Below are positions 1-64,000 of a DNA stretch of 64,000 bases, piece after piece; the stretch's first letter is position 1, and each line of letters starts with the position of its first letter. Origin of the DNA: Haloarcula marina. Lineage in GTDB: Archaea > Halobacteriota > Halobacteria > Halobacteriales > Haloarculaceae. The DNA lies in contig NZ_CP100404.1 of NCBI RefSeq assembly GCF_024218775.1, positions 1,426,001 through 1,490,000 of the forward strand, read 5' to 3'. Under the pieces are notes generated by a model. The model worked only from the letters and a program-made list of their open reading frames with translations, searched no databases and was not told the origin of the DNA. The position numbers were made by a program, and so were the translations under genes.

Positions 1-2
1 TC

Positions 3-692
3 GCACTACTGGTCCACCCGGAGTGGTACGTCATCGACGCCGCCGGAGCGGTGATGGGCGCGGCGGGCGCGGGACTGTTCGGCATCAGTTTCGGTATCCT
101 CCCGGCGCTCGTCTTGCTCACGGTGCTCGCGGTGTACGACGCCATCAGCGTCTACGGCACCGAACACATGTTGACGCTGGCCTCGGGCGTGATGGACCTG
201 AAGGTCCCCGTCGTCCTCGTCATCCCGCTGTCGCTGTCGTACTCGTTCCTCGACGCGCCGACGCCGAATCCGACCGCGGACGCCGCCGCTGATGGCGGAG
301 ATGGCGTGTCGGCCCCCGAACCGGCGGTCGACGAGCGCGAACCGGATACGGGCGACGACGGAGAGAGGGCCCACGAAGACGGCGGGCCGCTGGACCGCGA
401 CGCCCTGTTTATCGGCCTCGGCGACGCCGTCATCCCGACGGTGCTGGTAGCGAGTGCGGCCTTCTTCGCGCCGGAGGGCGTCGCCACCGTCCTCGGGATA
501 CCCCTCCCGTCGCTGACCGCGATGGTCGGGACGTTCGTCGGCCTGTCGATACTGCTCTGGATGGTCCTCAAGGGCCGTGCGCACGCCGGGCTACCGCTAC
601 TCAACGGCGGCACCATCGCGGGCTACGTCTTGGGCGCGTTCGCCGCGGGTATCACGCTCGTCGACGCCCTCGGACTCGCTCCGTACCTCTAG
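3..692 (+). CDS. Presenilin/signal-peptide-peptidase-like membrane protease (5' partial)
   Basis: The frame is open from the window edge, so the N-terminus is missing. What remains is a polytopic membrane protein with both aspartyl-protease signatures of the archaeal presenilin-like A22 family: a YD motif (YDAISVYGTEHM) in one membrane helix and a GLGD motif (GLGDAVIP) in a later one. A GLPLLN segment near the C-terminus sits where the PAL-type motif is expected. A hydrophilic acidic loop of about 45 residues separates the two catalytic helices. The family cleaves peptides inside the membrane; the substrate here is unknown. It converges on the next gene with a 4-nt overlap at the stop codons. 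Confidence 0.85.
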   Translation, partial: ALLVHPEWYVIDAAGAVMGAAGAGLFGISFGILPALVLLTVLAVYDAISVYGTEHMLTLASGVMDLKVPVVLVIPLSLSYSFLDAPTPNPTADAAADGGDGVSAPEPAVDEREPDTGDDGERAHEDGGPLDRDALFIGLGDAVIPTVLVASAAFFAPEGVATVLGIPLPSLTAMVGTFVGLSILLWMVLKGRAHAGLPLLNGGTIAGYVLGAFAAGITLVDALGLAPYL

Positions 693-1690
693 TCCATCGC
701 GCGACTCGCGGGCGCGAACGGAATCTCCTCGCCGACCTCTTCGTCGCTGGCGCGGTCGTACAGCATCTTCCCCGCCGCCACCGTCTCGATGGCCGTCCCG
801 CCGGAGTCGAAGACCGTGATTTCGTCGGGACTGGTGCGGCCGTCGGCGTGGCCCGCGACGACCTCCCCCAGTTCCGCGTGAATGTGGGCTTCGTCGACGA
901 CGCCTTCCTCCATCGCGTGGATAAACGACCCGGCGTCCTGCGTGACCCGGTCGCGGAGGTCCGGGACGTACGTCGCTCGCTCGATGGTCGTCGCGTCTAA
1001 CTCCCGCTTTTCGGGGTGATACTGTCCCATCGCGGTGACGTGCGCGCCCGCTTCGAGCACGTCGCCGTCGAAAACCGGTTCGCTCGCGTTCGTCGCCGTC
1101 ACGACCACGTCCGCGCCTTCGACGGCGGCCGCGGAGGACGCGACGGCCGCCACGGTGGCGTCCAATGCCTCGTTCATCTCGGCGGCGAAGGACTCCCGGT
1201 GAGCCTGCGTCGGCGAGTACACTTCGACGCGGTCGAAATCGCGAACGGTCGCGGCCGCGCGGACCTGCCCGCGGGCCTGCGCGCCGCTCCCGATGACGGC
1301 GAGGTCCGTCGCGTCCCGGCGCGCGAGGGCGTCGATACCCACGGCACCGGCCGCGCCGGTCTTCAGCGGATTCATACTCGCGCCGTCGAGCAGGGCCAAC
1401 GGGTCGCCGGACTCGGCGTCGAAGATGGGGAGCGCGAAGTGTGCGTCCCGACCGCCGAATCCGGCGGCGTAGGTGTACCCACCCATCGCGCCCGTCTCGG
1501 GGAGAATCGCGAGGTAACCGGTGAGCATCCCGGCGGGGTCGTCGTTGAACAGCGTCGTCCGCGGTTCGGCGGGCGCGCCGTCGCCGCGCTCTCGATACCC
1601 CTCCCGAACGGGGTCGACGTAGTCGGCGGGACCCGCGAGGGAGGCTATCTCGTCGCTCGTGAGGAACAGGGCAGTCGCGTCGGTCGACAT
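689..1690 (-). CDS. Ornithine cyclodeaminase / alanine dehydrogenase family protein
   Basis: A 333-aa protein of the ornithine cyclodeaminase/mu-crystallin superfamily. The Rossmann nucleotide-binding motif is visible as VIGSGAQARGQ, and an upstream substrate-binding segment reads GASMNPLKTGAAGAVG. In archaea, members of this family work as NAD-dependent alanine dehydrogenases, ornithine cyclodeaminases or related imine reductases, and the exact substrate cannot be read from the sequence. The length is normal for the family. It is transcribed toward the presenilin-like gene. Confidence 0.85.
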   Translation of the reverse strand: MSTDATALFLTSDEIASLAGPADYVDPVREGYRERGDGAPAEPRTTLFNDDPAGMLTGYLAILPETGAMGGYTYAAGFGGRDAHFALPIFDAESGDPLALLDGASMNPLKTGAAGAVGIDALARRDATDLAVIGSGAQARGQVRAAATVRDFDRVEVYSPTQAHRESFAAEMNEALDATVAAVASSAAAVEGADVVVTATNASEPVFDGDVLEAGAHVTAMGQYHPEKRELDATTIERATYVPDLRDRVTQDAGSFIHAMEEGVVDEAHIHAELGEVVAGHADGRTSPDEITVFDSGGTAIETVAAGKMLYDRASDEEVGEEIPFAPASRAMD

Positions 1691-1768
1691 ACCTCCATCT
1701 TCGGTCGACCGGTCCTTAACCTCGGTGGCGACAGAGCGGCGGAAAAATTGGATGACGGGTACCGACGG

Positions 1769-1990
1769 TCAGTCGGCGGTCTGGAGCGGTTCGGTCTGTG
1801 CGGTCGACTCGGTGGGGACCGGGTCGACCGGTGCGCGGACGAACATCGCGTGGCCGATGAGGCCGACGGCGACGACCGAAGCCATCGGAATCGCGGTGGT
1901 AATCGCGAAGCCAGCAATCGTGAGCGCACCAGTGATTCCAGCCATTGCGAGCGGGATGAGACCGAGGACAATGTCGTAGTAACCCGTCAT
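1769..1990 (-). CDS. Small haloarchaeal membrane protein
   Basis: A 73-aa protein with two to three hydrophobic segments (roughly residues 5-30 and 31-50) and a short acidic, Thr-rich tail. I do not recognise a named family. It reads as a real gene because it is strongly hydrophobic in this frame only and has an AT-rich upstream stretch with TATA-like sequence around 2013-2027. Function unknown; probably a small inner-membrane protein. Confidence 0.6.
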   Translation of the reverse strand: MTGYYDIVLGLIPLAMAGITGALTIAGFAITTAIPMASVVAVGLIGHAMFVRAPVDPVPTESTAQTEPLQTAD

Positions 1991-2471
1991 AAGTGTGAAT
2001 TATAGTTCGGGATATGGGTACATAAGTGTTTCCCGTATTCTCTGCATAGTATTTCTTATAGGCATCTTATACCCCGTCTGAAATCTCTCCGATAGATTCT
2101 CATAAGTTATGGGAAGGTACAGGGCCAAATTATCGGATAGAGCGACTCTACCGCGTATTAGCGAGACCTGGACATCGGCTTCGAGACGGTCGGTGGCGGC
2201 GTTTGCGACGTTCGGGGCAGACTACGCGCGTTCTGGCGGTCGACGACGGCGAAATCCGTCGCATTCTGGCCGCGCGCGAGGTATTGTCAGGAACGTATCC
2301 GTTCTCCCCCGCTACCGGTGTTTTTCAGCTCGTGAGAACGACGTAGGACATCGTTTACGCATCGGCAGAGCTGGTTTTTTCGGCTGATAACTGGGGGATA
2401 GTACTTATGAACCATGCCAAAGTCTCCCAATACGGAGGGGGCAGCGCCACACACTGCCTGCTCTCAGGACA
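1991..2471. other. Intergenic stretch, AT-rich, no convincing gene
   Basis: About 480 bp between the small membrane protein and the 55-aa gene. The part near 2000-2110 is AT-rich with several TATA-like words. A 92-codon plus-strand frame (2109-2387) is Arg/Ser-rich, unlike haloarchaeal proteins, and I do not regard it as coding. No tRNA or repeat was seen. Confidence 0.5.
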
Positions 2472-2639
2472 ATGAGCACGAACGCCACGGACAACACGAG
2501 TGACGCCACGACGGACGCACCGGAACGGCGGTATGCGGAACTACACATCGGCGACGACGAGTTCGTCATCTACGACCGAGAGAACCACCAAGCGTGGATT
2601 CAGTCGACAGTCGCTCTCGACGTAGACGAACTCCGCTAA
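2472..2639 (+). CDS. Small acidic haloarchaeal protein (55 aa)
   Basis: A 55-aa frame from ATG at 2472 to TAA at 2637-2639. The N-terminal 18 residues are Thr/Asp/Asn-rich; the rest forms a compact acidic unit containing the segments AELHIGDDEFVIYD and HQAWIQST. It resembles a widespread family of short haloarchaeal proteins of unknown function. The composition (many Asp/Glu, one Trp in a conserved-looking core) supports coding. A possible TATA word lies near 2403-2409, implying a leader of some 35-45 nt. Confidence 0.65.
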   Translation: MSTNATDNTSDATTDAPERRYAELHIGDDEFVIYDRENHQAWIQSTVALDVDELR

Positions 2640-2720
2640 GTGGCGCGACTGCTTCGGTAGTGGTGGGAGGGTTACGGCACTCAAAAACCGGTTATCGGGA
2701 CGCGGTGTCCTTTCTTCGGA

Positions 2721-3140
2721 CTATCTCGCGAGGAGGAGCGACGCGGCCGTCCGCGCGACGACGAGCAGCGTCCCGCCGATGGCGACGGAGACGAGCGCGA
2801 ACGTCAGTGCGGCGTCGCCGTGGAACACGGCCGTCGCGCGCAGCAGTTGGGCGACGACGACGGCGAGGACCCAACTTCCGAGCGTCCTCACCGCCATCCC
2901 GGTCCGACTCCGCAACACGTCGCTCCCGTAGACCCCGGTCAATCCGCCGACGAGGACCCACCCGAGCAAGAACGGCGCGAGGGTTCCGGCGAATCGGCCC
3001 ACGTCGACGAAGGGGTTGTAGCCGTGCGTGACCTCGCCGACGCCGACGAACACCGCGATGGCGGCGAAGTCGGCGACTGCCAGCGCCGCCGTCCGCGAAG
3101 ACAGTTCGACTCGTTCGCCGCCGACCGTCGAAACGCTCAT
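2721..3140 (-). CDS. DUF3054 family integral membrane protein
   Basis: A 139-aa protein with four predicted membrane helices (about residues 17-37, 48-68, 84-105 and 112-136) and the GGLTGVYG segment after helix 2 typical of DUF3054 proteins. The family is found in haloarchaea and actinobacteria and has no assigned function. It lies 21 nt downstream of the methyltransferase gene on the same strand, so the two are probably co-transcribed. Confidence 0.75.
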   Translation of the reverse strand: MSVSTVGGERVELSSRTAALAVADFAAIAVFVGVGEVTHGYNPFVDVGRFAGTLAPFLLGWVLVGGLTGVYGSDVLRSRTGMAVRTLGSWVLAVVVAQLLRATAVFHGDAALTFALVSVAIGGTLLVVARTAASLLLAR

Positions 3141-3161
3141 GCTTGGCGGTTCGAACTCCGC

Positions 3162-3743
3162 TCACTTCCCTGTCTCGCTTTCGGCGACACCCGCGACCGT
3201 GTAACCGAATCCCTCCTCGACGATAGTCGGCCTGAGACCCGCGGCCGTTAGCTTCTCGACTAACTCCGCTGGCGTGTAGAAGACCGACTCGAAGCCGACG
3301 AGGTGTTCGGCGGCGACAAGCCCCCGTCCGCGCAGCGTCACGGGGTCGAAGTCCCGGATGACGAGAACGCCGCCGGGCCTGAGCACGCGCGCGGCCTCCG
3401 CGAGTACGTCGTCGACTCGGTCCATGTGGTGTATCGCGTCGACGACGAGGACTGCGTCGACGCTCCCGGACTTGAGCGGAAGACGACGGGCGTCGCCAGC
3501 GACGGTATCGAGACCGTGGCGCCGGGCCTGTCGGAGCATCCCCGGGGCGGCGTCGACGACCGTTCGTTGCGGGGCGTCGAGACGCCGAATCGCCCGTCCC
3601 GAGCCACCGCCAACGTCGACCATGCGCTCCACGTCCCGCTCCGCGACGGCAAGCCCGTCGCGGAGCAGCCCCCTGCGAGCGGGGGGCATCACTCGGTCGT
3701 ACACCGGCGCGAATCGGTCGAACGGCCCCACGTCACCGTGCAT
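3162..3743 (-). CDS. Class I SAM-dependent methyltransferase
   Basis: A 193-aa protein. I chose the ATG at 3743 because residues upstream of it are Arg/Ser-rich and lie in the divergent promoter region. The SAM-binding signature is MVDVGGGSGRAIRRLD, followed by acidic motif II and the post-I segment SVDAVLVVDAIHHMD, as in UbiE/Methyltransf_11 proteins. The substrate is not predictable. It is divergent from the GNAT gene at 3817. Confidence 0.8.
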   Translation of the reverse strand: MHGDVGPFDRFAPVYDRVMPPARRGLLRDGLAVAERDVERMVDVGGGSGRAIRRLDAPQRTVVDAAPGMLRQARRHGLDTVAGDARRLPLKSGSVDAVLVVDAIHHMDRVDDVLAEAARVLRPGGVLVIRDFDPVTLRGRGLVAAEHLVGFESVFYTPAELVEKLTAAGLRPTIVEEGFGYTVAGVAESETGK

Positions 3744-3816
3744 GCCCCTTCTTCCGTCGCGGCGACCAAAACCGCTCGGTCGCAGGGTACAACTCGCCGG
3801 GCCACTGAGAGTCGGT

Positions 3817-4359
3817 ATGGAGTTCGCGTTGCTGGGGTGGCCCGAGGACGGCCACCGCCTCAGACTCGACCACACGCGGTTCGCCTACGCCGGGAAGTTC
3901 GTGATGACGTCGACGGGGAAGGCGGTGGTCGGGGACGACGGCGTCGTGGCGGCGGCGGCCTTCGACGCCGACCGGACGGACGACGCGACGCTGTGCGTCC
4001 GCTACGTCACCGTCCGCACCGACCGGCAGGGCGAGCGACTCGGAGCCACTCTCCTCCGGTTCGTCCGCGCACGAGCGACCGAACGCGGCTACGACCGCGT
4101 GACTATCGGCGTCAACAATCCGTTCTCGTTTCAGGCGGCCTACCGTGCGGGATTTAGCTTCACGGGCGAGGAACGCGGCCTCGCCGAGTTGACGCTGGCG
4201 TGGCCCGGCGAGCGCTCGACGGAACGCTATCAGGCGGGGTTGGACCGGTTCAGAGAGCGCGACCTCTCGGCCGAGGAGCAGGACTTCCTCGCCGCGAAAC
4301 GCGGGCGCGACCCGCCGAGCGTCGTTGCGGACCCCGCCGACGGCCCAGGCGGCGATTAG
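3817..4359 (+). CDS. GNAT family N-acetyltransferase
   Basis: A 180-aa protein starting at ATG 3817. The acetyl-CoA-binding motif A is visible as VRTDRQGERLGATLLRFV (V-x-x-x-x-Q/R-G-x-G/L pattern), followed by a conserved GVNNPFSFQAAYRAGF segment. The C-terminal 50 residues are charged and may be a family-specific extension. The substrate is unknown. Its stop overlaps the convergent downstream gene by 4 nt. Confidence 0.75.
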   Translation: MEFALLGWPEDGHRLRLDHTRFAYAGKFVMTSTGKAVVGDDGVVAAAAFDADRTDDATLCVRYVTVRTDRQGERLGATLLRFVRARATERGYDRVTIGVNNPFSFQAAYRAGFSFTGEERGLAELTLAWPGERSTERYQAGLDRFRERDLSAEEQDFLAAKRGRDPPSVVADPADGPGGD

Positions 4360-5168
4360 ACCGGTTCCGACTCGAACAGACGGGCCGAACAGTCCCCGCA
4401 GGTGACCGCGGCCACCTCGTACTCGTGACAGCACGACTGGACGGTCTCCGCGCCGAAGGTCGGCGTTCCGCCACACTCCGGACACGTATCGAGAAACAGG
4501 CGGAGGCCGTTCAACACCTGTCCGCGCTGTTGGACGGAGAGTCGGTCCCAGTCGTCGTAGGCGTCTTCGAGCACCGACGCGGCGGCGATGTCCGCCTCGA
4601 AGGCCGCCCGCGACTCCCACGTCCCCACCGTCGTCTCGTCGACGCGGGCCTGAAAGGCGTCGCCGTACTCCTCGAACTCGACGGTGGCGGCGTCGAGGTC
4701 CAACTGCGACAGCAGGGCCTCACGGTCGGCGTCGACGGTCGCCACCGCGTCCTGCCACGCGTCTCTGTACCACGTGGTCAGGCACAGGTCGTCGCCACAG
4801 GGTTCCAACGCGCCCACGTCGAGCAGTACGGATTCCACGTCGAAGTCGGCAATCGATTCCGTCTCTCGGCCGGGCCGGGCCGACTGCGGCCCCTTCCCGA
4901 ATAGCGCTAGGACTGGTGCCGGGAGATACCGCTTGGTCAGCGTCGGCGTGCCGGGGACCAGATAGCCGCGGACGTAGACGAGACCGGCGGCGGTGAGAAA
5001 GACGAGACCACCGGCAGGAGCGGCGAACGCGGGCCGTCCGAGGGAGACGATGAGCGTGGCGACTGCCGCCGAGAGGACGGCGGCGATGAGCAGGTTCACG
5101 ACCGTACACGGGAGACAGCGATTCGCACCGGTGTACTCCGGGCGGCGGAGTCGGTCCACTATGTGCAT
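4356..5168 (-). CDS. Membrane protein with cysteine-rich (zinc-ribbon-like) C-terminus
   Basis: About 270 aa. ATG at 5168 is preferred; a GTG three codons upstream is possible. The N-terminus carries CLPC followed by two hydrophobic helices (about residues 22-60), then a soluble acidic domain and a C-terminal cysteine cluster (CPECGG, CC, CGDC) that looks like a zinc ribbon. A further C-x4-C pair lies mid-protein (CGDDLC). I do not recognise a named family; it appears to be haloarchaeal. Role unknown. Confidence 0.65.
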   Translation of the reverse strand: MHIVDRLRRPEYTGANRCLPCTVVNLLIAAVLSAAVATLIVSLGRPAFAAPAGGLVFLTAAGLVYVRGYLVPGTPTLTKRYLPAPVLALFGKGPQSARPGRETESIADFDVESVLLDVGALEPCGDDLCLTTWYRDAWQDAVATVDADREALLSQLDLDAATVEFEEYGDAFQARVDETTVGTWESRAAFEADIAAASVLEDAYDDWDRLSVQQRGQVLNGLRLFLDTCPECGGTPTFGAETVQSCCHEYEVAAVTCGDCSARLFESEPV

Positions 5169-5249
5169 CGCTGACACGTTCGGGTGGCACGCAGTTGAAT
5201 CTTGCTCGTCCCGGGAGATTCAAACCGCTGTCCGCCCAACGCCGGGGTA

Positions 5250-6230
5250 ATGGGAAACGCAGACCTCCGGTCGCTGGCCGCCATCGAGGACGTGACCTTC
5301 GAGGAGTTAGAGGGGAGCGTCGTCGCCGTCGACGCCCACAACTGGCTCTATCGCTATCTGACCACGACAGTCAAGTTCACGAGCGACGCGAAGTACACGA
5401 CGGCCGACGGTGACGAGGTGGCGAACCTCATCGGCGTCGTACAGGGCCTCCCGAAGTTCTTCGAACACGACCTGACACCGGTGTTCGTCTTCGACGGCGC
5501 GGTCACTGAGTTGAAAGACGACGAGGTGGCGAAGCGCCGCGAACAGCGCGAACGCTACGAGGAGCAACTCGAAGAAGCCCGCGAGGCCGGTGACGCCACC
5601 CGCGTGGCGAAACTCGACTCCCGCACCCAGCGACTCACCAGCACCATCGTCGAGACGACCCGAGAACTGCTCTCGCTTCTCGACGTGCCCGTGGTCGACG
5701 CTCCGGCGGAGGGCGAAGGCCAAGCGTCCTACATGGCCCGACAGGGCGACGTGGACTACGTCGGGACGGAAGACTACGACGCGCTCCTGTTCGGTGCGCC
5801 CTACACGCTCCGTCAACTCACCTCCAGCGGCGACCCCGAACTGATGGACTTCCAGGCGACGCTGGACAAACACGACCTGACGTGGGAGCAACTCGTCGAC
5901 GCGGCCATCCTTATGGGGACGGACTTCAACGAGGGTATCTCCGGTATCGGACCGAAGACGGCGGTCAAGGAGATTGCCGAACACGGCGACCTCTACACCG
6001 TTCTGGAAGCCCGGGACGAGCATATCGAACACGCGGACCGCATCCGCAATCTGTTCTTAGACCCCGCGGTGACCGACGAGTACGCCGTTCCGGCCGACAT
6101 TGACCCCGACGTGGAGGCCGCCCGGCGGTTCGTCACCGAGGAGTGGGAAGTCGACGCCGACGAAGTGGCGCGCGGGTTCGAGCGCATCAGCGAGTCGCTC
6201 GTCCAGACCGGCCTCGACCGCTGGACCTGA
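5250..6230 (+). CDS. fen: Flap endonuclease 1
   Basis: A 326-aa structure-specific nuclease that removes 5' flaps during Okazaki fragment processing and repair. The N-domain acidic motif [11 protein letters not shown], the internal motif [22 protein letters not shown] (shown to residues that bind metal) and the helix-hairpin-helix [18 protein letters not shown] are all present. The C-terminus ends QTGLDRWT, a degenerate PIP-box that would dock on PCNA. The ATG at 5250 gives the usual N-terminus (MGNADLRSL), required because family members keep it free for catalysis. Confidence 0.95.
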
Positions 6231-6328
6231 GCGGGCAGACGCCGAACCGACCGCTACCGACCGCTACCGACTGTCGAGTGGCGGTGAAAAAACACGTGTG
6301 AGAAAATCGTCGCGAGATGTGACGCCGT

Positions 6329-7471
6329 TCAGACGACCGATTCGACTTTCTCGACGGAGCCGAGTTCGCGGTTGCGGACCGCTTCACCGGTGGCGGCGTC
6401 GAAGAGGTGGATTGCTTCCTCGGGGAATGCCACGGTGACGTGTTGGCCCCCGTCGATGTTGCGCATCCCGTCGACGGTGGCGATGAACTGCGTGCCGTCG
6501 GTCCCCTCGAACTGCATGTGGACGGTGTTCTCGTTGCCACGGGGTTCGACCACGTCGACGACCCCTTGGTAGGTGTGTGTGCCCGACCCGTCCGCGACGA
6601 CTTCGATGTCCTCCGGGCGGATGCCCAGGGTGAGGTCGGTCCGGTCGCCGAGTTCGCGAGCCACGCGGTCCGAGAGGTCGTACTCGAAGTCGTCGGCGAC
6701 GAGCGTCGACCCCTGCCGGTCCACGTCGAAGAAGTTCATCGATGGTTCGCCGATGAAGCCCGCGACGAAGACGTTGTTCGGTTCGTGGTAGCACTCCAGC
6801 GGCGTCGCGGCCTGCTGGAGTTTCCCGTCGTTGAGGATGGCGATGCGGTCGGACATCGTCATCGCCTCGGTCTGGTCGTGCGTGACGTACACCGTCGTCA
6901 CGTCGAGGTCCTCCTGCAGATGCTGGAGTTCCGTCCGCATGTCTGCGCGGAGTTTGGCGTCGAGGTTCGCCAGTGGCTCGTCCATCAGGAACACCTCGGG
7001 GTCGCGGACGATAGCCCGACCCAGCGCCACTCGCTGTTGTTGCCCACCGGAGAGTTCGCCGGGTTTGCGGTCGATGAGGTCGTCGATACCGAGCAGGTCG
7101 GCCGCCTCGTCGACCCGTGTCTGAATCTCGTCGTCGGACATGTTCGTCGACTGCTCCAGCCCGAACGCCATGTTCCCGCGGATGCTCATGTGCGGGTACA
7201 GCGCGTACGACTGGAACACCATCGCCACGTTCCGTCGGGCGGGCGGTTGGTCGTTGATGATCTCGTTTCCGAGGCGAATCTCGCCCCGCGTGATGTCTTC
7301 GAGTCCGGCGATCATCCGGAGCGTGGTCGACTTGCCACAGCCAGACGGGCCGACGACACAGAGGAACTCGCCATCCTCGATGTCGACAGACACCTCGTCG
7401 ACGGCGACGATTTCGCCCTCGTCGTCGTCGTGGAAGATTTTCGTTACGTCGTCGAGTGTGAGTTGTGCCAT
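6329..7471 (-). CDS. Carbohydrate ABC transporter ATP-binding protein (MalK/UgpC type)
   Basis: A 380-aa ATPase. Walker A is GPSGCGKST, the signature is LSGGQQQR, Walker B is VFLMDEPLANLD and the switch is VTHDQTEA. The C-terminal 130 residues form the OB-fold regulatory domain (TLGIRPEDIE) typical of MalK/UgpC ATPases that energise sugar uptake. It is the last gene of a permease-permease-ATPase operon. A strong Shine-Dalgarno precedes it, overlapping the stop codon of the upstream permease gene. Confidence 0.93.
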   Translation of the reverse strand: MAQLTLDDVTKIFHDDDEGEIVAVDEVSVDIEDGEFLCVVGPSGCGKSTTLRMIAGLEDITRGEIRLGNEIINDQPPARRNVAMVFQSYALYPHMSIRGNMAFGLEQSTNMSDDEIQTRVDEAADLLGIDDLIDRKPGELSGGQQQRVALGRAIVRDPEVFLMDEPLANLDAKLRADMRTELQHLQEDLDVTTVYVTHDQTEAMTMSDRIAILNDGKLQQAATPLECYHEPNNVFVAGFIGEPSMNFFDVDRQGSTLVADDFEYDLSDRVARELGDRTDLTLGIRPEDIEVVADGSGTHTYQGVVDVVEPRGNENTVHMQFEGTDGTQFIATVDGMRNIDGGQHVTVAFPEEAIHLFDAATGEAVRNRELGSVEKVESVV

Positions 7472-7486
7472 GTTTGAGCCTCCTTA
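7472..7486 (-). promoter_or_regulatory. Strong Shine-Dalgarno overlapping upstream stop codon
   Basis: Reading the minus strand, the sequence TAAGGAGGCTCAAAC precedes the ATPase ATG. The permease stop TAA is part of AAGGAGG, placing a near-perfect anti-16S match about 8 nt from the ATG. This suggests reinitiation within the operon, in contrast to the ATGA overlap used between the two permease genes. Confidence 0.75.
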
Positions 7487-8416
7487 GGTTTCCCCTGCGA
7501 CACCCTTCGCGAACTGTTCGCCGAAGAAGATGTACACGAGCAGGGTCGGGAGTGCTGCGACGATGGCACCGGCCATCGTGGTGTTGAACGACTGGACGAC
7601 GCCGCCGGTCAGCGCGGCGAGGCGCTGGGTCGCCACCTGCGAGGCGGGGTCGTTGACCAGCACCAGCGCGAACAGCAGGTCGTTGTACACCTGCGTGAAC
7701 TGGTAGATGAGCGTCACCGCGAACATCGGTAGCGACAGCGGCAGGATGATGTTCTTGTAGATGCTGAACGCCGTCGCGCCGTCGAGACGTGCGGCTTCGA
7801 TCATCTCGTCGGAGATGCTCTGGTAGTACGACCGGAACAGGAGCGTACAGATGGGGATGCCGTAGGCGGCGTGAGTCACCGATAGCTGGAGCAACTGGAG
7901 GTAGCCGTTACGGCTGGGGTACGTCCAGTTGCCGCCGGTGATGAAGCCGAAGACGGTGTTGACGAACCCGTTGAGCAGGTCCGGCAGAATCTGGTACCAG
8001 AACTGTGCCAGCGGGACCAGCACGGCCTGATACGGGATGAAGATGCCAGCGATGATGAACACGACGACGCCGACCTGTCCGCGCCAACTGAGCGTGGTCA
8101 GGCCGTAGGCGGTGAGGCTCCCCAGCAGTGCCGAGAGGAGGGTCGCCGGAATCGCCATGAACATCGAGTTGATGAGGCCGGGCCGCAGCGTGTTCCACGC
8201 CGTCATCAGCGCCTCGAGCGTGAAGCCGTCGGCGTTCGGCGGTGCGAACGGCACCGTCCGGATGAACGCGTCCTGTGTCTTGAACATCGTCATCACGGCC
8301 GTCTCCACCGGGAAGAGGTAGAAGACGAGACCGAACAGGAGGACGGCGTACAGGCCGATGCGGCTCGTTTCCATCTCCCGCAGTTTCGCTATGGGGTCGC
8401 GGCTTTCGGTACTCAT
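7484..8416 (-). CDS. Carbohydrate ABC transporter permease (MalG-like)
   Basis: A 310-aa inner-membrane permease with about six helices. The EAA loop that contacts the ATPase is visible as DEMIEAARLDGATAFSIYKNI (E-A-A-x3-G-A). It pairs with the MalF-like permease directly upstream, whose stop overlaps this start as ATGA (8413-8416), a sign of translational coupling. The sugar cannot be inferred because no substrate-binding protein is present in the operon. Confidence 0.9.
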   Translation of the reverse strand: MSTESRDPIAKLREMETSRIGLYAVLLFGLVFYLFPVETAVMTMFKTQDAFIRTVPFAPPNADGFTLEALMTAWNTLRPGLINSMFMAIPATLLSALLGSLTAYGLTTLSWRGQVGVVVFIIAGIFIPYQAVLVPLAQFWYQILPDLLNGFVNTVFGFITGGNWTYPSRNGYLQLLQLSVTHAAYGIPICTLLFRSYYQSISDEMIEAARLDGATAFSIYKNIILPLSLPMFAVTLIYQFTQVYNDLLFALVLVNDPASQVATQRLAALTGGVVQSFNTTMAGAIVAALPTLLVYIFFGEQFAKGVAGET

Positions 8417-9483
8417 AGTTCACCTCGTCGGTATTCGCTGTAGAGATACGGTCCGATGACCAGCAGGGCGAGCAGGAACAGCACGATAGCGATGGCCGAC
8501 CCGTAGGCCCACTGGAGGCTGTCGAACGCCACGCGGTACATCATCGTCGCCAGAATGTCCATGTTCGCACCCGGCTGGGAGCCGCGGAGCGAGTAGATGA
8601 AGTCGAACGCCTTCAGCGCGAACACCATCAGCACGACGGACGCGGAGACGGCCGACGCCCGCAGTTGTGGGATGATGACGCGCATGTACATCCGCACCGT
8701 CGACGCGCCGTCGACGCGTGCGGCCTCGTAGTGTTCGGTCGGAATCGCGCGGAGTCCGGCGAGGAACACGACCATCGCGTAGCCGCTGAACTGCCAGATG
8801 AGCGCGAAGATGACCGCCGCCAGCGCCGTCGTGTTCCAGGATAGCCATTGGACCACGTCGGCGTTGACCGCCGCCGGTTTCAGTAGCGTGATAACGAGTC
8901 CTTCGAGGTTGAATACGCGGAGCAGTTGATTGAACACGCCGCTTCTGGCGTTGTACACCCACGACCACATCGTCGCCGTGACGACGAACGAGAGGGCCAT
9001 CGGGAGCAGATATATCGTTCGAAACGTGTTCTCGAACCGGATGTTCTGGTCGATGAGGATGGCGACCAATAGCCCGAGCGCGAGGCAGAAGATGGTGAAC
9101 ACCACCAGCAACACGAGGGTGTTCTGTGTCGCCTGCCAGAACGCGCCGTCGCTCGCCATCTGTGCGTACATGCTGAAGTCGAGCGAACTGTAGTCCGGTT
9201 CGCCGAGGCCCTGGAAGTCCGTCAGCGAGAGGACGGCGTTCCAGAGAATCGCCCCGTAAACAAAAAAGCCCGCGAGCAGCACTGGCGGGAGCCAGAACGG
9301 GGACGATTCGAGGAGTTCCCATTCGACCGGCAACGAGTTTCGGAGGGTGTCTCGTCGTCGGTTCCCCACCGCCGTCTCGGTCCCACCGTCAGTCGCGACT
9401 GGTTGTTCGTCCGATGCGTCTCTCCGTACCGCCGACCGGAGTGTGTCCCCGGCAGTTTTCAGTCTCTTGAGTATCTCGCGCAT
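8413..9483 (-). CDS. Carbohydrate ABC transporter permease (MalF-like)
   Basis: A 356-aa permease. A hydrophilic N-terminal segment of about 70 residues precedes six helices. The EAA motif reads HYEAARVDGASTVRMYMRV. It is the first gene of the operon. In comparable haloarchaeal sugar operons a substrate-binding lipoprotein gene lies upstream of this position; here only non-coding AT-rich DNA is found. ATG at 9483. Confidence 0.9.
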   Translation of the reverse strand: MREILKRLKTAGDTLRSAVRRDASDEQPVATDGGTETAVGNRRRDTLRNSLPVEWELLESSPFWLPPVLLAGFFVYGAILWNAVLSLTDFQGLGEPDYSSLDFSMYAQMASDGAFWQATQNTLVLLVVFTIFCLALGLLVAILIDQNIRFENTFRTIYLLPMALSFVVTATMWSWVYNARSGVFNQLLRVFNLEGLVITLLKPAAVNADVVQWLSWNTTALAAVIFALIWQFSGYAMVVFLAGLRAIPTEHYEAARVDGASTVRMYMRVIIPQLRASAVSASVVLMVFALKAFDFIYSLRGSQPGANMDILATMMYRVAFDSLQWAYGSAIAIVLFLLALLVIGPYLYSEYRRGEL

Positions 9484-10275
9484 GGTTGTGTCAGTCGTAC
9501 GCGCAGGTGAGTTCGTACATCAGGTCGACGGTCGGCATCGGTCCCCGGAATCGTCTGGTGCCCGGGTCGAACGGTCGACGCGCGGTCGGCCGTCGCGTCC
9601 GGGACGAAACCGACTGGCTCAGGGACGGCTGACGGGTCCGCGTATCGTCGACCCGTCGTCGTGTCCCCTGTATCGTTCACCCACCAGTGAACGTGCCAGT
9701 CGCCCGTCGAGTCCGCTGATGTACCACTGTCACCCGTCGCCGCTCCGGCGTGCCCGCGGCAGGTCACTCCGTCGGGAGCGACATCCTGTCCACGCGTGCC
9801 AAATGCACGGATTCGTGACAGGTTTGGGACGGGGTCGTCAGTCATGGTCGTCACCGTGGAGTCGAACTCATCCTAAGTGGTTAGACGTTACACTTAATGC
9901 TTCCGAATATTCATGCATGTCAGCGAGTCGTTCAGACGCCGAATTTCAACGTCTTCAGCGTTCTATCGTTAATATTCGTTATTTAGAAATATTGTCATGT
10001 GTGTTTTGTTACCATGGCGTGGCATATACTCGGAACTCCGAATTTAGAACGTATCTCCTCGAATATCCCTCGAAGGAATGGCCGATTTTATCGCGAACCA
10101 CTTCGCCGAGCTAATCGGCCACGAAGGCCCTCTGACCACAACCTCAGTTTCGACTGGAACTCTGACCAAATTAGTTGAATGAATACTTCGTACTTTCATC
10201 GTCCCAAGATGAGTCACTCGTTCGCTCGGCCGGTACCGGTGGGTTTTACGCGCGGGCGTTCGACCCCCCGTACGT
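9484..10275. other. Gene-free gap upstream of the sugar transporter
   Basis: About 790 bp without a convincing gene. 9486-9860 has open frames, but all are Arg/Thr-rich and lack haloarchaeal character. 9880-10200 is clearly richer in A+T than its surroundings (for example the stretch around 9960-10010). The fumarase promoter (TTTTAC word near 10244-10249) lies at the right end. The gap could hold the promoter of the transporter operon and the scar of a lost binding-protein gene. Confidence 0.5.
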
Positions 10276-11682
10276 ATGAGCGACGAGTTCAGAACCGAGC
10301 GGGACAGCCTCGGAGAGATGGAGGTTCCGGCCGACGCCTACTGGGGCGCGCAGACACAACGCGCGATTCAGAACTTCCCCATCAGCGAGGTCACTTTCGG
10401 CCGGCGGTTCGTCCGGGCCCTCGGCATCGTGAAGAAGGCGGCGGCGCAGGCCAACCGCGACCTCGGAACGGTTCCCGAGGACAAGGCTGACTGCATCGTC
10501 GAGGCCGCAGACGAGGTTATCGCGGGCGAGCACGACGACCAGTTCCCGGTCGACGTGTTCCAGACGGGGTCGGGCACCTCCTCGAACATGAACGCCAACG
10601 AGGTCATCTCGAACCGCGCCACCGAACTGTACGGCGGCGAAATCGGGACCCGCGAGATTCACCCGAACGACCACGTCAACTTCGGCCAGTCTTCGAACGA
10701 CGTCATCCCGACGGCGATGCACGTCGCGTCGCTGGAGGCCGTCGAGAAGGACGTTCTTCCGGCGCTGAAGTCCCTCCGAGACGCCCTCGAAGCCAAAGAA
10801 GACGAGTTCGAGAACGTCGTCAAGACGGGTCGGACCCACCTGCAGGACGCGACGCCCATCATGCTCGGACAGGAGTTCTCGGGCTACCGCACGCAGGTGG
10901 AGAAGGGTATCTCCCGCGTGCAGGACACGCAGGGCCGCCTCTCTGAACTCGCTCTCGGCGGAACGGCGGTCGGTACGGGCCTCAACACCCATCCCGAGTT
11001 CCCCGCGAAGGCGGCCGAGTACATCAGCGAGGCGTCCGGCGTCGAGTTCCGTGAGGCGGACAACCATTTCGAGGCCCAGGCCGCCCACGACGCCATGTCC
11101 GAGGCCCACGGTGCGCTTCGCACCGTCGCCGGGTCGCTGAACAAAATCGCCAACGACCTCCGACTGCTCGCCTCCGGTCCGCGCAACGGCCTCGGCGAAA
11201 TCGACCAACCGGAGAACCAGCCCGGGTCCTCCATTATGCCCGGCAAAATCAACCCCGTCGTCGCCGAAGCCGTCAATCAGATCCACAAGCAGGTCGTCGG
11301 CAACGACGCCGCCGTCGCCGCTGGTGCGGCCGAGGGCCAGATCGACCTCAACCTCTACAAGCCGATACTCGCCTCGAACTTCCTCCAGTCGGCCCGCCTC
11401 ATCGCCAACGGGAGCGAGGTGTTCGCCGAGAAGTTCGTCGCCAAACTCGAAGCCGACGAAGAACACTGCGCCGAACGCGTCGAACAGAGCATGGCGCTCG
11501 CGACGGCGCTCAACCCCGCCATCGGCTACGACAAGGCCAGCAAGGTCGCGAAGAAGGCCCTCGCCGAGGGCAAGACGGTCCGCGAAGTCGTCCTCGAAGA
11601 GGGGTATCTGGACGAGGACGAAGTCGACGAGGTGCTGGACCCGGCGAAGATGACCGAGCGCGGCATTCTCGGAGAGGACTAG
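10276..11682 (+). CDS. fumC: Fumarate hydratase class II
   Basis: A 468-aa TCA-cycle enzyme that interconverts fumarate and malate. The superfamily signature loop GSSIMPGKINP, containing the catalytic serine, is present, as are TGSGTSSNMNANEV and the TGRTHLQDA segment with the active-site His. The length matches class II fumarases. A TATA-like word (TTTTAC) lies about 27-32 nt before the ATG, consistent with a leaderless transcript. Confidence 0.95.
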   Translation: MSDEFRTERDSLGEMEVPADAYWGAQTQRAIQNFPISEVTFGRRFVRALGIVKKAAAQANRDLGTVPEDKADCIVEAADEVIAGEHDDQFPVDVFQTGSGTSSNMNANEVISNRATELYGGEIGTREIHPNDHVNFGQSSNDVIPTAMHVASLEAVEKDVLPALKSLRDALEAKEDEFENVVKTGRTHLQDATPIMLGQEFSGYRTQVEKGISRVQDTQGRLSELALGGTAVGTGLNTHPEFPAKAAEYISEASGVEFREADNHFEAQAAHDAMSEAHGALRTVAGSLNKIANDLRLLASGPRNGLGEIDQPENQPGSSIMPGKINPVVAEAVNQIHKQVVGNDAAVAAGAAEGQIDLNLYKPILASNFLQSARLIANGSEVFAEKFVAKLEADEEHCAERVEQSMALATALNPAIGYDKASKVAKKALAEGKTVREVVLEEGYLDEDEVDEVLDPAKMTERGILGED

Positions 11683-11714
11683 CGAAGCCCCTTCAAACGC
11701 GGCATTCCGATTTC

Positions 11715-12512
11715 TCACACCCCGGTCGCGTCTTCGGCGGCCGGTAGCCAGTCCGGCGGGTCGACGCGCGTCTCGTCGAGGCCGGTGTACCAGAACTCGT
11801 AGCGCACTACGCGCGAGCCAACGGTGTAGGCCACCTCGAAGCGGTGGACGACGCCGTCGGTGCCGACCAGCATGTCGAATCGGTACTCCTTGGCGGGGAC
11901 GCCACTCGGGGGTCGACCGCCGACGCCCCGAATGCGGTAGTACCGCTCGCCGTCGCGGCGGACCCACCCGTTAGCGGTCCAGTTGGCGTCGGCGTACTGC
12001 TCGACGTAGAACGCGGATTCGTAGGCGAACTGGTCGCTGGTAAAGCGAATCGTACCGGCCGTGTACCGAACGTCGCCGTCCTCGCTCTGTCGCTCGTACC
12101 AGTGAGTTCCGTCGCCGTACGTCGACTGCGCGTACCGCCGCACGCTTCCGTTTACCAGCATCGTCTGCCGGACGAGTTCGTGGCGGTACGTCGAGACGCC
12201 GGTGACCCGGGTCGTCTCGCTCCGGTGGAGGCGTTCACCGTCGGTTCCGGCGGCCTGCCGCTGTGAGTAGAGTTCGTTGAACGTGTAAGAGCGGTTCGCG
12301 AGGGCCTGACGGTGGGCAGCCACGAGTCTGTCGGTCTGCTGGAGGCCTGCGTCGGTCACGCCCGCGGGCAACGCTGGGGTTCGGGCCTCCGCGCGTTCCG
12401 TCGGGACGGGGGCCGGTGTCACGGGCGTCGCTTCGTTCCCGAAGTCGGCGAAGCCGGTACATCCCGCCGTCGTGAGGAGCAGACCGACGACGGCCACGAG
12501 TTGCCAACGCAC
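11715..12512 (-). CDS. Haloarchaeal lipoprotein of unknown function
   Basis: About 265 aa from a GTG at 12512, which gives a clean N-terminus: one hydrophobic helix ending in the lipobox TAGC. The mature part begins with a Pro/Thr-rich linker and then a beta-rich domain with many Tyr and Trp residues (for example RYYRIRGVGG and YEFWYTG). It looks like a surface-anchored protein from a haloarchaeal lipoprotein family; I cannot name a function. It is divergent from gatE. Confidence 0.65.
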   Translation of the reverse strand: MRWQLVAVVGLLLTTAGCTGFADFGNEATPVTPAPVPTERAEARTPALPAGVTDAGLQQTDRLVAAHRQALANRSYTFNELYSQRQAAGTDGERLHRSETTRVTGVSTYRHELVRQTMLVNGSVRRYAQSTYGDGTHWYERQSEDGDVRYTAGTIRFTSDQFAYESAFYVEQYADANWTANGWVRRDGERYYRIRGVGGRPPSGVPAKEYRFDMLVGTDGVVHRFEVAYTVGSRVVRYEFWYTGLDETRVDPPDWLPAAEDATGV

Positions 12513-12595
12513 ACCACGGGAGAGGGGCCGAACGCGCAAAAGTGCGGGGGCGGGAAGGGTGCGTTTTTTGGCCCCCGGTCCCGGACACGCTGACA

Positions 12596-14470
12596 ATGAC
12601 TGCCGCCGACTTCGACTACGAGGACCTCGGCCTCGTGGCCGGGCTGGAGATACACCAGCAACTCGACACGGCCACGAAACTGTTCTGTGACTGTCCGACG
12701 CGGATTCGTGAACCGGACGCGTCCGACCGCTCGTTCACTCGGTATCTCCATCCGACCAAGAGCGAACTCGGGGAGATAGACGACGCCGCCCTGGAGGAGA
12801 GCATGGTCGACCGCGAGTTCGAGTACCTCGCCTACGACTCGACGTGTCTCGTCGAGGAGGACGACGAACCGCCCCACCGCGTCGACCGCGAGGCGATGGA
12901 GACGGCGCTGGAAATCGGCCAACTGATGGACATGAGCGTGGTCGACCAGGTGAACGTGATGCGGAAAATCGTCGTCGACGGGTCGAACACCACCGGGTTC
13001 CAGCGCTCGATGCTGGTCGCCAACGACGGCGCTATCGAGACGAGCGAGGGACCGGTCGGCATCGAGGACATGCTGCTCGAAGAGGAGTCCTGCCAGCGCG
13101 TCGAGGAGACCGAGTCGGGCGTCCGCTTCTCGCTCGACCGCCTCGGCATCCCCCTGGTCGAAATCGGCACGAAGCCGGACATCCGCTCGCCAGAACAGGC
13201 CCGCGAGGCGGCCGAGCGAATCGGGATGCTCCTGCGCTCGACGGGCCACGTCAAGCGCGGCCTCGGGACCATCCGACAGGACGTGAACATCTCCATCGGC
13301 GAGGGGGCGCGAATCGAACTGAAAGGCGTCCAGAGCCTCGACGACATCGACGACCTCGTGCGCAACGAGGTCCGCAGACAGGTGGAACTCGTCGACATCG
13401 CAGACGAACTCGTCGAGCGAGACGCCGCCGTCGGCGACCCGCAAGACGTGACGGACGTGTTCGCGGAGACGGATTCGGGCGTCATCCGGGGTGCGCTCGA
13501 CGATGGCGGTAGCGTCCACGCGGTGCGACTCGACGGCTTCGACGGCCTCGTCGGCCGCGAGGTCCAGCCCGACCGCCGCCTCGGCACCGAGTTTTCCGAC
13601 CACGCCAAGCGCCACGGCGCGGGCGGCATCTTCCACACCGACGAACTCCCGGCCTACGGCGTCACCGAGGCCGAAGTCGCCGCGCTCCGCGAGGCCGTCG
13701 ACGCCGGACCCGAGGACGCAGTCGCCCTCGTCGCGGACGACCCCGAGACGGCGGAACTGGCAATCGACGCCGTCGCCGAACGCGCGAAGACGGCCCTCGA
13801 CGGCGTGCCCGAGGAGACTCGTGACGCGCTGGAGGACGGAACGTCGCGGTACCTCCGACCGCTCCCAGGCGCGGCGCGGATGTACCCCGAAACGGACGTG
13901 CCGCCGGTCGAACCCGACGTGACGGAAGTCGAGACGCCGGAACTGCTCACGGAGAAGGTCGCTCGCTACGAGTCCGAGTACGGCCTCGATTCCGGCCTCG
14001 CCGAACAGGTCGCCTACGGCCAGCGCTGGCCGCTGTTCGAGGCCGTCGTCGCCGAGGGCGTCGACCCGACGCTGGCGGCGGGGACGCTCGAATCGACGCT
14101 GACCGAACTCCGTCGTGACGGCGTGGCCGTCGACGCGCTCACCGACGACCACCTCCGCGAGACGCTGGCGCTCGTCGACGGCGGTGAGGTCCCCCGAGAA
14201 GGCCTCGAAGACCTGCTCACGGCACTCGCAGCGGACCCGTCGCTGACCGCCGAGGAAGCGGTCGAGCAGGAGGACCTCGGCGGCGTCGAGGAAGACGAGG
14301 TCCGCCAGGCCGTCGCCGACGTGGTCGAACGCAACGCCGACCAAGTCGAGGAACAGGGCATGGGCGCGTTCTCGGCCCTGATGGGCGAGTGCATGGGTGC
14401 GCTCCGCGGGAAGGCCGACGGCGACACCGTAAGCGACGTGCTCCGCGAGGAGATTCAGAAGCGAGCCTGA
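12596..14470 (+). CDS. gatE: Glu-tRNA(Gln) amidotransferase subunit E
   Basis: A 624-aa archaeal-specific subunit that, with GatD, converts Glu-tRNA(Gln) to Gln-tRNA(Gln). It begins with the GatB/GatE signature LGLVAGLEIHQQLDT and has the CDCP zinc-binding region shortly after. The GatB-like core is followed by an AspRS-type GAD insertion in the middle and a helical YqeY-like tail that binds tRNA. ATG at 12596 gives the normal N-terminus. gatD is not in the window. Confidence 0.95.
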   Translation: MTAADFDYEDLGLVAGLEIHQQLDTATKLFCDCPTRIREPDASDRSFTRYLHPTKSELGEIDDAALEESMVDREFEYLAYDSTCLVEEDDEPPHRVDREAMETALEIGQLMDMSVVDQVNVMRKIVVDGSNTTGFQRSMLVANDGAIETSEGPVGIEDMLLEEESCQRVEETESGVRFSLDRLGIPLVEIGTKPDIRSPEQAREAAERIGMLLRSTGHVKRGLGTIRQDVNISIGEGARIELKGVQSLDDIDDLVRNEVRRQVELVDIADELVERDAAVGDPQDVTDVFAETDSGVIRGALDDGGSVHAVRLDGFDGLVGREVQPDRRLGTEFSDHAKRHGAGGIFHTDELPAYGVTEAEVAALREAVDAGPEDAVALVADDPETAELAIDAVAERAKTALDGVPEETRDALEDGTSRYLRPLPGAARMYPETDVPPVEPDVTEVETPELLTEKVARYESEYGLDSGLAEQVAYGQRWPLFEAVVAEGVDPTLAAGTLESTLTELRRDGVAVDALTDDHLRETLALVDGGEVPREGLEDLLTALAADPSLTAEEAVEQEDLGGVEEDEVRQAVADVVERNADQVEEQGMGAFSALMGECMGALRGKADGDTVSDVLREEIQKRA

Positions 14471-14532
14471 AACGTCGGCAGAGGTTCACGATACGGCGGT
14501 ACATTTCTTACCCCAGTCGCCGTAGGCGCGGT

Positions 14533-15996
14533 ATGTACAACGTTGGGGACTCCCTCCCTGTCGACGGCGTCGCCCCCGGGTCGACACTGCTTGTCGTCGG
14601 CCCGCCGATGACCGGGAAGCGGGAACTCGTCACCCGACTGTTGGCGAAGGGCTTCTCGGACGGCGACGGCGTCGCCGTCGTCACGACGGACAGTAGCGCC
14701 GCGGACGTGCGGGAGTCGATTGCACAGTACGCCGAGATGCCCCCCGAGGGGCTACCGCTCGGCATCGTCGACTGTCTCGGAGACGCGCACGACAGGACTG
14801 AACGACACTCGCTGGACAGTCGAGTCGGGTCACCGGCGGACCTCACGGGAATCGGGATGGAACTGACGAGCCTTCTGGAGGCGCTGTACGAGGGACACAG
14901 TAGGACGCTCCGAGTCGGCCTGCTCTCGCTGACGACGATGTCGATGTACGCGCCACCCGAACAGGTCGTTCGGTTCCTCCACGTCGTCTCGAACAGAATC
15001 GCGGAGGCGAACGGGGTTGGATTCGTCGTCGCGCACTCGGATACGATGGACGAAGAGCACCTTCAGCGCCTCCGGTCGTTCGTCGACGGGGTCGTCGAAA
15101 TCCGCGAACGCGAGACGGACGTGCAACTTCGGGTCGTCGGCGTCGACAGCGAACCGACGGCGTGGGTCCCCTACGACCGGGACGGGCGACCCAAGCGAGA
15201 ACCGGGGGAATCGCCGTCGGCGGCGGCGCTGGACGCCCCGGTCGACGACTCGTTGCGGTCGCTACTCGAATCGGTGCGTGCGGAGTCGCCCACGCTGACC
15301 GTCTGCAACTACGACGGGCCGCCCGAGACGCTCTCGGTGCTCGAGCGGTACTTCGACCGTCACGGCATCGCCGTCCGCGAGGCGACGATGGATGTCCCAC
15401 AACCACGCGGCGTGGCGCTGTTGCACCACGGTGACGACGTACTCGCGAGCGAATCGATTTCCTCGCTCAGCGCCGCCATCGAACTGCAGGACGGCCCGGA
15501 CGCGTTCGCCGACCGGCAGACCAGCGACCTGTTGACCCACCTCGACCGGTCGGTGTTCGGGGCGGCCGCGGCCGACAGGGCACTCCTCGTCGACGTGAGT
15601 CACTCCGTCGAGCAGTTGGCCTACCGAACCGGCGGCGGTCGACTGCACGCGGGGTTCCAGCGACTGTCGAACCTCACCGAGAGTCCGGAGAGCGCCCGAA
15701 TCTACGAGAAACTGGCCGAGAGCGGCGTCGAGGTCCACCTCTACGGCGTCCCGGACACCGAGGTCACCGTCCCGGGAGTGACCGTCCATCCCGCGGACCC
15801 GGACAGCGAAATCGCCGAGTCGTGGTTCGTCGTCTACGACGGGGGCGGCGACCCGGACAATCGGGGGACGCTGCTAGCGGTACAACGCGGCGACGACACG
15901 TTCGAGGGATTCTGGTCGTACGACGGCGACATCGAACGCCGGGCCGAAGCGTACCTCGCGGCGACCTACGGCGAGTCCGCGCAGGTCCGTAACTGA
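14533..15996 (+). CDS. RecA/KaiC-like ATPase domain fused to a DICT sensory domain
   Basis: A 487-aa protein. Residues 1-220 form a RecA-superfamily fold with a P-loop GPPMTGKR; the residue after the lysine is Arg30, not Ser/Thr, as in a subset of haloarchaeal KaiC/Rad55-like proteins. Residues about 240-365 match the DICT domain (segments TVCNYDGPPETLSVLERYFDRHG... and RGVALLHHGDDVL), an input module associated with diguanylate cyclases and two-component systems. The C-terminal 100 residues are beta-rich. Probable signalling protein; ligand unknown. The start follows a TATA-like ACATTTCTTA word at about 14502-14511. Confidence 0.75.
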   Translation: MYNVGDSLPVDGVAPGSTLLVVGPPMTGKRELVTRLLAKGFSDGDGVAVVTTDSSAADVRESIAQYAEMPPEGLPLGIVDCLGDAHDRTERHSLDSRVGSPADLTGIGMELTSLLEALYEGHSRTLRVGLLSLTTMSMYAPPEQVVRFLHVVSNRIAEANGVGFVVAHSDTMDEEHLQRLRSFVDGVVEIRERETDVQLRVVGVDSEPTAWVPYDRDGRPKREPGESPSAAALDAPVDDSLRSLLESVRAESPTLTVCNYDGPPETLSVLERYFDRHGIAVREATMDVPQPRGVALLHHGDDVLASESISSLSAAIELQDGPDAFADRQTSDLLTHLDRSVFGAAAADRALLVDVSHSVEQLAYRTGGGRLHAGFQRLSNLTESPESARIYEKLAESGVEVHLYGVPDTEVTVPGVTVHPADPDSEIAESWFVVYDGGGDPDNRGTLLAVQRGDDTFEGFWSYDGDIERRAEAYLAATYGESAQVRN

Positions 15997-15999
15997 GCG

Positions 16000-16731
16000 C
16001 TACTCGTCGTCGGAGTCCAGTCGCGTTATCTTCGTCCGTGCGCTCCGGAAGAGCCCTCTGAGCGTGCTCACTTCGCGTCCGGTGGGGCGGGCGCGGCCCA
16101 ACACCCGGCGGAACATCCGCCGGGTCTTCTGTCGCTTCTCGTCGGGGTGGTCGACGGCGTCGAGGAACCGCGTGAACTCCTCGTGAAGGCCGTCGACGGC
16201 TCGCTGGTCGGCGTGGGGGTGTAGCTCCTCGGGATGCTGGGTGCGCTCGACGGTGACGGTGCGGAGTTCGTACAGAACGATTGTCGCCGCCTGTCCGAGG
16301 TTCAGGACGGGGTACTCACCGGCGGCGGGAATCGAGCAGATTTCGTCGAGTCGTGAGAGTTCGTCGTTCGTGAGGCCCACCCGCTCTCGCCCGAACACGA
16401 TGCACGTGTCGCTGTCCACCTCGCCCAAGGAGTCGGCGAGTTCGCGGGGCGTCTTCGCCGGGAACCGGACGTGGTTGGCGTCGCCCTCGTTCGTGGTCGC
16501 GGTGCAGGCAACGGTGTGATAGTTCTCGGTGAGGTGGTCGAAGGAGACTTCGCGGGCGTTCGGGAGGATGTCCTCGCGGGCCTGTCCGGCGAACCCGTAG
16601 GCCTCGCCGTCCGGGTCGAGTTCGGGCGGGTCGACTAAAAGCAGTTCCGAGAGGCCGAAGTTCTTCATCGACCGGGCGATAGTCCCGACGTTACCCGGCG
16701 TCTCCGCGTCGACGACGGCGACCGAAATCAT
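16000..16731 (-). CDS. trmJ: tRNA/rRNA 2'-O-methyltransferase, TrmJ family
   Basis: A 243-aa SPOUT methyltransferase. The start at 16731 gives the canonical [26 protein letters not shown]. The SAM-binding knot motifs are present: [15 protein letters not shown] and [15 protein letters not shown]. TrmJ in archaea methylates ribose 32 of tRNA. The C-terminal 80 residues are basic and helical, likely for RNA binding. Its ATG overlaps the stop of the upstream cysteine-containing gene by 4 nt. Confidence 0.9.
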
Positions 16732-17252
16732 ACGTCGAGGTTGTCCAAGTCGATGTTCATCGCGTCCAGTTCCTCGTCGTCGAGTTCCTGTACCTCTTCC
16801 TCGAACGACGGGATGGACTCCGCTCTGTCGGGCGCGTCCTCGAAGGCAGTCGGGTCCTCCTCGACGTGTTCCAGTCCGGCGTAGCCGTCCGGCGCGCGGT
16901 TCCCGTCGGCGAACCACTCGTGGAAGGCCGGTTGCAGTTCGAGTTCGCCAGCGTAGCCGTCGCCGCCGTCCTCCCGGAACCAGTAGAGGAAGTCCGATTC
17001 GTGGACCGAACACAGCACCACCTCGCCGCCCGGTTCGCCGTAGATGACCTCCGCGACGTTACACTCCTGAATCTCCTCGTCGCCGTGAATCAGCCAACAG
17101 GCGTCACACGGGTCGACGACCCGGTCGGCGAGCACGAGGAGACGCTGTCGAACGTCCGGTTCCTGCGACACCAACGGCCGCACGTCGCCGTCCTCGTCCA
17201 ACACGTCCTCGTCGAACCGCCAGCCTCGCAGTCCGATGTTGACCTTGCCCAT
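16728..17252 (-). CDS. Conserved haloarchaeal acidic protein, co-translated with trmJ
   Basis: A 174-aa protein with no family I can name. It begins [13 protein letters not shown] and contains a cluster of cysteines and histidines ([28 protein letters not shown]) that could bind metal. The last 50 residues are very acidic. The 4-nt overlap with trmJ suggests linked expression and perhaps a role in RNA metabolism, but that is inference. Confidence 0.65.
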
Positions 17253-17298
17253 GCGCGGGGCTAGTCGGCAACGCGACTAAAAGAGCGCGGTGTGGCGT

Positions 17299-17871
17299 CT
17301 AGCCGAGGAAGTACCGGAGCCACCGGTTGTTCTCGACGAACGAGAGGTCCTCGATGTAGCTGTCCAGACCCAGGATGCGGCCCGCGCCGAACGCGCCCAG
17401 TCCGAACAACAGGACGGCGTACACCATGTGGTCGTCGACGACCCAGCCGTGGGCGACCGGGAGGCCAGCCATCAGGCCGCCTTCCAGCGCCGCCAGCCAG
17501 TAGAACAGCATCATCACCGCACCCCAGAACGCGGCGAAGCGGACCAGCGCACCGAGGAGCAGGGCGAGACCGGCCAGCGTCAGCCCCAGCATGTTCAGCC
17601 AGTCGATGAGGGGGTTGCCGGCCATCGCGGCGAACATCCCGGTGAAGGGGTTGCCCTGCGGGATGGCGTTCGCGAGGAACCCGGCGGCGGTCCAGTTGTT
17701 CGACGGGTCGGCGTCGAGGTAGGTGACCACTTTCGTGATACCGCCTTGGAACAGGGTCCATCCCATCACGACCCGCATGAAGAACAGGGAATAGCCGACC
17801 CAGTTCTCGGAGTAGTCGAAGTTCACGTCGCGCCCGAGTATCTCTGAGTGGAGTGTTTGTCTGGTACTCAT
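17299..17871 (-). CDS. DoxX family membrane protein
   Basis: A 190-aa polytopic protein with the DoxX/DoxD layout: a helix with FMRVVMGWTLFQGGITK near residue 35, then three more helices and FGLGAFGAGRILGLDSY near the C-terminus. DoxX-like proteins are found in thiosulfate:quinone oxidoreductases and in redox-stress complexes. The ATG at 17871 lies 26-34 nt from an excellent TATA box, so this start and a leaderless transcript agree. Confidence 0.8.
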   Translation of the reverse strand: MSTRQTLHSEILGRDVNFDYSENWVGYSLFFMRVVMGWTLFQGGITKVVTYLDADPSNNWTAAGFLANAIPQGNPFTGMFAAMAGNPLIDWLNMLGLTLAGLALLLGALVRFAAFWGAVMMLFYWLAALEGGLMAGLPVAHGWVVDDHMVYAVLLFGLGAFGAGRILGLDSYIEDLSFVENNRWLRYFLG

Positions 17872-17896
17872 AGTTATTGCTTCGACATGATAGACG

Positions 17897-17905
17897 AAAT
17901 ATATA
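17897..17905 (-). promoter_or_regulatory. TATA box of the DoxX gene
   Basis: On the minus strand the word TATATATTT is centred about 30 nt upstream of the DoxX start codon at 17871. This is the standard archaeal spacing for a leaderless mRNA. Confidence 0.7.
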
Positions 17906-17992
17906 GGGGGTAGTTCCCGCCCCGTGAGAAACGTATTACCGATGCTCGGACCCGGTAAGCAGTCGTTACACAGGTCGGTGGCGCTGGCTATC

Positions 17993-19456
17993 TCACTCGG
18001 CCGCGGCGAACTGCCGCTGTACCCACGTTCTGCTGTCGAGGGCGGCGACACTGGCCTGCAGTCGGGCGAGTCTGTCGCGGCGCTCGGCGTCGTCGAGTTC
18101 CAGCGCCCGTTCGAGCGTCGACGCGATTTCGGCCACGTCGTGCGGATTGACCATGAGTGCGCCGTCGAGTTGGGTGGCCGCCCCCGCGAGTTCGCTCAGC
18201 ACGAGCGTTCCAGTATCCTCGACGCAGGCCGCCGGGTACTCGTGGGCGACGAGATTCATCCCGTCGCGGTGCGGCGTCACGAGGGCCACGGCGGCGGCGC
18301 GATACAGTCCCACAAGCGTCTCCATGTCGAAGTTCTGTTCGGTGTAAGCGATGGGTTGCCAGTCGTCGGTCCCGTACGTCTCGTTGACGCGATTGACTTC
18401 GTCGAGGACGTCCTGCCGGTAGCGGCGGTAGGTCGGGATGCCTTCGCGCGTGCGACTCCCCTTCTGGACGTAGGTGAACGCTCCTCGGAGGTCCGGACGG
18501 CGGTCCCAGAGGTGGTCGAGCGCCGCGATTCGCTCGAGAATTCCCTTCGAGTAGTCGAGGCGCTCGACGCCGAGGACGAGTCGAATCGACGGGTGAGCCA
18601 TGCCGTCGTCGAGGACGCGTCGGCGGACGGCGTCCGTATCGACGGTCTTGGCCAGGCCCTCGACGCCGTCGACGTCGATACCCAGCGGATTCGCGAGGGC
18701 GCGCGTCTCGGTCCCCTTGTACGAGACGACGCCGCTGTCTCGGTCGACCGACGCTTCGGGGAGCGTGGCCGCGACACAGCGGAGGAACTGCGCGGCGTAC
18801 ATCTCGGTGTGGAAGCCGACGACGTTACACGCCAGCATCCCGTCGAGCAGTTCCGCGCCGTGGGGGCAGTGTTCGAACACCGACGGCGCGGGCCACGGAA
18901 TGTGCCAGAAGTGATGCAGGGTCGCGTCGGGACGGGCCGACCGCACCGCTCGGGGAGCCAGGCCGAAGTGGTAGTCCTGAAACCACACGAGTTCGTCGGC
19001 GTCGGTGACGCTCCTGACGGCCTCCGCGAACCGGTCGTTGACCGCCCGGTACTGCTCCCAGAACGACGGCGCGGCCCAGATTCGCCCGGTGTCCTCGTGA
19101 CACAGCGGCCACAGCACTTGGTTCGAGTAGCCGTGGTAGTAGCCTTCGACGGCCGCGTCCGAGAGCGGAACCCGTTTGAGGTTGTAGCCGTCCTCGCCCG
19201 GCGGGACGGTGACGACGCCGTCCTCGGCGACGGCCATGTCGGCGTCACCGCTGGCCCACGCGACCCACGTCCCGCCCGTGACCTGCAGTAAGGGGTCGAG
19301 CGCGCTCGTCACGCCCCCGGCGGCCGAGGAGACGGTCACGTCTCGCTCTCCGATTTCGCCCTCGACCGGCCCTGTAGTCCACTCGTGGGTGTAGGGTTGT
19401 CGATTCGTGACCACGACCAGCGAATCGGGGAGAGCCTCGGTGCTCGGGAGTTCCAT
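17993..19456 (-). CDS. otsA: Trehalose-6-phosphate synthase (GT20)
   Basis: About 487 aa. It makes trehalose 6-phosphate from a nucleotide sugar and glucose 6-phosphate. Family motifs are clear: VVVTNRQPY, AAGGVTSAL, WFQDYHFGLAP, FWHIPWPAP, VERLDYSKGI and TPHRDGMNLVAHEY. ATG 19456 gives a family-like N-terminus (MELPSTEAL); an in-frame ATG at 19528 would add 24 basic residues but fits the TATA spacing better, so the true start is uncertain. No trehalose phosphatase (otsB) is adjacent. Confidence 0.92.
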   Translation of the reverse strand: MELPSTEALPDSLVVVTNRQPYTHEWTTGPVEGEIGERDVTVSSAAGGVTSALDPLLQVTGGTWVAWASGDADMAVAEDGVVTVPPGEDGYNLKRVPLSDAAVEGYYHGYSNQVLWPLCHEDTGRIWAAPSFWEQYRAVNDRFAEAVRSVTDADELVWFQDYHFGLAPRAVRSARPDATLHHFWHIPWPAPSVFEHCPHGAELLDGMLACNVVGFHTEMYAAQFLRCVAATLPEASVDRDSGVVSYKGTETRALANPLGIDVDGVEGLAKTVDTDAVRRRVLDDGMAHPSIRLVLGVERLDYSKGILERIAALDHLWDRRPDLRGAFTYVQKGSRTREGIPTYRRYRQDVLDEVNRVNETYGTDDWQPIAYTEQNFDMETLVGLYRAAAVALVTPHRDGMNLVAHEYPAACVEDTGTLVLSELAGAATQLDGALMVNPHDVAEIASTLERALELDDAERRDRLARLQASVAALDSRTWVQRQFAAAE

Positions 19457-19550
19457 CTTCGAGTTGTTGTCGCTTTTCCATCTTGAGCCTGTCGCGTGGC
19501 TGGTACGTAACTGGGCAACCGCAATCATGCAGGTGGCAGTAAGAGAAAGC

Positions 19551-19556
19551 TTATAC
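19551..19556 (-). promoter_or_regulatory. Probable TATA box of otsA
   Basis: The minus strand reads GGTATAAGC here. It is 23-28 nt upstream of the in-frame ATG at 19528 and about 95-100 nt upstream of the ATG at 19456, so it favours either a leaderless longer protein or a leader of about 70 nt. Confidence 0.55.
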
Positions 19557-19582
19557 CGTAGGCGTCAATAAGTTATCTTGAC

Positions 19583-19630
19583 AGCCGAAAGGGCACCCGG
19601 GTAGGGGTACACGGACGTGCCACTTCGGCT
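19583..19630. other. Imperfect hairpin between otsA and mptE
   Basis: AGCCGAAAGGGCAC at 19583-19596 is complementary to GTGCCACTTCGGCT at 19617-19630 (12 of 14 positions), with a 20-nt GC-rich loop. It lies between two divergent promoters and does not overlap either start codon, so it could be an operator or a small structured RNA. Confidence 0.5.
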
Positions 19631-19669
19631 CAACCCGGTTTATCTGGACGTTATTCGGTAGTCACAGCT

Positions 19670-20365
19670 ATGAACTTCGACACGTGGGAGCCGGTGTACG
19701 AGCGCATCCTCGCCGACTTCGGCTACGACCGCGCCGGTGACGAACGGGCGCGGGACGTGCTCGGCGTGATACTCGAATCAACCGCGACCTACGAGCCGCG
19801 GGCCCTCGGTATCGAGGGGCAAACCGTCGCCGTCGTCGGGGCCGGACCGTCCGTCGAGGACGAGGCGGACCGGGCGGCCGACGCAGACATCGTCGTGGCG
19901 GCCTCGACGGCCGCCGATAGGCTTCGAGCAGTCGGTGTCCGGGTCGACTGCATGGTCACCGACCTCGACAAGAACGCCGAAACGGGGGCCGAACTCACTC
20001 GGTCGGGGACGCCCGTACTTGTCCACGCACACGGCGACAACGTCCCGGCCGTCGAGGCGTTCGTCCCGACGTACGACCCGGCGTTCGTCGTGCCGACGAC
20101 GCAGGCCGCGCCGACCGACGCGGTCCACGATTTCGGGGGATTCACCGACGGCGACCGCGCGGCCTTTTTCGCCGACCACTTCGGCGCCGACGGCCTCGTC
20201 TTCGTCGGGTGGGACTTCGACGACCCGAGCGTCGACCCCGAGAAGCGACAGAAACTCCGGTGGGCCGAGCGGTTGCTGTACTGGCTTGAACGGCGACGCG
20301 GCGAGCGGTTCGCGATTCTGGACGGCCGTCGGGACGGCATCGACCCGATAGACGGGCCGGACTGA
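19670..20365 (+). CDS. mptE: 6-hydroxymethyl-7,8-dihydropterin pyrophosphokinase, MptE-like
   Basis: A 231-aa protein of the archaeal DUF115/MptE family, which replaces bacterial FolK and supplies the pterin diphosphate for dihydropteroate synthase. Visible hallmarks are the nucleotide-binding VAVVGAGPSVE near residue 52, DCMVTDLDKN near residue 100 and FVGWDFDDP near residue 180. A TATA word TTTAT at 19639-19643 is 27-31 nt upstream of the ATG. FolP-like and DHFR genes lie 4-6 kb downstream. Confidence 0.85.
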   Translation: MNFDTWEPVYERILADFGYDRAGDERARDVLGVILESTATYEPRALGIEGQTVAVVGAGPSVEDEADRAADADIVVAASTAADRLRAVGVRVDCMVTDLDKNAETGAELTRSGTPVLVHAHGDNVPAVEAFVPTYDPAFVVPTTQAAPTDAVHDFGGFTDGDRAAFFADHFGADGLVFVGWDFDDPSVDPEKRQKLRWAERLLYWLERRRGERFAILDGRRDGIDPIDGPD

Positions 20366-20392
20366 GCGCACCGACCGTCGCGACAGTGAGCG

Positions 20393-21391
20393 TCAGGGCG
20401 CGAGTACGTCGATAGTCGCGTCGATGGCCTCGCGGTCGGCCGCGCGGGGGAACGAAACGTTGATGGCGTCGACGCCGTCGATACCCTCGAACCGGTCGAT
20501 GTGGTCCAGACACTCCTCGGGCGTGCCCGCGACGGCGATGGCGTCCAGCAGGTCGTCGCCGATAGCTTCGGTGGCGGCGTCTTGCTCGCCGGAGGCCCAC
20601 TTCTCGGCGACTTCGTAGGCCGTGTCCTCGTACCCCTGCCGGGCCAGCGCGTCCCGGTAGTAGGTACCCATCCCGCCGATGTAGAAGGCGACGTGCTGAC
20701 GGGTCAACTCGCGTGCCCGCTCTCGGTCTTCGAGGGCACAGCAGGGTAAGGAGAGCGTGACTCGCTGTTCCGAACGGTCGCGGTCACCCAGTTCCGTTCC
20801 GCGGGTGAAGTCTTCGAGGCGGTCTTCGAGGCCGTCGGCGGTCAGCAACAGTGCGTGCCACCCGTCGGCGAATCGCCCGGCGAGTTCGACCGACTTCGGG
20901 CCGAGACCCCCCGCGTCGACGGGCGGGACCGGGTCCGGCGGGTCACAGCGCAGGCGGAACCCCGACAGTTGGAAGATGTCGCCGTCGTAGTTCACCGTCT
21001 CGCCCGAGAGCACCTGCTTGACGACGTCGATAGTCTCACGGGTCCGACGGAGCGGTCGCTCGAAGTCCACGCCGTGCCACCCCTCGATGACGATGGGGCC
21101 GGAGGGACCGACGCCGAGGCGGAGTCGCCCGTCCGAGACCTCTTGGAGCGTCGCGGCGGTCTGCCCGACGAGCGCGGGCGACCGCGAGTAGACGTTCATC
21201 ACGGAGGTCCCGATACCCACGTCGTCGGTGTGTTCGGCGATGCTCGTGAGCGTCGTGACGGCGTCTCGGCCCCACGTCTCGGGCAACCAGACGCGCTCGT
21301 AGCCGTGGTCTTCGGCCAGTTGACTCATCCCGACGAGCGTCTCCACCGAGGGTTGGGCGGCGACCGGGAGGTAGACGTCTCTGACCGTCAT
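20393..21391 (-). CDS. F420-dependent LLM-class oxidoreductase
   Basis: A 332-aa TIM-barrel flavin/F420 enzyme of the luciferase-like monooxygenase superfamily. The start at 21391 gives MTVRDVYLPVAAQPS. Typical segments include YERVWLPETWGRD, GIGTSVMNVYSRSPALVGQTAATL and GRLRLGVGPSGP. Haloarchaea make coenzyme F420 and have a lineage-specific family of this type. The substrate is unknown. It converges on mptE. Confidence 0.85.
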   Translation of the reverse strand: MTVRDVYLPVAAQPSVETLVGMSQLAEDHGYERVWLPETWGRDAVTTLTSIAEHTDDVGIGTSVMNVYSRSPALVGQTAATLQEVSDGRLRLGVGPSGPIVIEGWHGVDFERPLRRTRETIDVVKQVLSGETVNYDGDIFQLSGFRLRCDPPDPVPPVDAGGLGPKSVELAGRFADGWHALLLTADGLEDRLEDFTRGTELGDRDRSEQRVTLSLPCCALEDRERARELTRQHVAFYIGGMGTYYRDALARQGYEDTAYEVAEKWASGEQDAATEAIGDDLLDAIAVAGTPEECLDHIDRFEGIDGVDAINVSFPRAADREAIDATIDVLAP

Positions 21392-21535
21392 CCGCGAATC
21401 ACTCGTGTCGGTTCCGACATGGCCCGGTCTGGGTCCGCGCGTGGCATAAACCCACAGGCGCGTCGGCGCGAGGGCGTTGAAACGCATTTCAACAGCCCGC
21501 TCGTTCTTTTCCGTTCGCGGGCCGTAGGTCGACCC

Positions 21536-22216
21536 ATGCCGTTCGACCCAGCGCGGGTGACGACAGTCACCTTCGACTCCTACAGCACCATCGTCGACGT
21601 CGAGGCGGCCGAGGAGGCACTCGCGGACCGCGTTCCGGACCCCGAGCCGGTATCGCGGTTGTGGCGCTCTCGCTCGCTCGCCTACACCTTTATCGCCAAC
21701 GCCGTCGACGCGTACAAGCCCTTCTACGAGATGAACCGCGACGCGTTGCAGTACGCGCTGGACGCCCACGGGGTCGCCCTCTCGACCGACGAACGCGACG
21801 AGATTCTGGCCGTCTACCACGAACTCGACGTGTTCGACGACGTGCGCGAGGGGATGAACCGACTCTACGACGCCGGGTACGACCTCTACGTCGTCTCGAA
21901 CGGGAACCCCGAGATGCTGGCGTCGATGCTCGACCACGCGGGCATCGGAGGCCTCGTCGAAGACACCGTCAGCGCCGACGAGATTCGGACGTTCAAGCCC
22001 GACGCCGAGTTGTACCGCCACGCCGCCGCCCGAACGGGGACGCCGATAGACGAGATAGCCCACGTCTCGGCGGCGTACTTCGACGTGTACGGCGCGATGC
22101 ACGCCGGGATGCAGGGCGTGTGGGTCGACCGCGACGGCGGGCCGTGGGACTCCTTCGCCGGGGAACCGGACCTGACGATTTCGTCGTTCCACGACCTCCG
22201 CGAGAAACTGGTCTAA
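21536..22216 (+). CDS. HAD-superfamily hydrolase, haloacid dehalogenase type II-like
   Basis: A 226-aa protein. Motif I is TFDSYSTIVDV with the nucleophile Asp14; motif II is VVSNGNPEML; the lysine motif is FKPDAELY; and the C-terminal segment HVSAAYFDVYGAMHAGM occupies the motif III-IV position of type II dehalogenases. It could be a dehalogenase or a phosphatase. Two genes away lies a GpgS-like sugar-phosphate-forming enzyme, so a phosphatase role is possible but unproven. Confidence 0.82.
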   Translation: MPFDPARVTTVTFDSYSTIVDVEAAEEALADRVPDPEPVSRLWRSRSLAYTFIANAVDAYKPFYEMNRDALQYALDAHGVALSTDERDEILAVYHELDVFDDVREGMNRLYDAGYDLYVVSNGNPEMLASMLDHAGIGGLVEDTVSADEIRTFKPDAELYRHAAARTGTPIDEIAHVSAAYFDVYGAMHAGMQGVWVDRDGGPWDSFAGEPDLTISSFHDLREKLV

Positions 22217-23238
22217 TCGCCGGCCGTCCCCTCGGACGCCCGTTCCAACGCTCTGAGGCGTGTTATCCGCTCCTCGGTCGACGGATGTGTCGCTTCCAGG
22301 GCGGCGACGAGTTCGCGGTAGCGCTTCCGGGCCGACCAGAATACCGGCGGGCGATTCCGCGAGCGGTCGTAGTCGACGCGGCGTTCGTCGGTCGGCGGGA
22401 CCACGCCGAAGGCCGCCTCTCCGAGCGCCCGAACGTCGGTCTCGGGGCCGGATTCGGCGTCGCGCAACCGTTCGAGCGCCGTCGCGAGGGCGGCCGGGTC
22501 CCCGGTGATAGCAACGGCCCCGCTGTCGGCGTAGCGCTCGCGGGTCCGTGAGAGCCACGCGACGAGCATCGCACTCAGCGCGGCCGCCACGAGTTCGGGG
22601 ACGGTCCGCTCGTAGTCGGCCTGGCTCCGGGTCGCCTCGTCCAGCAAGAACAGCGGCTTCGATGCCAGCGTCAGCACGGCGGCGTCCCGGTTCTTCAGGT
22701 GTGCAATCTCGTGGGCGACCACGGCACGGCGCTCCGCCTCGGTCAGCGTCTCGAGGGCGCGTCGTGAGACGACGAGCGTCGAGTCCGAGGGCCGGAGACC
22801 GACGGTCATCGCACCGCCGACGGCCGCGTCGGTCAGCACCACGTCGGGTGGCTGGCAGTCGGCCTGCTGTGCCAATCGCTCGACGGTGCGGACCAGTTCC
22901 CGACCGTCGGCTGAGTCGGGCCGCTCCGTGGGCATCCCCGAGAGCACGGTTCCGTCGGCCGACAGCGACGCCCCGAAAACGTTCGAGACGACGACACCGG
23001 TCCAGACGACCGTCAGAAGGGTGAACGCGACGGCCCACCACATCGGTGAAATCGTCGGCATCGAGGCCACCGACGAGACGAGCGCGTCGACCGCAATCGC
23101 GAGTACCACCAGCGTCGCGGTACTCAGAAAGAGGGCGACGACGAGCACCACGGCGGGAACCACCAACAGCACGGCCACGAACACCGCGAGGACGGCGAGC
23201 ATTCGGAGATGCACCGAACGCCACGTGGCTGTGTCCAT
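22213..23238 (-). CDS. M48 (HtpX-like) membrane zinc metalloprotease
   Basis: A 341-aa protein with two N-terminal hydrophobic regions (about residues 10-55 and 64-90), then a protease domain with the zinc motif HEIAH at residues 176-180 and the downstream RERYADSGAV segment that supplies the third ligand. HtpX-type proteases degrade damaged membrane proteins. The stop overlaps the HAD gene stop by 4 nt (convergent). Confidence 0.88.
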   Translation of the reverse strand: MDTATWRSVHLRMLAVLAVFVAVLLVVPAVVLVVALFLSTATLVVLAIAVDALVSSVASMPTISPMWWAVAFTLLTVVWTGVVVSNVFGASLSADGTVLSGMPTERPDSADGRELVRTVERLAQQADCQPPDVVLTDAAVGGAMTVGLRPSDSTLVVSRRALETLTEAERRAVVAHEIAHLKNRDAAVLTLASKPLFLLDEATRSQADYERTVPELVAAALSAMLVAWLSRTRERYADSGAVAITGDPAALATALERLRDAESGPETDVRALGEAAFGVVPPTDERRVDYDRSRNRPPVFWSARKRYRELVAALEATHPSTEERITRLRALERASEGTAGD

Positions 23239-23287
23239 AGCTCGTGGGCGAAGCGGAGTGAAATAAAACCGCCCGTCAGCCCCGTCG

Positions 23288-24394
23288 TCAGTCGTCCGCC
23301 CGGTCGACCGCTGGCTGTGAGGGTCGCGTGACCTCCACGACCGCCGAAGGCGGAAGGTCGGTGTCGGCCCACGCGGGCAATCGTGTGTCGGGTCCGGGGC
23401 GTCGGATACCGGAGCGATAGGCGTCCACCTGTTCCCGTTCTGCCGCCGGGTCGTACTCCAGTCCGTTGAACGCCGCGTCCGCGGCGTACTGCTCGACGAG
23501 TCGCTCGCCTGCCTTGATGTACGCCGTCGGAAGCGTCTTGTAGTCCGGGTCGACGCCTGCGCCTTCGACGGCCCGGAAGAGGGCTTCGCCGACCTGTTCG
23601 GACATCGTCGAGAGGCCGCCGCGGCCGCCGACGGGCTTGTGGTCGTGCTGGTGCAGGCCCAGATCGACCTGTGCCGTGCCGTCGGCGCCGACCACGTCGA
23701 ACGCCTCGCCGAGCATCCCGATTTCGAGGCCCCACGCCCGCTGAGCGCGGATTCGACGGGCGGCGTCGGCGGTGAACGCGAACTCGCCCGCGAGCGGGTA
23801 GCGGAACGACGCGAGGTAGTGGACGAACGGGTGGTGGTGTCGGTCTTCGAGCGCGCGGACCAGCGGCGCGACGAACAGGCGAACGAGGCGGCCGTACAAC
23901 TGTCGGTCCTCGACGCGGGCGTAGTACCCCTTCACGAAGTCGTGGTCCATCGCGAGCGGTGCGAGCAGTCGCGGGACCGTCGCCGCCGAGTAGGTGGTCG
24001 CGTCGGCGTCGTGGACGGCGACGTAGTCGGCCCGCGCCGCGGCGACGCCCAGGCCAAGCCACACGTCTCGCCCTTTGCCAGTTTCCCCCGCAAGGCCGTG
24101 GTTCTCCAGCAGGGTGTCGAGTTCCGGGGCGTCACACCACAGGGCCGTCACGGAGAGGTCGTACTCGGCAACCCACTCGCGGAACGCCGCGACCACGTCG
24201 GCCGGTGCGCGGAGTGGCACGACAACCTCGGCGGGACCGACGGTAGCGAGGGGGTCGAAGACGTAGTCTGGCGTGACCGCGTCGACCGTCTCACCGGCGA
24301 TGGGGACGACGACGGCGCTGTCGTCGACCGGCGCGTCTGGCGTCGGGTCGGTCAGGTCGTGCAGCGTCGTGATGCGCTCCTGTGCGTAATCCAT
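23288..24394 (-). CDS. Glycosyltransferase, glucosyl-3-phosphoglycerate synthase-like
   Basis: A 368-aa protein of the GT-A fold with the metal-binding DAD in YVAVHDADATTYS. The KGRDVWLGLG segment, KGYYARVEDRQLYGRLVRLFVAPLV and the LAGEFAFTADAARRIR block resemble glucosyl/mannosyl-3-phosphoglycerate synthases (GT81/GT78), which start synthesis of glucosylglycerate-type solutes. The ATG overlaps the folP stop by one base (24394), so it is expressed with folP. No cognate phosphatase is adjacent. Confidence 0.75.
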   Translation of the reverse strand: MDYAQERITTLHDLTDPTPDAPVDDSAVVVPIAGETVDAVTPDYVFDPLATVGPAEVVVPLRAPADVVAAFREWVAEYDLSVTALWCDAPELDTLLENHGLAGETGKGRDVWLGLGVAAARADYVAVHDADATTYSAATVPRLLAPLAMDHDFVKGYYARVEDRQLYGRLVRLFVAPLVRALEDRHHHPFVHYLASFRYPLAGEFAFTADAARRIRAQRAWGLEIGMLGEAFDVVGADGTAQVDLGLHQHDHKPVGGRGGLSTMSEQVGEALFRAVEGAGVDPDYKTLPTAYIKAGERLVEQYAADAAFNGLEYDPAAEREQVDAYRSGIRRPGPDTRLPAWADTDLPPSAVVEVTRPSQPAVDRADD

Positions 24395-25572
24395 TATGTG
24401 TCGAGTGCCTCGCGGACGGGGTCGAACTCGGCCGTCTCGGGCAGGTGGTCGGCCAGCGAGTCGAGAGCGTCGCGGCGGCCTCCCAGCAGGAGACTCCCGT
24501 CGCCGGGCCGAACGACTGCACCGGCCGTCGCGGCGGCGTCGACGAGTACGTCCACGCTCGCGGGGTCGAGGCCGCTCACTTCGAACACCCGGCCGACGAA
24601 CGGGCGGCCGTCAGCGCTGTTCGCGCCGATGCGTTCGAGGTGGCGCGCTACGTCGCCGGTCGCCCGTACGTCGAGTTCGCTTACCGCTACGTCGTCTTCG
24701 ACGCTGGTCCCGCGCTCGGTGAACGCGCCGCCGATGGCCGCGGCGTCGACAGTCTCCGTCACGTCGTGGGTGCGGACGACGTGTGCGCCGCGTTCGATAG
24801 CCATCGACGTGGCGGCGAGACTGACCGGTAGCGCGTCCTCCGTCGAGCGGTCGGCGAGGTCACGGAGGAAGTTCTTACGGTTGATGGAGACGAGTATCGG
24901 GAGACCGAAGCCGCGGAACTCCCGGAGGCGGCGGAACGTCGCCCGGTCGTCTTCGAGCGTCTTGCGCTCGCTCCACCCGCCGAAGGCCGGGTCGACGATG
25001 GTCTTCTCGGTGAAGCCGTTCTGCTTCAGCGCCTCGTACACCTTATCGACGTAGTCGGCTTGCTCGGCCCATTCGGGCGACCGAGTTTCGCCCCAGTCCA
25101 CGTCGTCGACGGCCCCGGGGCGCGCGAGGTCAGGGGGACTCGCCATCTTCCCGACGGCCACGTCGTACTCCCGGCAGACGTCCGGCATCTCGGGGTCGGC
25201 GAAGCCGCAGATGTCGTTGACCATGTCGAACCCGGCGTCGATGGCCGCCTCGGCGACTTCGGCGTAGCGCGTCTCGATGGAGAATATCGCGTCGCCGCTG
25301 ACAGAGTGGATGGCGTCGACGGCCGTATCGAGGCGGTCGAGTTCCTCCTCGGCCGAGAGCACGTCGAGGCGCTTGTTGGCCGATTCGAGGCCCACGTCGA
25401 CGATGTCCGCGCCCTCGCCGACGAGTTCCTCGTCGACGTAGGCCGCCGCCTCGCTCGCGTCGTTGTAGACGGACGGTTTGTAGGGGGACTCGCTGCTGAC
25501 GTTCAACACTCCCATGATTCGCGGTGGCCGGTCGTCACCGATTTCGAGGCCCGCCGCGTCTACCCTTCGCAT
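24394..25572 (-). CDS. folP: Dihydropteroate synthase-like protein (divergent)
   Basis: A 392-aa TIM-barrel protein. Dihydropteroate synthase hallmarks are recognisable: IMGVLNVSSES near residue 20, DMVNDICGFADPEMP, VDPAFGG, INRKNFL and RTHDV. Several are altered from bacterial enzymes: TPDSFSDG is replaced by SSESPYKP, and the ESTRPG loop reads ESANKR. About 110 C-terminal residues exceed the usual 280-aa length. It may be the haloarchaeal DHPS or a DHPS-related paralogue. Confidence 0.75.
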   Translation of the reverse strand: MRRVDAAGLEIGDDRPPRIMGVLNVSSESPYKPSVYNDASEAAAYVDEELVGEGADIVDVGLESANKRLDVLSAEEELDRLDTAVDAIHSVSGDAIFSIETRYAEVAEAAIDAGFDMVNDICGFADPEMPDVCREYDVAVGKMASPPDLARPGAVDDVDWGETRSPEWAEQADYVDKVYEALKQNGFTEKTIVDPAFGGWSERKTLEDDRATFRRLREFRGFGLPILVSINRKNFLRDLADRSTEDALPVSLAATSMAIERGAHVVRTHDVTETVDAAAIGGAFTERGTSVEDDVAVSELDVRATGDVARHLERIGANSADGRPFVGRVFEVSGLDPASVDVLVDAAATAGAVVRPGDGSLLLGGRRDALDSLADHLPETAEFDPVREALDT

Positions 25573-25620
25573 ATCTAGCGCGTAGGACTGGGTACTGTAA
25601 GCGTTGGCGGTTGCGGCGGC

Positions 25621-26121
25621 CTACTCTGTCGTCCCGTCATCGGGTGAAAGCGGGTTCTCGTGGGCGTACTCGACGACTTCGAACTCGTCGTAGGACTCGC
25701 GGTCGGTCACCGACCAGTCCGTCCCGAGGTACGGGAAGACGCGACTGGCGACTTTCGTTTCGGGCAGTTCCGAGACGAGCGCGCGGTGGGCGTAGGGGAG
25801 GAACATCGCGTACACCGACTGGCCGCCGATAATGTAGCCCGTCGAGTCGCGGGCGGTGACGGCGTCGACGGCGTCGGCCACCGTCGAGACGAACGTCGCG
25901 TTCTCTGCGTCGTACTCGTCGGGACTGCCGGTGACGACCACGGGGTGGGTCCCGCGAACGTCGGTCATCCCCGCCCACGTCTTCCGGCCGACGACGACCG
26001 GATGCCCGGCGACTCGCTCTTTGTACTGCCGTTCGTCCTCGTCGTAGTGCCACGGAATCGTCTCGCCGTCGCCGATTGCGCCCGTCTTCGCGACACCGGC
26101 GATGCACACGAGTTCGACCAT
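25621..26121 (-). CDS. folA: Dihydrofolate reductase
   Basis: A 166-aa enzyme that reduces dihydrofolate to tetrahydrofolate with NADPH. Family motifs: IGDGETIPWHY (substrate site with the conserved Trp), VVVGRKTW, and GYIIGGQSVYAMFLPY (cofactor glycine pair). The TATA word CTTTATC lies 24-30 nt upstream of the ATG. Thymidylate synthase, often its neighbour, is not present here. Confidence 0.93.
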   Translation of the reverse strand: MVELVCIAGVAKTGAIGDGETIPWHYDEDERQYKERVAGHPVVVGRKTWAGMTDVRGTHPVVVTGSPDEYDAENATFVSTVADAVDAVTARDSTGYIIGGQSVYAMFLPYAHRALVSELPETKVASRVFPYLGTDWSVTDRESYDEFEVVEYAHENPLSPDDGTTE

Positions 26122-26140
26122 GGTGGCGCGTTCGGCCCGC

Positions 26141-26150
26141 CCTGATAAAG
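26141..26150 (-). promoter_or_regulatory. TATA box of the dihydrofolate reductase gene
   Basis: The minus strand reads CTTTATCAGG, 20-29 nt upstream of the start codon at 26121, the spacing expected for a leaderless archaeal mRNA. Confidence 0.6.
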
Positions 26151-26190
26151 CCGCTGTCCTCGGCGCAGCAGAGGACGCGTGACTGGCAGT

Positions 26191-26198
26191 TTTATTTA
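26191..26198 (+). promoter_or_regulatory. TATA box of the phosphotransferase gene
   Basis: TTTATTTA lies 24-31 nt upstream of the GTG at 26222 and supports that unusual start codon as the first codon of a leaderless transcript. Confidence 0.65.
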
Positions 26199-26221
26199 CC
26201 CCTCTCGCCTAGCCGGTCGTA

Positions 26222-27235
26222 GTGTCGACGCCGGAACGGGATATCGAGGCAGTCCTCGACGAGTCGGGACCCGACTACAGCGGGTTCACCTACGAGACGC
26301 CGGGTGGGGGCCACCAGAGCGACGTGTACATGGTGACGATGGACCACCGCGGCGAGGAGTACGAAGTCGTGGTGAAGTTCAAGCCCGCGGGCAACGTCCC
26401 GTTCGACGTCGAACCGAAACTCCACGAGTACGTCGCCAACCGGACCGAAGTGCCCGTTCCTCGCATCCTCGTGTTCAAAGAAGACCCCGGACTGGACGTG
26501 CCGCCGTACTTCGTCACCGAACGGGTCCACGGGCGGAACCTCGCCGAGGCCTTCGCCGGACTCTCGCCGGAGATGCGACAGCGCATCCTCCGGCAGGCCG
26601 GGGCGATGCTCGGCGACATGCACTCGGAAATCGGGTTCGAGGCGTTCGGCCGGTTGGACCTCCACGACGGCCGCCTCATCGTCCGCGACTGGATGGGGAG
26701 TTGGCGGGCGTACTTCGAACAGTTGACGCGCGGACATCTGGACCGACTCGACGCGACGCCCTTCGCCGACGTGGCCGACCGCGCCGAGAACCGCATCGAC
26801 CCGGCGCTGGACCTCGTTCCGGAAGAGGGCGTCCCACGTCTCGTCCACGACGATTTCCGCCCGGCGAATCTCCTGTTCGACCCCGAAGCGGACGACCCGA
26901 TAACCGCCGTGCTGGACTGGCAGGACGTGTTGGCGGCGCTGCCGGAGTACAACCTCGCGCAGACGGAATTCCTCTTCATCGACTCCTCGTTCCGCGACCC
27001 CGATATCCGCGAGCGACTGCGGACGGCCTTTCACGAGGGATACCGCGCGGGCAGACCGATGGACTTCGACGACGGCTACGCCGAGCGCCGACCGCTGTAC
27101 CAACTGTCGACGCTCCTCTGGCGGATGGCCGGGTTCGAGGCCGCCTTCGCCGACGCCTCCGGCCTGGCGCAGGCGCGGGCGGAGGCCCAGTACCGTCAGC
27201 AGTTCGAGCGACTGCTGGATGCGATTCCGGTCTGA
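26222..27235 (+). CDS. Phosphotransferase, aminoglycoside phosphotransferase (APH)-like
   Basis: A 337-aa kinase-fold protein starting with GTG. The catalytic loop LVHDDFRPANLLFD (H-D-D-x-x-P-x-N) and the metal motif VLDWQDV (DFG equivalent) are intact, and an N-terminal VVKFKPAG lysine segment fits the ATP site. Such proteins phosphorylate small molecules (choline, homoserine, sugars, aminoglycosides). The natural substrate in haloarchaea is unknown. Confidence 0.85.
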   Translation: MSTPERDIEAVLDESGPDYSGFTYETPGGGHQSDVYMVTMDHRGEEYEVVVKFKPAGNVPFDVEPKLHEYVANRTEVPVPRILVFKEDPGLDVPPYFVTERVHGRNLAEAFAGLSPEMRQRILRQAGAMLGDMHSEIGFEAFGRLDLHDGRLIVRDWMGSWRAYFEQLTRGHLDRLDATPFADVADRAENRIDPALDLVPEEGVPRLVHDDFRPANLLFDPEADDPITAVLDWQDVLAALPEYNLAQTEFLFIDSSFRDPDIRERLRTAFHEGYRAGRPMDFDDGYAERRPLYQLSTLLWRMAGFEAAFADASGLAQARAEAQYRQQFERLLDAIPV

Positions 27236-27341
27236 GTCTTCCAAACCGCAGTAATCAGTAGTTTAAACACTCGGTGCGCCGATATGAATTCGTAACTGTG
27301 GTCCACACACCCGTACCTCCATCGCCGTCGATTGCCCTCCA

Positions 27342-27355
27342 ACCGAACGTTCGGT
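27342..27355. promoter_or_regulatory. Perfect 14-bp palindrome before the CARDB/ABC operon
   Basis: ACCGAACGTTCGGT is its own reverse complement and ends 13 nt before the ATG at 27369. In a leaderless or short-leader gene this is between the TATA region and the start, where a repressor would block transcription. The binding protein is not known. Confidence 0.5.
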
Positions 27356-27368
27356 CGATATCTGGAGC

Positions 27369-28853
27369 ATGCGCCGCGTAACGCTCCTCGCCGTCGCCGT
27401 GTTCGTCACCGTCACCGCCGTCCCGGTGACCGTCACCGCGGCGGGCGTCAACGCGACGGTGACCGACGTGTCCGTCTCGCCGAGCGGTCCCGCCCCCGGC
27501 GAGACCATCACGTTCACGCCGACGATTCGCAACCTCCAGAGCAGCGACGACCCGCTGGAAATCCGAAGCATCGCGCTCCGCCGCGCTGGCGGCGGTGGCG
27601 TCACCGAGTACACTCGCGTCCGGAACATCGGGACGCTGTCGCCCGGGTCGGACGTGCGCGTCCCGCTGACCCACACGTTCGACTCGCCGGGGTCGCGCGA
27701 CCTGCGCGTCTTCGTCTACGGGTACAACCCGAACACCGACGAGTCGGTTCAGCTCAGATACCCCGTCTCGGTCCGCGTGGCCGAGCGCCACCCCCAACTC
27801 GACATCCAGACCAACGACTCCGTGGCCGGCGTCGCGTCGACGGGGACGGTGACCGTCGCCAACGGCCTCGACGCGCCCGTCTCGAACGTCGAAGTGACCG
27901 TCTCGGGAACCGACGTGACGATGCTCGACGGCCGCACCGTCGTCGCGACGCTCCCGGAAGGCGAGACGGTGACCGCTCCCTTCCGCTTCCGTCCGGAGAG
28001 CGACGGCCCGCACGAACTGGAAGCGACGCTCTCGTACACTATCGCCGGTGACACCGACCGCACCGTGACCCGGCGGACGACGATTCAGACCGAGGCGCTC
28101 CGCGAGGGCGTCGTCCTCGACGCGGCCGGTGTCGGGAGCGGCGACTCCCGCTCGCTCGCCGTCGACGTAATCAACCAGGGCAACGCACCGGTGGAGAACG
28201 TCGTCGTCACCGCCGCCGCGGACAACGCCACCTTCCGCCGCGCAATCGTCGAGGCGGTTCCCGCGGGGTCCGCCCGACAGGTGACGCTCAACGCGACGAT
28301 GACCGAACCACGCGCCGACGTGACCGTCGATGCGACGTACGATGTCGGCACCCGACAGCGGCAGGCCACGACGACGACGGAACTTCGCTCGGTGCCCGGT
28401 AGCATCGACCTGACCGGTCTCTCGGTCACTCGTGACGGTGGCGTCCTCCAGATTACGGGCAGTGCGAGCAATATCGGGATGACCACCGCCGACAGCGTCG
28501 TCGTCCGCGTCGTCCCCACCGAGAACGTCGACCCCGCCGCGCCGAATCGCGACTACTTCGTCGGGACGGTCCCGGCGAGCGACTTCGTCTCCTTCGACCT
28601 GACCGCTCGGACCGAGGGCAACGTCTCGTCGGTCCCGGTCGAGGTGTCCTATCTCGTCGACGGCGACCGCAAGCGTCAGACCTTCGACGTGGGGGTCGCG
28701 ACGGTTGACAACGACGTGGCGACACCGAGCGGTACCGGCGGCGGCCCGGGCGCATTCCTCCCGATACTCGCCGTCGCCGCCGTCGCCGTCGTCGTCGTCG
28801 TCGCGCTCCTCGTCCGTCGGTCTCGACGCGGTGACGACGAACTCGACGTATGA
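27369..28853 (+). CDS. Secreted CARDB-like repeat protein with C-terminal membrane anchor
   Basis: A 494-aa protein. A signal peptide covers residues 1-24. Several immunoglobulin-like beta domains follow, with repeated patterns such as VNATVTDVSVSPSGPAPGE and VINQGNAPVENVVVTA that are typical of CARDB/NEW3 folds. A Thr/Gly-rich linker leads to one membrane helix near residues 463-483 and a short Arg-rich cytoplasmic tail. Its stop overlaps the ATPase start by 4 nt, so it is likely the extracellular part of this ABC system. Confidence 0.8.
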   Translation: MRRVTLLAVAVFVTVTAVPVTVTAAGVNATVTDVSVSPSGPAPGETITFTPTIRNLQSSDDPLEIRSIALRRAGGGGVTEYTRVRNIGTLSPGSDVRVPLTHTFDSPGSRDLRVFVYGYNPNTDESVQLRYPVSVRVAERHPQLDIQTNDSVAGVASTGTVTVANGLDAPVSNVEVTVSGTDVTMLDGRTVVATLPEGETVTAPFRFRPESDGPHELEATLSYTIAGDTDRTVTRRTTIQTEALREGVVLDAAGVGSGDSRSLAVDVINQGNAPVENVVVTAAADNATFRRAIVEAVPAGSARQVTLNATMTEPRADVTVDATYDVGTRQRQATTTTELRSVPGSIDLTGLSVTRDGGVLQITGSASNIGMTTADSVVVRVVPTENVDPAAPNRDYFVGTVPASDFVSFDLTARTEGNVSSVPVEVSYLVDGDRKRQTFDVGVATVDNDVATPSGTGGGPGAFLPILAVAAVAVVVVVALLVRRSRRGDDELDV

Positions 28854-29530
28854 GGGTCCTCGACGCCCAACACTTGGTCAAGCGCTATCGCAGCGGCGAC
28901 GAGACCCTCGTCGCCCTCGACGACGTGGACTTCGCCCTCGACGCGGGCGAGTTCGTCTCCATCATGGGACCGAGCGGAAGCGGGAAGTCGACGCTCCTGA
29001 ACATCCTCGGCCTCCTCGCGACGCCAAGCGAGGGCCGCCTGCTGTTGAACGGCGACGACGTGACCCACCTCGCCGACCGGAAGCGAACGACGCTCAGAAA
29101 GCGCACCATCGGCTTCGTGTTTCAGGACTTCTACCTCCTGCCGACGCTGACCGCCGTCGAGAACGTGGCGGTCCCGCGACTCCTCGAACGGGACCCGAAC
29201 ACGACCGCTCGCGCCCGGGACCTCCTCACCCGGATGGGTCTCGGTGACCGCCTCGACCACCGCCCTGACCAACTCTCCGGCGGCCAGCAACAGCGCGTCG
29301 CCATCGCGAGGTCGCTCGTCAACGACCCGAGCATCGTCCTCGCCGACGAACCGACGGGCAACTTAGACCGCGACACCGGGCGACAGATTCTCGACGAGTT
29401 CCGCCGCATCGCCGACGACGAGGACGTGTCCATCGTCGCCGTCACGCACGACGAACTGGTCGACGAGTACGTCGACCGGACGGTCCACCTCGTCGACGGC
29501 ACCCTCGGACGGGAGGAGAACGATGTTTGA
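28850..29530 (+). CDS. ABC transporter ATP-binding protein, LolD/MacB type
   Basis: A 226-aa ATPase. Walker A is GPSGSGKST, the Q-loop FVFQDFYLLPTLT is characteristic of LolD-like proteins, the signature is LSGGQQQR, and Walker B is IVLADEPTGNLD. This class uses ATP in the cytoplasm to drive mechanical movement of periplasmic domains rather than classical transport. It overlaps the CARDB gene by 4 nt and the permease by 8 nt. Confidence 0.93.
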   Translation: MRVLDAQHLVKRYRSGDETLVALDDVDFALDAGEFVSIMGPSGSGKSTLLNILGLLATPSEGRLLLNGDDVTHLADRKRTTLRKRTIGFVFQDFYLLPTLTAVENVAVPRLLERDPNTTARARDLLTRMGLGDRLDHRPDQLSGGQQQRVAIARSLVNDPSIVLADEPTGNLDRDTGRQILDEFRRIADDEDVSIVAVTHDELVDEYVDRTVHLVDGTLGREENDV

Positions 29531-30668
29531 ACGCCTCTACCGGCGATTCCCGACGGCGCTGATGGCCCGTCGCAACCTCACCAGAACCAAGATGCGCTCG
29601 CTGTTGGCGTCGCTCGGCATCGTTATCGGCGTCGTCGCAATCGCATCGCTGGGGATGTTCGGCGTCGCGCTCCAGTACTCCATCTCCCAGAACCTCGGCG
29701 ACATCGGCAATCAGGTGACCGTCTCGCCGAGCGGCGAGAACGGCGTCACCGAACTCTCAGAGCGAGACGTTCGCGACATCAGGCGCGTCGCCGGGCCGGA
29801 GGTGACCGTCTCGCCGGTCAAACAGGACGTGCAACCGGTCGCGTTCGACCGGCAGACGAACTCGACGACGCTGGTGTACGGGTTGGACCGACCCGCCGAG
29901 GTGTACGAGGCGTCGGACGGCCGCGTCCCGGAACCGTTCCGGACCGGCGCACTCGTCGGCGAATCGCTCGCCGAGGAACACGACCTCCATCCCGGAAGCA
30001 CCATCGCAGTCAACGGGAGTACCGTCAGAGTCCGCGCCGTCCTCGCGTCGGGCGACGGTTTCTCGCAACTCAACCCCGCCAATCGTCTCGTCCTCCCGGC
30101 CTCGTCGTTCGACCAGCGCGGCTACTCGCAGGTGTACCTGACCGCCCCCTCGGGCACGCAGGCCAACGAGACGGCGATGGCGGTTCGGAGCGCGCTCAAC
30201 GACCGCGAGGAGCGCGTCAGCGTCACCGAACTCGGCTCTCTCGTCGACCAGATAAACCAGACGTTTCAGGTCGTCAACACCGTCCTCATCGGCATCGCCT
30301 CCATCTCGCTCCTGGTCGCGGGCATCTCCATCCTCAACGTGATGCTGATGTCGACCGTCGAGCGTCGCGGGGAAATCGGCGTCCTGCGAGCGGTCGGTTA
30401 CCAGAAGCGGGACGTGCTGAAAATCATGCTGATGGAAGCAACCCTCCTCGGCGTCGTCGGCGGCGTCGTCGGCGTCCTCCTCAGTCTCGGTGCCGGACTG
30501 GCGATAAACCACTACACCGTCGGCGACGCGACGGCCGTGTTCCGCGTCGCCAACGCGTGGTACCTGCTGGTCGCGTTCGGATTCGCCGTCGTGACAAGTA
30601 TCGTCAGCGGTCTCTACCCGGCGTGGAAAGCGGCGAGCGAAGAACCCGTCGAAGCCCTGCGCGGTTAG
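29523..30668 (+). CDS. ABC transporter permease, MacB/FtsX type
   Basis: A 381-aa permease with the MacB layout: one N-terminal helix (about residues 22-45, after RRNLTRTKMRSLLASLGI), a large extracytoplasmic domain to about residue 250, then three helices. The FtsX-type segment VERRGEIGVLRAVGYQKRDV is clear. Partners are the LolD-like ATPase and the CARDB protein. Archaea lack an outer membrane, so export or envelope remodelling is more likely than lipoprotein transfer to an outer membrane. Confidence 0.92.
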   Translation: MFERLYRRFPTALMARRNLTRTKMRSLLASLGIVIGVVAIASLGMFGVALQYSISQNLGDIGNQVTVSPSGENGVTELSERDVRDIRRVAGPEVTVSPVKQDVQPVAFDRQTNSTTLVYGLDRPAEVYEASDGRVPEPFRTGALVGESLAEEHDLHPGSTIAVNGSTVRVRAVLASGDGFSQLNPANRLVLPASSFDQRGYSQVYLTAPSGTQANETAMAVRSALNDREERVSVTELGSLVDQINQTFQVVNTVLIGIASISLLVAGISILNVMLMSTVERRGEIGVLRAVGYQKRDVLKIMLMEATLLGVVGGVVGVLLSLGAGLAINHYTVGDATAVFRVANAWYLLVAFGFAVVTSIVSGLYPAWKAASEEPVEALRG

Positions 30669-31216
30669 ATCGGCGTCTCGACGCCGGGTTCGAGCCACGG
30701 TTCCGTGCGGCCGACGGTGACCGTGTCGAACTGCGCCAGCCATTCTTCGTCGCCGCGCTCGAACGCTTCGAGGGCGTCGCCCACCGTGTACGTGTGACTC
30801 TCCTCCGCGTCCGTACACGGGAAGACGGCCTGTAACTGCGTGTCGTCGTAGATGGCCAGCGAGACGACGGGGAAGACGACAACGTCGTCGACCCGGTCCA
30901 GCCCCACGTAACTCCGATTCCGCCGCTCGAAGGCGGGTTCCAGCGAGAACCCGTTGCGCTCGGTCCAGTCTCGGAACTCTTCGTAGGTGGCGAGCGCCCC
31001 CGAGCGCTTGTCCTCGGCCATCGTCCGAATCCGCTGCCACTCCCCGGCGATCATAGAGTCCGTGAACACGCCGTTGGCCTCCAACCGCTTGACGCGGTTC
31101 AGCACCGACTGTTGGGCGTCGAATGTGCCGTACGTGTCTCCCCGAAGATACAGTTCTGCCCGAAGGTGTGTGTCTCCCGTCATGGTGTTCTCGTTCGAAT
31201 CTTCAGCAGATGACAA
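30665..31216 (-). CDS. Haloarchaeal HTH-domain protein
   Basis: A 183-aa acidic protein. The segment QQSVLNRVKRLEANGVFTD resembles a winged-helix recognition unit of a haloarchaea-specific HTH family, and VVFPVVSLAIYDD is a conserved-looking block in the second half. ATG at 31216 agrees with an AT-rich TATA region (TTTATTTAAT on the minus strand, 31250-31259); a second Met 11 codons later is possible. It is convergent with, and overlaps by 4 nt, the MacB-like permease. Confidence 0.65.
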   Translation of the reverse strand: MSSAEDSNENTMTGDTHLRAELYLRGDTYGTFDAQQSVLNRVKRLEANGVFTDSMIAGEWQRIRTMAEDKRSGALATYEEFRDWTERNGFSLEPAFERRNRSYVGLDRVDDVVVFPVVSLAIYDDTQLQAVFPCTDAEESHTYTVGDALEAFERGDEEWLAQFDTVTVGRTEPWLEPGVETPI

Positions 31217-31687
31217 CTAAACTCTTTCCCAGATTTTCATTCATTTAGAATTAAATAAACCCACGTGGGAAAGTCGCCAAGTAACGCTCTAAATACCTCA
31301 AATCGGCGTTTAATCCTGATTTGAGAATTTCTCTACTTGACAATTAAGGATAATTTATCTTCTGCCTTGGTCGATGTGTGTTTCGTCCCATGTCGAATAT
31401 TTTGCGATGCTATCTTCAGGTGGTATTCTTCGGTAGTAGCTGTGTGGCCTTGGTCGCCGAGATAGTCGTCACTACCGTGGTTACGTACCGCGACTGAGAT
31501 GTCGAGATGTCGCACCGGGTAGCCGGTCGGTACGTCGCCGACCACTCGCCGTGAAGCCCGTTCACCGAGGCACGTCTCACGGCTCACTCCGCTCGCCGTT
31601 CGTTCGTCGGAATGCCGAAGGAATACTGCAATTTGCTCGCGGCTACGCTGCTCGCATTTCCGAGGACCGCGCTACGTGCGCCCCTCG
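31217..31687. other. AT-rich intergenic stretch, no convincing gene
   Basis: About 470 bp. 31217-31420 is markedly AT-rich for this genome and includes the promoter of the HTH gene. An 84-codon minus-strand frame (31333-31587) has no recognisable similarity and unlikely composition. 31590-31687 returns to high GC and runs into the 3' end of the methionine synthase gene. No tRNA or intact mobile element was seen. Confidence 0.45.
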
Positions 31688-32761
31688 CTAGTCGTCTGCG
31701 CTGGCTTCCGCACCGCTCGCGACCACGTCGATCTCACCGGCGTCGAGTTCCTGCTCGATTTCGCGGGCCGCCTGCACCATGTTCTCCATCTTGCCGTACG
31801 CAATCTCGCGGGGCAGGAGTTTCACACCGCAGTCCGGCGAGACGGTGAGTCGTTCCGGCGGGACGACCTCCAGCCCTTTCTTGATGTTCTCCTTGATTTC
31901 CTCGACGGACTCGACTTCGGCGGTGTGCGCGTCGAGGACGCCCATCGCGAAGTCCTTCGTGAACTCGTGTTCTTTGAACACGTCGAGTTGGTCGAAGTCG
32001 CCGTTGGCGAGTTCGAGGTCGTACTCGTGAACGGGGTAGTCCAGAATCTCGGGGTAGATGCGCGAGTAGTCGCCGTAACAGACGTGCAGGCCGAGGCGCA
32101 CGTCGTCCGGAACGTCGTCGACGATGCGTTCGAGACACTCGCCGACGATGGCGTGGTCGTCCGGCGTCGTCGCCAGCGCGGGTTCGTCTATCTGGATGTA
32201 GCGCGCGCCAGCCTCGACCAACGCCTCGATTTCCTCGTTGACGAGGTCCGCCAGTTCGTAGGCGAGTTCCTCCTCGCTCTCGTACACTTCGTTGAACGAC
32301 CAGTTCGCCAGCGTGTACGGGCCGGTGATGGGGACTTTGACGGGACGTTCGGCCACCTCGTCGGTGAACTCGAACTCCTCGACCAGCCACTGCTCGCCGT
32401 ATTCGACTTCGTCGGCGACGCTCGGCTTGTCGAAGTAGTTGTGGCCCCACACCTTCACGCGGCCGTTGAACTCGTAGCCGTCGATGCGGTGGGCGAAGTA
32501 CTCGACCATCTCGTTGCGTCGCATCTCGCCGTCGCAGATGACGTCGAGACCGCTGCGCTCGTGTTCGTGGGTGATGAGCCGCGAGGCGTCGTCTTTCGAC
32601 TCTTCCCACTCCTCCTCGCCGAAGTCGGCGTCCTCGTCCTCGAACATCTCGCGGGCGCGGTCGTGCCACTTCGGCTTGGGGTAGGAGCCGACGACGGTCG
32701 TCAGCAGGAAGTGGTCGTTCTCGTGATTCTCGGGTCGGAACTGCTCTCGGGGGCCAGTCAT
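31688..32761 (-). CDS. metE: Cobalamin-independent methionine synthase, catalytic (MetE C-terminal type)
   Basis: A 357-aa core-type MetE that methylates homocysteine. All zinc ligands are identifiable: His226 and Cys228 in LHVCYG and Cys311 in SPDCGVKLLP. The N-terminal TTVVGSYPKPKWH and the homocysteine-site segment IQIDEPAL are typical. Archaeal core MetE proteins lack the N-terminal half of bacterial MetE; here a separate paralogue lies one base upstream. Start taken at 32761. Confidence 0.9.
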   Translation of the reverse strand: MTGPREQFRPENHENDHFLLTTVVGSYPKPKWHDRAREMFEDEDADFGEEEWEESKDDASRLITHEHERSGLDVICDGEMRRNEMVEYFAHRIDGYEFNGRVKVWGHNYFDKPSVADEVEYGEQWLVEEFEFTDEVAERPVKVPITGPYTLANWSFNEVYESEEELAYELADLVNEEIEALVEAGARYIQIDEPALATTPDDHAIVGECLERIVDDVPDDVRLGLHVCYGDYSRIYPEILDYPVHEYDLELANGDFDQLDVFKEHEFTKDFAMGVLDAHTAEVESVEEIKENIKKGLEVVPPERLTVSPDCGVKLLPREIAYGKMENMVQAAREIEQELDAGEIDVVASGAEASADD

Positions 32762-32762
32762 G

Positions 32763-33758
32763 TTATGCTTCCACCTCTTCGAGGTCGGCGGCGTTCGCAA
32801 GCGATTCGAGTTTGTCCGCGAACTTGTTGACCGGGAGATAGAATAGCTCGGTGTTCGCGGTGGCGTAGACGGTGTCGTACACCGTGTTGGTCTGCTGTTC
32901 GAACCAGTCGATACGGTCTCGGATGGTCTCGGGGGACTCGACGAGCGTGTTCTGCCCGTCGACCACGCCGAGGGCCACGTCGTCTTTCGTGCCGTACTCT
33001 TGGACGTTGTAGACGTTGCTGTCGTGGTCCGCGACGAGGTCGAAGCCGATGGCGTCGACGTCGGCGTCCATCAGGTGCGCGTAGGTCTTCTCCTCGATAG
33101 CGCCCCAGTAGGTGTGGGTGACCACGTCGGCGTCGGTGGCGCTGGCGACGGCGTCGATGGCCTCGCTGGCGCGTTCGTCTTCGCCGTCTTCGGGGGCGTT
33201 CTCGACGAGCGACGGTTCCAGCAGGAACAGCGTCTCCACGTCGGGGAACTGGTCGACTTCACCAGCGAGGAACTCCGCGATGGCGTCGAGGAACGCGGCA
33301 TCGTCGCCGTAGTGCTCGTCCGTCGCGAGGTCGGCCAGCGAGTAGGGACCGGGGAGGACCGCTTGGAGGCCCGAATCGACCAGTTCGGCGGCAGCGTCGA
33401 GTTCGGCGGCCACGTCGCCGTCCGGGGTCAGGTCGTCCTGCACCACCGGCTCCCGGTAGAAGTTGTTGTTGTCGTAGTAGCGGACGATACCGCGGGTCTC
33501 GACGCTGTCGTGGACCGCCAGCGGGTGGGCGAGCATGTCGTCCCAGCGGAGTTGGCCCTCGACGACGCGGTCGAGGCCGAGGTCCTGCTGGAGCGAGACG
33601 ACTTCCTCGCGGCCGCGGTCGTAGGCGTCGACGATTGCGCCGTCCTCGTCGCCGCTGATGAGGTCCGTCTTCTGGTGGCCTTTCAGGTCAGACAGTTCGT
33701 CTTTGGCCCAGTCCGGAAGCGGGAACAGCCCCGGAGTCGTGGCAACTACCTGTGTCAT
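32763..33758 (-). CDS. MetE paralogue lacking zinc ligands and cysteine
   Basis: A 331-aa protein that aligns along its length with the downstream MetE (GLFPLPDW for GSYPKPKW, LPGPYSLADL for ITGPYTLANW). The zinc-site HVC is HTY here (His215, Tyr217), the second zinc cysteine is absent, and the whole protein contains no cysteine. It therefore cannot be a normal zinc methyltransferase. It may be a partner subunit corresponding to the degenerate N-terminal half of bacterial MetE, perhaps binding the folate donor. Confidence 0.85.
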   Translation of the reverse strand: MTQVVATTPGLFPLPDWAKDELSDLKGHQKTDLISGDEDGAIVDAYDRGREEVVSLQQDLGLDRVVEGQLRWDDMLAHPLAVHDSVETRGIVRYYDNNNFYREPVVQDDLTPDGDVAAELDAAAELVDSGLQAVLPGPYSLADLATDEHYGDDAAFLDAIAEFLAGEVDQFPDVETLFLLEPSLVENAPEDGEDERASEAIDAVASATDADVVTHTYWGAIEEKTYAHLMDADVDAIGFDLVADHDSNVYNVQEYGTKDDVALGVVDGQNTLVESPETIRDRIDWFEQQTNTVYDTVYATANTELFYLPVNKFADKLESLANAADLEEVEA

Positions 33759-33817
33759 TAGCCCGGGCTACGAAATGACGGGCTTTAATATTTCCTATTC
33801 GAGAAAATGTCTGGCAG

Positions 33818-34423
33818 TTATTCCATCTGTGTAAAGCGCAGGACGACGAGTTCCTCGTATGGATGTTTCTCGCTCGCAATTCGCTCGCCGACCAGGTCGC
33901 GTTCGCGAGCGTACGCGCGAACCGCTTCCGGGTCGGTGAGACTACTGACCAGCAGTAGCGCCTCGCCGCCCGATGCGAGGACCCGCCCGACGCCGTCGAG
34001 GAACGGGTCGACGAGCCGACGGCCGTCTTCGCCGCCTGAGAGGGCGTGTTCCATCCAGTCGTCCCACTCTTTCTCTTCGGGCGTCGGGAGATAGGGGGGG
34101 TTGAACGCGACGAGGTCGAAGACGCCGTCGCGAAACGGAGACAGGAGGTCGCCGCGGACCACGGGGACGCCGTTTTCGCGGGCCTGACGACACGCCTCGG
34201 GGTTCAGGTCGACGCCGAGGGCGTCGGCCCCCGCGTCGGCCATCGCCGCCGCGACGTACCCCGACCCGGTCCCCACGTCGAGCGCTCTGTCGCCCTCGTT
34301 CACTCGCTCGCGGGCCGCGTCCGCCAGCAACGCCGAGTCCTCGGCGGGTTGATACACGGACTCGACGCCACGCGCCTCGGCGAGTTTCGGCCGCCCGCTG
34401 TCCGCGGACTCCTCGTCGCCCAC
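33818..34423 (-). CDS. HemK/Mtq2-type class I methyltransferase
   Basis: A 201-aa protein beginning with GTG. The SAM site LDVGTGSGYVAAAMA and the catalytic NPPY motif (AFNPPYLPTPEE) identify a glutamine N5-methyltransferase-like enzyme, in archaea probably acting on release factor aRF1. It ends the rpl21e-rpoF-DUF655-rsmA-hemK gene order conserved across archaea. It starts 3 nt after the rsmA stop. Confidence 0.88.
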   Translation of the reverse strand: MGDEESADSGRPKLAEARGVESVYQPAEDSALLADAARERVNEGDRALDVGTGSGYVAAAMADAGADALGVDLNPEACRQARENGVPVVRGDLLSPFRDGVFDLVAFNPPYLPTPEEKEWDDWMEHALSGGEDGRRLVDPFLDGVGRVLASGGEALLLVSSLTDPEAVRAYARERDLVGERIASEKHPYEELVVLRFTQME

Positions 34424-34426
34424 GGT

Positions 34427-35284
34427 TCAGGCCTCCGGGTCGCCCACCTCGTGGGCCAGCGTCGCGAGGTCGGCGAACTCCGCCGGCGTGACGTTCCCGG
34501 CGCGAGCGCTCATCAGGTCCTCGTCGGCGGCCGCGACGACGGCGTCGGGGTCTCCGAGTCCGGAGATGTGGGCGGTGTTGCGGACGGCGTTGCGCATCGT
34601 CTTCCGGCGCTGGGTGAACACGGCCTTCAGGAAGTCCATGAAGAAGTCGTCGCTCGGCACGGAGTAGTCGGGGTCTCGCGGCGTCGTCCGAACGAGTGCG
34701 CTGGTCACGCGCGGTTGTGGGTCGAACGCCGTTCGCGGAACCGTCTCGACCACTTCCGCGTCGGCGTAGTGGCCCGCAGTCACGGACAGGCGGCCGTAGT
34801 CGTCGGTTCCGGGGTCGGCGGCCATCCGGTCGGCGAACTCCTGCTGAAACATCAGTACGAGCGGTCGCTTCTCGGGTAAGAGGCGGAACGCGATTTCGGA
34901 AGACGCACCGTAGGGCAGGTTCGAGATGCTCGCGGTGAACTCGGGGAGGTCGACGTCCAAGGCGTCCCCTTCGACGACGGTCAGACGGTCCGCGGCAATC
35001 TCGTCGGCGAACTCCGTGCGGAGGTGGGCCGCGAAGTCCGGGTCGCGTTCGACGACGGTGACGCGGTCCGCGACGGCGAGCAGTCGGTCGGTGAGCGCGC
35101 CCGGGCCGCCGCCGATTTCGAGGACGTGCGACAGGTCCACCCCCGCCTCGGTGGCGTACTCGGGAATCCGGTCGAGCACCCGGTCGTCGACGAGGAAGTG
35201 TTGGTCCTGTCGGGTGTCCGCCCGTTTCCCGGCCCGCCGGACCAGCGCGTCGGGGTCACGACTCCCGGTCGGTGTCTCGGTCAT
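34427..35284 (-). CDS. rsmA: 16S rRNA dimethyladenosine transferase
   Basis: A 285-aa KsgA/Dim1 family enzyme that dimethylates two adjacent adenines near the 3' end of 16S rRNA during small-subunit maturation. The SAM motif LEIGGGPGALTDRLL and the catalytic SNLPYGAS motif are present. The C-terminal helical domain binds rRNA. It sits in the conserved ribosome/RNA polymerase cluster. Confidence 0.95.
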   Translation of the reverse strand: MTETPTGSRDPDALVRRAGKRADTRQDQHFLVDDRVLDRIPEYATEAGVDLSHVLEIGGGPGALTDRLLAVADRVTVVERDPDFAAHLRTEFADEIAADRLTVVEGDALDVDLPEFTASISNLPYGASSEIAFRLLPEKRPLVLMFQQEFADRMAADPGTDDYGRLSVTAGHYADAEVVETVPRTAFDPQPRVTSALVRTTPRDPDYSVPSDDFFMDFLKAVFTQRRKTMRNAVRNTAHISGLGDPDAVVAAADEDLMSARAGNVTPAEFADLATLAHEVGDPEA

Positions 35285-35368
35285 TGGCTCACCGTAGACG
35301 GTCGGCGGTTGAAAAAGCCGCCTACTCTACTCGCTGTATCGCGTCACGGTCCCCGCCGGTCCGTACGC

Positions 35369-35941
35369 TCACTCGCCGCCCTGCTCGCTCCGTCGCACGA
35401 ACAACCGGTACTTCAGGTCGTCCTCACGGAGTTCTTCGAGGATGCGCTCGACGAGGACCTCCCTCGGCTTGTGCAGGCCGCTGACTCGCTCTTCGAGGTC
35501 GTCGAAGCTCTCGAAGGGCTTTCGCTTTCGCTCGTCGAGGATGCTGTTGCGGAGTTTCTTCCCGATACCCGGCAGGAGGTTCAACTGGTGGAGGCGCAGT
35601 GTGATGGGTTGGGCGTCGTTGTAGAAGTCGACGAACCGCTGTTCGTCTGCGTCGACGATTTCCTCGACGGCGTACTCCAGTTCCGAGCGCGCGCTGCTCG
35701 GCAAGTCGTCGAACCCGGCCTCGTTGACCCGGGTGAACTCCGTGAGGTCGATGCGGTCGCCGAAGGAGATGTCGTCGTCGTCCGCGAGCGTCAGTTCGTA
35801 GATGTAGAACTCGTCGATATCGAGAACGTACGCTAGCGGTTCCTTCTGGTGCTGGGGACGGTCGTCGTCGCTCCGACCGTTGGGAAGGACGTCGAGCACT
35901 GCTGCGACCATCTCGTCGCTACCGCTCTCCGTGCTAGTCAT
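35369..35941 (-). CDS. DUF655 protein (archaeal RNA-related, HhH domain)
   Basis: A 190-aa protein of the DUF655 family always found near rsmA and rpoF in archaea. It has an N-terminal beta-rich part (EPLAYVLDIDEFYIYELTLA) and a C-terminal helix-hairpin-helix (LLPGIGKKLRNSILDERKRKPF) that implies nucleic-acid binding. The ATG at 35941 (MTSTESGSDE) gives an acidic haloarchaeal-style start. Molecular role not established; genomic context points to rRNA or transcription. Confidence 0.88.
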   Translation of the reverse strand: MTSTESGSDEMVAAVLDVLPNGRSDDDRPQHQKEPLAYVLDIDEFYIYELTLADDDDISFGDRIDLTEFTRVNEAGFDDLPSSARSELEYAVEEIVDADEQRFVDFYNDAQPITLRLHQLNLLPGIGKKLRNSILDERKRKPFESFDDLEERVSGLHKPREVLVERILEELREDDLKYRLFVRRSEQGGE

Positions 35942-36013
35942 GTCAGGAAGTACGACGAGTACACACTTAATGGCGATGGATAGACAACCCACGCCGAGTG
36001 GTGGTTTGCGGCG

Positions 36014-36370
36014 TCAGGCGTACTGTCTGACGACGCCGAGAATCTCGTCGAGTTCGTCGCCGGAGAGGGTGTAGCGTTCCTGTGCGTACACCGCTCGGAG
36101 TTCGTCGCGGTCCAGCGGACGGAGATTCGCGATTTTGTACGCCGTCGCCTCGTCAACTTTGTCGAGTTCCTGCAGTTGCTCGACGAACTCGCGGGACTCC
36201 TCGGGGTCGAGGAGCGCGAAGCGGTTGACGTGCTCGATGGCTCGCTTGAGTTCGTAGCGCATCTCGCGGTCCTCGTCGGCCGCGCGCTCGATTTCGAGGC
36301 CTTCGAGTATCTCCTTGGTCTCGGCGAGGGTCAGGTACTCCTCGTCGAGCTTCGCCTTGAATATCGTCAT
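36014..36370 (-). CDS. rpoF: DNA-directed RNA polymerase subunit Rpo4 (RpoF)
   Basis: A 118-aa homologue of eukaryotic Rpb4. With Rpo7 it forms the stalk of archaeal RNA polymerase, which binds RNA and assists open-complex formation. The helical family pattern is visible: LTLAETKEIL near residue 13 and a C-terminal HRDC-like region (EATAYKIANLRPLDRDELRAVY). It lies 3 nt after the L21e gene, so the two are co-transcribed. Confidence 0.92.
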   Translation of the reverse strand: MTIFKAKLDEEYLTLAETKEILEGLEIERAADEDREMRYELKRAIEHVNRFALLDPEESREFVEQLQELDKVDEATAYKIANLRPLDRDELRAVYAQERYTLSGDELDEILGVVRQYA

Positions 36371-36373
36371 CGC

Positions 36374-36667
36374 TCAGTTCTCTTGACGACGGAGGTGAGC
36401 GGGCTTGACGATGATGGTCTTGGTCTTGCCGCCGTCGACGATTTCGACCTTGTAGGCCGTGCCCTGCTGGCCGAGGACCGTGCCGGTCTGCCCGTCGAAG
36501 CGGGGGTGGAAGCGACCTTCCGGGACCGACGGGTCGATTTTGAGGTGGACTTTCTCGTCCTCCTCGTACTGCTCGACGGCGCGCTGGGGCGGCGAGGTAC
36601 CGCGGTCTCGGGGCTTGTTCTTCAGTTTGTTACGAGTTCCTTCGAGAGGGCCGTTCGAACTAGGCAT
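36374..36667 (-). CDS. rpl21e: 50S ribosomal protein L21e
   Basis: A 97-aa ribosomal protein. The N-terminus is basic ([20 protein letters not shown]), the central [16 protein letters not shown] is the SH3-like rRNA-binding loop of eL21, and the C-terminus ends in [10 protein letters not shown]. It leads the rpl21e-rpoF operon. Confidence 0.95.
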
Positions 36668-36778
36668 TCTTGCCCATCGCTTGTCTGGTCGCCCTAATAA
36701 AACGTGCGTTCCGCGACCGCCGTGGCACGCCGAGACGCGCCGCTGACGGGTGGCGGGGAACGCGAAAACGGGAGCCAG

Positions 36779-37045
36779 TTACAGGCGGCCGACGGTGTCG
36801 ACTTCGACGGACTCGACGCCGTCGACGTCTTCGAAGGCGTCCTCGACGGCGTCCGTGCCGCCCGCATCGTCGGGGACGATGACGGTGGGCAGCAGGGCGA
36901 CGAGGCCGAACGCGACGTCGTCACGCTCGAAGCCTTTGATTTTGGCACCTTCGGGAAGCGCGCCTTCGAGACGGTCTTGCAGGTCGTCGAGGTCGACTTC
37001 CGGGCTCTGCGGCATGATCTTGATTTTGGCTGCGACTTTTCCCAT
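36779..37045 (-). CDS. ef1b: Translation elongation factor 1-beta
   Basis: An 88-aa guanine-nucleotide exchange factor for aEF-1alpha. The start at 37045 gives [21 protein letters not shown]; the C-terminal [15 protein letters not shown] matches the end of archaeal EF-1beta. Its ATG lies 2 nt after the stop of the zinc-finger gene, so they form a two-gene unit. Confidence 0.93.
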
Positions 37046-37047
37046 GG

Positions 37048-37227
37048 TTATGGTCCGGTGAATCCGCAGTCGGGGCACTTGTAGAGGTTGCTCTGCTTCC
37101 GGCAGGTCGCGCACCGGTAAATCTGCTGCCCGCAGTCCGGGCACTTGAACGCGGCGGCGTTCGTGCTGGCGATGTTGATGCCACACGAGACGCACTTTTG
37201 CGTTCGCTTTTGCTGGCTCTCGCTCAT
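37048..37227 (-). CDS. Double zinc-finger small protein
   Basis: A 59-aa protein with four CxxC pairs: C12/C15, C29/C32, C39/C42 and C51/C54, two treble-clef/rubredoxin-like zinc fingers. It belongs to a haloarchaeal small-protein family represented by HVO_2753 of Haloferax volcanii, which as I recall has been linked to swarming and biofilm formation. The 2-nt spacing to EF-1beta suggests a link to translation. Confidence 0.88.
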
Positions 37228-37299
37228 ACTCCATCGTATCCGACGGCGGCTTTTAACGGTTGCCAAACGCCGCCGACTCCCTGCGAGAGAGTGCCACAC

Positions 37300-37890
37300 T
37301 CAGCTCCCGGGCAGGATGTCGCCCAGCGCCGCGCCGATAGCCATCGGAACGAAGGCGACGCTACAGACGCAGAAGGACTGCCAGAGGACCGCCGGGTCGG
37401 TAACCGGCCACGCGACGACGCCCCATCCGGTCAACAGAGCGACGCTGACCACGTACGCCGTCAGCGTCACGCCCGCGAGGCGGCGGGGCACGAGACCGAA
37501 CAGTCGACTCGCGACGCGCACGTCCTGGAAATCCGCGACGTAGAGGATGCCGACGACCATCACGACGGCCGTCGCCAGCGTCCCGAGGAGATACAGGGGG
37601 TGCTGTGCGATGTAGCGCCCGGCGTCGATGGTGCCGCTCTCGACGGCCATCGGGATGCCGAACAGGAGCGACCCCAGCGCCGCTTCGGCGAGGTCCTCGC
37701 GGTCGAAGCCCCACACGACGCGGCCGAAGACGACGGGGTCGTCGTCCTGGGCCTCGGTGGCCGCACGCATCGCCTCGCGGACCTGTTTTCGCTCTTCGGG
37801 CGAGTCGACGAGGTCCGCTAACTCCTCCAGTTCGTCGAACAACTCGCTGATGCCGCTGCCGTCGGCTTCGGTGTGGTCGTCGCCGTTCAT
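37300..37890 (-). CDS. DUF2391 family membrane protein
   Basis: A 196-aa protein. The N-terminal 55 residues are acidic and helical; GFDREDLAEAALGSLLFGIPMAVE begins the DUF2391 membrane region, followed by about four helices to residue 190. The family has no assigned function. Its ATG overlaps the upstream dehydrogenase stop by one base. Confidence 0.8.
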   Translation of the reverse strand: MNGDDHTEADGSGISELFDELEELADLVDSPEERKQVREAMRAATEAQDDDPVVFGRVVWGFDREDLAEAALGSLLFGIPMAVESGTIDAGRYIAQHPLYLLGTLATAVVMVVGILYVADFQDVRVASRLFGLVPRRLAGVTLTAYVVSVALLTGWGVVAWPVTDPAVLWQSFCVCSVAFVPMAIGAALGDILPGS

Positions 37891-38756
37891 CAGTTATCGC
37901 GGTCCGGACTGCGGCCAGTGAGCGTCGGGTTCAGGTCGCTCGGTTCGTCGGGCCGACCGTTCGTCCAGACGTAGAAGCCCTCACCGGTCGACGCGCCGAG
38001 GCGACCGGCGTCGACGGCCCGACGGAGCAGGTCCGGCGGGTCGAACTGCGGACCGAGGCGGGACGAAAGGACTGCCAGTGAGTCCAATACCGCGTCGAGG
38101 CCGAGTTCGTCCGCCCGCGCCAGCGGGCCGCCCCGGTCCGCGCCGCGCGTCGCGACGCGGTCGATGTCGGGGATGCTCGCCACCTCGGCCTCGACCATCC
38201 GTATCGCCTCCGCGACGGCCGCGAGTTCGAGGCGCGCGCCAGCGAATCCGGGACCGTCGCCGACGATAACCGGCACGCAGTCGAGTCCGCGGACGAACGC
38301 CGTCGCTCGGTCGCGGGCGTTCGTCGTCGTCTGCTCGGCCAGTACCACTTCGACGAGCGGCGGGTCAGTCGAATCGAGGAAATTGATGCCTACCGCTCGA
38401 CCGGGCGTCTGTAACCCCGCCGCAACGGCGGTGACCGACACCGTCGCATCACCCGTCGCGACCAGCGTCTCGTCGCCTATCGCCGTCTCCACCTCCGCGA
38501 GTAGTTCGCGCCGCCGTCCGGTGTCGCCGTCGGTCGCATCCGCGACGAGCGCTGCCCCGTCGACCGCGCTGTGTAAGTCCGTCGTCCCGGTCACGTAGTC
38601 GGTGACGGGTACGTCGAGCGTCTGGTCCACTGTGTCGACGGCGTCCATGACGGCGTTGGCGTCGTTCGCGTACAGGCGCACCTCATGTCCGGCGCGCACG
38701 CACCGTCGAGTTAGGTCACGCCCGCGTCCCCCGACTCCCAGTACGGCCACGTTCAT
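37890..38756 (-). CDS. 3-hydroxyacyl-CoA dehydrogenase family protein
   Basis: A 288-aa protein with the NAD-binding MNVAVLGVGGRGRDLTRRC at the N-terminus, the GINFLDSTDPPLVEVV block (equivalent of the GxHFxNP motif) and a C-terminal helical domain ending AGRLGASTGEGFYVW, which matches the last segment of 3-hydroxyacyl-CoA dehydrogenases. The HFFNP-type catalytic His appears changed to Asn in INFLDS, so activity is uncertain. TATA word GCTTAACC is 28-34 nt upstream. Confidence 0.78.
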   Translation of the reverse strand: MNVAVLGVGGRGRDLTRRCVRAGHEVRLYANDANAVMDAVDTVDQTLDVPVTDYVTGTTDLHSAVDGAALVADATDGDTGRRRELLAEVETAIGDETLVATGDATVSVTAVAAGLQTPGRAVGINFLDSTDPPLVEVVLAEQTTTNARDRATAFVRGLDCVPVIVGDGPGFAGARLELAAVAEAIRMVEAEVASIPDIDRVATRGADRGGPLARADELGLDAVLDSLAVLSSRLGPQFDPPDLLRRAVDAGRLGASTGEGFYVWTNGRPDEPSDLNPTLTGRSPDRDN

Positions 38757-38850
38757 GTCACTATGAGTGTTGTGCCACCGGTTAAGCCTTTACTCGTGCC
38801 CGATTCGGGTCCGGTAACCGGGTTTTAACGCCGTCACTTTCGCCGGTACT

Positions 38851-38866
38851 GCCCAAACATTTATAC
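38851..38866 (+). promoter_or_regulatory. BRE and TATA box of the tfb gene
   Basis: CCCAAACATTTATAC combines a purine-containing BRE-like run with TTTATAC at 38860-38866, 30-36 nt upstream of the tfb ATG, implying a leader of several nucleotides. Confidence 0.7.
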
Positions 38867-38895
38867 GTGATGGGCCTTTCTCCGTAAAAGAACAC

Positions 38896-39855
38896 ATGGA
38901 AAGGCCGACGCGCCAGCGGGATACGGACCAACAGGAGCGTGAGCAGGAGTCCGAGGATACAGGCCAGCAGACCTGTCCCGAGTGTGAGTCGGAGAACATA
39001 TCCAGTGACGGCGGCGGGGAACTCGTCTGCGAGGACTGTGGCCTCGTGATCGAAGACGAGAACATCGACCGCGGGCCGGAGTGGCGTGCCTTCAACCACT
39101 CGGAGCGTCAGTCGAAGTCGCGCGTCGGAGCGCCGACGACCCAGACGATGCACGATAAGGGGCTGACGACCCAAATCGACTGGAAAGACAAAGACGCCTA
39201 CGGCCGTTCACTGTCCTCCGAGAAACGCTCGCAGATGCACCGACTTCGGAAGTGGCAGGAGCGAATCCGGACGAAAGACGCCGGTGAGCGAAACCTCCAG
39301 TTCGCGCTCTCGGAGATTGACCGCATGGCTTCCGCGCTGGGTGTCCCGCGCTCGGTCAGGGAAGTCGCTTCGGTCATCTACCGGCGCGCGCTCAACGAGG
39401 ACCTCATCCGCGGCCGCTCCATCGAGGGCGTCGCGACGGCGTGTCTGTACGCCGCCTGTCGGCAGGAAGGAATTCCCCGCAGTCTGGAAGAGGTGTCCGA
39501 CGTGTCCCGGGTCGAACAGAAGGAAATCGGGCGGACCTACCGCTACGTCGCACAGGAACTCGAACTGAAGATGGAACCGGTCGACCCCAAGCAGTACGTC
39601 CCCCGGTTCGCCTCGGAACTGGAACTCTCTGAGGAGGTCCAGTCGAAGGCCAACGAGATTATCGACACCACTGCCGAACAGGGCCTGCTCTCCGGCAAGT
39701 CCCCGACTGGGTACGCCGCCGCCGCCATCTACGCGGCGTCGCTCCTCTGCAACGAGAAGAAGACCCAGCGCGAAGTCGCCGACGTGGCGCAGGTGACGGA
39801 AGTCACCATCCGGAACCGGTATCAGGAACAGATCGAAGCGATGGGCATCCACTGA
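38896..39855 (+). CDS. tfb: Transcription initiation factor TFB
   Basis: A 319-aa TFIIB homologue that joins TBP and RNA polymerase at promoters. The zinc ribbon has C27, C30, C45 and C48; the B-reader region follows; two cyclin repeats occupy about residues 130-225 and 225-319 (the second ends [20 protein letters not shown]). Haloarchaea carry several TFB paralogues with different promoter sets; this one looks complete and canonical. Confidence 0.96.
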
Positions 39856-40027
39856 CTGCCCGCGAATCCCGCCAGCGCCCCATTTTTGCGACTGCCGTCC
39901 GACGCCGCTCAGCGACCGGTAAGTTCGTCGCCGGTCGCCACCTCGTCCCGCGAGACCCGTATTGGCGGCCGGTTCGACCCACCAAAACAGTGAACTGTTC
40001 CCGCGGCCGAGGATACGCGTATCGCGA

Positions 40028-41419
40028 ATGCCGCCGGAGACAGACGACTCGACAGACCCCAGTTCGCTCGTCGCGGACGTGCTGACGGGGTCTGAAGTGG
40101 ACACGGACCGGGTTCCCACGTTGTTGGGTTTCCTCGACGTGGGGGACCGGCAGGTCCGTCTCGGGTCGGCGGCGGCCCTCTGCGTGGTCGCCGACGAGCA
40201 TCCCGACATCGTCGGATATCTCGCCGGGCGACTCGCCGACCGGGCCGACGGGGAAACCGGCCTCGCGGCGGCCCTCGCACTCGACTACCTCGCCGCCCTC
40301 GACCCGGACACCGTCGCGGACGAACTCGAAGGTGACGACGCGCGACCGACGTACGGCGTCGAGCGGTCCGCGCCGACCCGTGAGGGGCAGTCGAACCGCG
40401 ATATCGGCCGGACGCGCCTCGCGGGGACGGGGTCGGACTACGGCCCCCGGCAGGTGTACACCGACGACGGTGAGGAGAACGGGGACAGTGACGCGGGAGG
40501 TGGGGGTGGGGAGGACAGCGATTCGGACGCGGGCCGGACCATCGGCCAGCGGCCGCCGGCCAACGACGCCGAGTGGTTCTCGCTGGTGACCTACGAGAGT
40601 CGCTTCGACGACTTCACTATCCTGTCGCCGCGGGACCGCGGGCGGTACGGCGACTCCTACCGCACGCTCGGGATGGCCGACGACGAGGAGTACGCGGTGT
40701 CGTTACGTCTGCTTCGCAGCGACGCGGCCTCGTCGTTCGTCGAGGCGCTCCGGTCACAGCTACGGACGTGGACCTCTGTCAGCGACGCCGAGAACGTCGT
40801 GTCGGTGTACGACTGGAACACGGCCCCCCTGCCGTGGCTCGCCGCAGAGTACGCCGACGAGACGCTCGCCGAGCGGTCCCGGTTCCCGCCGCCCGAGGCC
40901 GCGTGGCAGGCCGAGCAACTGGCGAGCGCACTCGCGACACTGCACGAACGCGGGGTCGTCCACGCGGGCATCGACGCGCAGGCCGTCGCCTACTACGGGA
41001 ACGTCCTCACCGAGGACGACCGTCAGCCCCCGATGCTCGACAGCGTCGGTCTCCTGCACGTCTACCGGCAGTACGCCGACCCGTCGAACTTCCTCGACCC
41101 GCGGTACGCGGCCCCAGAGTATTACGAACGGCGCTTCGGCCGCATTGACCACGCGACGGACATCTACCAGTTGGGTGCCGTCTGCTACCGACTGTTCACG
41201 GGCCGACCACCCTACACGGGGTCGTTCGCGGCGGTCCGCGACGCCGTCATCGACGGTCCGCCGCCGACGCCCAGCGACGTGGCCGACGTGCCGACGGCCG
41301 TCGACGACATCGTCGGGAAAGCGATGGCGACGCAGAAACTCAGACGCTACGAGACGGCCGCACACGTAGCGCAAGAGCTACGTGCGCTCCGGGAACCACA
41401 GGAGAACGATGCAAAGTAG
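40028..41419 (+). CDS. HEAT-like repeat protein with a C-terminal pseudokinase domain
   Basis: A 463-aa protein. Residues about 25-105 are Ala/Leu-rich helical repeats like HEAT; a Gly/Asp/Ser-rich linker (about 150-180) follows; residues about 185-455 have a Ser/Thr kinase fold. Kinase landmarks kept: YAAPE (362-364) and DIYQLGAVCYRLFTGRPPY. Landmarks lost: HRD is HAG (312-314), the loop Lys and Asn are replaced, DFG is SVG (339-341), and VAIK reads VSLR. It should not be an active kinase; it may be a scaffold. The ORF overlaps the next membrane protein by 11 nt. ATG 40028 chosen. Confidence 0.75.
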   Translation: MPPETDDSTDPSSLVADVLTGSEVDTDRVPTLLGFLDVGDRQVRLGSAAALCVVADEHPDIVGYLAGRLADRADGETGLAAALALDYLAALDPDTVADELEGDDARPTYGVERSAPTREGQSNRDIGRTRLAGTGSDYGPRQVYTDDGEENGDSDAGGGGGEDSDSDAGRTIGQRPPANDAEWFSLVTYESRFDDFTILSPRDRGRYGDSYRTLGMADDEEYAVSLRLLRSDAASSFVEALRSQLRTWTSVSDAENVVSVYDWNTAPLPWLAAEYADETLAERSRFPPPEAAWQAEQLASALATLHERGVVHAGIDAQAVAYYGNVLTEDDRQPPMLDSVGLLHVYRQYADPSNFLDPRYAAPEYYERRFGRIDHATDIYQLGAVCYRLFTGRPPYTGSFAAVRDAVIDGPPPTPSDVADVPTAVDDIVGKAMATQKLRRYETAAHVAQELRALREPQENDAK

Positions 41420-42137
41420 CGTCTCCGTCGGGTTGCCGTTCGCGCCGAACAACCCGAATCTGACGTTCATCTTCTTCATCGCATTGACGCTGCTCATCGT
41501 CTTGGGCCTCCGATTCACGTTCTACGCGTACCTGAATCGGCGGGCGAGTGACCTCGTGGCCGAACACCGTCTGTGGGACTACCTCGCCGTCGTCGGCCTC
41601 CTCGCCGTCGGGTTCGCCGTCCTCGGACTGGTCGAAATCCTGACCACGTTCGTCCTGCCGTTCAAGAGCGCGCTGTTGCTCGCGACGGTGTTCTTACTCG
41701 CGGTGACGATGCGGGTGCTGTACCGGAGCGTCGTCCCCGCGACGAGCGACGGAAGCGGCCGGACCGAACGAGTCCTCTCCCGGGCGGCCGTCGTCGCCGT
41801 TGTCGTCGTCTTCCTCGGGATGGCGTCGGTCGGCCGTCACCCCCTACTCGTGGCGGTGATGGGCGGAAGCGCGCTCACCTTCGCCGTCGCCGGGTTCTCG
41901 TTCGGCCGCCGCGGGGCCGCCGAGACGCGCGTCCAGGGGACGGTAATCGACACGCTTCTCCGACATCTCCTCCCGGTGTTGCTGTTCGCGGCGATGGTTC
42001 CGGCCGTCGACCTCGCGGTGCTGGTCGGACTGGACCGCGTCGTCGTCCTCCACACGCAGGTCGTCTTCGTCATCATGACCGCGACGACGCTGATGACCGC
42101 GACGATAAAACTCCGGCAGAATCTCGCCAGTCTCTGA
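41409..42137 (+). CDS. Polytopic membrane protein coupled to the pseudokinase
   Basis: A 242-aa protein with about seven hydrophobic helices: LTFIFFIALTLLIVLGL near residue 18, YLAVVGLLAVGFAVLGLVE, ALLLATVFLLAVTM, AAVVAVVVVFLGMA, LLVAVMGGSALTFAVAG and two near the C-terminus. Start ATG 41409 lies inside the pseudokinase gene. The family is unknown to me. Tight overlap makes a functional pair likely. Loops contain few charged motifs that would suggest a transporter type. Confidence 0.65.
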   Translation: MQSSVSVGLPFAPNNPNLTFIFFIALTLLIVLGLRFTFYAYLNRRASDLVAEHRLWDYLAVVGLLAVGFAVLGLVEILTTFVLPFKSALLLATVFLLAVTMRVLYRSVVPATSDGSGRTERVLSRAAVVAVVVVFLGMASVGRHPLLVAVMGGSALTFAVAGFSFGRRGAAETRVQGTVIDTLLRHLLPVLLFAAMVPAVDLAVLVGLDRVVVLHTQVVFVIMTATTLMTATIKLRQNLASL

Positions 42138-42181
42138 CCCGCCCCCTATCCTTTTTGCTCGTCGGGGGCCTCGGGGTCCGT

Positions 42182-43138
42182 ATGCGCGCTGTCAGATTTC
42201 ACGAGCACGGCGGTCCCGAGGTTCTCACAGTCGAAGACGTTCCGATGCCGACGCCCGAGGGGGACGAAGTACTGGTCGAGGTGGCGGCCGCCGGAGTCAA
42301 CCCGGTGGACACCTACTTCCGCGACGGGGCGTACGACCCGGGTGAACTGCCGTGGATTCCGGGGTCGGACTGCGCCGGGACCGTCGCCGAAATCGGCGAT
42401 GCCGTCGAGGGCTACGCCGAGGGTGACCGCGTGTTCGCGACGGGTCTCGGGAACTGGTTGCAGGGGACCTGTGCGGAGTACGCCATCGTCCCCGAATCCC
42501 ACCTCGCACATTTGCCCGACGCCGTCGATTTCGAGACGGGCGCGGCCGTCGCCCTCGTCGGCGTCACGGCGTGGCAGACGCTCGTCGACGCCTGTTCGCT
42601 CGAACTGGCCGAACGCGCCCTGATTCACGGCGGGAGCGGCGGCGTCGGCCACGTCGCGGTCCAACTCGCGGACGCCGCCGGTGCGCGCGTCACGACGACG
42701 GCGTCCCCGCAGTACCACGACCGACTGAGCAAACTCGGGGCCGACGACGTGTTCGACTACCGCCGCGAGGACATCGCAGACGCCGTTACCGAGGCGGGCG
42801 CGCCCGACGTTATTCTCGACCACCGACTCGACGACTACCTCTCGTTCGACACCGACGTGGCCGCACAGAGCGCGCGCATCGCCGCCATCGGCAACTCGGA
42901 CCTCGCGGCCACGTTCGAGAACGTCCCGCAGTGCCGAGCGAAAGACCTCACCGTCCACCACGTCTCGATGTTCAACACGCCGGAGTTCGGGGCCGTCCTC
43001 GACCGCCTCGCGACGCTGATGGCCGACGACGCGCTCACTGGGGTCGTCGCCGACACCTACGCCCTCGACGAGGTGGCCGACGCCCACGTCGACGTTCTCG
43101 AAGAGAGCTTCCTCGGCAAACTCGTCGTCACGCCCTGA
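42182..43138 (+). CDS. NADPH:quinone reductase-like alcohol dehydrogenase superfamily protein
   Basis: A 318-aa MDR protein. The N-terminal GroES-like domain starts MRAVRFHEHGGPEVL; no zinc-ligand cysteines of classical alcohol dehydrogenases are present, as in quinone reductases. The cofactor motif is HGGSGGVGHVAVQLA, typical of NADPH-dependent quinone oxidoreductases. TATA word near 42149-42157 is about 25-33 nt upstream. Confidence 0.88.
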   Translation: MRAVRFHEHGGPEVLTVEDVPMPTPEGDEVLVEVAAAGVNPVDTYFRDGAYDPGELPWIPGSDCAGTVAEIGDAVEGYAEGDRVFATGLGNWLQGTCAEYAIVPESHLAHLPDAVDFETGAAVALVGVTAWQTLVDACSLELAERALIHGGSGGVGHVAVQLADAAGARVTTTASPQYHDRLSKLGADDVFDYRREDIADAVTEAGAPDVILDHRLDDYLSFDTDVAAQSARIAAIGNSDLAATFENVPQCRAKDLTVHHVSMFNTPEFGAVLDRLATLMADDALTGVVADTYALDEVADAHVDVLEESFLGKLVVTP

Positions 43139-43171
43139 CCCTTTATCCTGTCCGCGGTCGATACTGTTCGC

Positions 43172-43882
43172 ATGTCCGTCACCTTCGATTTCGACGGGGA
43201 GGTCGCACTGGTCACCGGCGTCGGCGGGGCGTTGGGGAGCGCCGCCGCGAACGCGTTCCTCGACGCGGGCGCGACGGTCTGCGGGGCCGACGTGGTCGAA
43301 CCCGACAGCGAGGAGTTCCAGTTAGCGGACCCCGACCGTATCCACTTCCATCAGGGCGACTTCACCGACGAGGACGACGTGGCGGCCGTCGTCGACGCTA
43401 TCGTCGAGGAACACGGCCGACTCGACTACCTCCTCAACATCGCCGGGACGTGGCGCGGCGGCGACCCCATCCACGAGACTGACGCCAGCGCGTTCGACTT
43501 CCTCTTCGGCGTCAACCTCAAGACGATGTTCCTCGCATCGAAGCACGCGCTCCCCCACCTCAGAGAGACCGAGGGCGCTATCGTCTCCGTGTCTGCCAGG
43601 TCGTCGCTGGAGGGCGGCGAGGGCGACGGCCTCTACCGAGCAACGAAAGCGGGCGTCCGCATCCTCACCGAAACTATCGCCGAGGAGAATCTGGGGACGG
43701 TCCGGGCCAACAGCGTGATGCCGAGCGTCATCGACACGCCGATGAACCGCGAGATGATGCCCGACTCGGACTTCGAGAAGTGGGTCGACCCGCGGGACAT
43801 CGCCGCCACGATGTTGTATCTGTGTTCCGACGCGGCGTCGGTGACCAGTGGCGCCGCCGTCCCGGTCTACGGGGAAGCGTAG
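43172..43882 (+). CDS. Short-chain dehydrogenase/reductase
   Basis: A 236-aa SDR. The TGxxxGxG cofactor motif appears as TGVGGALGSAAA, the NAG-like motif is NIAGTWRGGD, and the catalytic Ser (SARSS) and Y-x-x-x-K (YRATK) are present. The C-terminus ends AVPVYGEA. The substrate is unknown. A TATA word CTTTATC at 43141-43147 is 25-31 nt upstream. The last codons and stop lie in the first copy of a 57-bp tandem repeat. Confidence 0.92.
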   Translation: MSVTFDFDGEVALVTGVGGALGSAAANAFLDAGATVCGADVVEPDSEEFQLADPDRIHFHQGDFTDEDDVAAVVDAIVEEHGRLDYLLNIAGTWRGGDPIHETDASAFDFLFGVNLKTMFLASKHALPHLRETEGAIVSVSARSSLEGGEGDGLYRATKAGVRILTETIAEENLGTVRANSVMPSVIDTPMNREMMPDSDFEKWVDPRDIAATMLYLCSDAASVTSGAAVPVYGEA

Positions 43883-44016
43883 ACCGAGCAGAGGCGGCGC
43901 ATCTGACCAGTGACAGTCCCGGTCTACGGGGAAGCGTAGACCGAGCAGAGGCGGCGCATCTGACCAGTGACAGTCCCGGTCTACGGGGAAGCGTAGACCG
44001 AGCAGCGGCGGCGCGT
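43861..44016. repeat. 57-bp tandem repeat, three copies, covering the SDR stop codon
   Basis: Copy 1 is 43861-43917, copy 2 is 43918-43974 (identical) and copy 3 begins at 43975 and matches for about 45 bp with a few substitutions before diverging. Each copy contains the SDR tail (PVYGEA then TAG) in the same frame because 57 is divisible by 3. Each also holds a 7-bp inverted repeat GGTCTAC...GTAGACC around GGGGAAGC, for example 43864-43870 with 43879-43885, which may act as a terminator hairpin. Confidence 0.9.
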
Positions 44017-44123
44017 CTGATGCACAGTACCGGTGTTCACGGACGGGACGGAGAACGAAACGGGTCGTCGTCCCGGTGGACGGACGACGGCCCGCAGACA
44101 GAAGCACGTTCTGATGGACAGAA

Positions 44124-44156
44124 CTGACGGGGTGTGGTGGGGGAAAGCCCCGTCAG
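44124..44156. other. Perfect 9-bp hairpin in the intergenic region
   Basis: CTGACGGGG (44124-44132) pairs with CCCCGTCAG (44148-44156) around a 15-nt G-rich loop. It is downstream of the repeat array and could be a terminator, an RNA element or an element end. Confidence 0.55.
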
Positions 44157-44172
44157 CCGTTAGCACGATTGG

Positions 44173-44258
44173 CCGTCCACACTGGCAACAGACGAGATGT
44201 GGGACACCATGACAATGCGATGGTTGCTCGGTGAGTTCCGGGAAGCGAGTGTGGACGG
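44173..44258. ncRNA. Candidate structured non-coding element with 11-bp terminal stem
   Basis: CCGTCCACACT (44173-44183) is the exact reverse complement of AGTGTGGACGG (44248-44258). Inside, ACCAT and ATGGT form a second short stem around 44211-44226. This gives an 86-nt fold enclosed by a long stem, in a 520-bp gap without genes. A TATA-like CTATATAG at 44301-44308 is beyond the right arm and would suit transcription from the minus strand. It could be a small RNA, a MITE-like insertion, or a regulatory structure. Confidence 0.35.
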
Positions 44259-44403
44259 TCGTCAGTTCGCCGTGATTGCATTAGTCCGTTGATAATATCC
44301 CTATATAGCCCTCAATCGGCCACTGTATCACCGGATTACGTCGCGGTATCGGTCGGTAATCACAGCGGTTAACCACGGGACCGGGTTACCGCGGGACAGC
44401 AAC

Positions 44404-45747
44404 ATGTCCGAGCGAGAGACGTGGGCGACGCGAATCGGGTTCGTCCTCGCGGCCATCGGTAGCGCAGTCGGTCTGGGGAACCTCTGGCAGTTCCCGTTCA
44501 AGACCGCGACCAACGGCGGCGCGGCGTTCGTGGTGTTCTACCTCGCCGCCGTCCTCCTCGTCGGGTTTCCGGCGATGCTCGCGGAGTTCGTCGTCGGGCG
44601 GCGGACGAACGTCAACGCCGTCGACGCGTTCTCGGAACTGGGCCACCGTCAGTGGCGGGCCGTCGGCGGGTTGGCCGTCTTCACGGGCTTTTGGATTCTC
44701 TCGTACTACAACGTCGTCGGCGGGTGGGTCATCCGCTACATCGTCGGGAGCGCGACGGGGGCGTACTTCGCCGACCCCGGGAGCTACTTCGGTGCCGTCT
44801 CCGCTGGACCGGGCGCGGTGCTCGCACAGGCCCTCTTCCTCGCCGTCGTCGTCGGCATCGTCGCCCTCGGCATCGAGGACGGCATCGAGAAGGCGACGAA
44901 ACTGATGGTCCCCAGCATCGCCGTTCTGCTGGTGGCACTCGCAGCGTGGGTCGCGACGCTCCCCGGTGCGGGGGCTGGCTACGCGTTCTTCCTCTCGCCT
45001 GACCTCGGCACGATGGTCGAGAACGCGCCGACCATCATCCCCTTCGCCGTCGGGCAGGCGTTCTTCACGCTCTCGCTGGGGATGGCTATCATGGTCACCT
45101 ACTCCTCGTACGTCGGCAGCGACGACAACATGGTCGTCGACGGCGGCGTCATCGTGGTCACGAACACCCTGGTCGGCATCCTCGCGGGCCTCGTCGTCTT
45201 CCCCATCCTCCTCACTATCGGCACGGAAATCACCACCGAGAGCGGCGGCGCGGGGGCGCTGTTCGTCGCGACGGCCGCCGGGTTCAGTTCGGTCCCGTTC
45301 GGTCGCGTGTTCGGCGTCGTCTTCTTCGGCGTCGTCCTCATCGCGGCGCTCTCTTCGGCCATCAGCCTTCTCGAGGTGACCGTCGCGTACGCCAACGACA
45401 ACTACGGGGTCTCCCGGGGCCGTCTCGCGGCGGCCATCGGCGTCGGCCTCTTCCTCCTCGGCTTGCCGTCGGCGTGGGACACCGCGTGGCTGACGTGGTT
45501 CGACCGATTCGCGTATCAGGTGTTCCTCCCCGTCTCGGTGCTCGCGATGGTCGGATTCGTCGGGTGGGTACTCGGACGCGACGCCGTCGACGAACTCCGC
45601 CGCGGGGCCGAGTCGCTCGACTCCTTCGGCCCGGTTTGGCTGTGGACGCTCCGCGTAGTCGTCGTCGCGGCCATCGTCGGAACGCTCTTGCTCGGCATCA
45701 ACGAGATGTTCCTCGTCGAGAACGCCGACTTCTTCCAACCGCTCTGA
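44404..45747 (+). CDS. Na+-dependent (NSS/SNF family) transporter, first copy
   Basis: A 447-aa neurotransmitter:sodium symporter family protein with about 11-12 helices. The sodium/substrate site motif in helix 1 is GSAVGLGNLWQFPF; residue 29 is Gln where most relatives have the gate Arg. The segment SYVGSDDNMVVDG is a typical intracellular loop. It probably imports amino acids or similar zwitterions with Na+. A weak TATA (GGTTAAC, 44368-44374) is about 30-36 nt upstream. Confidence 0.9.
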   Translation: MSERETWATRIGFVLAAIGSAVGLGNLWQFPFKTATNGGAAFVVFYLAAVLLVGFPAMLAEFVVGRRTNVNAVDAFSELGHRQWRAVGGLAVFTGFWILSYYNVVGGWVIRYIVGSATGAYFADPGSYFGAVSAGPGAVLAQALFLAVVVGIVALGIEDGIEKATKLMVPSIAVLLVALAAWVATLPGAGAGYAFFLSPDLGTMVENAPTIIPFAVGQAFFTLSLGMAIMVTYSSYVGSDDNMVVDGGVIVVTNTLVGILAGLVVFPILLTIGTEITTESGGAGALFVATAAGFSSVPFGRVFGVVFFGVVLIAALSSAISLLEVTVAYANDNYGVSRGRLAAAIGVGLFLLGLPSAWDTAWLTWFDRFAYQVFLPVSVLAMVGFVGWVLGRDAVDELRRGAESLDSFGPVWLWTLRVVVVAAIVGTLLLGINEMFLVENADFFQPL

Positions 45748-45801
45748 CGCGTTTCGTCCGCTCTCGACACGCTTTTTCCTGCGTGGACTGACCCCCAGTC
45801 G

Positions 45802-47202
45802 ATGACGAGAGCCACGTGGCGGACCCGACTCGGGTTCGTCCTCGCCGCCGTCGGAAGCGCCGTGGGCCTCGGGAACATCTGGCGGTTCCCGTGGCTGACC
45901 GCGACCAACGGGGGCGCGGCCTTCCTCCTGTTGTACCTCCTCGTAATCGTCCTCGTCGGCGTCCCCGGCCTCGTCGGCGAGATGGTCATCGGTCGCCGGA
46001 GTCGCCGGAATCCCGTCGGCGCGTTCGCCGAACTGGGCGGCCCCCGGTGGCGAGTCCTCGGTGGCGTGGCGCTGGTCGCCTCCGTCGTCGTCCTCTCGTT
46101 CTACTCGGTGGTCGGCGGCTGGATTCTCCGGTACACCCTCGCCAGCGCGACTGGCGCGTACTTCGCCGCGCCCGAGCAGTACTTCGCGGCCATCGACTAC
46201 GGAGTTGGCGCGGCGGGCTTTCACGCCCTGTTCCTGCTGGCGACGGTGGCCGTGGTCTACGCGGGCGTCGACCGCGGCATCGAACTGGCCACGACGGTGA
46301 TGGTGCCCGGTATCGTCCTGCTGTTCGGTGGCCTCGCCGTCTGGGTCGCCACCCTCCCGGGCAGCGGCGGCGGCTACGAGTTCTTCCTCTCGCTGGATGT
46401 GGCGTACCTCCGCGATAATTTCTTCAGCGTCCTCGTCGCGGCGGCCGGACAGGCGCTGTTCACTCTCTCCGTGGGTGCGGGCGCGATGCTGACGTACGCC
46501 TCCTACCTCGGCGAGGACCGCTCGCTGGCCGCGGACGGAACCATCATCGCCGCGCTGAACACCGGCATCGGCGTCCTCGCGGGGCTGGTCATCTTCCCGC
46601 TGCTGTTCTCTCTGGGCGTCTCGCCGGGCGAAGGTGGGCCCGGCGCGCTGTTCGTCGGCCTGGCGGGCGCGTTCGGGACGCTTCCGTACAGTCGCGTCGT
46701 CGGCGTCGTCTTCTTCGGCGTCGTCCTCTTGGCGGCGCTGTCCTCGGCGATAAGCATCATGGAGGTGCTCGTCGCCTACCTCGTCGACGAACACGCGCTC
46801 TCCCGGCCGCGAGCGACCGCTGGCGTCGGCGGCCTCTTTCTGGTTACGGGGACTGCCGCCGCCCTCTCCCCGTCGCTGTTCGGCCTCCTCGCGGACACGT
46901 TGGCGAACCTCGTCCTCACCGCCGGACTCCTCGGATTCCTGCTGTTCGACGGGTGGGTGCTCCGGCGTGCCGCCCTCGACGAGTACGAGACGGGCGCGGG
47001 TCGACTCGCCCGCCTGACGGGTCGTCCGTGGTACTACGCCGTCGCCGTCGTCATTCCCCTGTTCCTCGCGTTCACCTTCCTCACGGGACTCGGGGCCGTC
47101 GCCGGCGTCCCTGTGTCCGCACCGGCGGCACTCGCGCTGGCCGTCGTCGGCGTCGGCGGGGCCATCGTCTTGCTTCGGTCAGACACCGATTCGACGGCCT
47201 GA
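45802..47202 (+). CDS. Na+-dependent (NSS/SNF family) transporter, second copy
   Basis: A 466-aa paralogue of the preceding gene. Helix 1 reads GSAVGLGNIWRFPW with the canonical Arg28. The loop SYLGEDRSLAADG corresponds to SYVGSDDNMVVDG of the first copy. Longer C-terminus with two extra hydrophobic segments. Its own TATA-like GCTTTTTCC at 45771-45779 suggests separate transcription. Tandem duplication with divergence, probably different substrates. Confidence 0.9.
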   Translation: MTRATWRTRLGFVLAAVGSAVGLGNIWRFPWLTATNGGAAFLLLYLLVIVLVGVPGLVGEMVIGRRSRRNPVGAFAELGGPRWRVLGGVALVASVVVLSFYSVVGGWILRYTLASATGAYFAAPEQYFAAIDYGVGAAGFHALFLLATVAVVYAGVDRGIELATTVMVPGIVLLFGGLAVWVATLPGSGGGYEFFLSLDVAYLRDNFFSVLVAAAGQALFTLSVGAGAMLTYASYLGEDRSLAADGTIIAALNTGIGVLAGLVIFPLLFSLGVSPGEGGPGALFVGLAGAFGTLPYSRVVGVVFFGVVLLAALSSAISIMEVLVAYLVDEHALSRPRATAGVGGLFLVTGTAAALSPSLFGLLADTLANLVLTAGLLGFLLFDGWVLRRAALDEYETGAGRLARLTGRPWYYAVAVVIPLFLAFTFLTGLGAVAGVPVSAPAALALAVVGVGGAIVLLRSDTDSTA

Positions 47203-47261
47203 CTCCCGCGCCCCTTCTCGGATGGAAACCCGGAAAAGCGCTCGGTGCCTCCCCCGAGACG

Positions 47262-48170
47262 ATGGAACGCGGACGCATCGACGTGACGGGGCTCTCGGGC
47301 GGCATCGACCTGCAGGCGACCGTCGAGAGCGGCCAGTCCTACCTCTGGGACCGCGAAGACGGCCGGATGTACGAGCGGACGGCCGCCAGCGGTGGGGACG
47401 CGTGGTACTGGACGACTATCCGCGTCGACGGCGACCCCGAAGTTATCCGGGTCCGGCAGGCGGACGGCAACCTCGAATGGGAGTCGAGTTTCGACGCCGA
47501 ACCGCAGGTCCGAACCCTCCTGGGTCTGGACGACGACCTCCCGGCGATTCGGGAGACTGCGCCGCCGGACGCCGTGGTCGACGAGGCCTTCGACGCCTAC
47601 TGGGGGATGCGTATCGTCCGCGACCCTGCCTTTCCGACGCTCATCTCGTTCATCTGCTCGGCGCAGATGCGAGTCGGCCGCATTCACGGGATGCAACAGG
47701 CGCTCCGTCGCGAGTTCGGCGAGGCCGTCGAGTTCGACGGCGGGACCTACCGCGCGTTTCCGACGCCCGACGCCCTCGCCGGGGCGAGCGAGGCTGACCT
47801 GCGGGACCTGAATCTCGGCTACCGCGCGCCCTACGTCAAGCGGTCGGCGGAGATGGTCGCCGACGGCGACGCCCACCCCGACGACGCGCGCGGCCTCGAC
47901 TACGAGGACGCCCGCGAGACGCTGACCCAGTTCGTCGGCGTCGGCGACAAGGTGTCCGACTGCATCCTCCTGTTCTCGCTGGGCTACCTCGAAGCGGTCC
48001 CGCTGGACACGTGGATTCGGACGACTATCGAGGAGTACTACCCCGAATGCGACCGCGGGAACTACCGGGACACGTCTGCGGCTATCCGCGAGACCCTCGG
48101 CGGCGAGTACGCCGGGTACACGCAGACCTACCTGTTTCACTACCTCCGGTCGGGCGGCCGGGACCACTGA
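47262..48170 (+). CDS. 8-oxoguanine DNA glycosylase (OGG1-type, HhH-GPD)
   Basis: A 302-aa base-excision-repair glycosylase/lyase. The helix-hairpin-helix GVGDKVSDC contains the catalytic Lys230, and Asp249 in PLDTWI lies 19 residues later, the same spacing as in human OGG1. The N-terminal domain begins with the beta-rich SGGIDLQATVESGQSYLW (OGG_N). ATG 47262 gives the full N-domain. It removes oxidised guanine from DNA. Confidence 0.93.
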   Translation: MERGRIDVTGLSGGIDLQATVESGQSYLWDREDGRMYERTAASGGDAWYWTTIRVDGDPEVIRVRQADGNLEWESSFDAEPQVRTLLGLDDDLPAIRETAPPDAVVDEAFDAYWGMRIVRDPAFPTLISFICSAQMRVGRIHGMQQALRREFGEAVEFDGGTYRAFPTPDALAGASEADLRDLNLGYRAPYVKRSAEMVADGDAHPDDARGLDYEDARETLTQFVGVGDKVSDCILLFSLGYLEAVPLDTWIRTTIEEYYPECDRGNYRDTSAAIRETLGGEYAGYTQTYLFHYLRSGGRDH

Positions 48171-48201
48171 AACTAACTTCGGGCCCGCGGTACACTCGCC
48201 T

Positions 48202-48477
48202 ATGTCTCGCAAACGGGTACACGTGTACGTCACGGGCCGCGTACAGGGAGTTTACTACCGAGCGACCACGCGCGACACCGCCCGCGAACACGGGGTCGAC
48301 GGCTGGGTGAAGAACCTCGACGACGGCCGCGTCGAAGCGGTGTTCGAAGGCGACCCCGACGCCGTCGACGAAATGGTCGAGTTCTGCTACGACGGGAGCA
48401 CGCGAGCGAACGTCACCGACGTAGAGATTCACGACGAGGACCCCGAGGGACTGGACGGGTTCGAGGTCCGCTGGTAG
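48202..48477 (+). CDS. acyP: Acylphosphatase
   Basis: A 91-aa enzyme that hydrolyses acyl phosphates. The signature VTGRVQGVYYRATTRDTAREHGVDGWVKNLDDG contains the catalytic Arg and Asn. Most bacterial enzymes have V-F-F-R; here it is VYYR. It is a stand-alone gene between the glycosylase and the NAD(P)HX repair gene. Confidence 0.95.
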   Translation: MSRKRVHVYVTGRVQGVYYRATTRDTAREHGVDGWVKNLDDGRVEAVFEGDPDAVDEMVEFCYDGSTRANVTDVEIHDEDPEGLDGFEVRW

Positions 48478-48540
48478 GAACCGGCTGGGCGGCCCCGCCC
48501 GCCCCCTATCGTTACCACGGAGGCGGGCGAACCCCCGCGT

Positions 48541-49980
48541 ATGCTCACTGGCTCAGAGATGGGCGTCGTCGACGAGAACGCGGCGGCGCTCGGCGTCCCG
48601 CGCAAGCAGTTGATGGAGTCCTCGGGCAACGCCACCGCGCGGGCGGTCAGGGAACACGTCGACCCGGGCGCGGCCGTGACCGTCGTGGCCGGGCGAGGCA
48701 ACAACGGCGGCGACGCGCTCGTTGCCGCTCGCTTCTTGGACGAGTACGACCTCCGAGTCCTCCTGTTGGGTCGTCCGGAGACCATTACGACAGACATCTC
48801 CCGGGCGAACTGGGATGCGCTCCAGTCGGCCGAGTATCCCACCGAACAGGTCGGCGACGCGTCCGCGTTCGACCTCGGGAATCCCGAGTTGGTCGTCGAC
48901 GCCATGCTCGGAACCGGCATCAGCGGTGCGCTCCGGGAACCGGAGGCCACGGCCGCCGCCGCGATGAACGCGAGCGACGCCACGGTCCTCTCGGTGGACG
49001 TGCCCTCGGGACTGGACGCCGAGGACGGGACCCGCGCCGACAACGCCGTCGACCCGGACCACGTCGTCACGTTCCACGACACGAAACCCGGACTCGACGC
49101 ACTCGACGCGACGGTCACCGTCGCTGACATCGGCATCCCGGACGCCGCCCAACTGTTCGTCGAACGGGGCGACCTCACGCGACTCGACCGCGACCCGTTC
49201 AGCCACAAGGGCGACAACGGCGAGGTGCTGGTCGTCGGTGGCGGCCCGTACACCGGCGCCCCGGCCCTCTCCGCACAGGCCGCGCTCCGTGCGGGCGCGG
49301 ACCTCGTCCGCGTCGCCGCCCCCGCCGCTGTCGCCCGCGAGATTCAGGGGTACAGCGAGAACCTCATCGTGATTCCGTACGACGGCGACCACCTCGCGCC
49401 GCCGCACGCCGACCGACTCGCCGACCTCGCGGCCGACCACCACGCCCTCGTCCTCGGCCCGGGACTGGGCGACGCCGAGGGAACCCTCGACGCGGTCGGC
49501 GACCTCCTCGAAACGTTCGAGGGGACCGCCGTCGTCGACGCCGACGCGCTCTCGGTCGTCCCCGAAATCGACACCGACGCCTCGCTGGTCTGTACCCCTC
49601 ATCAGGGCGAACTCGTGGGTATGGGCGGCGAGACCAGCGACGACTGGCGCGAACGGGCCGACCTCGTCGAATCCTTCGCCGCCGAACTCGGTCACACGAT
49701 GCTCGTGAAGGGCGCGTACGACGTGATTTCCGACGGCGAGGAAACGCGCGTCAACCGGACGGGCAACGCCGGGATGACCGTCGGCGGGACGGGCGACGTT
49801 CTCGCGGGCGTCACCGGCGCGCTGGCGTGCGTGCAGGAACCCCGTCACGCGGCCGCTATCGCCGCCTACGCCGTCGGCGACGCCGGAGATACCGTGGTCG
49901 CGGACCGCGGCTACGGCCTCGTGGCGACGGACCTCCTCGACGCGGTTCCGCCCTCGTTGTGGAGCGACGGCGAGCAATAG
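48541..49980 (+). CDS. nnrDE: Bifunctional NAD(P)H-hydrate epimerase / ADP-dependent dehydratase
   Basis: A 479-aa fusion that repairs hydrated NADH and NADPH. The YjeF_N epimerase half (about residues 1-215) has GRGNNGGDALVAARFL and VDAMLGTGISG; the carbohydrate-kinase-like dehydratase half has VVGGGPYTGAPAL, PHQGEL and NAGMTVGGTGDVLAG. Both halves look complete. The cell location is the cytoplasm. Confidence 0.94.
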   Translation: MLTGSEMGVVDENAAALGVPRKQLMESSGNATARAVREHVDPGAAVTVVAGRGNNGGDALVAARFLDEYDLRVLLLGRPETITTDISRANWDALQSAEYPTEQVGDASAFDLGNPELVVDAMLGTGISGALREPEATAAAAMNASDATVLSVDVPSGLDAEDGTRADNAVDPDHVVTFHDTKPGLDALDATVTVADIGIPDAAQLFVERGDLTRLDRDPFSHKGDNGEVLVVGGGPYTGAPALSAQAALRAGADLVRVAAPAAVAREIQGYSENLIVIPYDGDHLAPPHADRLADLAADHHALVLGPGLGDAEGTLDAVGDLLETFEGTAVVDADALSVVPEIDTDASLVCTPHQGELVGMGGETSDDWRERADLVESFAAELGHTMLVKGAYDVISDGEETRVNRTGNAGMTVGGTGDVLAGVTGALACVQEPRHAAAIAAYAVGDAGDTVVADRGYGLVATDLLDAVPPSLWSDGEQ

Positions 49981-50061
49981 CGCGCCGGTCGCCGCCGAGG
50001 TACGCATCTGCTGCCCAAATCGTAACAACGGATTTACAACTCTCGTCCTTTGTGACAGCGC

Positions 50062-51069
50062 ATGCGAACCACACTCACGGCGTGTTGTCTCGCTCTCGTC
50101 GTCCTGCTCAGTGGCTGTGCGGGCGTCTCGCAGAGCGAACAGGTGTCGCCGACGGAGGCCGGGACGGGCACCGGAACCGAGGCGGCGACGGCGACTGACA
50201 CGCAGGCACAGACCGGGACAGCATCGCCGACGGCCGTATCGACCACCGATACTGAGGCGTCCTACACCCAGACGCCCCACATGGGCTGTCAGCCGGGTGC
50301 CATCGAGAAGAACGGGACCTGCCGGGTCGTCACCAACGGCTCGAACGCCGAGATATTCAGCGCCGAGAACCTCTCGGCCATCACGGCGTCGAACACGACT
50401 ATCAACGGCACGCCGGGCTATCTCGCTCGGCCCGCCGCCGAGGGCGAGTACCCCGCGGTCGTGATGATTCACGAGTGGTGGGGCGTCAACCGGAACATCA
50501 GGCACATGGCCGACATCCTCGCGGGCCACGGCTACGTCGTCTTCGCCGTCGACCTGTACGACGGCCGCGTGGCGACCAACTCCTCGTACGCCGCGCAACT
50601 CTCCGGCGAGGTTCGGAACGACCCCGACGAGGCGGTGGCGAAGATGAGCGACGCGACGGCGGGACTCCGCGAGCGCTCGGATACGACCCAGCAGGTCGCG
50701 AGCCTCGGATGGTGTTTCGGCGGCGGACAGAGCCTCCAACTCAGCCTGAGCGAGGCCGACCTGAACGCGACGGTCATCTACTACGGGACACTGACGACGA
50801 ACGCGTCGACGCTCGAACGAATCGACGCACCGGTGCTGGGCGTGTTCGGGGCCGAGGACCGAGTCGTCCCGATTTCGGACGTGCGCGCGTTCAACCGGAC
50901 GCTCACGGAACTGGGTGTCGAACACGAGGTGTACGTCTACGAGGGGGCCGGTCACGGCTTCGCCAACCCCAGCGGCGAGAGTTTCAGACCGAACGCGACC
51001 AGAGACGCGTGGGAGAAGACGCTGCGCTTCCTCAACGAGTCGCTCCGAGAATCGGCGTCGGCCTCGTAG
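50062..51069 (+). CDS. Dienelactone hydrolase-like lipoprotein
   Basis: A 335-aa alpha/beta-hydrolase. The signal peptide ends at lipobox LSGC (residue 19) and a Thr/Ala-rich linker follows to residue 70. The nucleophile is Cys218 in GWCFGGG, with Asp266 (GAEDRVVP) and His298 (GAGHGFANP), the dienelactone hydrolase triad. Thus an extracellular, membrane-anchored hydrolase. A TATA word GATTTACA is 23-31 nt upstream. Substrate unknown. Confidence 0.87.
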   Translation: MRTTLTACCLALVVLLSGCAGVSQSEQVSPTEAGTGTGTEAATATDTQAQTGTASPTAVSTTDTEASYTQTPHMGCQPGAIEKNGTCRVVTNGSNAEIFSAENLSAITASNTTINGTPGYLARPAAEGEYPAVVMIHEWWGVNRNIRHMADILAGHGYVVFAVDLYDGRVATNSSYAAQLSGEVRNDPDEAVAKMSDATAGLRERSDTTQQVASLGWCFGGGQSLQLSLSEADLNATVIYYGTLTTNASTLERIDAPVLGVFGAEDRVVPISDVRAFNRTLTELGVEHEVYVYEGAGHGFANPSGESFRPNATRDAWEKTLRFLNESLRESASAS

Positions 51070-51075
51070 CGTCGC

Positions 51076-52386
51076 TCAGGCCGACGCGCCCACGAGGTCC
51101 CCGGCTTTCGACCGGGACCGCTCGACGATGGCCGGACGGGCCTCGAACTCGATGACGACTTGGTCGCCGTAGTCGACGTCGATGACGTGGGCGTTGTCGT
51201 GAATCCACGAGACGACGCTCATCGTCTCGTCGGTCATCGGCAGTACCAGTCGCTCTTGCTCGTAGTCGGGGAGTTCGTGGTCGATGCGCGCCGCCAGTTC
51301 CTCGATGTTCAGCCCTTCGGCCGCGCTCACGGCCACGGGGTTCGGCGCGAGTTTCGACAGCGCCGCGCGCTTGCGTTCGACCTCCTCGTCGTCGACGGTG
51401 TCCGTCTTGTTCAGCACCGTCACGATGGGGGCCTCGTTGCGCTCGTACAGCGTGTCGTGACTCGTCACCAGTTTCTCGCGTATCTCCTCGACGGACTCGG
51501 AGACGTCGACGACGAGCAAGACGAGGTCGGCCCGGTACACCGAGTCCAGCGTCGACTTGAACGACTCGACAAGCCAGTGGGGGAGGTCCTGAATGAACCC
51601 GACGGTGTCGGTGACGAGGACTTCGCGCTTTCCGACCTGCGCGCGTCGCGTCGTCGTCCCGAGCGTCGTGAACAGGCGGTCCTCGCTCTCGGCGGTCGTA
51701 TCGAGGTCCGGATGTAGGTCCTCGTTCTCGTCGACCTCCAAGTCGTCGGCGAGACGGCGCAGCAGGGTCGACTTCCCGGCGTTCGTGTAGCCCGCGAGCG
51801 CCACCAGGTCGAACCCGGACTCCCGGCGCTGTTCGCGGCGGTGTTGCTCGGTCTCCTCGATGGACGCCAACTCGTCCCTGATGTTCGAAATCTGCTTTTT
51901 GATGTCCTCTTCGCGGCTCTCGTCGTACTCGCCGAGGCCCATGAACCCGGGCCGTTCGTCTCGCTTGGCGAGGCTGGCTTTGGCCTCGGCCCGCGGGAGT
52001 TCGTAGCGCAGTTCGGCCAGTTCGACCTGTAACTGGGCCTTCCGCGTGTGGGCGCGCTGGCCGAAGATTTCGAGGATGAGGCGGAATCGGTCGATGACCT
52101 TCACGCCCTTGGGCAGTTCGTTGCCGATGTTGTACGTCTGGTACGGTCCCAGTTGGTTGTCGAATATGACTGCCGTCGCTCGTTCGCGGGCGACGGTGTT
52201 GCCCAGTCGCGTCACCTTCCCCTCGCCGAGGTGGTAGGCGGGGTCTTCGGTCCGGGTCTGGGTTATCTCGCCGACCACGTCGTAGCCGGCGGCCCGCGCG
52301 AGGTCACGGATTTCTTCGGTATCGGCCGTGCCGCTGTCGACGCGTTTCGCGACGACCGCACGGTCCGTTGTCTGTGTCGCCGTCAC
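51076..52386 (-). CDS. hflX: GTPase HflX
   Basis: A 436-aa GTPase. The N-terminal HflX domain contains GKVTRLG and FDNQLGPYQTYNI; a glycine-poor coiled coil (ELASIEETEQHRREQRR) leads to the G domain with G1 GYTNAGKST, G3 DTVGFIQDLP and G4 NKTD. HflX binds the large ribosomal subunit and rescues stalled ribosomes in bacteria. TATA ATTAAATAATC is 24-34 nt upstream. Confidence 0.94.
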   Translation of the reverse strand: MTATQTTDRAVVAKRVDSGTADTEEIRDLARAAGYDVVGEITQTRTEDPAYHLGEGKVTRLGNTVARERATAVIFDNQLGPYQTYNIGNELPKGVKVIDRFRLILEIFGQRAHTRKAQLQVELAELRYELPRAEAKASLAKRDERPGFMGLGEYDESREEDIKKQISNIRDELASIEETEQHRREQRRESGFDLVALAGYTNAGKSTLLRRLADDLEVDENEDLHPDLDTTAESEDRLFTTLGTTTRRAQVGKREVLVTDTVGFIQDLPHWLVESFKSTLDSVYRADLVLLVVDVSESVEEIREKLVTSHDTLYERNEAPIVTVLNKTDTVDDEEVERKRAALSKLAPNPVAVSAAEGLNIEELAARIDHELPDYEQERLVLPMTDETMSVVSWIHDNAHVIDVDYGDQVVIEFEARPAIVERSRSKAGDLVGASA

Positions 52387-52470
52387 TCACCGTGGAGTAG
52401 GTTCGCCGATTATTTAATCTGCGGGGTGGTCGCCGGGAGTCGCGGACGGCGACGGGGTGGGCACAAAGGC

Positions 52471-52478
52471 TTTAAAAT
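52471..52478 (+). promoter_or_regulatory. TATA box of the FUN14 gene
   Basis: TTTAAAAT lies 21-28 nt before the ATG at 52499, the expected position for a leaderless transcript. Confidence 0.65.
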
Positions 52479-52498
52479 ACGACGGTCAGGTATCCACT

Positions 52499-52843
52499 AT
52501 GGTTGAGTTTGCATTGCAACTGGATGGATTTGGCCTCCAGCAGGTGGGACTGGAGTTCGGTGCGGGCGGCCTCATCGGCGGCCTCATCGGCTTCGCCGCG
52601 AAGAAGGTGGCAAAGCTCATCGCCGTCATCGTCGGCCTCGAACTGGCGCTGTTCAAGTTCCTCGAAACCCGGGGTATCCTCGAAGTGAACTGGCAGGCCA
52701 TCGGCGGGGCCGCAGAGAACGCGACCGCCGCCGGAACGACCGCTGCGGGACAACCACCGTCGTGGCTGCTCTCGCTCCTCTCGGCCCTCCCGGTCAGCGC
52801 CGGCTTCACCGGCGGCTTCCTCGTCGGCTTCAAGAAGGGATGA
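52499..52843 (+). CDS. FUN14 family membrane protein
   Basis: A 114-aa protein. The Gly-rich segment GAGGLIGGLIGFAAKKVAKLIAVIVGLELALFKFLE and a C-terminal GFTGGFLVGFKKG match the FUN14 family. Eukaryotic FUN14 proteins sit in the mitochondrial outer membrane and act in mitophagy; archaeal members are uncharacterised. Two to three membrane segments are predicted. Confidence 0.85.
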   Translation: MVEFALQLDGFGLQQVGLEFGAGGLIGGLIGFAAKKVAKLIAVIVGLELALFKFLETRGILEVNWQAIGGAAENATAAGTTAAGQPPSWLLSLLSALPVSAGFTGGFLVGFKKG

Positions 52844-52870
52844 CGCAACCGACTTCTCGCCGCGTCGCGC

Positions 52871-53596
52871 TCAGCGCGTGCTGATGTCGTCTTCGTCTTT
52901 GATGATTCGCGTCTCCGCCTCGCCGCTCGTGTGCTCGTTTACGAGGTCGTAGAAGTCGTTCTGCATCCCCGCGGGGAACGTGATGACGCCGACCCACGAC
53001 CCGTCGGCCTGCCACTCTTCGCGCTCTAGGTCGCCGAACTGCCGGATTCGCGCCTGCGCGCTCCCGGCGTAGTCGGCGGGGACCTGCACGGCGACGGTCA
53101 CTTCGTCGAACCTGATGGGGATGACCGGCCGGAGCGCGTCCAAGGCGTCGTCGACCTGCGTCTCGACGGGTTCCATCGGGTCGACGCGGAAGTCCGTTTC
53201 CGCCAGCGCGGACTCGATGCGTTCCGGCGGATGCGGCGCGTCGTCCATCTGCGGATTGACCGCGTTGCGGGTGATGCGCTGGACGAGTTGCTTGTGCTTT
53301 TGCTCCTGCATCTCCCGGCGCTGGTCGGCGGTAATCTGTATCTCGCCGCGCTTGATGACCTCCGGGATAATCTCCATCGGGTCCGTCGTCTCGAACACCT
53401 TCTCCAGCATGTCCTCGGGCGGTCGGTCGCCGCGAGACGCGTCCTCGAAGATGTCCTCGGCGGCGATGACGTCCTCCAACTCGCCGTCGAAGTCCCCGCG
53501 CTTGATAGCCAGTGCCGCGTCGGGGTCCACCAGTACCTCGAACCGTTGCCCGTGCGATTCGAGGCGTGCAGTCACCGCCTCGTCAAGCGATATCAT
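52871..53596 (-). CDS. sdo1: Ribosome maturation protein SBDS (Sdo1)
   Basis: A 241-aa homologue of the Shwachman-Bodian-Diamond protein. The start at 53596 gives MISLDEAVTARLESHG, and three domains follow: the FYSH-like N-domain (FEVLVDPDAAL), the helical central domain and a ferredoxin-like C-domain. In archaea it occurs with the proteasome alpha and RNase P genes, as here. It helps release aIF6 from the 50S subunit. Confidence 0.93.
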   Translation of the reverse strand: MISLDEAVTARLESHGQRFEVLVDPDAALAIKRGDFDGELEDVIAAEDIFEDASRGDRPPEDMLEKVFETTDPMEIIPEVIKRGEIQITADQRREMQEQKHKQLVQRITRNAVNPQMDDAPHPPERIESALAETDFRVDPMEPVETQVDDALDALRPVIPIRFDEVTVAVQVPADYAGSAQARIRQFGDLEREEWQADGSWVGVITFPAGMQNDFYDLVNEHTSGEAETRIIKDEDDISTR

Positions 53597-53676
53597 ACCT
53601 CCGGATAGCGGTGGCGCAGTTAAAGACCTTACTGCGTCGGGATACGGGACTGAGAAATGCGGGTCGCGGCGGCCGG

Positions 53677-54459
53677 TTACTCTTCGTCTTCGGGTTGGTC
53701 TTCGTCCTCGTCCTCGTCCTCGCTCTCGTCGGCCAGCAGGTCGGCCTCGGCGAGGTGGTCCGCCTTCTCCTCGTCGGAGAGTTCGCGGAACATCTCCGTC
53801 TCGGTGTCGATGACGGCGATGCCGATGCCCTCCGGCGAGAGTTCGTTGTCGTTGACCGACGCCAGCGCGGCCAAAGCCAGGTCGACGCCCGCGTCCAGGT
53901 CCATCTCCTCGTCGTAGTGCGCTTCGAGGTAGTCGCGGATATCGCCGCGGTCCGCGCCGACTGCGAGGGCCTTCCACTCGTAGGGCGTCCCCGAGGGGTC
54001 AGTCTCGTAGAGGCGGGGTTCGCCGTCGGCGATACCGGCGATGATGAGGGCGACGCCGAACGGGCGCGCGCCGCCGACCTGCGTGTACTGCTGGATGTAG
54101 TCGGTAATCTCCTTCGTCAGCGTCTCGACGCCGACGGGTTCGCCGTAGCGGAGTTGGTTGACCTGGGCCTGTCGGCGGGCGAAGTCGATGAGTTGGCGGG
54201 CGTCGGCGACGTGGCCCGCCGAGGCGATGCCGATGTGGTCGTCGGCCTTGTGAATCTTCTCGACAGAAGACCGCTCCATCAGCGGGGAGCGGATACGCTT
54301 ATCGACGGCCAGCACCACGCCGTCCTTCGTTCGGATACCGATGCTCGCTGTGCCGCGCTTGACCGCTTCGCGGGCGTACTCCACCTGATAGAGGCGGCCG
54401 TCCGGAGAGAAGATAGTAATCCCGCGGTCGTACGCCTGTTGTTGGTTTTGTCCCTGCAT
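53677..54459 (-). CDS. psmA: 20S proteasome alpha subunit
   Basis: A 260-aa subunit that forms the outer rings of the proteasome and gates entry. The N-terminal family signature YDRGITIFSPDGRLYQVEYA is complete and intact. The C-terminus is a very acidic tail (about 15 Glu/Asp residues), common in haloarchaea. It starts 2 nt after the rnp2 stop codon. Confidence 0.95.
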   Translation of the reverse strand: MQGQNQQQAYDRGITIFSPDGRLYQVEYAREAVKRGTASIGIRTKDGVVLAVDKRIRSPLMERSSVEKIHKADDHIGIASAGHVADARQLIDFARRQAQVNQLRYGEPVGVETLTKEITDYIQQYTQVGGARPFGVALIIAGIADGEPRLYETDPSGTPYEWKALAVGADRGDIRDYLEAHYDEEMDLDAGVDLALAALASVNDNELSPEGIGIAVIDTETEMFRELSDEEKADHLAEADLLADESEDEDEDEDQPEDEE

Positions 54460-54461
54460 AG

Positions 54462-54941
54462 TTATCGGAAATCGAGGTCTGTCGCGCCCACGAACGCCCC
54501 GTCGGTACGCACGTCGACCCGGGTTCCTCGGGCGACGGCGTGGCGGTCTGCGTTGTCGAACACGACGTGTCTCTGGTCGGATGGTTCCGCCGGGCCGCGT
54601 ATATATTTTTCTTCACAGGCGCGCACGGTCCCGCTCGTTCCGGCTACGCGCAGACCGACCTCGTGGCCGTCGACGGCGTCGATACACGCGATTGCGGCGC
54701 GTGCCTCGTCGGTGTGGCCGCGCCGGACGCGGACGATGGCGTGACCGCTTCCATCGGCGTGGGAAAAGCGAAGGAGTCGCACGTCGGCGTCGGCACTGCC
54801 CGTATCGCCCAACAGATTCTGTGCGGCGTACCAGAGTTCGCGCTGGAACGCCCGTCGGTCGAGTTCGGCGTCGGGCCACGTCTCGACGGCGACGGCGAGG
54901 TACCGCCAGCGCGGTTGGAGGTGCTTCGGGAGGTGTTTCAT
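54462..54941 (-). CDS. rnp2: RNase P protein component 2 (Pop5)
   Basis: A 159-aa archaeal Pop5 homologue, part of the RNase P holoenzyme that matures tRNA 5' ends. It begins MKHLPKHLQPRWRYLAVAVE, a hallmark segment, and has the central LLGDTGSADADVRLLRF. The C-terminal 40 residues extend beyond the usual core. It precedes psmA with a 2-nt gap. Confidence 0.93.
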   Translation of the reverse strand: MKHLPKHLQPRWRYLAVAVETWPDAELDRRAFQRELWYAAQNLLGDTGSADADVRLLRFSHADGSGHAIVRVRRGHTDEARAAIACIDAVDGHEVGLRVAGTSGTVRACEEKYIRGPAEPSDQRHVVFDNADRHAVARGTRVDVRTDGAFVGATDLDFR

Positions 54942-55049
54942 CGAGTGCCTCCGGTCGGTGACTGTCCCATACTCACCGTTCGGACGGGCGTGTGAAGAAG
55001 CGATTGGTGCGCGGACGGCGATTCGCGGACGCTGACGCGGCGCGCTCGG

Positions 55050-55304
55050 TCAGCAGAGCGGCGACCCGATACGGGTGGCGCTGTCGTCCTGGTCGGTGGT
55101 TCGGCCCGCCTCGGTGACCCTCGGGGGCCGAACGAGCAAGTACCCCGACGCCAACACCATCCCGGCCGTCACGGCGGCGACGAACGGGTCGCCGCACAGC
55201 AGCGCCGGACCGGTGAGGCCGACGACGAGGACGAACCCGCCCGCGACGACGGCCGGGAGCGACCCGACGACGAGGCCACCGAACGGAGATTGCCGCACCC
55301 ACAT
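55050..55304 (-). CDS. Small membrane protein in the RNase P cluster
   Basis: An 84-aa protein with two hydrophobic helices (about residues 8-33 and 37-58) and an acidic tail. No named family is recognised. The reading frame has haloarchaeal composition and sits between rnp3 and rnp2 on the same strand, which supports it. It could be a lineage-specific insertion in the cluster. Confidence 0.5.
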   Translation of the reverse strand: MWVRQSPFGGLVVGSLPAVVAGGFVLVVGLTGPALLCGDPFVAAVTAGMVLASGYLLVRPPRVTEAGRTTDQDDSATRIGSPLC

Positions 55305-55364
55305 CTCTGTACATCTGCCACCATCTTCGAAAACCTCCCTCGATCAGTCGTCCGAGCGACGGAA

Positions 55365-56060
55365 TCAGCCGTCGTCCTCGATGCAGACGCCCGGTTCGAC
55401 GAACGATTCGTCCGCTATCTCGCGGTTTCGTTCGGCCAATTCCCCCCACGCGCGCAGTCCCGTCCGAACTTGTTCGGCGGAGAACCCGACCGTCTCGCCG
55501 AGCGCGACCAGTTCGCGGGGCGCGCGCAGTTCGAGGTGGCTTCGCGGGTCGGCGCTCACCACGTAGGGCGCGTCGGCGTCGAAGACGAGTTCCCGGAGTT
55601 TGCGGAGGCCTTGGAGCGCCCTGACTCTGCTCCCGCCGTTCGATTGCATGACCGACCGAAACGAGAACTCGACGTGGACGCCGTTCTCGGCGGCGGCGGC
55701 CGCCAAGACGTGGTTGAAGTCGCCGTCCCCGCGCATCGGATGGGCGAGTACGTCGACGGCGGGCGTCTCGACGGCGAAGCGGTTGAGCGCGCGGTCGCCG
55801 CCGTGGACGGCGACGACGGTCCGCTCCGAGCGGTGGTTGCCGACGAGGCCGCGGGCCTGCGAAACGTCGTCGGCCCTGACTTCGACGCCCGTCGCCACGT
55901 CGATGTCGTACTCGTCGGTTATCGCGTCGGCGTCGTAGTCGGGCATCTCGTCGCCGTGGTTCCGGACGACGAGGCCGTCGAAACCGTATTCCGCGGCGGT
56001 GAGCGCCTGCCGCGCGACGGTGCTGTCGCCGTCCGGATGCGCGTGGACGGCCTCGTACAT
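55365..56060 (-). CDS. rnp3: RNase P protein component 3 (Rpp30)
   Basis: A 231-aa PHP-fold protein. The segment YEAVHAHPDGDSTVARQ at the N-terminus, VVAVHGGDRALNRFAVE and DVLAHPMRGDGDFNHV match archaeal Rpp30, which partners Pop5 in RNase P. ATG at 56060 overlaps the upstream TGA as TGATG. Confidence 0.93.
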   Translation of the reverse strand: MYEAVHAHPDGDSTVARQALTAAEYGFDGLVVRNHGDEMPDYDADAITDEYDIDVATGVEVRADDVSQARGLVGNHRSERTVVAVHGGDRALNRFAVETPAVDVLAHPMRGDGDFNHVLAAAAAENGVHVEFSFRSVMQSNGGSRVRALQGLRKLRELVFDADAPYVVSADPRSHLELRAPRELVALGETVGFSAEQVRTGLRAWGELAERNREIADESFVEPGVCIEDDG

Positions 56061-56485
56061 CACAACTCGTCGAGGAGTGCGCGGGCGTTCTCGACGGCTT
56101 TCTCCCGCTTGGCCGGGTACGCCTCGACTTTCGCTCGCATCGTGATGCCGTCGCCGCGACGGACGTCGCCGCCGAAGGCGGCCTGCTTGTCGAAGGTGAG
56201 AAAGAACGAGCAGTTGTCGTCGACCCGGTCGTCGAGTTCCGCCTTCACCGTGTCGATGTCGTCCATCGCCGCCACCTGCGAGAGCACGTGGCGAACGTCG
56301 TCGGCGTTCTCGACGCGCGCCGAGAGGACCACGATGCGGTCGCCGTAGTGGCCCTCGCTGGTCGCCCGCTCCACTTCGTACTCCTCGGGCAGGAACGTGC
56401 GGAGCGCTTGCTCGACGCGCTTCTCGTCCTCCGTCGCGTAGCAGAACGTCCGGACGTCGACGTAGTGGAACGGGACCGACGACAT
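56060..56485 (-). CDS. Predicted RNA-binding protein, exosome-associated type (COG1325)
   Basis: A 141-aa protein beginning MSSVPFHYVDVRTFCYATEDE, with an alpha/beta fold ending in a helical RNA-binding-like segment AKREKAVENARALL. The family is conserved in archaea next to RNase P and exosome genes. The overlap with rnp3 makes co-translation likely. Its RNA target is unknown. Confidence 0.82.
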   Translation of the reverse strand: MSSVPFHYVDVRTFCYATEDEKRVEQALRTFLPEEYEVERATSEGHYGDRIVVLSARVENADDVRHVLSQVAAMDDIDTVKAELDDRVDDNCSFFLTFDKQAAFGGDVRRGDGITMRAKVEAYPAKREKAVENARALLDEL

Positions 56486-56494
56486 TTCGGGGCG

Positions 56495-56683
56495 TTACTC
56501 TTCGTCCTCGACGGCTTCGAGACTGTCCTCGGAGACGCCCTGTTCCTGTCCGTCCTCGAAGGAGACGGTGTAGTTTGCGTCGCCGAACATCGTCTCGACG
56601 ACCTGCGTGACCGTCCCTTCTTCGCCGTCGTAGTCGCTGTGCTCGTCGTGCAGAATGACCGTATCGTCTTCTTCGAATGCCAT
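56495..56683 (-). CDS. Small DUF1918-like protein
   Basis: A 62-aa acidic protein that looks like an SH3-like barrel: MAFEEDDTVILHDEHSDYDGEEGTVTQV at the start, then FGDANYTVSFEDGQ. Start ATG 56683. It precedes the COG1325-like gene by 9 nt. Function unknown; the context suggests an RNA-linked role. Confidence 0.75.
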   Translation of the reverse strand: MAFEEDDTVILHDEHSDYDGEEGTVTQVVETMFGDANYTVSFEDGQEQGVSEDSLEAVEDEE

Positions 56684-56896
56684 ACCCGGCGCTACTGTAC
56701 GACCGCTCAAAAATGGTCTGATTCCGTTCGCGGGCGTGGCCACGCGCCGACGTCGGGCGGTGTCTCCTCGCGAGTACGGTGTCGAAGGGTTATAGTGAAT
56801 CTCACACGAACCCGAGTGCATGAACGGTTCGTCTCCGCCCCTCCGGTCGCGGTCTCCGTCGCGGCGTCGCAGGTGTGATTCGCGCGCCGGACACCG

Positions 56897-57457
56897 ATGA
56901 CCACTGTCGACGACCTGTGGTATCTCGCCGACGTGGCGAGTCAGCAGGCCGAGCAGACGTACCACGACCTGACCGAGCGTCACGACGGATTCGTCGAGTT
57001 CACGCGACATCGGCGCGTGCCGCGGCCGCGCTTCCGGCACGTCGCCGAGGCCGCCCGCGACCACGGCGCGCCGTACGGGGCGCACACGCTCGCCTACAAG
57101 CCCTCGGGCGAACTCCTCCTCGTCCGTCACGAGGGGGTCGACAAGTGGGTGCTCCCCGGCGGCGAACTCGACGCTGGCGAGACGCTCCACGAGGCCGCGC
57201 TCCGCGAACTCGGCGAGGAAGGGGGCATCGAGGCGACCATCGAAGGCCTCGGGATGCTCGGCCGCGTCGAGTTCTACTGCGACGGCAACGATACGTGGGG
57301 CGTCCTCCCCGTCTTCGAGGCGCGGGCCGAGACGACGGAGGTCGCCATTCGAGACCCGGACCACGAGATAAGCGACGCTCGCTGGTTCACGGCGTTACCC
57401 GAGGACACGCGGGACCGCGACGAGATTCTGCGCTGGCGCGACAGACGGTTTCGCTGA
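56897..57457 (+). CDS. NUDIX hydrolase
   Basis: A 186-aa protein. The Nudix box is GGELDAGETLHEAALRELGEEGG, matching GX5EX7REUXEEXGU. The 55 residues before it are a helical N-terminal extension. NUDIX enzymes hydrolyse nucleoside diphosphate derivatives; this one cannot be assigned a substrate. The 3' end carries a 20-bp duplication spanning its stop codon. Confidence 0.88.
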   Translation: MTTVDDLWYLADVASQQAEQTYHDLTERHDGFVEFTRHRRVPRPRFRHVAEAARDHGAPYGAHTLAYKPSGELLLVRHEGVDKWVLPGGELDAGETLHEAALRELGEEGGIEATIEGLGMLGRVEFYCDGNDTWGVLPVFEARAETTEVAIRDPDHEISDARWFTALPEDTRDRDEILRWRDRRFR

Positions 57458-57487
57458 GTCTACGAACGTTTCGCTGAGTCTACGAAC
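57448..57487. repeat. 20-bp tandem duplication at two convergent stop codons
   Basis: GTTTCGCTGAGTCTACGAAC occurs at 57448-57467 and again at 57468-57487. The first copy contains the NUDIX stop TGA (57455-57457) and the second copy contains the stop of the convergent small gene (57480-57482). Such a direct repeat fits slipped replication. Confidence 0.9.
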
Positions 57488-57761
57488 GGCGCGCGGGGAC
57501 CTTCTCTCTGGCCGTCGACTTCGCTTTCTCGACGAACGGCGCGGCGACGGTCCACTCGTCGTCTGCCTTCGACTTCGCGCGCTTGACGACCGGCGCGGCC
57601 GTCGCCCACTTCTCGCCGACGATAGCGCCGACGAACGCGCCCACGCTGGCCCCGGTACTGGCCGCGCCGCGACTGAACAACCCGCCGATTGCCCCGCCGA
57701 TAGCCCCGCCGACGGCCGCGTACTTCGCCCTGTTGACCACTCTGCTGATTCGTTCTCGCAT
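57480..57761 (-). CDS. Small glycine-zipper membrane protein
   Basis: A 93-aa protein with a Gly/Ala-rich hydrophobic stretch (AAVGGAIGGAIGGLF and ASVGAFVGAIVGE), flanked by Arg/Lys-rich ends. The ATG at 57761 is preceded by a TATA word GTTTATC at 57789-57795, 28-34 nt upstream. I do not recognise a family. It could be a small envelope protein. Confidence 0.6.
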   Translation of the reverse strand: MRERISRVVNRAKYAAVGGAIGGAIGGLFSRGAASTGASVGAFVGAIVGEKWATAAPVVKRAKSKADDEWTVAAPFVEKAKSTAREKVPARRS

Positions 57762-57816
57762 ACCGTAATTATCGCCGTTCAGATAGATAAACGTAACTGC
57801 CGACTGACCCGACCCG

Positions 57817-58641
57817 TCACTCCGGGCCGAAGGACTTCCCTTGCCGCGCGTCGGCGTCGAGACGCCGCACCGTCGCCCGGGCGTTGCTCGCGTCGTAGCC
57901 GAACAGGACAGAGTGGCCATACTCGGCGGCGACTTCGGTCGCCTTCGCCAGGTCGTCGATGTCCACGTCCACGGCGTACAGTTCGATACTGAACCGCGTC
58001 GAGAGGCGGTCACGGAATCCCTTCGCCAGTATCTCCAGCCAGTAGGTCGTCGAGTAGGCCATGTCGTAGATGGGGACGACGAACTCGTCGACGTACTCGG
58101 CGACGGCGTCTACGTCCACGCCGGTTCGCGCTTCGAGGTGGCCGGGATAGGGGTCGGGGTACACCGTCAGGTAGAGGTCGCCGGGCACGCGTTCGCGGGC
58201 GTTCGCGACGAATTCGGTGATGACGTTCGTCCGCCACGCGCCCCAGTCGTCGAACTCGCTCTCGGCGAACCGCTGTTCACAGCGGTCACAGTGGCAGTAC
58301 TCTTCGCGGGGAAAGCCCACGTCGTCGAGACGCACGTCCTCGTTGACCGCGGCGGCTTCCTCGATGATGTCGAGCAGTCCCTCCCGGTAGCGGTCGTGCG
58401 TCGGGCAGACGTACGTCCAGTCGAAATAGGGTTCGTTCCGGGTGGCGGCGGTCCCCTCGTCGTCGAACGCGAGGAGTTCCTCCTCGCCCTCGACGGCGTT
58501 GTCGCCGAAACAGGACACCATATTCACCGCGTCGGCGACGGGTTCGGCGGCCCGGCCGGTGACGTCTTTCACCTCGTAGAACGCCCGGTCGAACTCCGAC
58601 CACCGGGTCTCCTCCTCGTTGCGCGTGACGACGCCGTACAT
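57817..58641 (-). CDS. Haloarchaeal protein with TIM-barrel-like glycosidase features
   Basis: A 274-aa protein. Segments CPTHDRYREGLLDII and DVGFPREEYCHCDRCEQRF resemble the CxCxxC and similar signatures of glycoside hydrolase-like TIM barrels, where the cysteines often bind zinc. Later segments YLTVYPDPYPGHLEAR and DEFVVPIYDMAYSTTYWLE fit barrel strands. No signal peptide, so it should act in the cytoplasm. The enzymatic identity is unknown. It is followed downstream by the glycine-zipper gene. Confidence 0.65.
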   Translation of the reverse strand: MYGVVTRNEEETRWSEFDRAFYEVKDVTGRAAEPVADAVNMVSCFGDNAVEGEEELLAFDDEGTAATRNEPYFDWTYVCPTHDRYREGLLDIIEEAAAVNEDVRLDDVGFPREEYCHCDRCEQRFAESEFDDWGAWRTNVITEFVANARERVPGDLYLTVYPDPYPGHLEARTGVDVDAVAEYVDEFVVPIYDMAYSTTYWLEILAKGFRDRLSTRFSIELYAVDVDIDDLAKATEVAAEYGHSVLFGYDASNARATVRRLDADARQGKSFGPE

Positions 58642-58721
58642 GGGGACGGCTTAGTCGCTACTGCGGGTAAGGGTTCTGAAAAGGGTGGTCGGAAGGGCGG
58701 TTCGACTGAGGAAACTCGGCC

Positions 58722-58790
58722 TCACTTCTTGACGAAGTAGACGAGGGCGAGGGCGGCGATAGCGGTCAGGGCGATGAGCTTTTTCGACAT
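58722..58790 (-). CDS. Very small membrane protein (22 aa)
   Basis: MSKKLIALTAIAALALVYFVKK is one positively framed membrane helix with two basic residues at each end. It lies in the gap between the cysteine-rich barrel gene and the tungstate-binding protein gene. No Shine-Dalgarno is obvious. It may be a genuine microprotein or chance; the clean start, helix and stop favour real. Confidence 0.4.
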   Translation of the reverse strand: MSKKLIALTAIAALALVYFVKK

Positions 58791-58899
58791 CGTTTCATTT
58801 GTCGTCCAGCGTGGTTAAAGAACTGTCGGCAGAGTCGAAGATGTGGCACGGTTCGCGCACACCCAAACACGGAAATGTGCTACTTGCCAACCACGGAGT

Positions 58900-59784
58900 A
58901 TGGACGGCCAGTCCCGTCGTGCGGTCCTCGCGGCGCTCGGTAGCGCCGGTGCGGCCGCCGTCGCCGGATGCGTCGGCACGGGGCAGCGACGCGTCCGAAC
59001 GCTCGTCGCGGGGAGTCTGCAAGCCGCCGCGAGCGAGACGCTCCAGCGACGGACGGGCCCGGAACTGGCCGTCGAGGCCCACGGGTCGGTCCACGCCGCG
59101 CGACTCGTCGCCGAGGGCAAGCGCGACCCGGACGTGTTGGCGCTCGCGGACCCGGCGCTGTTCGACCGCCTCCTGTCGACCCCGTGGTATGCCGTCGTCG
59201 CGAGCAACGAACTCGCACTGGCGTACAACCCCGAGACGTCCGGCGGGCGAATCGTCCGCGACGCCGAGACGTGGACCGCGCCGCTGACTCGCGCGGACGT
59301 GTCGCTCGGTCGCACCGACCCCGACTTGGACCCGCTCGGCTACCGGACTCGCTTCGCGCTGGAACTGGCGGGCAAGCGACAGGACCGCCCCGAACTCGCC
59401 GCGGCGGTCCTCCGCCCGGACCAGCGCTACCCGGAGACGCAACTGCTCGCGCAGTTCGAGACCGGGAGCATCGACGCCGCGTTCGTCTACCGGAGCATGG
59501 CCGTCGAACGGGGGTATCCGTACCGCAGTCTTCCTCCTGCGGTCAACCTCGGCGACCCTAAACACGCCGAGACGTACGCAACAGTACAGTACGAACTCCC
59601 CGACGGAACCGTCGCCCGCGGCGCGCCCATCGAGTACGCGGCGACGCGGCGCGCGGACGACGGAGCGACTGTGGCGGTGTTCGAGACAGTGCTCGCGGGC
59701 GAGTGGGTGCGACAGCACGGCTTTACCGCCCGCGACGAATATCCGCGCATGGAGGGCGATGTCCCGAACGGCGTCGGAGGCTGA
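58900..59784 (+). CDS. Molybdate/tungstate-type ABC substrate-binding lipoprotein
   Basis: A 294-aa protein. The N-terminus SRRAVLAALGSAGAAAVAGC has a Tat-type twin-arginine and a lipobox, as usual for haloarchaeal binding proteins. The mature part has the type II periplasmic fold (DVLALADPALFD, LSLGRTDPDLDPLGYRT-like block) of WtpA/ModA proteins. A permease overlaps its 3' end by 26 nt. Proximity to Mo-cofactor genes supports the anion assignment. Confidence 0.85.
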   Translation: MDGQSRRAVLAALGSAGAAAVAGCVGTGQRRVRTLVAGSLQAAASETLQRRTGPELAVEAHGSVHAARLVAEGKRDPDVLALADPALFDRLLSTPWYAVVASNELALAYNPETSGGRIVRDAETWTAPLTRADVSLGRTDPDLDPLGYRTRFALELAGKRQDRPELAAAVLRPDQRYPETQLLAQFETGSIDAAFVYRSMAVERGYPYRSLPPAVNLGDPKHAETYATVQYELPDGTVARGAPIEYAATRRADDGATVAVFETVLAGEWVRQHGFTARDEYPRMEGDVPNGVGG

Positions 59785-60559
59785 GGCGACGGCCCGCCAC
59801 GGGCCGGTCGAGATTCGCCACCTCGTCCCGGTTCTCGGCGCGGTGTTACTCCTGTACTTCGTCGTTCCGGTCGCCGTCCTCGTGGTGACGTACTCGCCGA
59901 TGGCACTGGCGGACCTGACCGCGGGGTACGTCGTCGACGCGGCGGTCACGTCGCTGGTCGCCGCGCTGGTCAGCACGGCGCTCGCGTTCGCCTTCGGTCT
60001 CCCCCTCGCGTACTGGCTCTCGCGGAGCGACCACGTCCTCGCGACGGTGGCGCTCGGCGTCGTCGTCCTCCCCCTCGTCCTCCCGCCGGTGGTCAGCGGG
60101 ATGCTCCTCCTCACGGTAATCGGGCCGGGCGGACTGGGCGGGTTGACGGACCTCCGCCTGACCCGGTCGCTGGTCGGCGTCGTCGCGGCCCAGACGTTCG
60201 TCGCCGCGCCCTTCTTCGTCGTCACGGTGAAGGCGGCGTTCGACGGCGTGGACAGCCACTTCGAGGAGGCCGCTCGGTCGCTCGGCCGGAGTTGGCCGGA
60301 GACGATGCGCTCGGTGACGGTGCCGCTCGCGAAACCCGGTATCGTCGCCGGTCTCGTCCTCACGTTCGCCCGCGCGATGGGCGAGTTCGGCGCGACGATG
60401 ATGCTGGCGTACTACCCGCGGACGCTCCCGGTCCAGATTTGGGCGTCGTTCATCGCTAACGGACTGGACGCGGCCCTGCCCGTGGCCGTCGTCCTGCTGA
60501 GCGTCGCGATAGGCACGCTCCTCGTCGTCCACGCGATGCGCGCGACGCCGTGGCGCTAG
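59759..60559 (+). CDS. Molybdate/tungstate-type ABC permease
   Basis: A 266-aa permease with about six helices. The EAA loop is FEEAARSLGRSWPETMRSVTVP. It resembles WtpB/ModB permeases; the RAMGEFGATMMLAYYPRTLP segment is a strong marker of molybdate/sulfate-type permeases. The usual ATPase gene does not follow; a convergent gene overlaps by 4 nt instead. Confidence 0.9.
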   Translation: MSRTASEAEATARHGPVEIRHLVPVLGAVLLLYFVVPVAVLVVTYSPMALADLTAGYVVDAAVTSLVAALVSTALAFAFGLPLAYWLSRSDHVLATVALGVVVLPLVLPPVVSGMLLLTVIGPGGLGGLTDLRLTRSLVGVVAAQTFVAAPFFVVTVKAAFDGVDSHFEEAARSLGRSWPETMRSVTVPLAKPGIVAGLVLTFARAMGEFGATMMLAYYPRTLPVQIWASFIANGLDAALPVAVVLLSVAIGTLLVVHAMRATPWR

Positions 60560-61386
60560 GGCCGGTCGTGGGCCCAGAACTCGCCGTCGACGGTCACTTC
60601 CTTCTTGAACAGCGGGACCTCCTCTTTCAGGCGGTTGATGCCGTCCTCGACGGTGCGGAACGCCTCGCCGCGGTGGCCCGCTAACACGACGACGAACACG
60701 ATGTCCTCACCAGCCTCGACGACGCCGGTCTTGTGGTGGAGACGGACGGTGTAGACACCCTCGCGCGATTCGAGGTCTGTCTTGAGAGCGGCCATCCGCT
60801 CGGCGGCCACCTCGTCGTAGCGCTCGAACTCCAGATACTCCGTGGGCCGGTCGTCGGGGTCGTCCTTCGCGCGGACGCGGCCCGTGAACGTCGCGATGGC
60901 CCCGGCGCGGTCCTCGTCGGCCGACTGTTTGACCGCTTCGACTAACGTCTCGAGCGTGACGTACGGGTCTCGGTCGTGGAGGGCGTCGAGAATCGCGTCG
61001 AGGTCGGCGCTCCCGCCGTCCTCGAAACGGGCGAGGACGGGGTCCGCCGCGTCGCGGTCGCCCAAGACGACCTTCGGAATCGCGGCGTCGCTGTACCCTT
61101 CGACGAACGCGTAGTCGTAGCGCGGCGCGAGGGCGTCGAGCGTCTCCGTGAGCGTCCGGGACTCGCCGGTCGCGAACCACTCGCCGTCGTCGGTGAGCGC
61201 CACCGTCTCTGCGGCCCCGGCGGCCCGATGGCGGGCGGTGTCTTTTCCATCTGTGTCCACCGCCGGCGCGTGCGTGCAGTGTTTGACCGTCGCGACCCGC
61301 GCGGACGCCGAACAGCGGTCGACCAGTCGCTCTACGAGAGTCGTCTTCCCCGCGTCCGAGTGGCCAGCGATACCGAGCACCTGCAT
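60556..61386 (-). CDS. moaE: MobB-MoaE fusion protein
   Basis: A 276-aa protein. Residues 1-145 are MobB-like: P-loop GIAGHSDAGKTTLVERL and a VKHCTHAP switch segment. Residues about 150-276 are MoaE, the large subunit of molybdopterin synthase, with HHKTGVV and the catalytic FKKEVTVDGEFW block. Thus a single protein for two steps of Mo-cofactor assembly: pterin sulfuration and (through MobB) GTP-dependent cofactor handling. The ATG at 61386 starts MQVLGIAGHS. Confidence 0.92.
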   Translation of the reverse strand: MQVLGIAGHSDAGKTTLVERLVDRCSASARVATVKHCTHAPAVDTDGKDTARHRAAGAAETVALTDDGEWFATGESRTLTETLDALAPRYDYAFVEGYSDAAIPKVVLGDRDAADPVLARFEDGGSADLDAILDALHDRDPYVTLETLVEAVKQSADEDRAGAIATFTGRVRAKDDPDDRPTEYLEFERYDEVAAERMAALKTDLESREGVYTVRLHHKTGVVEAGEDIVFVVVLAGHRGEAFRTVEDGINRLKEEVPLFKKEVTVDGEFWAHDRP

Positions 61387-61495
61387 ACGTCCCCGATTCC
61401 GACCGCGGCTACGTATGTGTTCGCATCGTGACCCCATCTCACACCTAACTAGTTGGCCAACAATCGGATGCAAGGAACACCCATCCAGTGCTCGC

Positions 61496-62098
61496 ATGGA
61501 CCGACGAACCTACTTGCAGAGTACCGCGGCGGCACTCACGACTGGTGCGCTCGCCGGGTGTTCCGGCGGGGACGGCGACGCCACAGGTACGCTCGCGACG
61601 AGCGTGAGCGACCAACCCGGCGACATCGGCGACTTCGAGTCCTGCGTCGTCACTGTCGCGGGCGTCTGGGTGAAACCGGTACGTGACGACGCCACGGACA
61701 CGTCGACAGAGACGGCTACCGGCGAGAGCGAGGACCGAACCTACGTCGAGTTCGACGAACCTACGGAGGCGGACCTCGTGAACCTACAGGGTGAGAAGTC
61801 GCGCCTCGTCGGGGAGGAGTCCGTCGACACCGGCTCCTACGAGTACCTGCAACTCGACGTGACGAACGTCGACGGAACGCTCGACGGCGGCGAGTCGGCG
61901 ACCGTTACGACGCCTGGCGACGCCCCGCTGAAGTTCAACCAGTCGTTCGAGGTGCGCGCCGACGAGCGAACCCACTTCGTGGCCGACTTCACGCCGGTCC
62001 AGCAGGGCAACGGCGGCTACATCATCCGCCCGGTCGCTTCGGAGACGGAGGTCCGCTACACGACGGAGACGCCAACGAGCGAGACGACCACGAACTGA
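61496..62098 (+). CDS. DUF4382 Tat lipoprotein, short copy
   Basis: A 200-aa protein. The Tat-like MDRRTYLQ and lipobox ALAGC head the sequence; the DUF4382 domain spans about residues 28-190 with TLATSVSDQPGDIGDFESC, DLVNLQG, YEYLQLDV and HFVADFTPV. The domain has no known function. A short Thr/Glu insert occurs at residues 65-80, and in the next gene the same site is expanded. Confidence 0.85.
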   Translation: MDRRTYLQSTAAALTTGALAGCSGGDGDATGTLATSVSDQPGDIGDFESCVVTVAGVWVKPVRDDATDTSTETATGESEDRTYVEFDEPTEADLVNLQGEKSRLVGEESVDTGSYEYLQLDVTNVDGTLDGGESATVTTPGDAPLKFNQSFEVRADERTHFVADFTPVQQGNGGYIIRPVASETEVRYTTETPTSETTTN

Positions 62099-62195
62099 GC
62101 CGACCGACGCGCGGGACGGGGTTTCCGTTCCACGACTTGTCAATGGAATAATCGGTGGCCAGCAAGCCTTTGCGAGGGAACCGATATCTCTCCCT

Positions 62196-63149
62196 ATGGA
62201 CCGGCGTACATATCTCCAGCGAGCGGGCACGGCAGTATCGGTCGCCGCGGTCGCCGGATGTACCGGCGACAGCGGGGGCGACTCCGAGAGCGGCGCAACC
62301 GAAAGCTCCGACGACACCGGTGACCAGTCCGGCGATGGCACGACGTACGGGACGCTCGCAACGAGTGTCACCGACCAACCGAGCGACATCGGTGACTTCG
62401 AATCCTGCGTCGTCACGTTGGAGGGCATGTGGCTCGTGCCCGCCAGCGACGACGCGACGGAGACCGACGGTGAGGGGACCGAGTCGGAGACGGAGATGAC
62501 CGACACCGAATCGGAGACGGCGAGCACGGAGACCGAAACCGAAACCGCGACCACGACCGCAACGGGGTCGACGACGGACACGGGGACAGATACGGCAACC
62601 GAGACGGCAACCGAGACGACGACGGACGCCGAAACCGACGATAGCGACGGCGGGCGCAGGTACGTCGCGTTCGAGGAGCCACAGCGGGCGGACCTCGTCG
62701 ACCTCCAGGGGAACAACACGCAACTGCTGGACGAAATCGACGTGCGGACGGGCGAGTATCGGTTCCTCCAGTTGGCCGTCACCGGCGTCGAGGGCGTCCT
62801 CACGGACGGGACCGAGGCATCCGTCGACACGCCGGGGAACGCGCCGCTGAAGTTCAACCACGCCTTCGAGATTCGCGCCGACGAGCGGACGCATTTCGTC
62901 GCCGACTTCACTCCGGTCAAACGCGGCAACGGGAGCTACCTCATTCGCCCGGTCGCCACGGGCACGACGGTCCTGTACGGCGACGAGGAGTACACGGCCG
63001 AGGCTTCGGCATCGACGACGGCCGACGAGACGGCGACGGGAACCGACTCTGCGGAGACGGAAACGGAGACCACCACCGCGACCGAAACAGCCACCGACGA
63101 CGGCCCGGGGAACAGCGGCGGGAACGGCAATCGGCAGAACGGTAACTGA
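62196..63149 (+). CDS. DUF4382 Tat lipoprotein with Thr/Glu-rich insertion
   Basis: A 317-aa paralogue of the preceding gene, with the same Tat start MDRRTYLQ, lipobox VAGC and DUF4382 blocks. Between the FESCVVTLEGMW and RRYVAFEEP segments it carries about 65 residues almost entirely Thr, Glu, Asp, Ser and Ala, and another such run at the C-terminus. Such tracts are common in cell-surface proteins and may be O-glycosylated. The two genes arose by duplication. Confidence 0.85.
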   Translation: MDRRTYLQRAGTAVSVAAVAGCTGDSGGDSESGATESSDDTGDQSGDGTTYGTLATSVTDQPSDIGDFESCVVTLEGMWLVPASDDATETDGEGTESETEMTDTESETASTETETETATTTATGSTTDTGTDTATETATETTTDAETDDSDGGRRYVAFEEPQRADLVDLQGNNTQLLDEIDVRTGEYRFLQLAVTGVEGVLTDGTEASVDTPGNAPLKFNHAFEIRADERTHFVADFTPVKRGNGSYLIRPVATGTTVLYGDEEYTAEASASTTADETATGTDSAETETETTTATETATDDGPGNSGGNGNRQNGN

Positions 63150-63157
63150 GTCGAGGG

Positions 63158-63634
63158 CTACGGTCGGTCGACGGACTTCTCGACGACCCGCACGTCGTCG
63201 ATGGCGGCCGTCGGATACTGGCCGTCGTCGTCTTTCTCGTTGGCCTTCACCATGTCCCAGACGACGTTGAGTCCGGTCGTCACGCCCTCTAAGGCCTCCA
63301 TCTCACACCCGGTCTTTCCGACCGTCTCGACGGCGACGGTGAGTTCGACCGACCCGTCTCCGACCTCGAAGTCGGTATCGACGTTCGTGATCGGTATCTG
63401 GTGGCACATCGGAATCGTCTCCCACGTGTGCTTGACCGCTTGAATCGCGCCGATGCGTGCCGTCGTCAACACGTCGCCCTTCGCTACCTCGTCGTCGTTG
63501 ATGGCGTCCAGCGTGTCGTCGGAGAGACGTATCTCGCCGCGGGCGACCGCTCGGCGTTGGCTCTCGGCTTTCTCCCCGACGTTCACCATCTGCGCGTCGC
63601 CCTCGTCGTCGACGTGCGTGAACTCGTCGCTCAT
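63158..63634 (-). CDS. moaC: Cyclic pyranopterin monophosphate synthase accessory protein
   Basis: A 158-aa MoaC that converts a GTP-derived intermediate to cyclic pyranopterin phosphate with MoaA. The segments MCHQIPITNVDTDFEV and GKTGCEMEALEGVTTGLNVVWDMVKANEKD are the family hallmarks, including the active-site Lys. A TATA-like GGTTTTCAC is 24-32 nt upstream. It belongs to the surrounding Mo-cofactor set. Confidence 0.94.
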   Translation of the reverse strand: MSDEFTHVDDEGDAQMVNVGEKAESQRRAVARGEIRLSDDTLDAINDDEVAKGDVLTTARIGAIQAVKHTWETIPMCHQIPITNVDTDFEVGDGSVELTVAVETVGKTGCEMEALEGVTTGLNVVWDMVKANEKDDDGQYPTAAIDDVRVVEKSVDRP

Positions 63635-63682
63635 ACCCGTCGGTAGCGCGAGGGGAGTGAAAACCGTACGGGATGGCGGCGG

Positions 63683-64000
63683 TCAACGACGGACCAGGCC
63701 GAGCAAGTGCCCCGCGGCGGGGGCGACGAACTCCGACGCGCCGAGTCGGGCGGCCGCTTCGCTCCCGGGGAGACAAAAGACGAGTCGGTCGTCGACGACG
63801 CCAGCGGTAGCGCGCGAGGCCATCGCCATCGGCCCGACGTCCTCGAAGGACCGCCACCGGAACAGTTCGCCGAAGCCCGGAATCTCGCGGTCGAACAGCG
63901 CACCGACGGCGTCGACTGTCACGTCGTCGTTTGTCAGGCCCGTTCCGCCCGTGGTGACGACGACGTCCGCGCCGTCGTCCATCGCACCTGCCACCGCGTC
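63683..64000 (-). CDS. moaB: MoaB/Mog family Mo-cofactor protein (5' partial)
   Basis: The gene continues past the right edge, so the N-terminal half is missing. The visible part has the molybdopterin-binding TTGGTGLTNDDVT motif, FGELFRWRSFEDVG, and the FCLPGSEAA segment that holds the adenylylation site. It is transcribed toward moaC, in the same direction, 48 nt upstream of it, so probably co-transcribed. Confidence 0.93.
   Translation of the reverse strand, partial: DAVAGAMDDGADVVVTTGGTGLTNDDVTVDAVGALFDREIPGFGELFRWRSFEDVGPMAMASRATAGVVDDRLVFCLPGSEAAARLGASEFVAPAAGHLLGLVRR

Follow-up and report, generated by a model that had tools for sequence, protein, structure and literature searches.

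What might a kinase fold without its catalytic residues do beside a membrane protein? Pseudokinases have been described chiefly in eukaryotes and, more recently, in bacteria. In the 64,000-nucleotide stretch of Haloarcula marina DNA analysed here (the window), a gene for a 463-residue kinase-like protein runs into the gene for a 242-residue membrane protein. The coordinates and reading frames confirm that the two genes overlap by 11 nt (41409-41419), as a sequence-only reading of this locus had claimed. Since the overlap is of a kind typical for co-translated genes, the two proteins are probably made together, as that reading also held. The pair comprises the following parts.

40028..41419, + strand: pseudokinase gene (HEAT-like arm, linker and kinase fold), 463 aa; from Pfam, sequence search, model, Foldseek and alignment
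40058..40333, + strand: HEAT-like arm, residues 11-102, six helices; from the high-pLDDT model, with HEAT_2 in 20 of 49 relatives
40334..40564, + strand: disordered linker, residues ~103-179, partly acidic; pLDDT <50 at residues 106-170
40397..40426, + strand: short linker motif RDIGRTRLAG, residues 124-133; conserved in the alignment
40565..41413, + strand: pseudokinase domain, residues 180-462; Pfam Pkinase match at 204-398, model and Foldseek
40697..40708, + strand: VSLR in place of VAIK; residue 227 is R and the ATP-binding lysine is lost (alignment)
40961..40969, + strand: HAG in place of HRD; residue 314 is G and the catalytic Asp is lost (alignment)
41042..41050, + strand: SVG in place of DFG; residue 339 is S and the metal-binding Asp is lost (alignment)
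41409..42137, + strand: seven-helix membrane protein gene, 242 aa, no known family; from the model and the lack of a family match
41409..41419, + strand: 11-nt overlap of the pseudokinase and membrane protein genes; from ORF coordinates and frames

A kinase fold with family-wide loss of catalytic residues

The 463-residue protein exceeds the curated cut-off of the Pfam Pkinase family, PF00069 (E = 3.4e-11; 43.5 bits against a cut-off of 31.7), which places its kinase similarity well beyond chance and, together with the fold, makes it a member of that family. It matches Mycobacterium tuberculosis PknB with E = 2.7e-12 by sequence, and E falls to about 1e-41 when the family profile is used. The alignment-based model has a mean pLDDT of 84.5 (this and the membrane protein model are of single chains). 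Six helices make up its N-terminal part (residues 11-102), residues 106-170 are disordered, and the kinase fold runs from about residue 180 to 462. In Foldseek the model matches PknB with E = 3.3e-13 and PknF with a target-normalised TM of about 0.78, and the nearest solved relatives are PknB-type bacterial kinases. The sequence-only reading, which depended on a retained kinase fold, thus finds that fold predicted by the model. The six helices also agree with the HEAT-like N-terminal part that it described; Pfam HEAT_2 is detected in 20 of the 49 relatives, and the window's own protein falls below the threshold.

To follow the catalytic residues across the family, we aligned 67 members together with the next best matches, 25 further kinases from the class. 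Where an active Hanks-type kinase has the VAIK Lys, the HRD Asp and the DFG Asp, the window protein has R227, G314 and S339, and all three triad residues are likewise gone in 41 of the 67 members. The catalytic Asp is kept in none of the 67 (54 have Gly, 9 have Ala, and the remainder C, S or T), the ATP lysine is absent in 60 and kept in seven, and the DFG Asp is absent in 44 and kept in 23. APE and DxYxLG are retained. Among the 25 haloarchaeal kinases closest to the family, 18 have the full Lys/Asp/Asp triad, along with the alpha-C glutamate, which is mostly missing in the pseudokinase family. The losses read from the single sequence (VSLR, HAG and SVG, with the structural motifs kept) therefore hold for the family, and active homologues with HRD and DFG intact, which would have told against that reading, did not appear among its members.

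In the kinase-domain tree a single branch (SH-aLRT 92) parts the family from all other kinases, so the catalytic Asp was most simply lost in one old event. Ratios of dN/dS are 0.08-0.28 for the kinase gene (13 close pairs) and 0.11-0.25 for the membrane gene (12 close pairs), which indicates that both are under purifying selection. With a kinase fold, lost motifs conserved over relatives and purifying selection, the protein is a pseudokinase by the motif-loss definition. At the level of sequence and model, the kinase fold, the catalytic inactivity (as judged by motif loss) and the gene pairing are well supported.

The kinase and membrane genes are kept together over five families

The membrane protein has a match at E ≤ 0.001 in 65 of 292 genomes of the class. 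Besides the window, 54 fetched loci carry a same-strand kinase-family gene directly upstream of the membrane gene, and by our own count these paired loci cover about 17 genera and five families within one order; genes in relatives were called with a simple codon-usage caller plus tblastn, and the genome samples were drawn evenly and are incomplete. The two genes usually overlap, 4, 11 and 8 nt being the most frequent lengths. The outer flanks differ between genera while the two genes remain together, and no third operon gene conserved across families was found in the fetched loci. One genus has a glycosyltransferase-like gene and ABC-transporter genes downstream of the pair.

In eight fetched loci the membrane gene lacks a directly upstream kinase gene; L125, a solo-kinase locus, is not counted among them. 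Five of these (L121, L123, L124, L126 and L127) are from a distant subfamily whose neighbouring genes differ, and one (L114) is a fragmentary match. In L085 the membrane gene is present and the adjacent kinase gene absent, and in L090 (genome G024) the best kinase match lies about 92 kb away on the same contig. Across 247 genomes sampled from the phylum, the membrane family was not found outside the order. The co-occurrence of the pair across haloarchaeal genomes, which the sequence-only reading had proposed as a test, is thus positive; the linkage is conserved but not universal, as solo pseudokinase paralogues exist, one of them in the same genome.

Distant members of the membrane family without a kinase neighbour (L121, L123, L124, L126 and L207-L211) have surroundings of their own. 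In one genus the gene sits before a trypsin/HtrA-like gene, and in another it sits after a gene that by eye resembles a copper nitrite reductase.

A seven-helix membrane protein without recognisable opsin similarity

The model of the 242-residue protein has seven long helices (mean pLDDT 90.6), as expected of the polytopic seven-helix protein originally described. No Pfam or NCBIfam family matched it above cut-off. CrgA was rejected as its identity (E = 0.031, below cut-off and absent in relatives). The charges of the loops and their distribution fit an N-out/C-in topology, so the orientation looks N-out/C-in; under this topology 29 of the 40 best-conserved positions lie on the cytosolic side, and this conserved side is polar.

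Rhodopsins and GPCRs top the Foldseek list for this model, only with E of about 0.01 and TM of 0.5-0.6. The profile comparison is negative: hhalign against sensory rhodopsin II (SRII) gave a probability of 1.6, and the Pfam search gave no match to Bac_rhodopsin (PF01036). Moreover, the core of helix 7 has no Lys, the retinal lysine, in 51 of 52 aligned members. With the negative profile comparison and the missing retinal lysine, we do not class the protein as an opsin. A 7TM histidine-kinase sensor domain was rejected too, as hhalign against eight HisKA_7TM (PF16927) domains of the same genome gave a probability of 1.0. Unrelated membrane-protein controls were likewise negative in these comparisons.

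Solo paralogues point to a partner-facing side

Some pseudokinases of the family have no adjoining membrane partner. These solo paralogues are nested among paired proteins in the tree, which indicates that they arose later than the paired ones. The window genome itself has a second, solo HEAT-pseudokinase (L125:7510-8910; G000:C1:307581-308882), which follows genes for a MATE-like transporter and a TetR-like protein.

For the window's taxonomic family, we took the positions that are conserved among paired proteins and followed their fate in the solo group. Depending on the threshold, 6 of 18 to 12 of 29 conserved HEAT positions are lost, but only 4 of 74 to 7 of 94 conserved kinase positions (Fisher p of 0.003 to 6e-5; the solo proteins form nearly one clade, so these p values overstate independence and the contrast may be clade drift). 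A basic linker motif (RD-x-GRTR / GRVRxPG), seen only in the window's taxonomic family, is kept in most of that family's paired members and lost in the solo paralogues. Because HEAT and linker positions are lost in the solo proteins while the kinase core is kept, the HEAT arm and linker likely serve the membrane partner, and we read the kinase fold as having a function of its own beyond that partner. The docking surface that had been assigned to the HEAT part and an acidic linker is therefore likely in its HEAT and linker portion; its acidic stretch is unconserved, and a basic motif is conserved instead.

The site has a shared history with sensory rhodopsin II

In sixteen sampled loci of the window's taxonomic family the fetched surroundings include SRII and its transducer HtrII, which lie upstream of the pair and divergent from it. 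In close relatives, among them Haloarcula pellucida and Halomicroarcula rubra, the series runs HtrII (divergent), kinase gene, membrane gene and oxidoreductase gene. The window site is flanked by a TFB gene (38896-39855) and a quinone oxidoreductase gene (ATG at ~42182), and in 13 of 14 same-genus genomes without the pair a rhodopsin-transducer bicistron lies between the TFB and quinone oxidoreductase genes. Bac_rhodopsin matches map to the bicistron sites in same-genus genomes without the pair, and the same bicistron in other loci has Bac_rhodopsin plus HAMP/MCP/Htr2 matches (Pfam). No Bac_rhodopsin (PF01036) gene was detected in the window genome, nor a rhodopsin gene in other pair-bearing genomes (e.g. 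G138, G264, G003 and G012). The right-hand neighbour (cluster 4) is retained about as often as SRII.

Most likely, an ancestor carried both SRII-HtrII and the pseudokinase pair, and a reciprocal loss followed: the rhodopsin pair disappeared from the window lineage, and the kinase pair from 13 sister genomes. Two neighbouring modules would thus have been lost reciprocally at one site (window 38896-43138; loci L171-L183 and L193-L202). Given the pair-bearing genomes without a rhodopsin and the reciprocal losses, SRII-HtrII and the kinase pair are separable, not interdependent; an obligate link between them is ruled out on these grounds.

A candidate membrane complex and its alternatives

We give about an even chance to the reading that the pair forms one membrane complex, in which the docked, dead kinase fold is the allosteric scaffold of a sensor/scaffold unit. 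The seven-helix protein would sit in the membrane with its N-terminus out and its C-terminus in, its conserved polar side facing the cytosol. The pseudokinase would dock on that side through its N-terminal HEAT arm and linker, and the dead kinase fold, as an allosteric scaffold, would recruit or regulate another cytosolic protein, so that the two proteins would operate as a sensor/scaffold unit at the membrane. The computed fold, the family-wide residue loss, the purifying selection, the conserved gene pair and the topology signal are what we observe; from them we infer the physical complex, the docking through HEAT arm and linker, and the signalling output. Counting against a single complex are the solo pseudokinases and the L085 membrane gene without an adjacent kinase gene. 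We identified no ligand-binding domain or downstream partner for the pair. More tentatively, the pair could represent an undescribed class of archaeal receptor, an N-out/C-in seven-helix non-opsin that signals through a dedicated HEAT-repeat pseudokinase rather than through a histidine kinase or chemotaxis transducer; we consider this possible, if doubtful.

The pseudokinase might instead be an assembly, stability or gating subunit of a transporter or channel, with no signalling role. The tight, overlapping genes in conserved order, a HEAT arm that could serve as a docking element, and a membrane protein that belongs to no known family and whose conserved cytosolic side is polar all suit such a subunit, but the top Foldseek matches are seven-helix receptors and rhodopsins rather than transporters (weak, at E of about 0.01, and not decisive), and the kinase core is constrained in solo paralogues, which implies a role beyond the membrane partner. 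On balance we hold a subunit of this kind to be unlikely, though it deserves serious consideration. A membrane-anchored enzyme with a non-canonical activity on the kinase fold, as in some other pseudokinases, is improbable: although the DFG Asp persists in 23 of 67 members and the ATP lysine in seven, the triad is wholly missing in the window protein and 41 of the 67, and the alpha-C glutamate is mostly lost.

An accessory role in SRII phototaxis would account for SRII-HtrII near the pair in 16 same-family loci and for HtrII in the close named relatives. Yet no rhodopsin gene is detectable in the window genome or in other genomes that bear the pair, and SRII-HtrII persists in 13 same-genus genomes that lack the pair. 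Since the cluster 4 neighbour is about equally retained, plain shared synteny explains the proximity; we think this role quite improbable. As for the kinase gene being a decaying relic, every catalytic motif is lost in the window protein and the distribution is patchy (65 of the 292 genomes of the class match the membrane protein at E ≤ 0.001), but dN/dS is far below 1 for both genes, the motif state is common to the whole family, and adjacency is conserved over five families. The dN/dS values rule out decay, and we assign the relic a negligible chance.

This is an old, selected archaeal pseudokinase family whose genetics hint at its partner, and the seven-helix membrane family that comes with it is uncatalogued. 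Natural controls are at hand in the solo paralogues without the likely partner side, sister species with a single module, and active sister kinases, and roles other than catalysis for the archaeal kinase fold can be tested directly in tractable haloarchaea.

Comparison with known systems

The best sequence and structure matches, the bacterial Hanks-type Ser/Thr kinases of the PknB/PknF/StkP group, share the kinase fold; they are active and keep their catalytic residues, whereas the window protein has lost all three motifs and carries an additional HEAT arm. The nearest relatives in the same class are haloarchaeal kinases with an HLD or HHD loop and DWG, which have the landmarks W248, W270 and APE/DxYxLG in common with the pseudokinases but keep the Lys/Asp/Asp triad and fall on the other side of the tree. 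This sister group (L145-L158 and L162; HLD/HHD/HFD loop and DWG where HRD and DFG would stand) includes many large proteins, and several genomes carry at least five kinase-like genes. The window genome also has a canonical Hanks-type kinase (L139:6366-7598; G000:C1 near 2246851), in which YRDLKPEN and DFN are intact and the C-terminal region, by eye, resembles an FHA domain. It is a first candidate for the cytosolic protein on which the pair would act.

Bacterial pseudokinase families have recently been catalogued, among them the membrane recruiters MviN and EssB/YukC (PMC12599244). That review describes the mycobacterial MviN pseudokinase (ActPs3) as a recruiting platform that works with a polytopic membrane protein (PMC12599244), and in this it resembles the haloarchaeal pair. 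However, MviN is a fused, actinobacterial protein with different domains, whereas in the haloarchaeal system the two proteins are separately encoded, the pseudokinase bears a HEAT arm and the membrane protein is unrelated; the membrane partner has no MviN/MurJ family match in Pfam, and the pseudokinase is not of the MviN type. EssB/YukC of type VII secretion is a membrane-associated scaffold pseudokinase with all three motifs degraded (PMC12599244). Its scaffold role at the membrane and its degraded motifs resemble what we describe, but EssB/YukC is part of a secretion system and brings a transmembrane segment of its own, and no such genes lie at the haloarchaeal pair. Haloarchaeal opsin-related proteins (ORPs) lack the retinal lysine and have been suggested to be sensors (PMC4915679). 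Like the membrane partner they are haloarchaeal and have seven helices without that lysine, but ORPs are recognisable opsins, many of them beside HAMP/MCP transducers, whereas the membrane partner has no opsin profile similarity and a pseudokinase as its neighbour.

A literature search that drew mainly on openly available papers, and lightly on subscription ones, found no archaeal pair of pseudokinase and membrane protein and no described system with this architecture, in line with the sequence-only reading. The membrane-linked pseudokinase is thus a known kind; its architecture, its domain of life and its partner are new.
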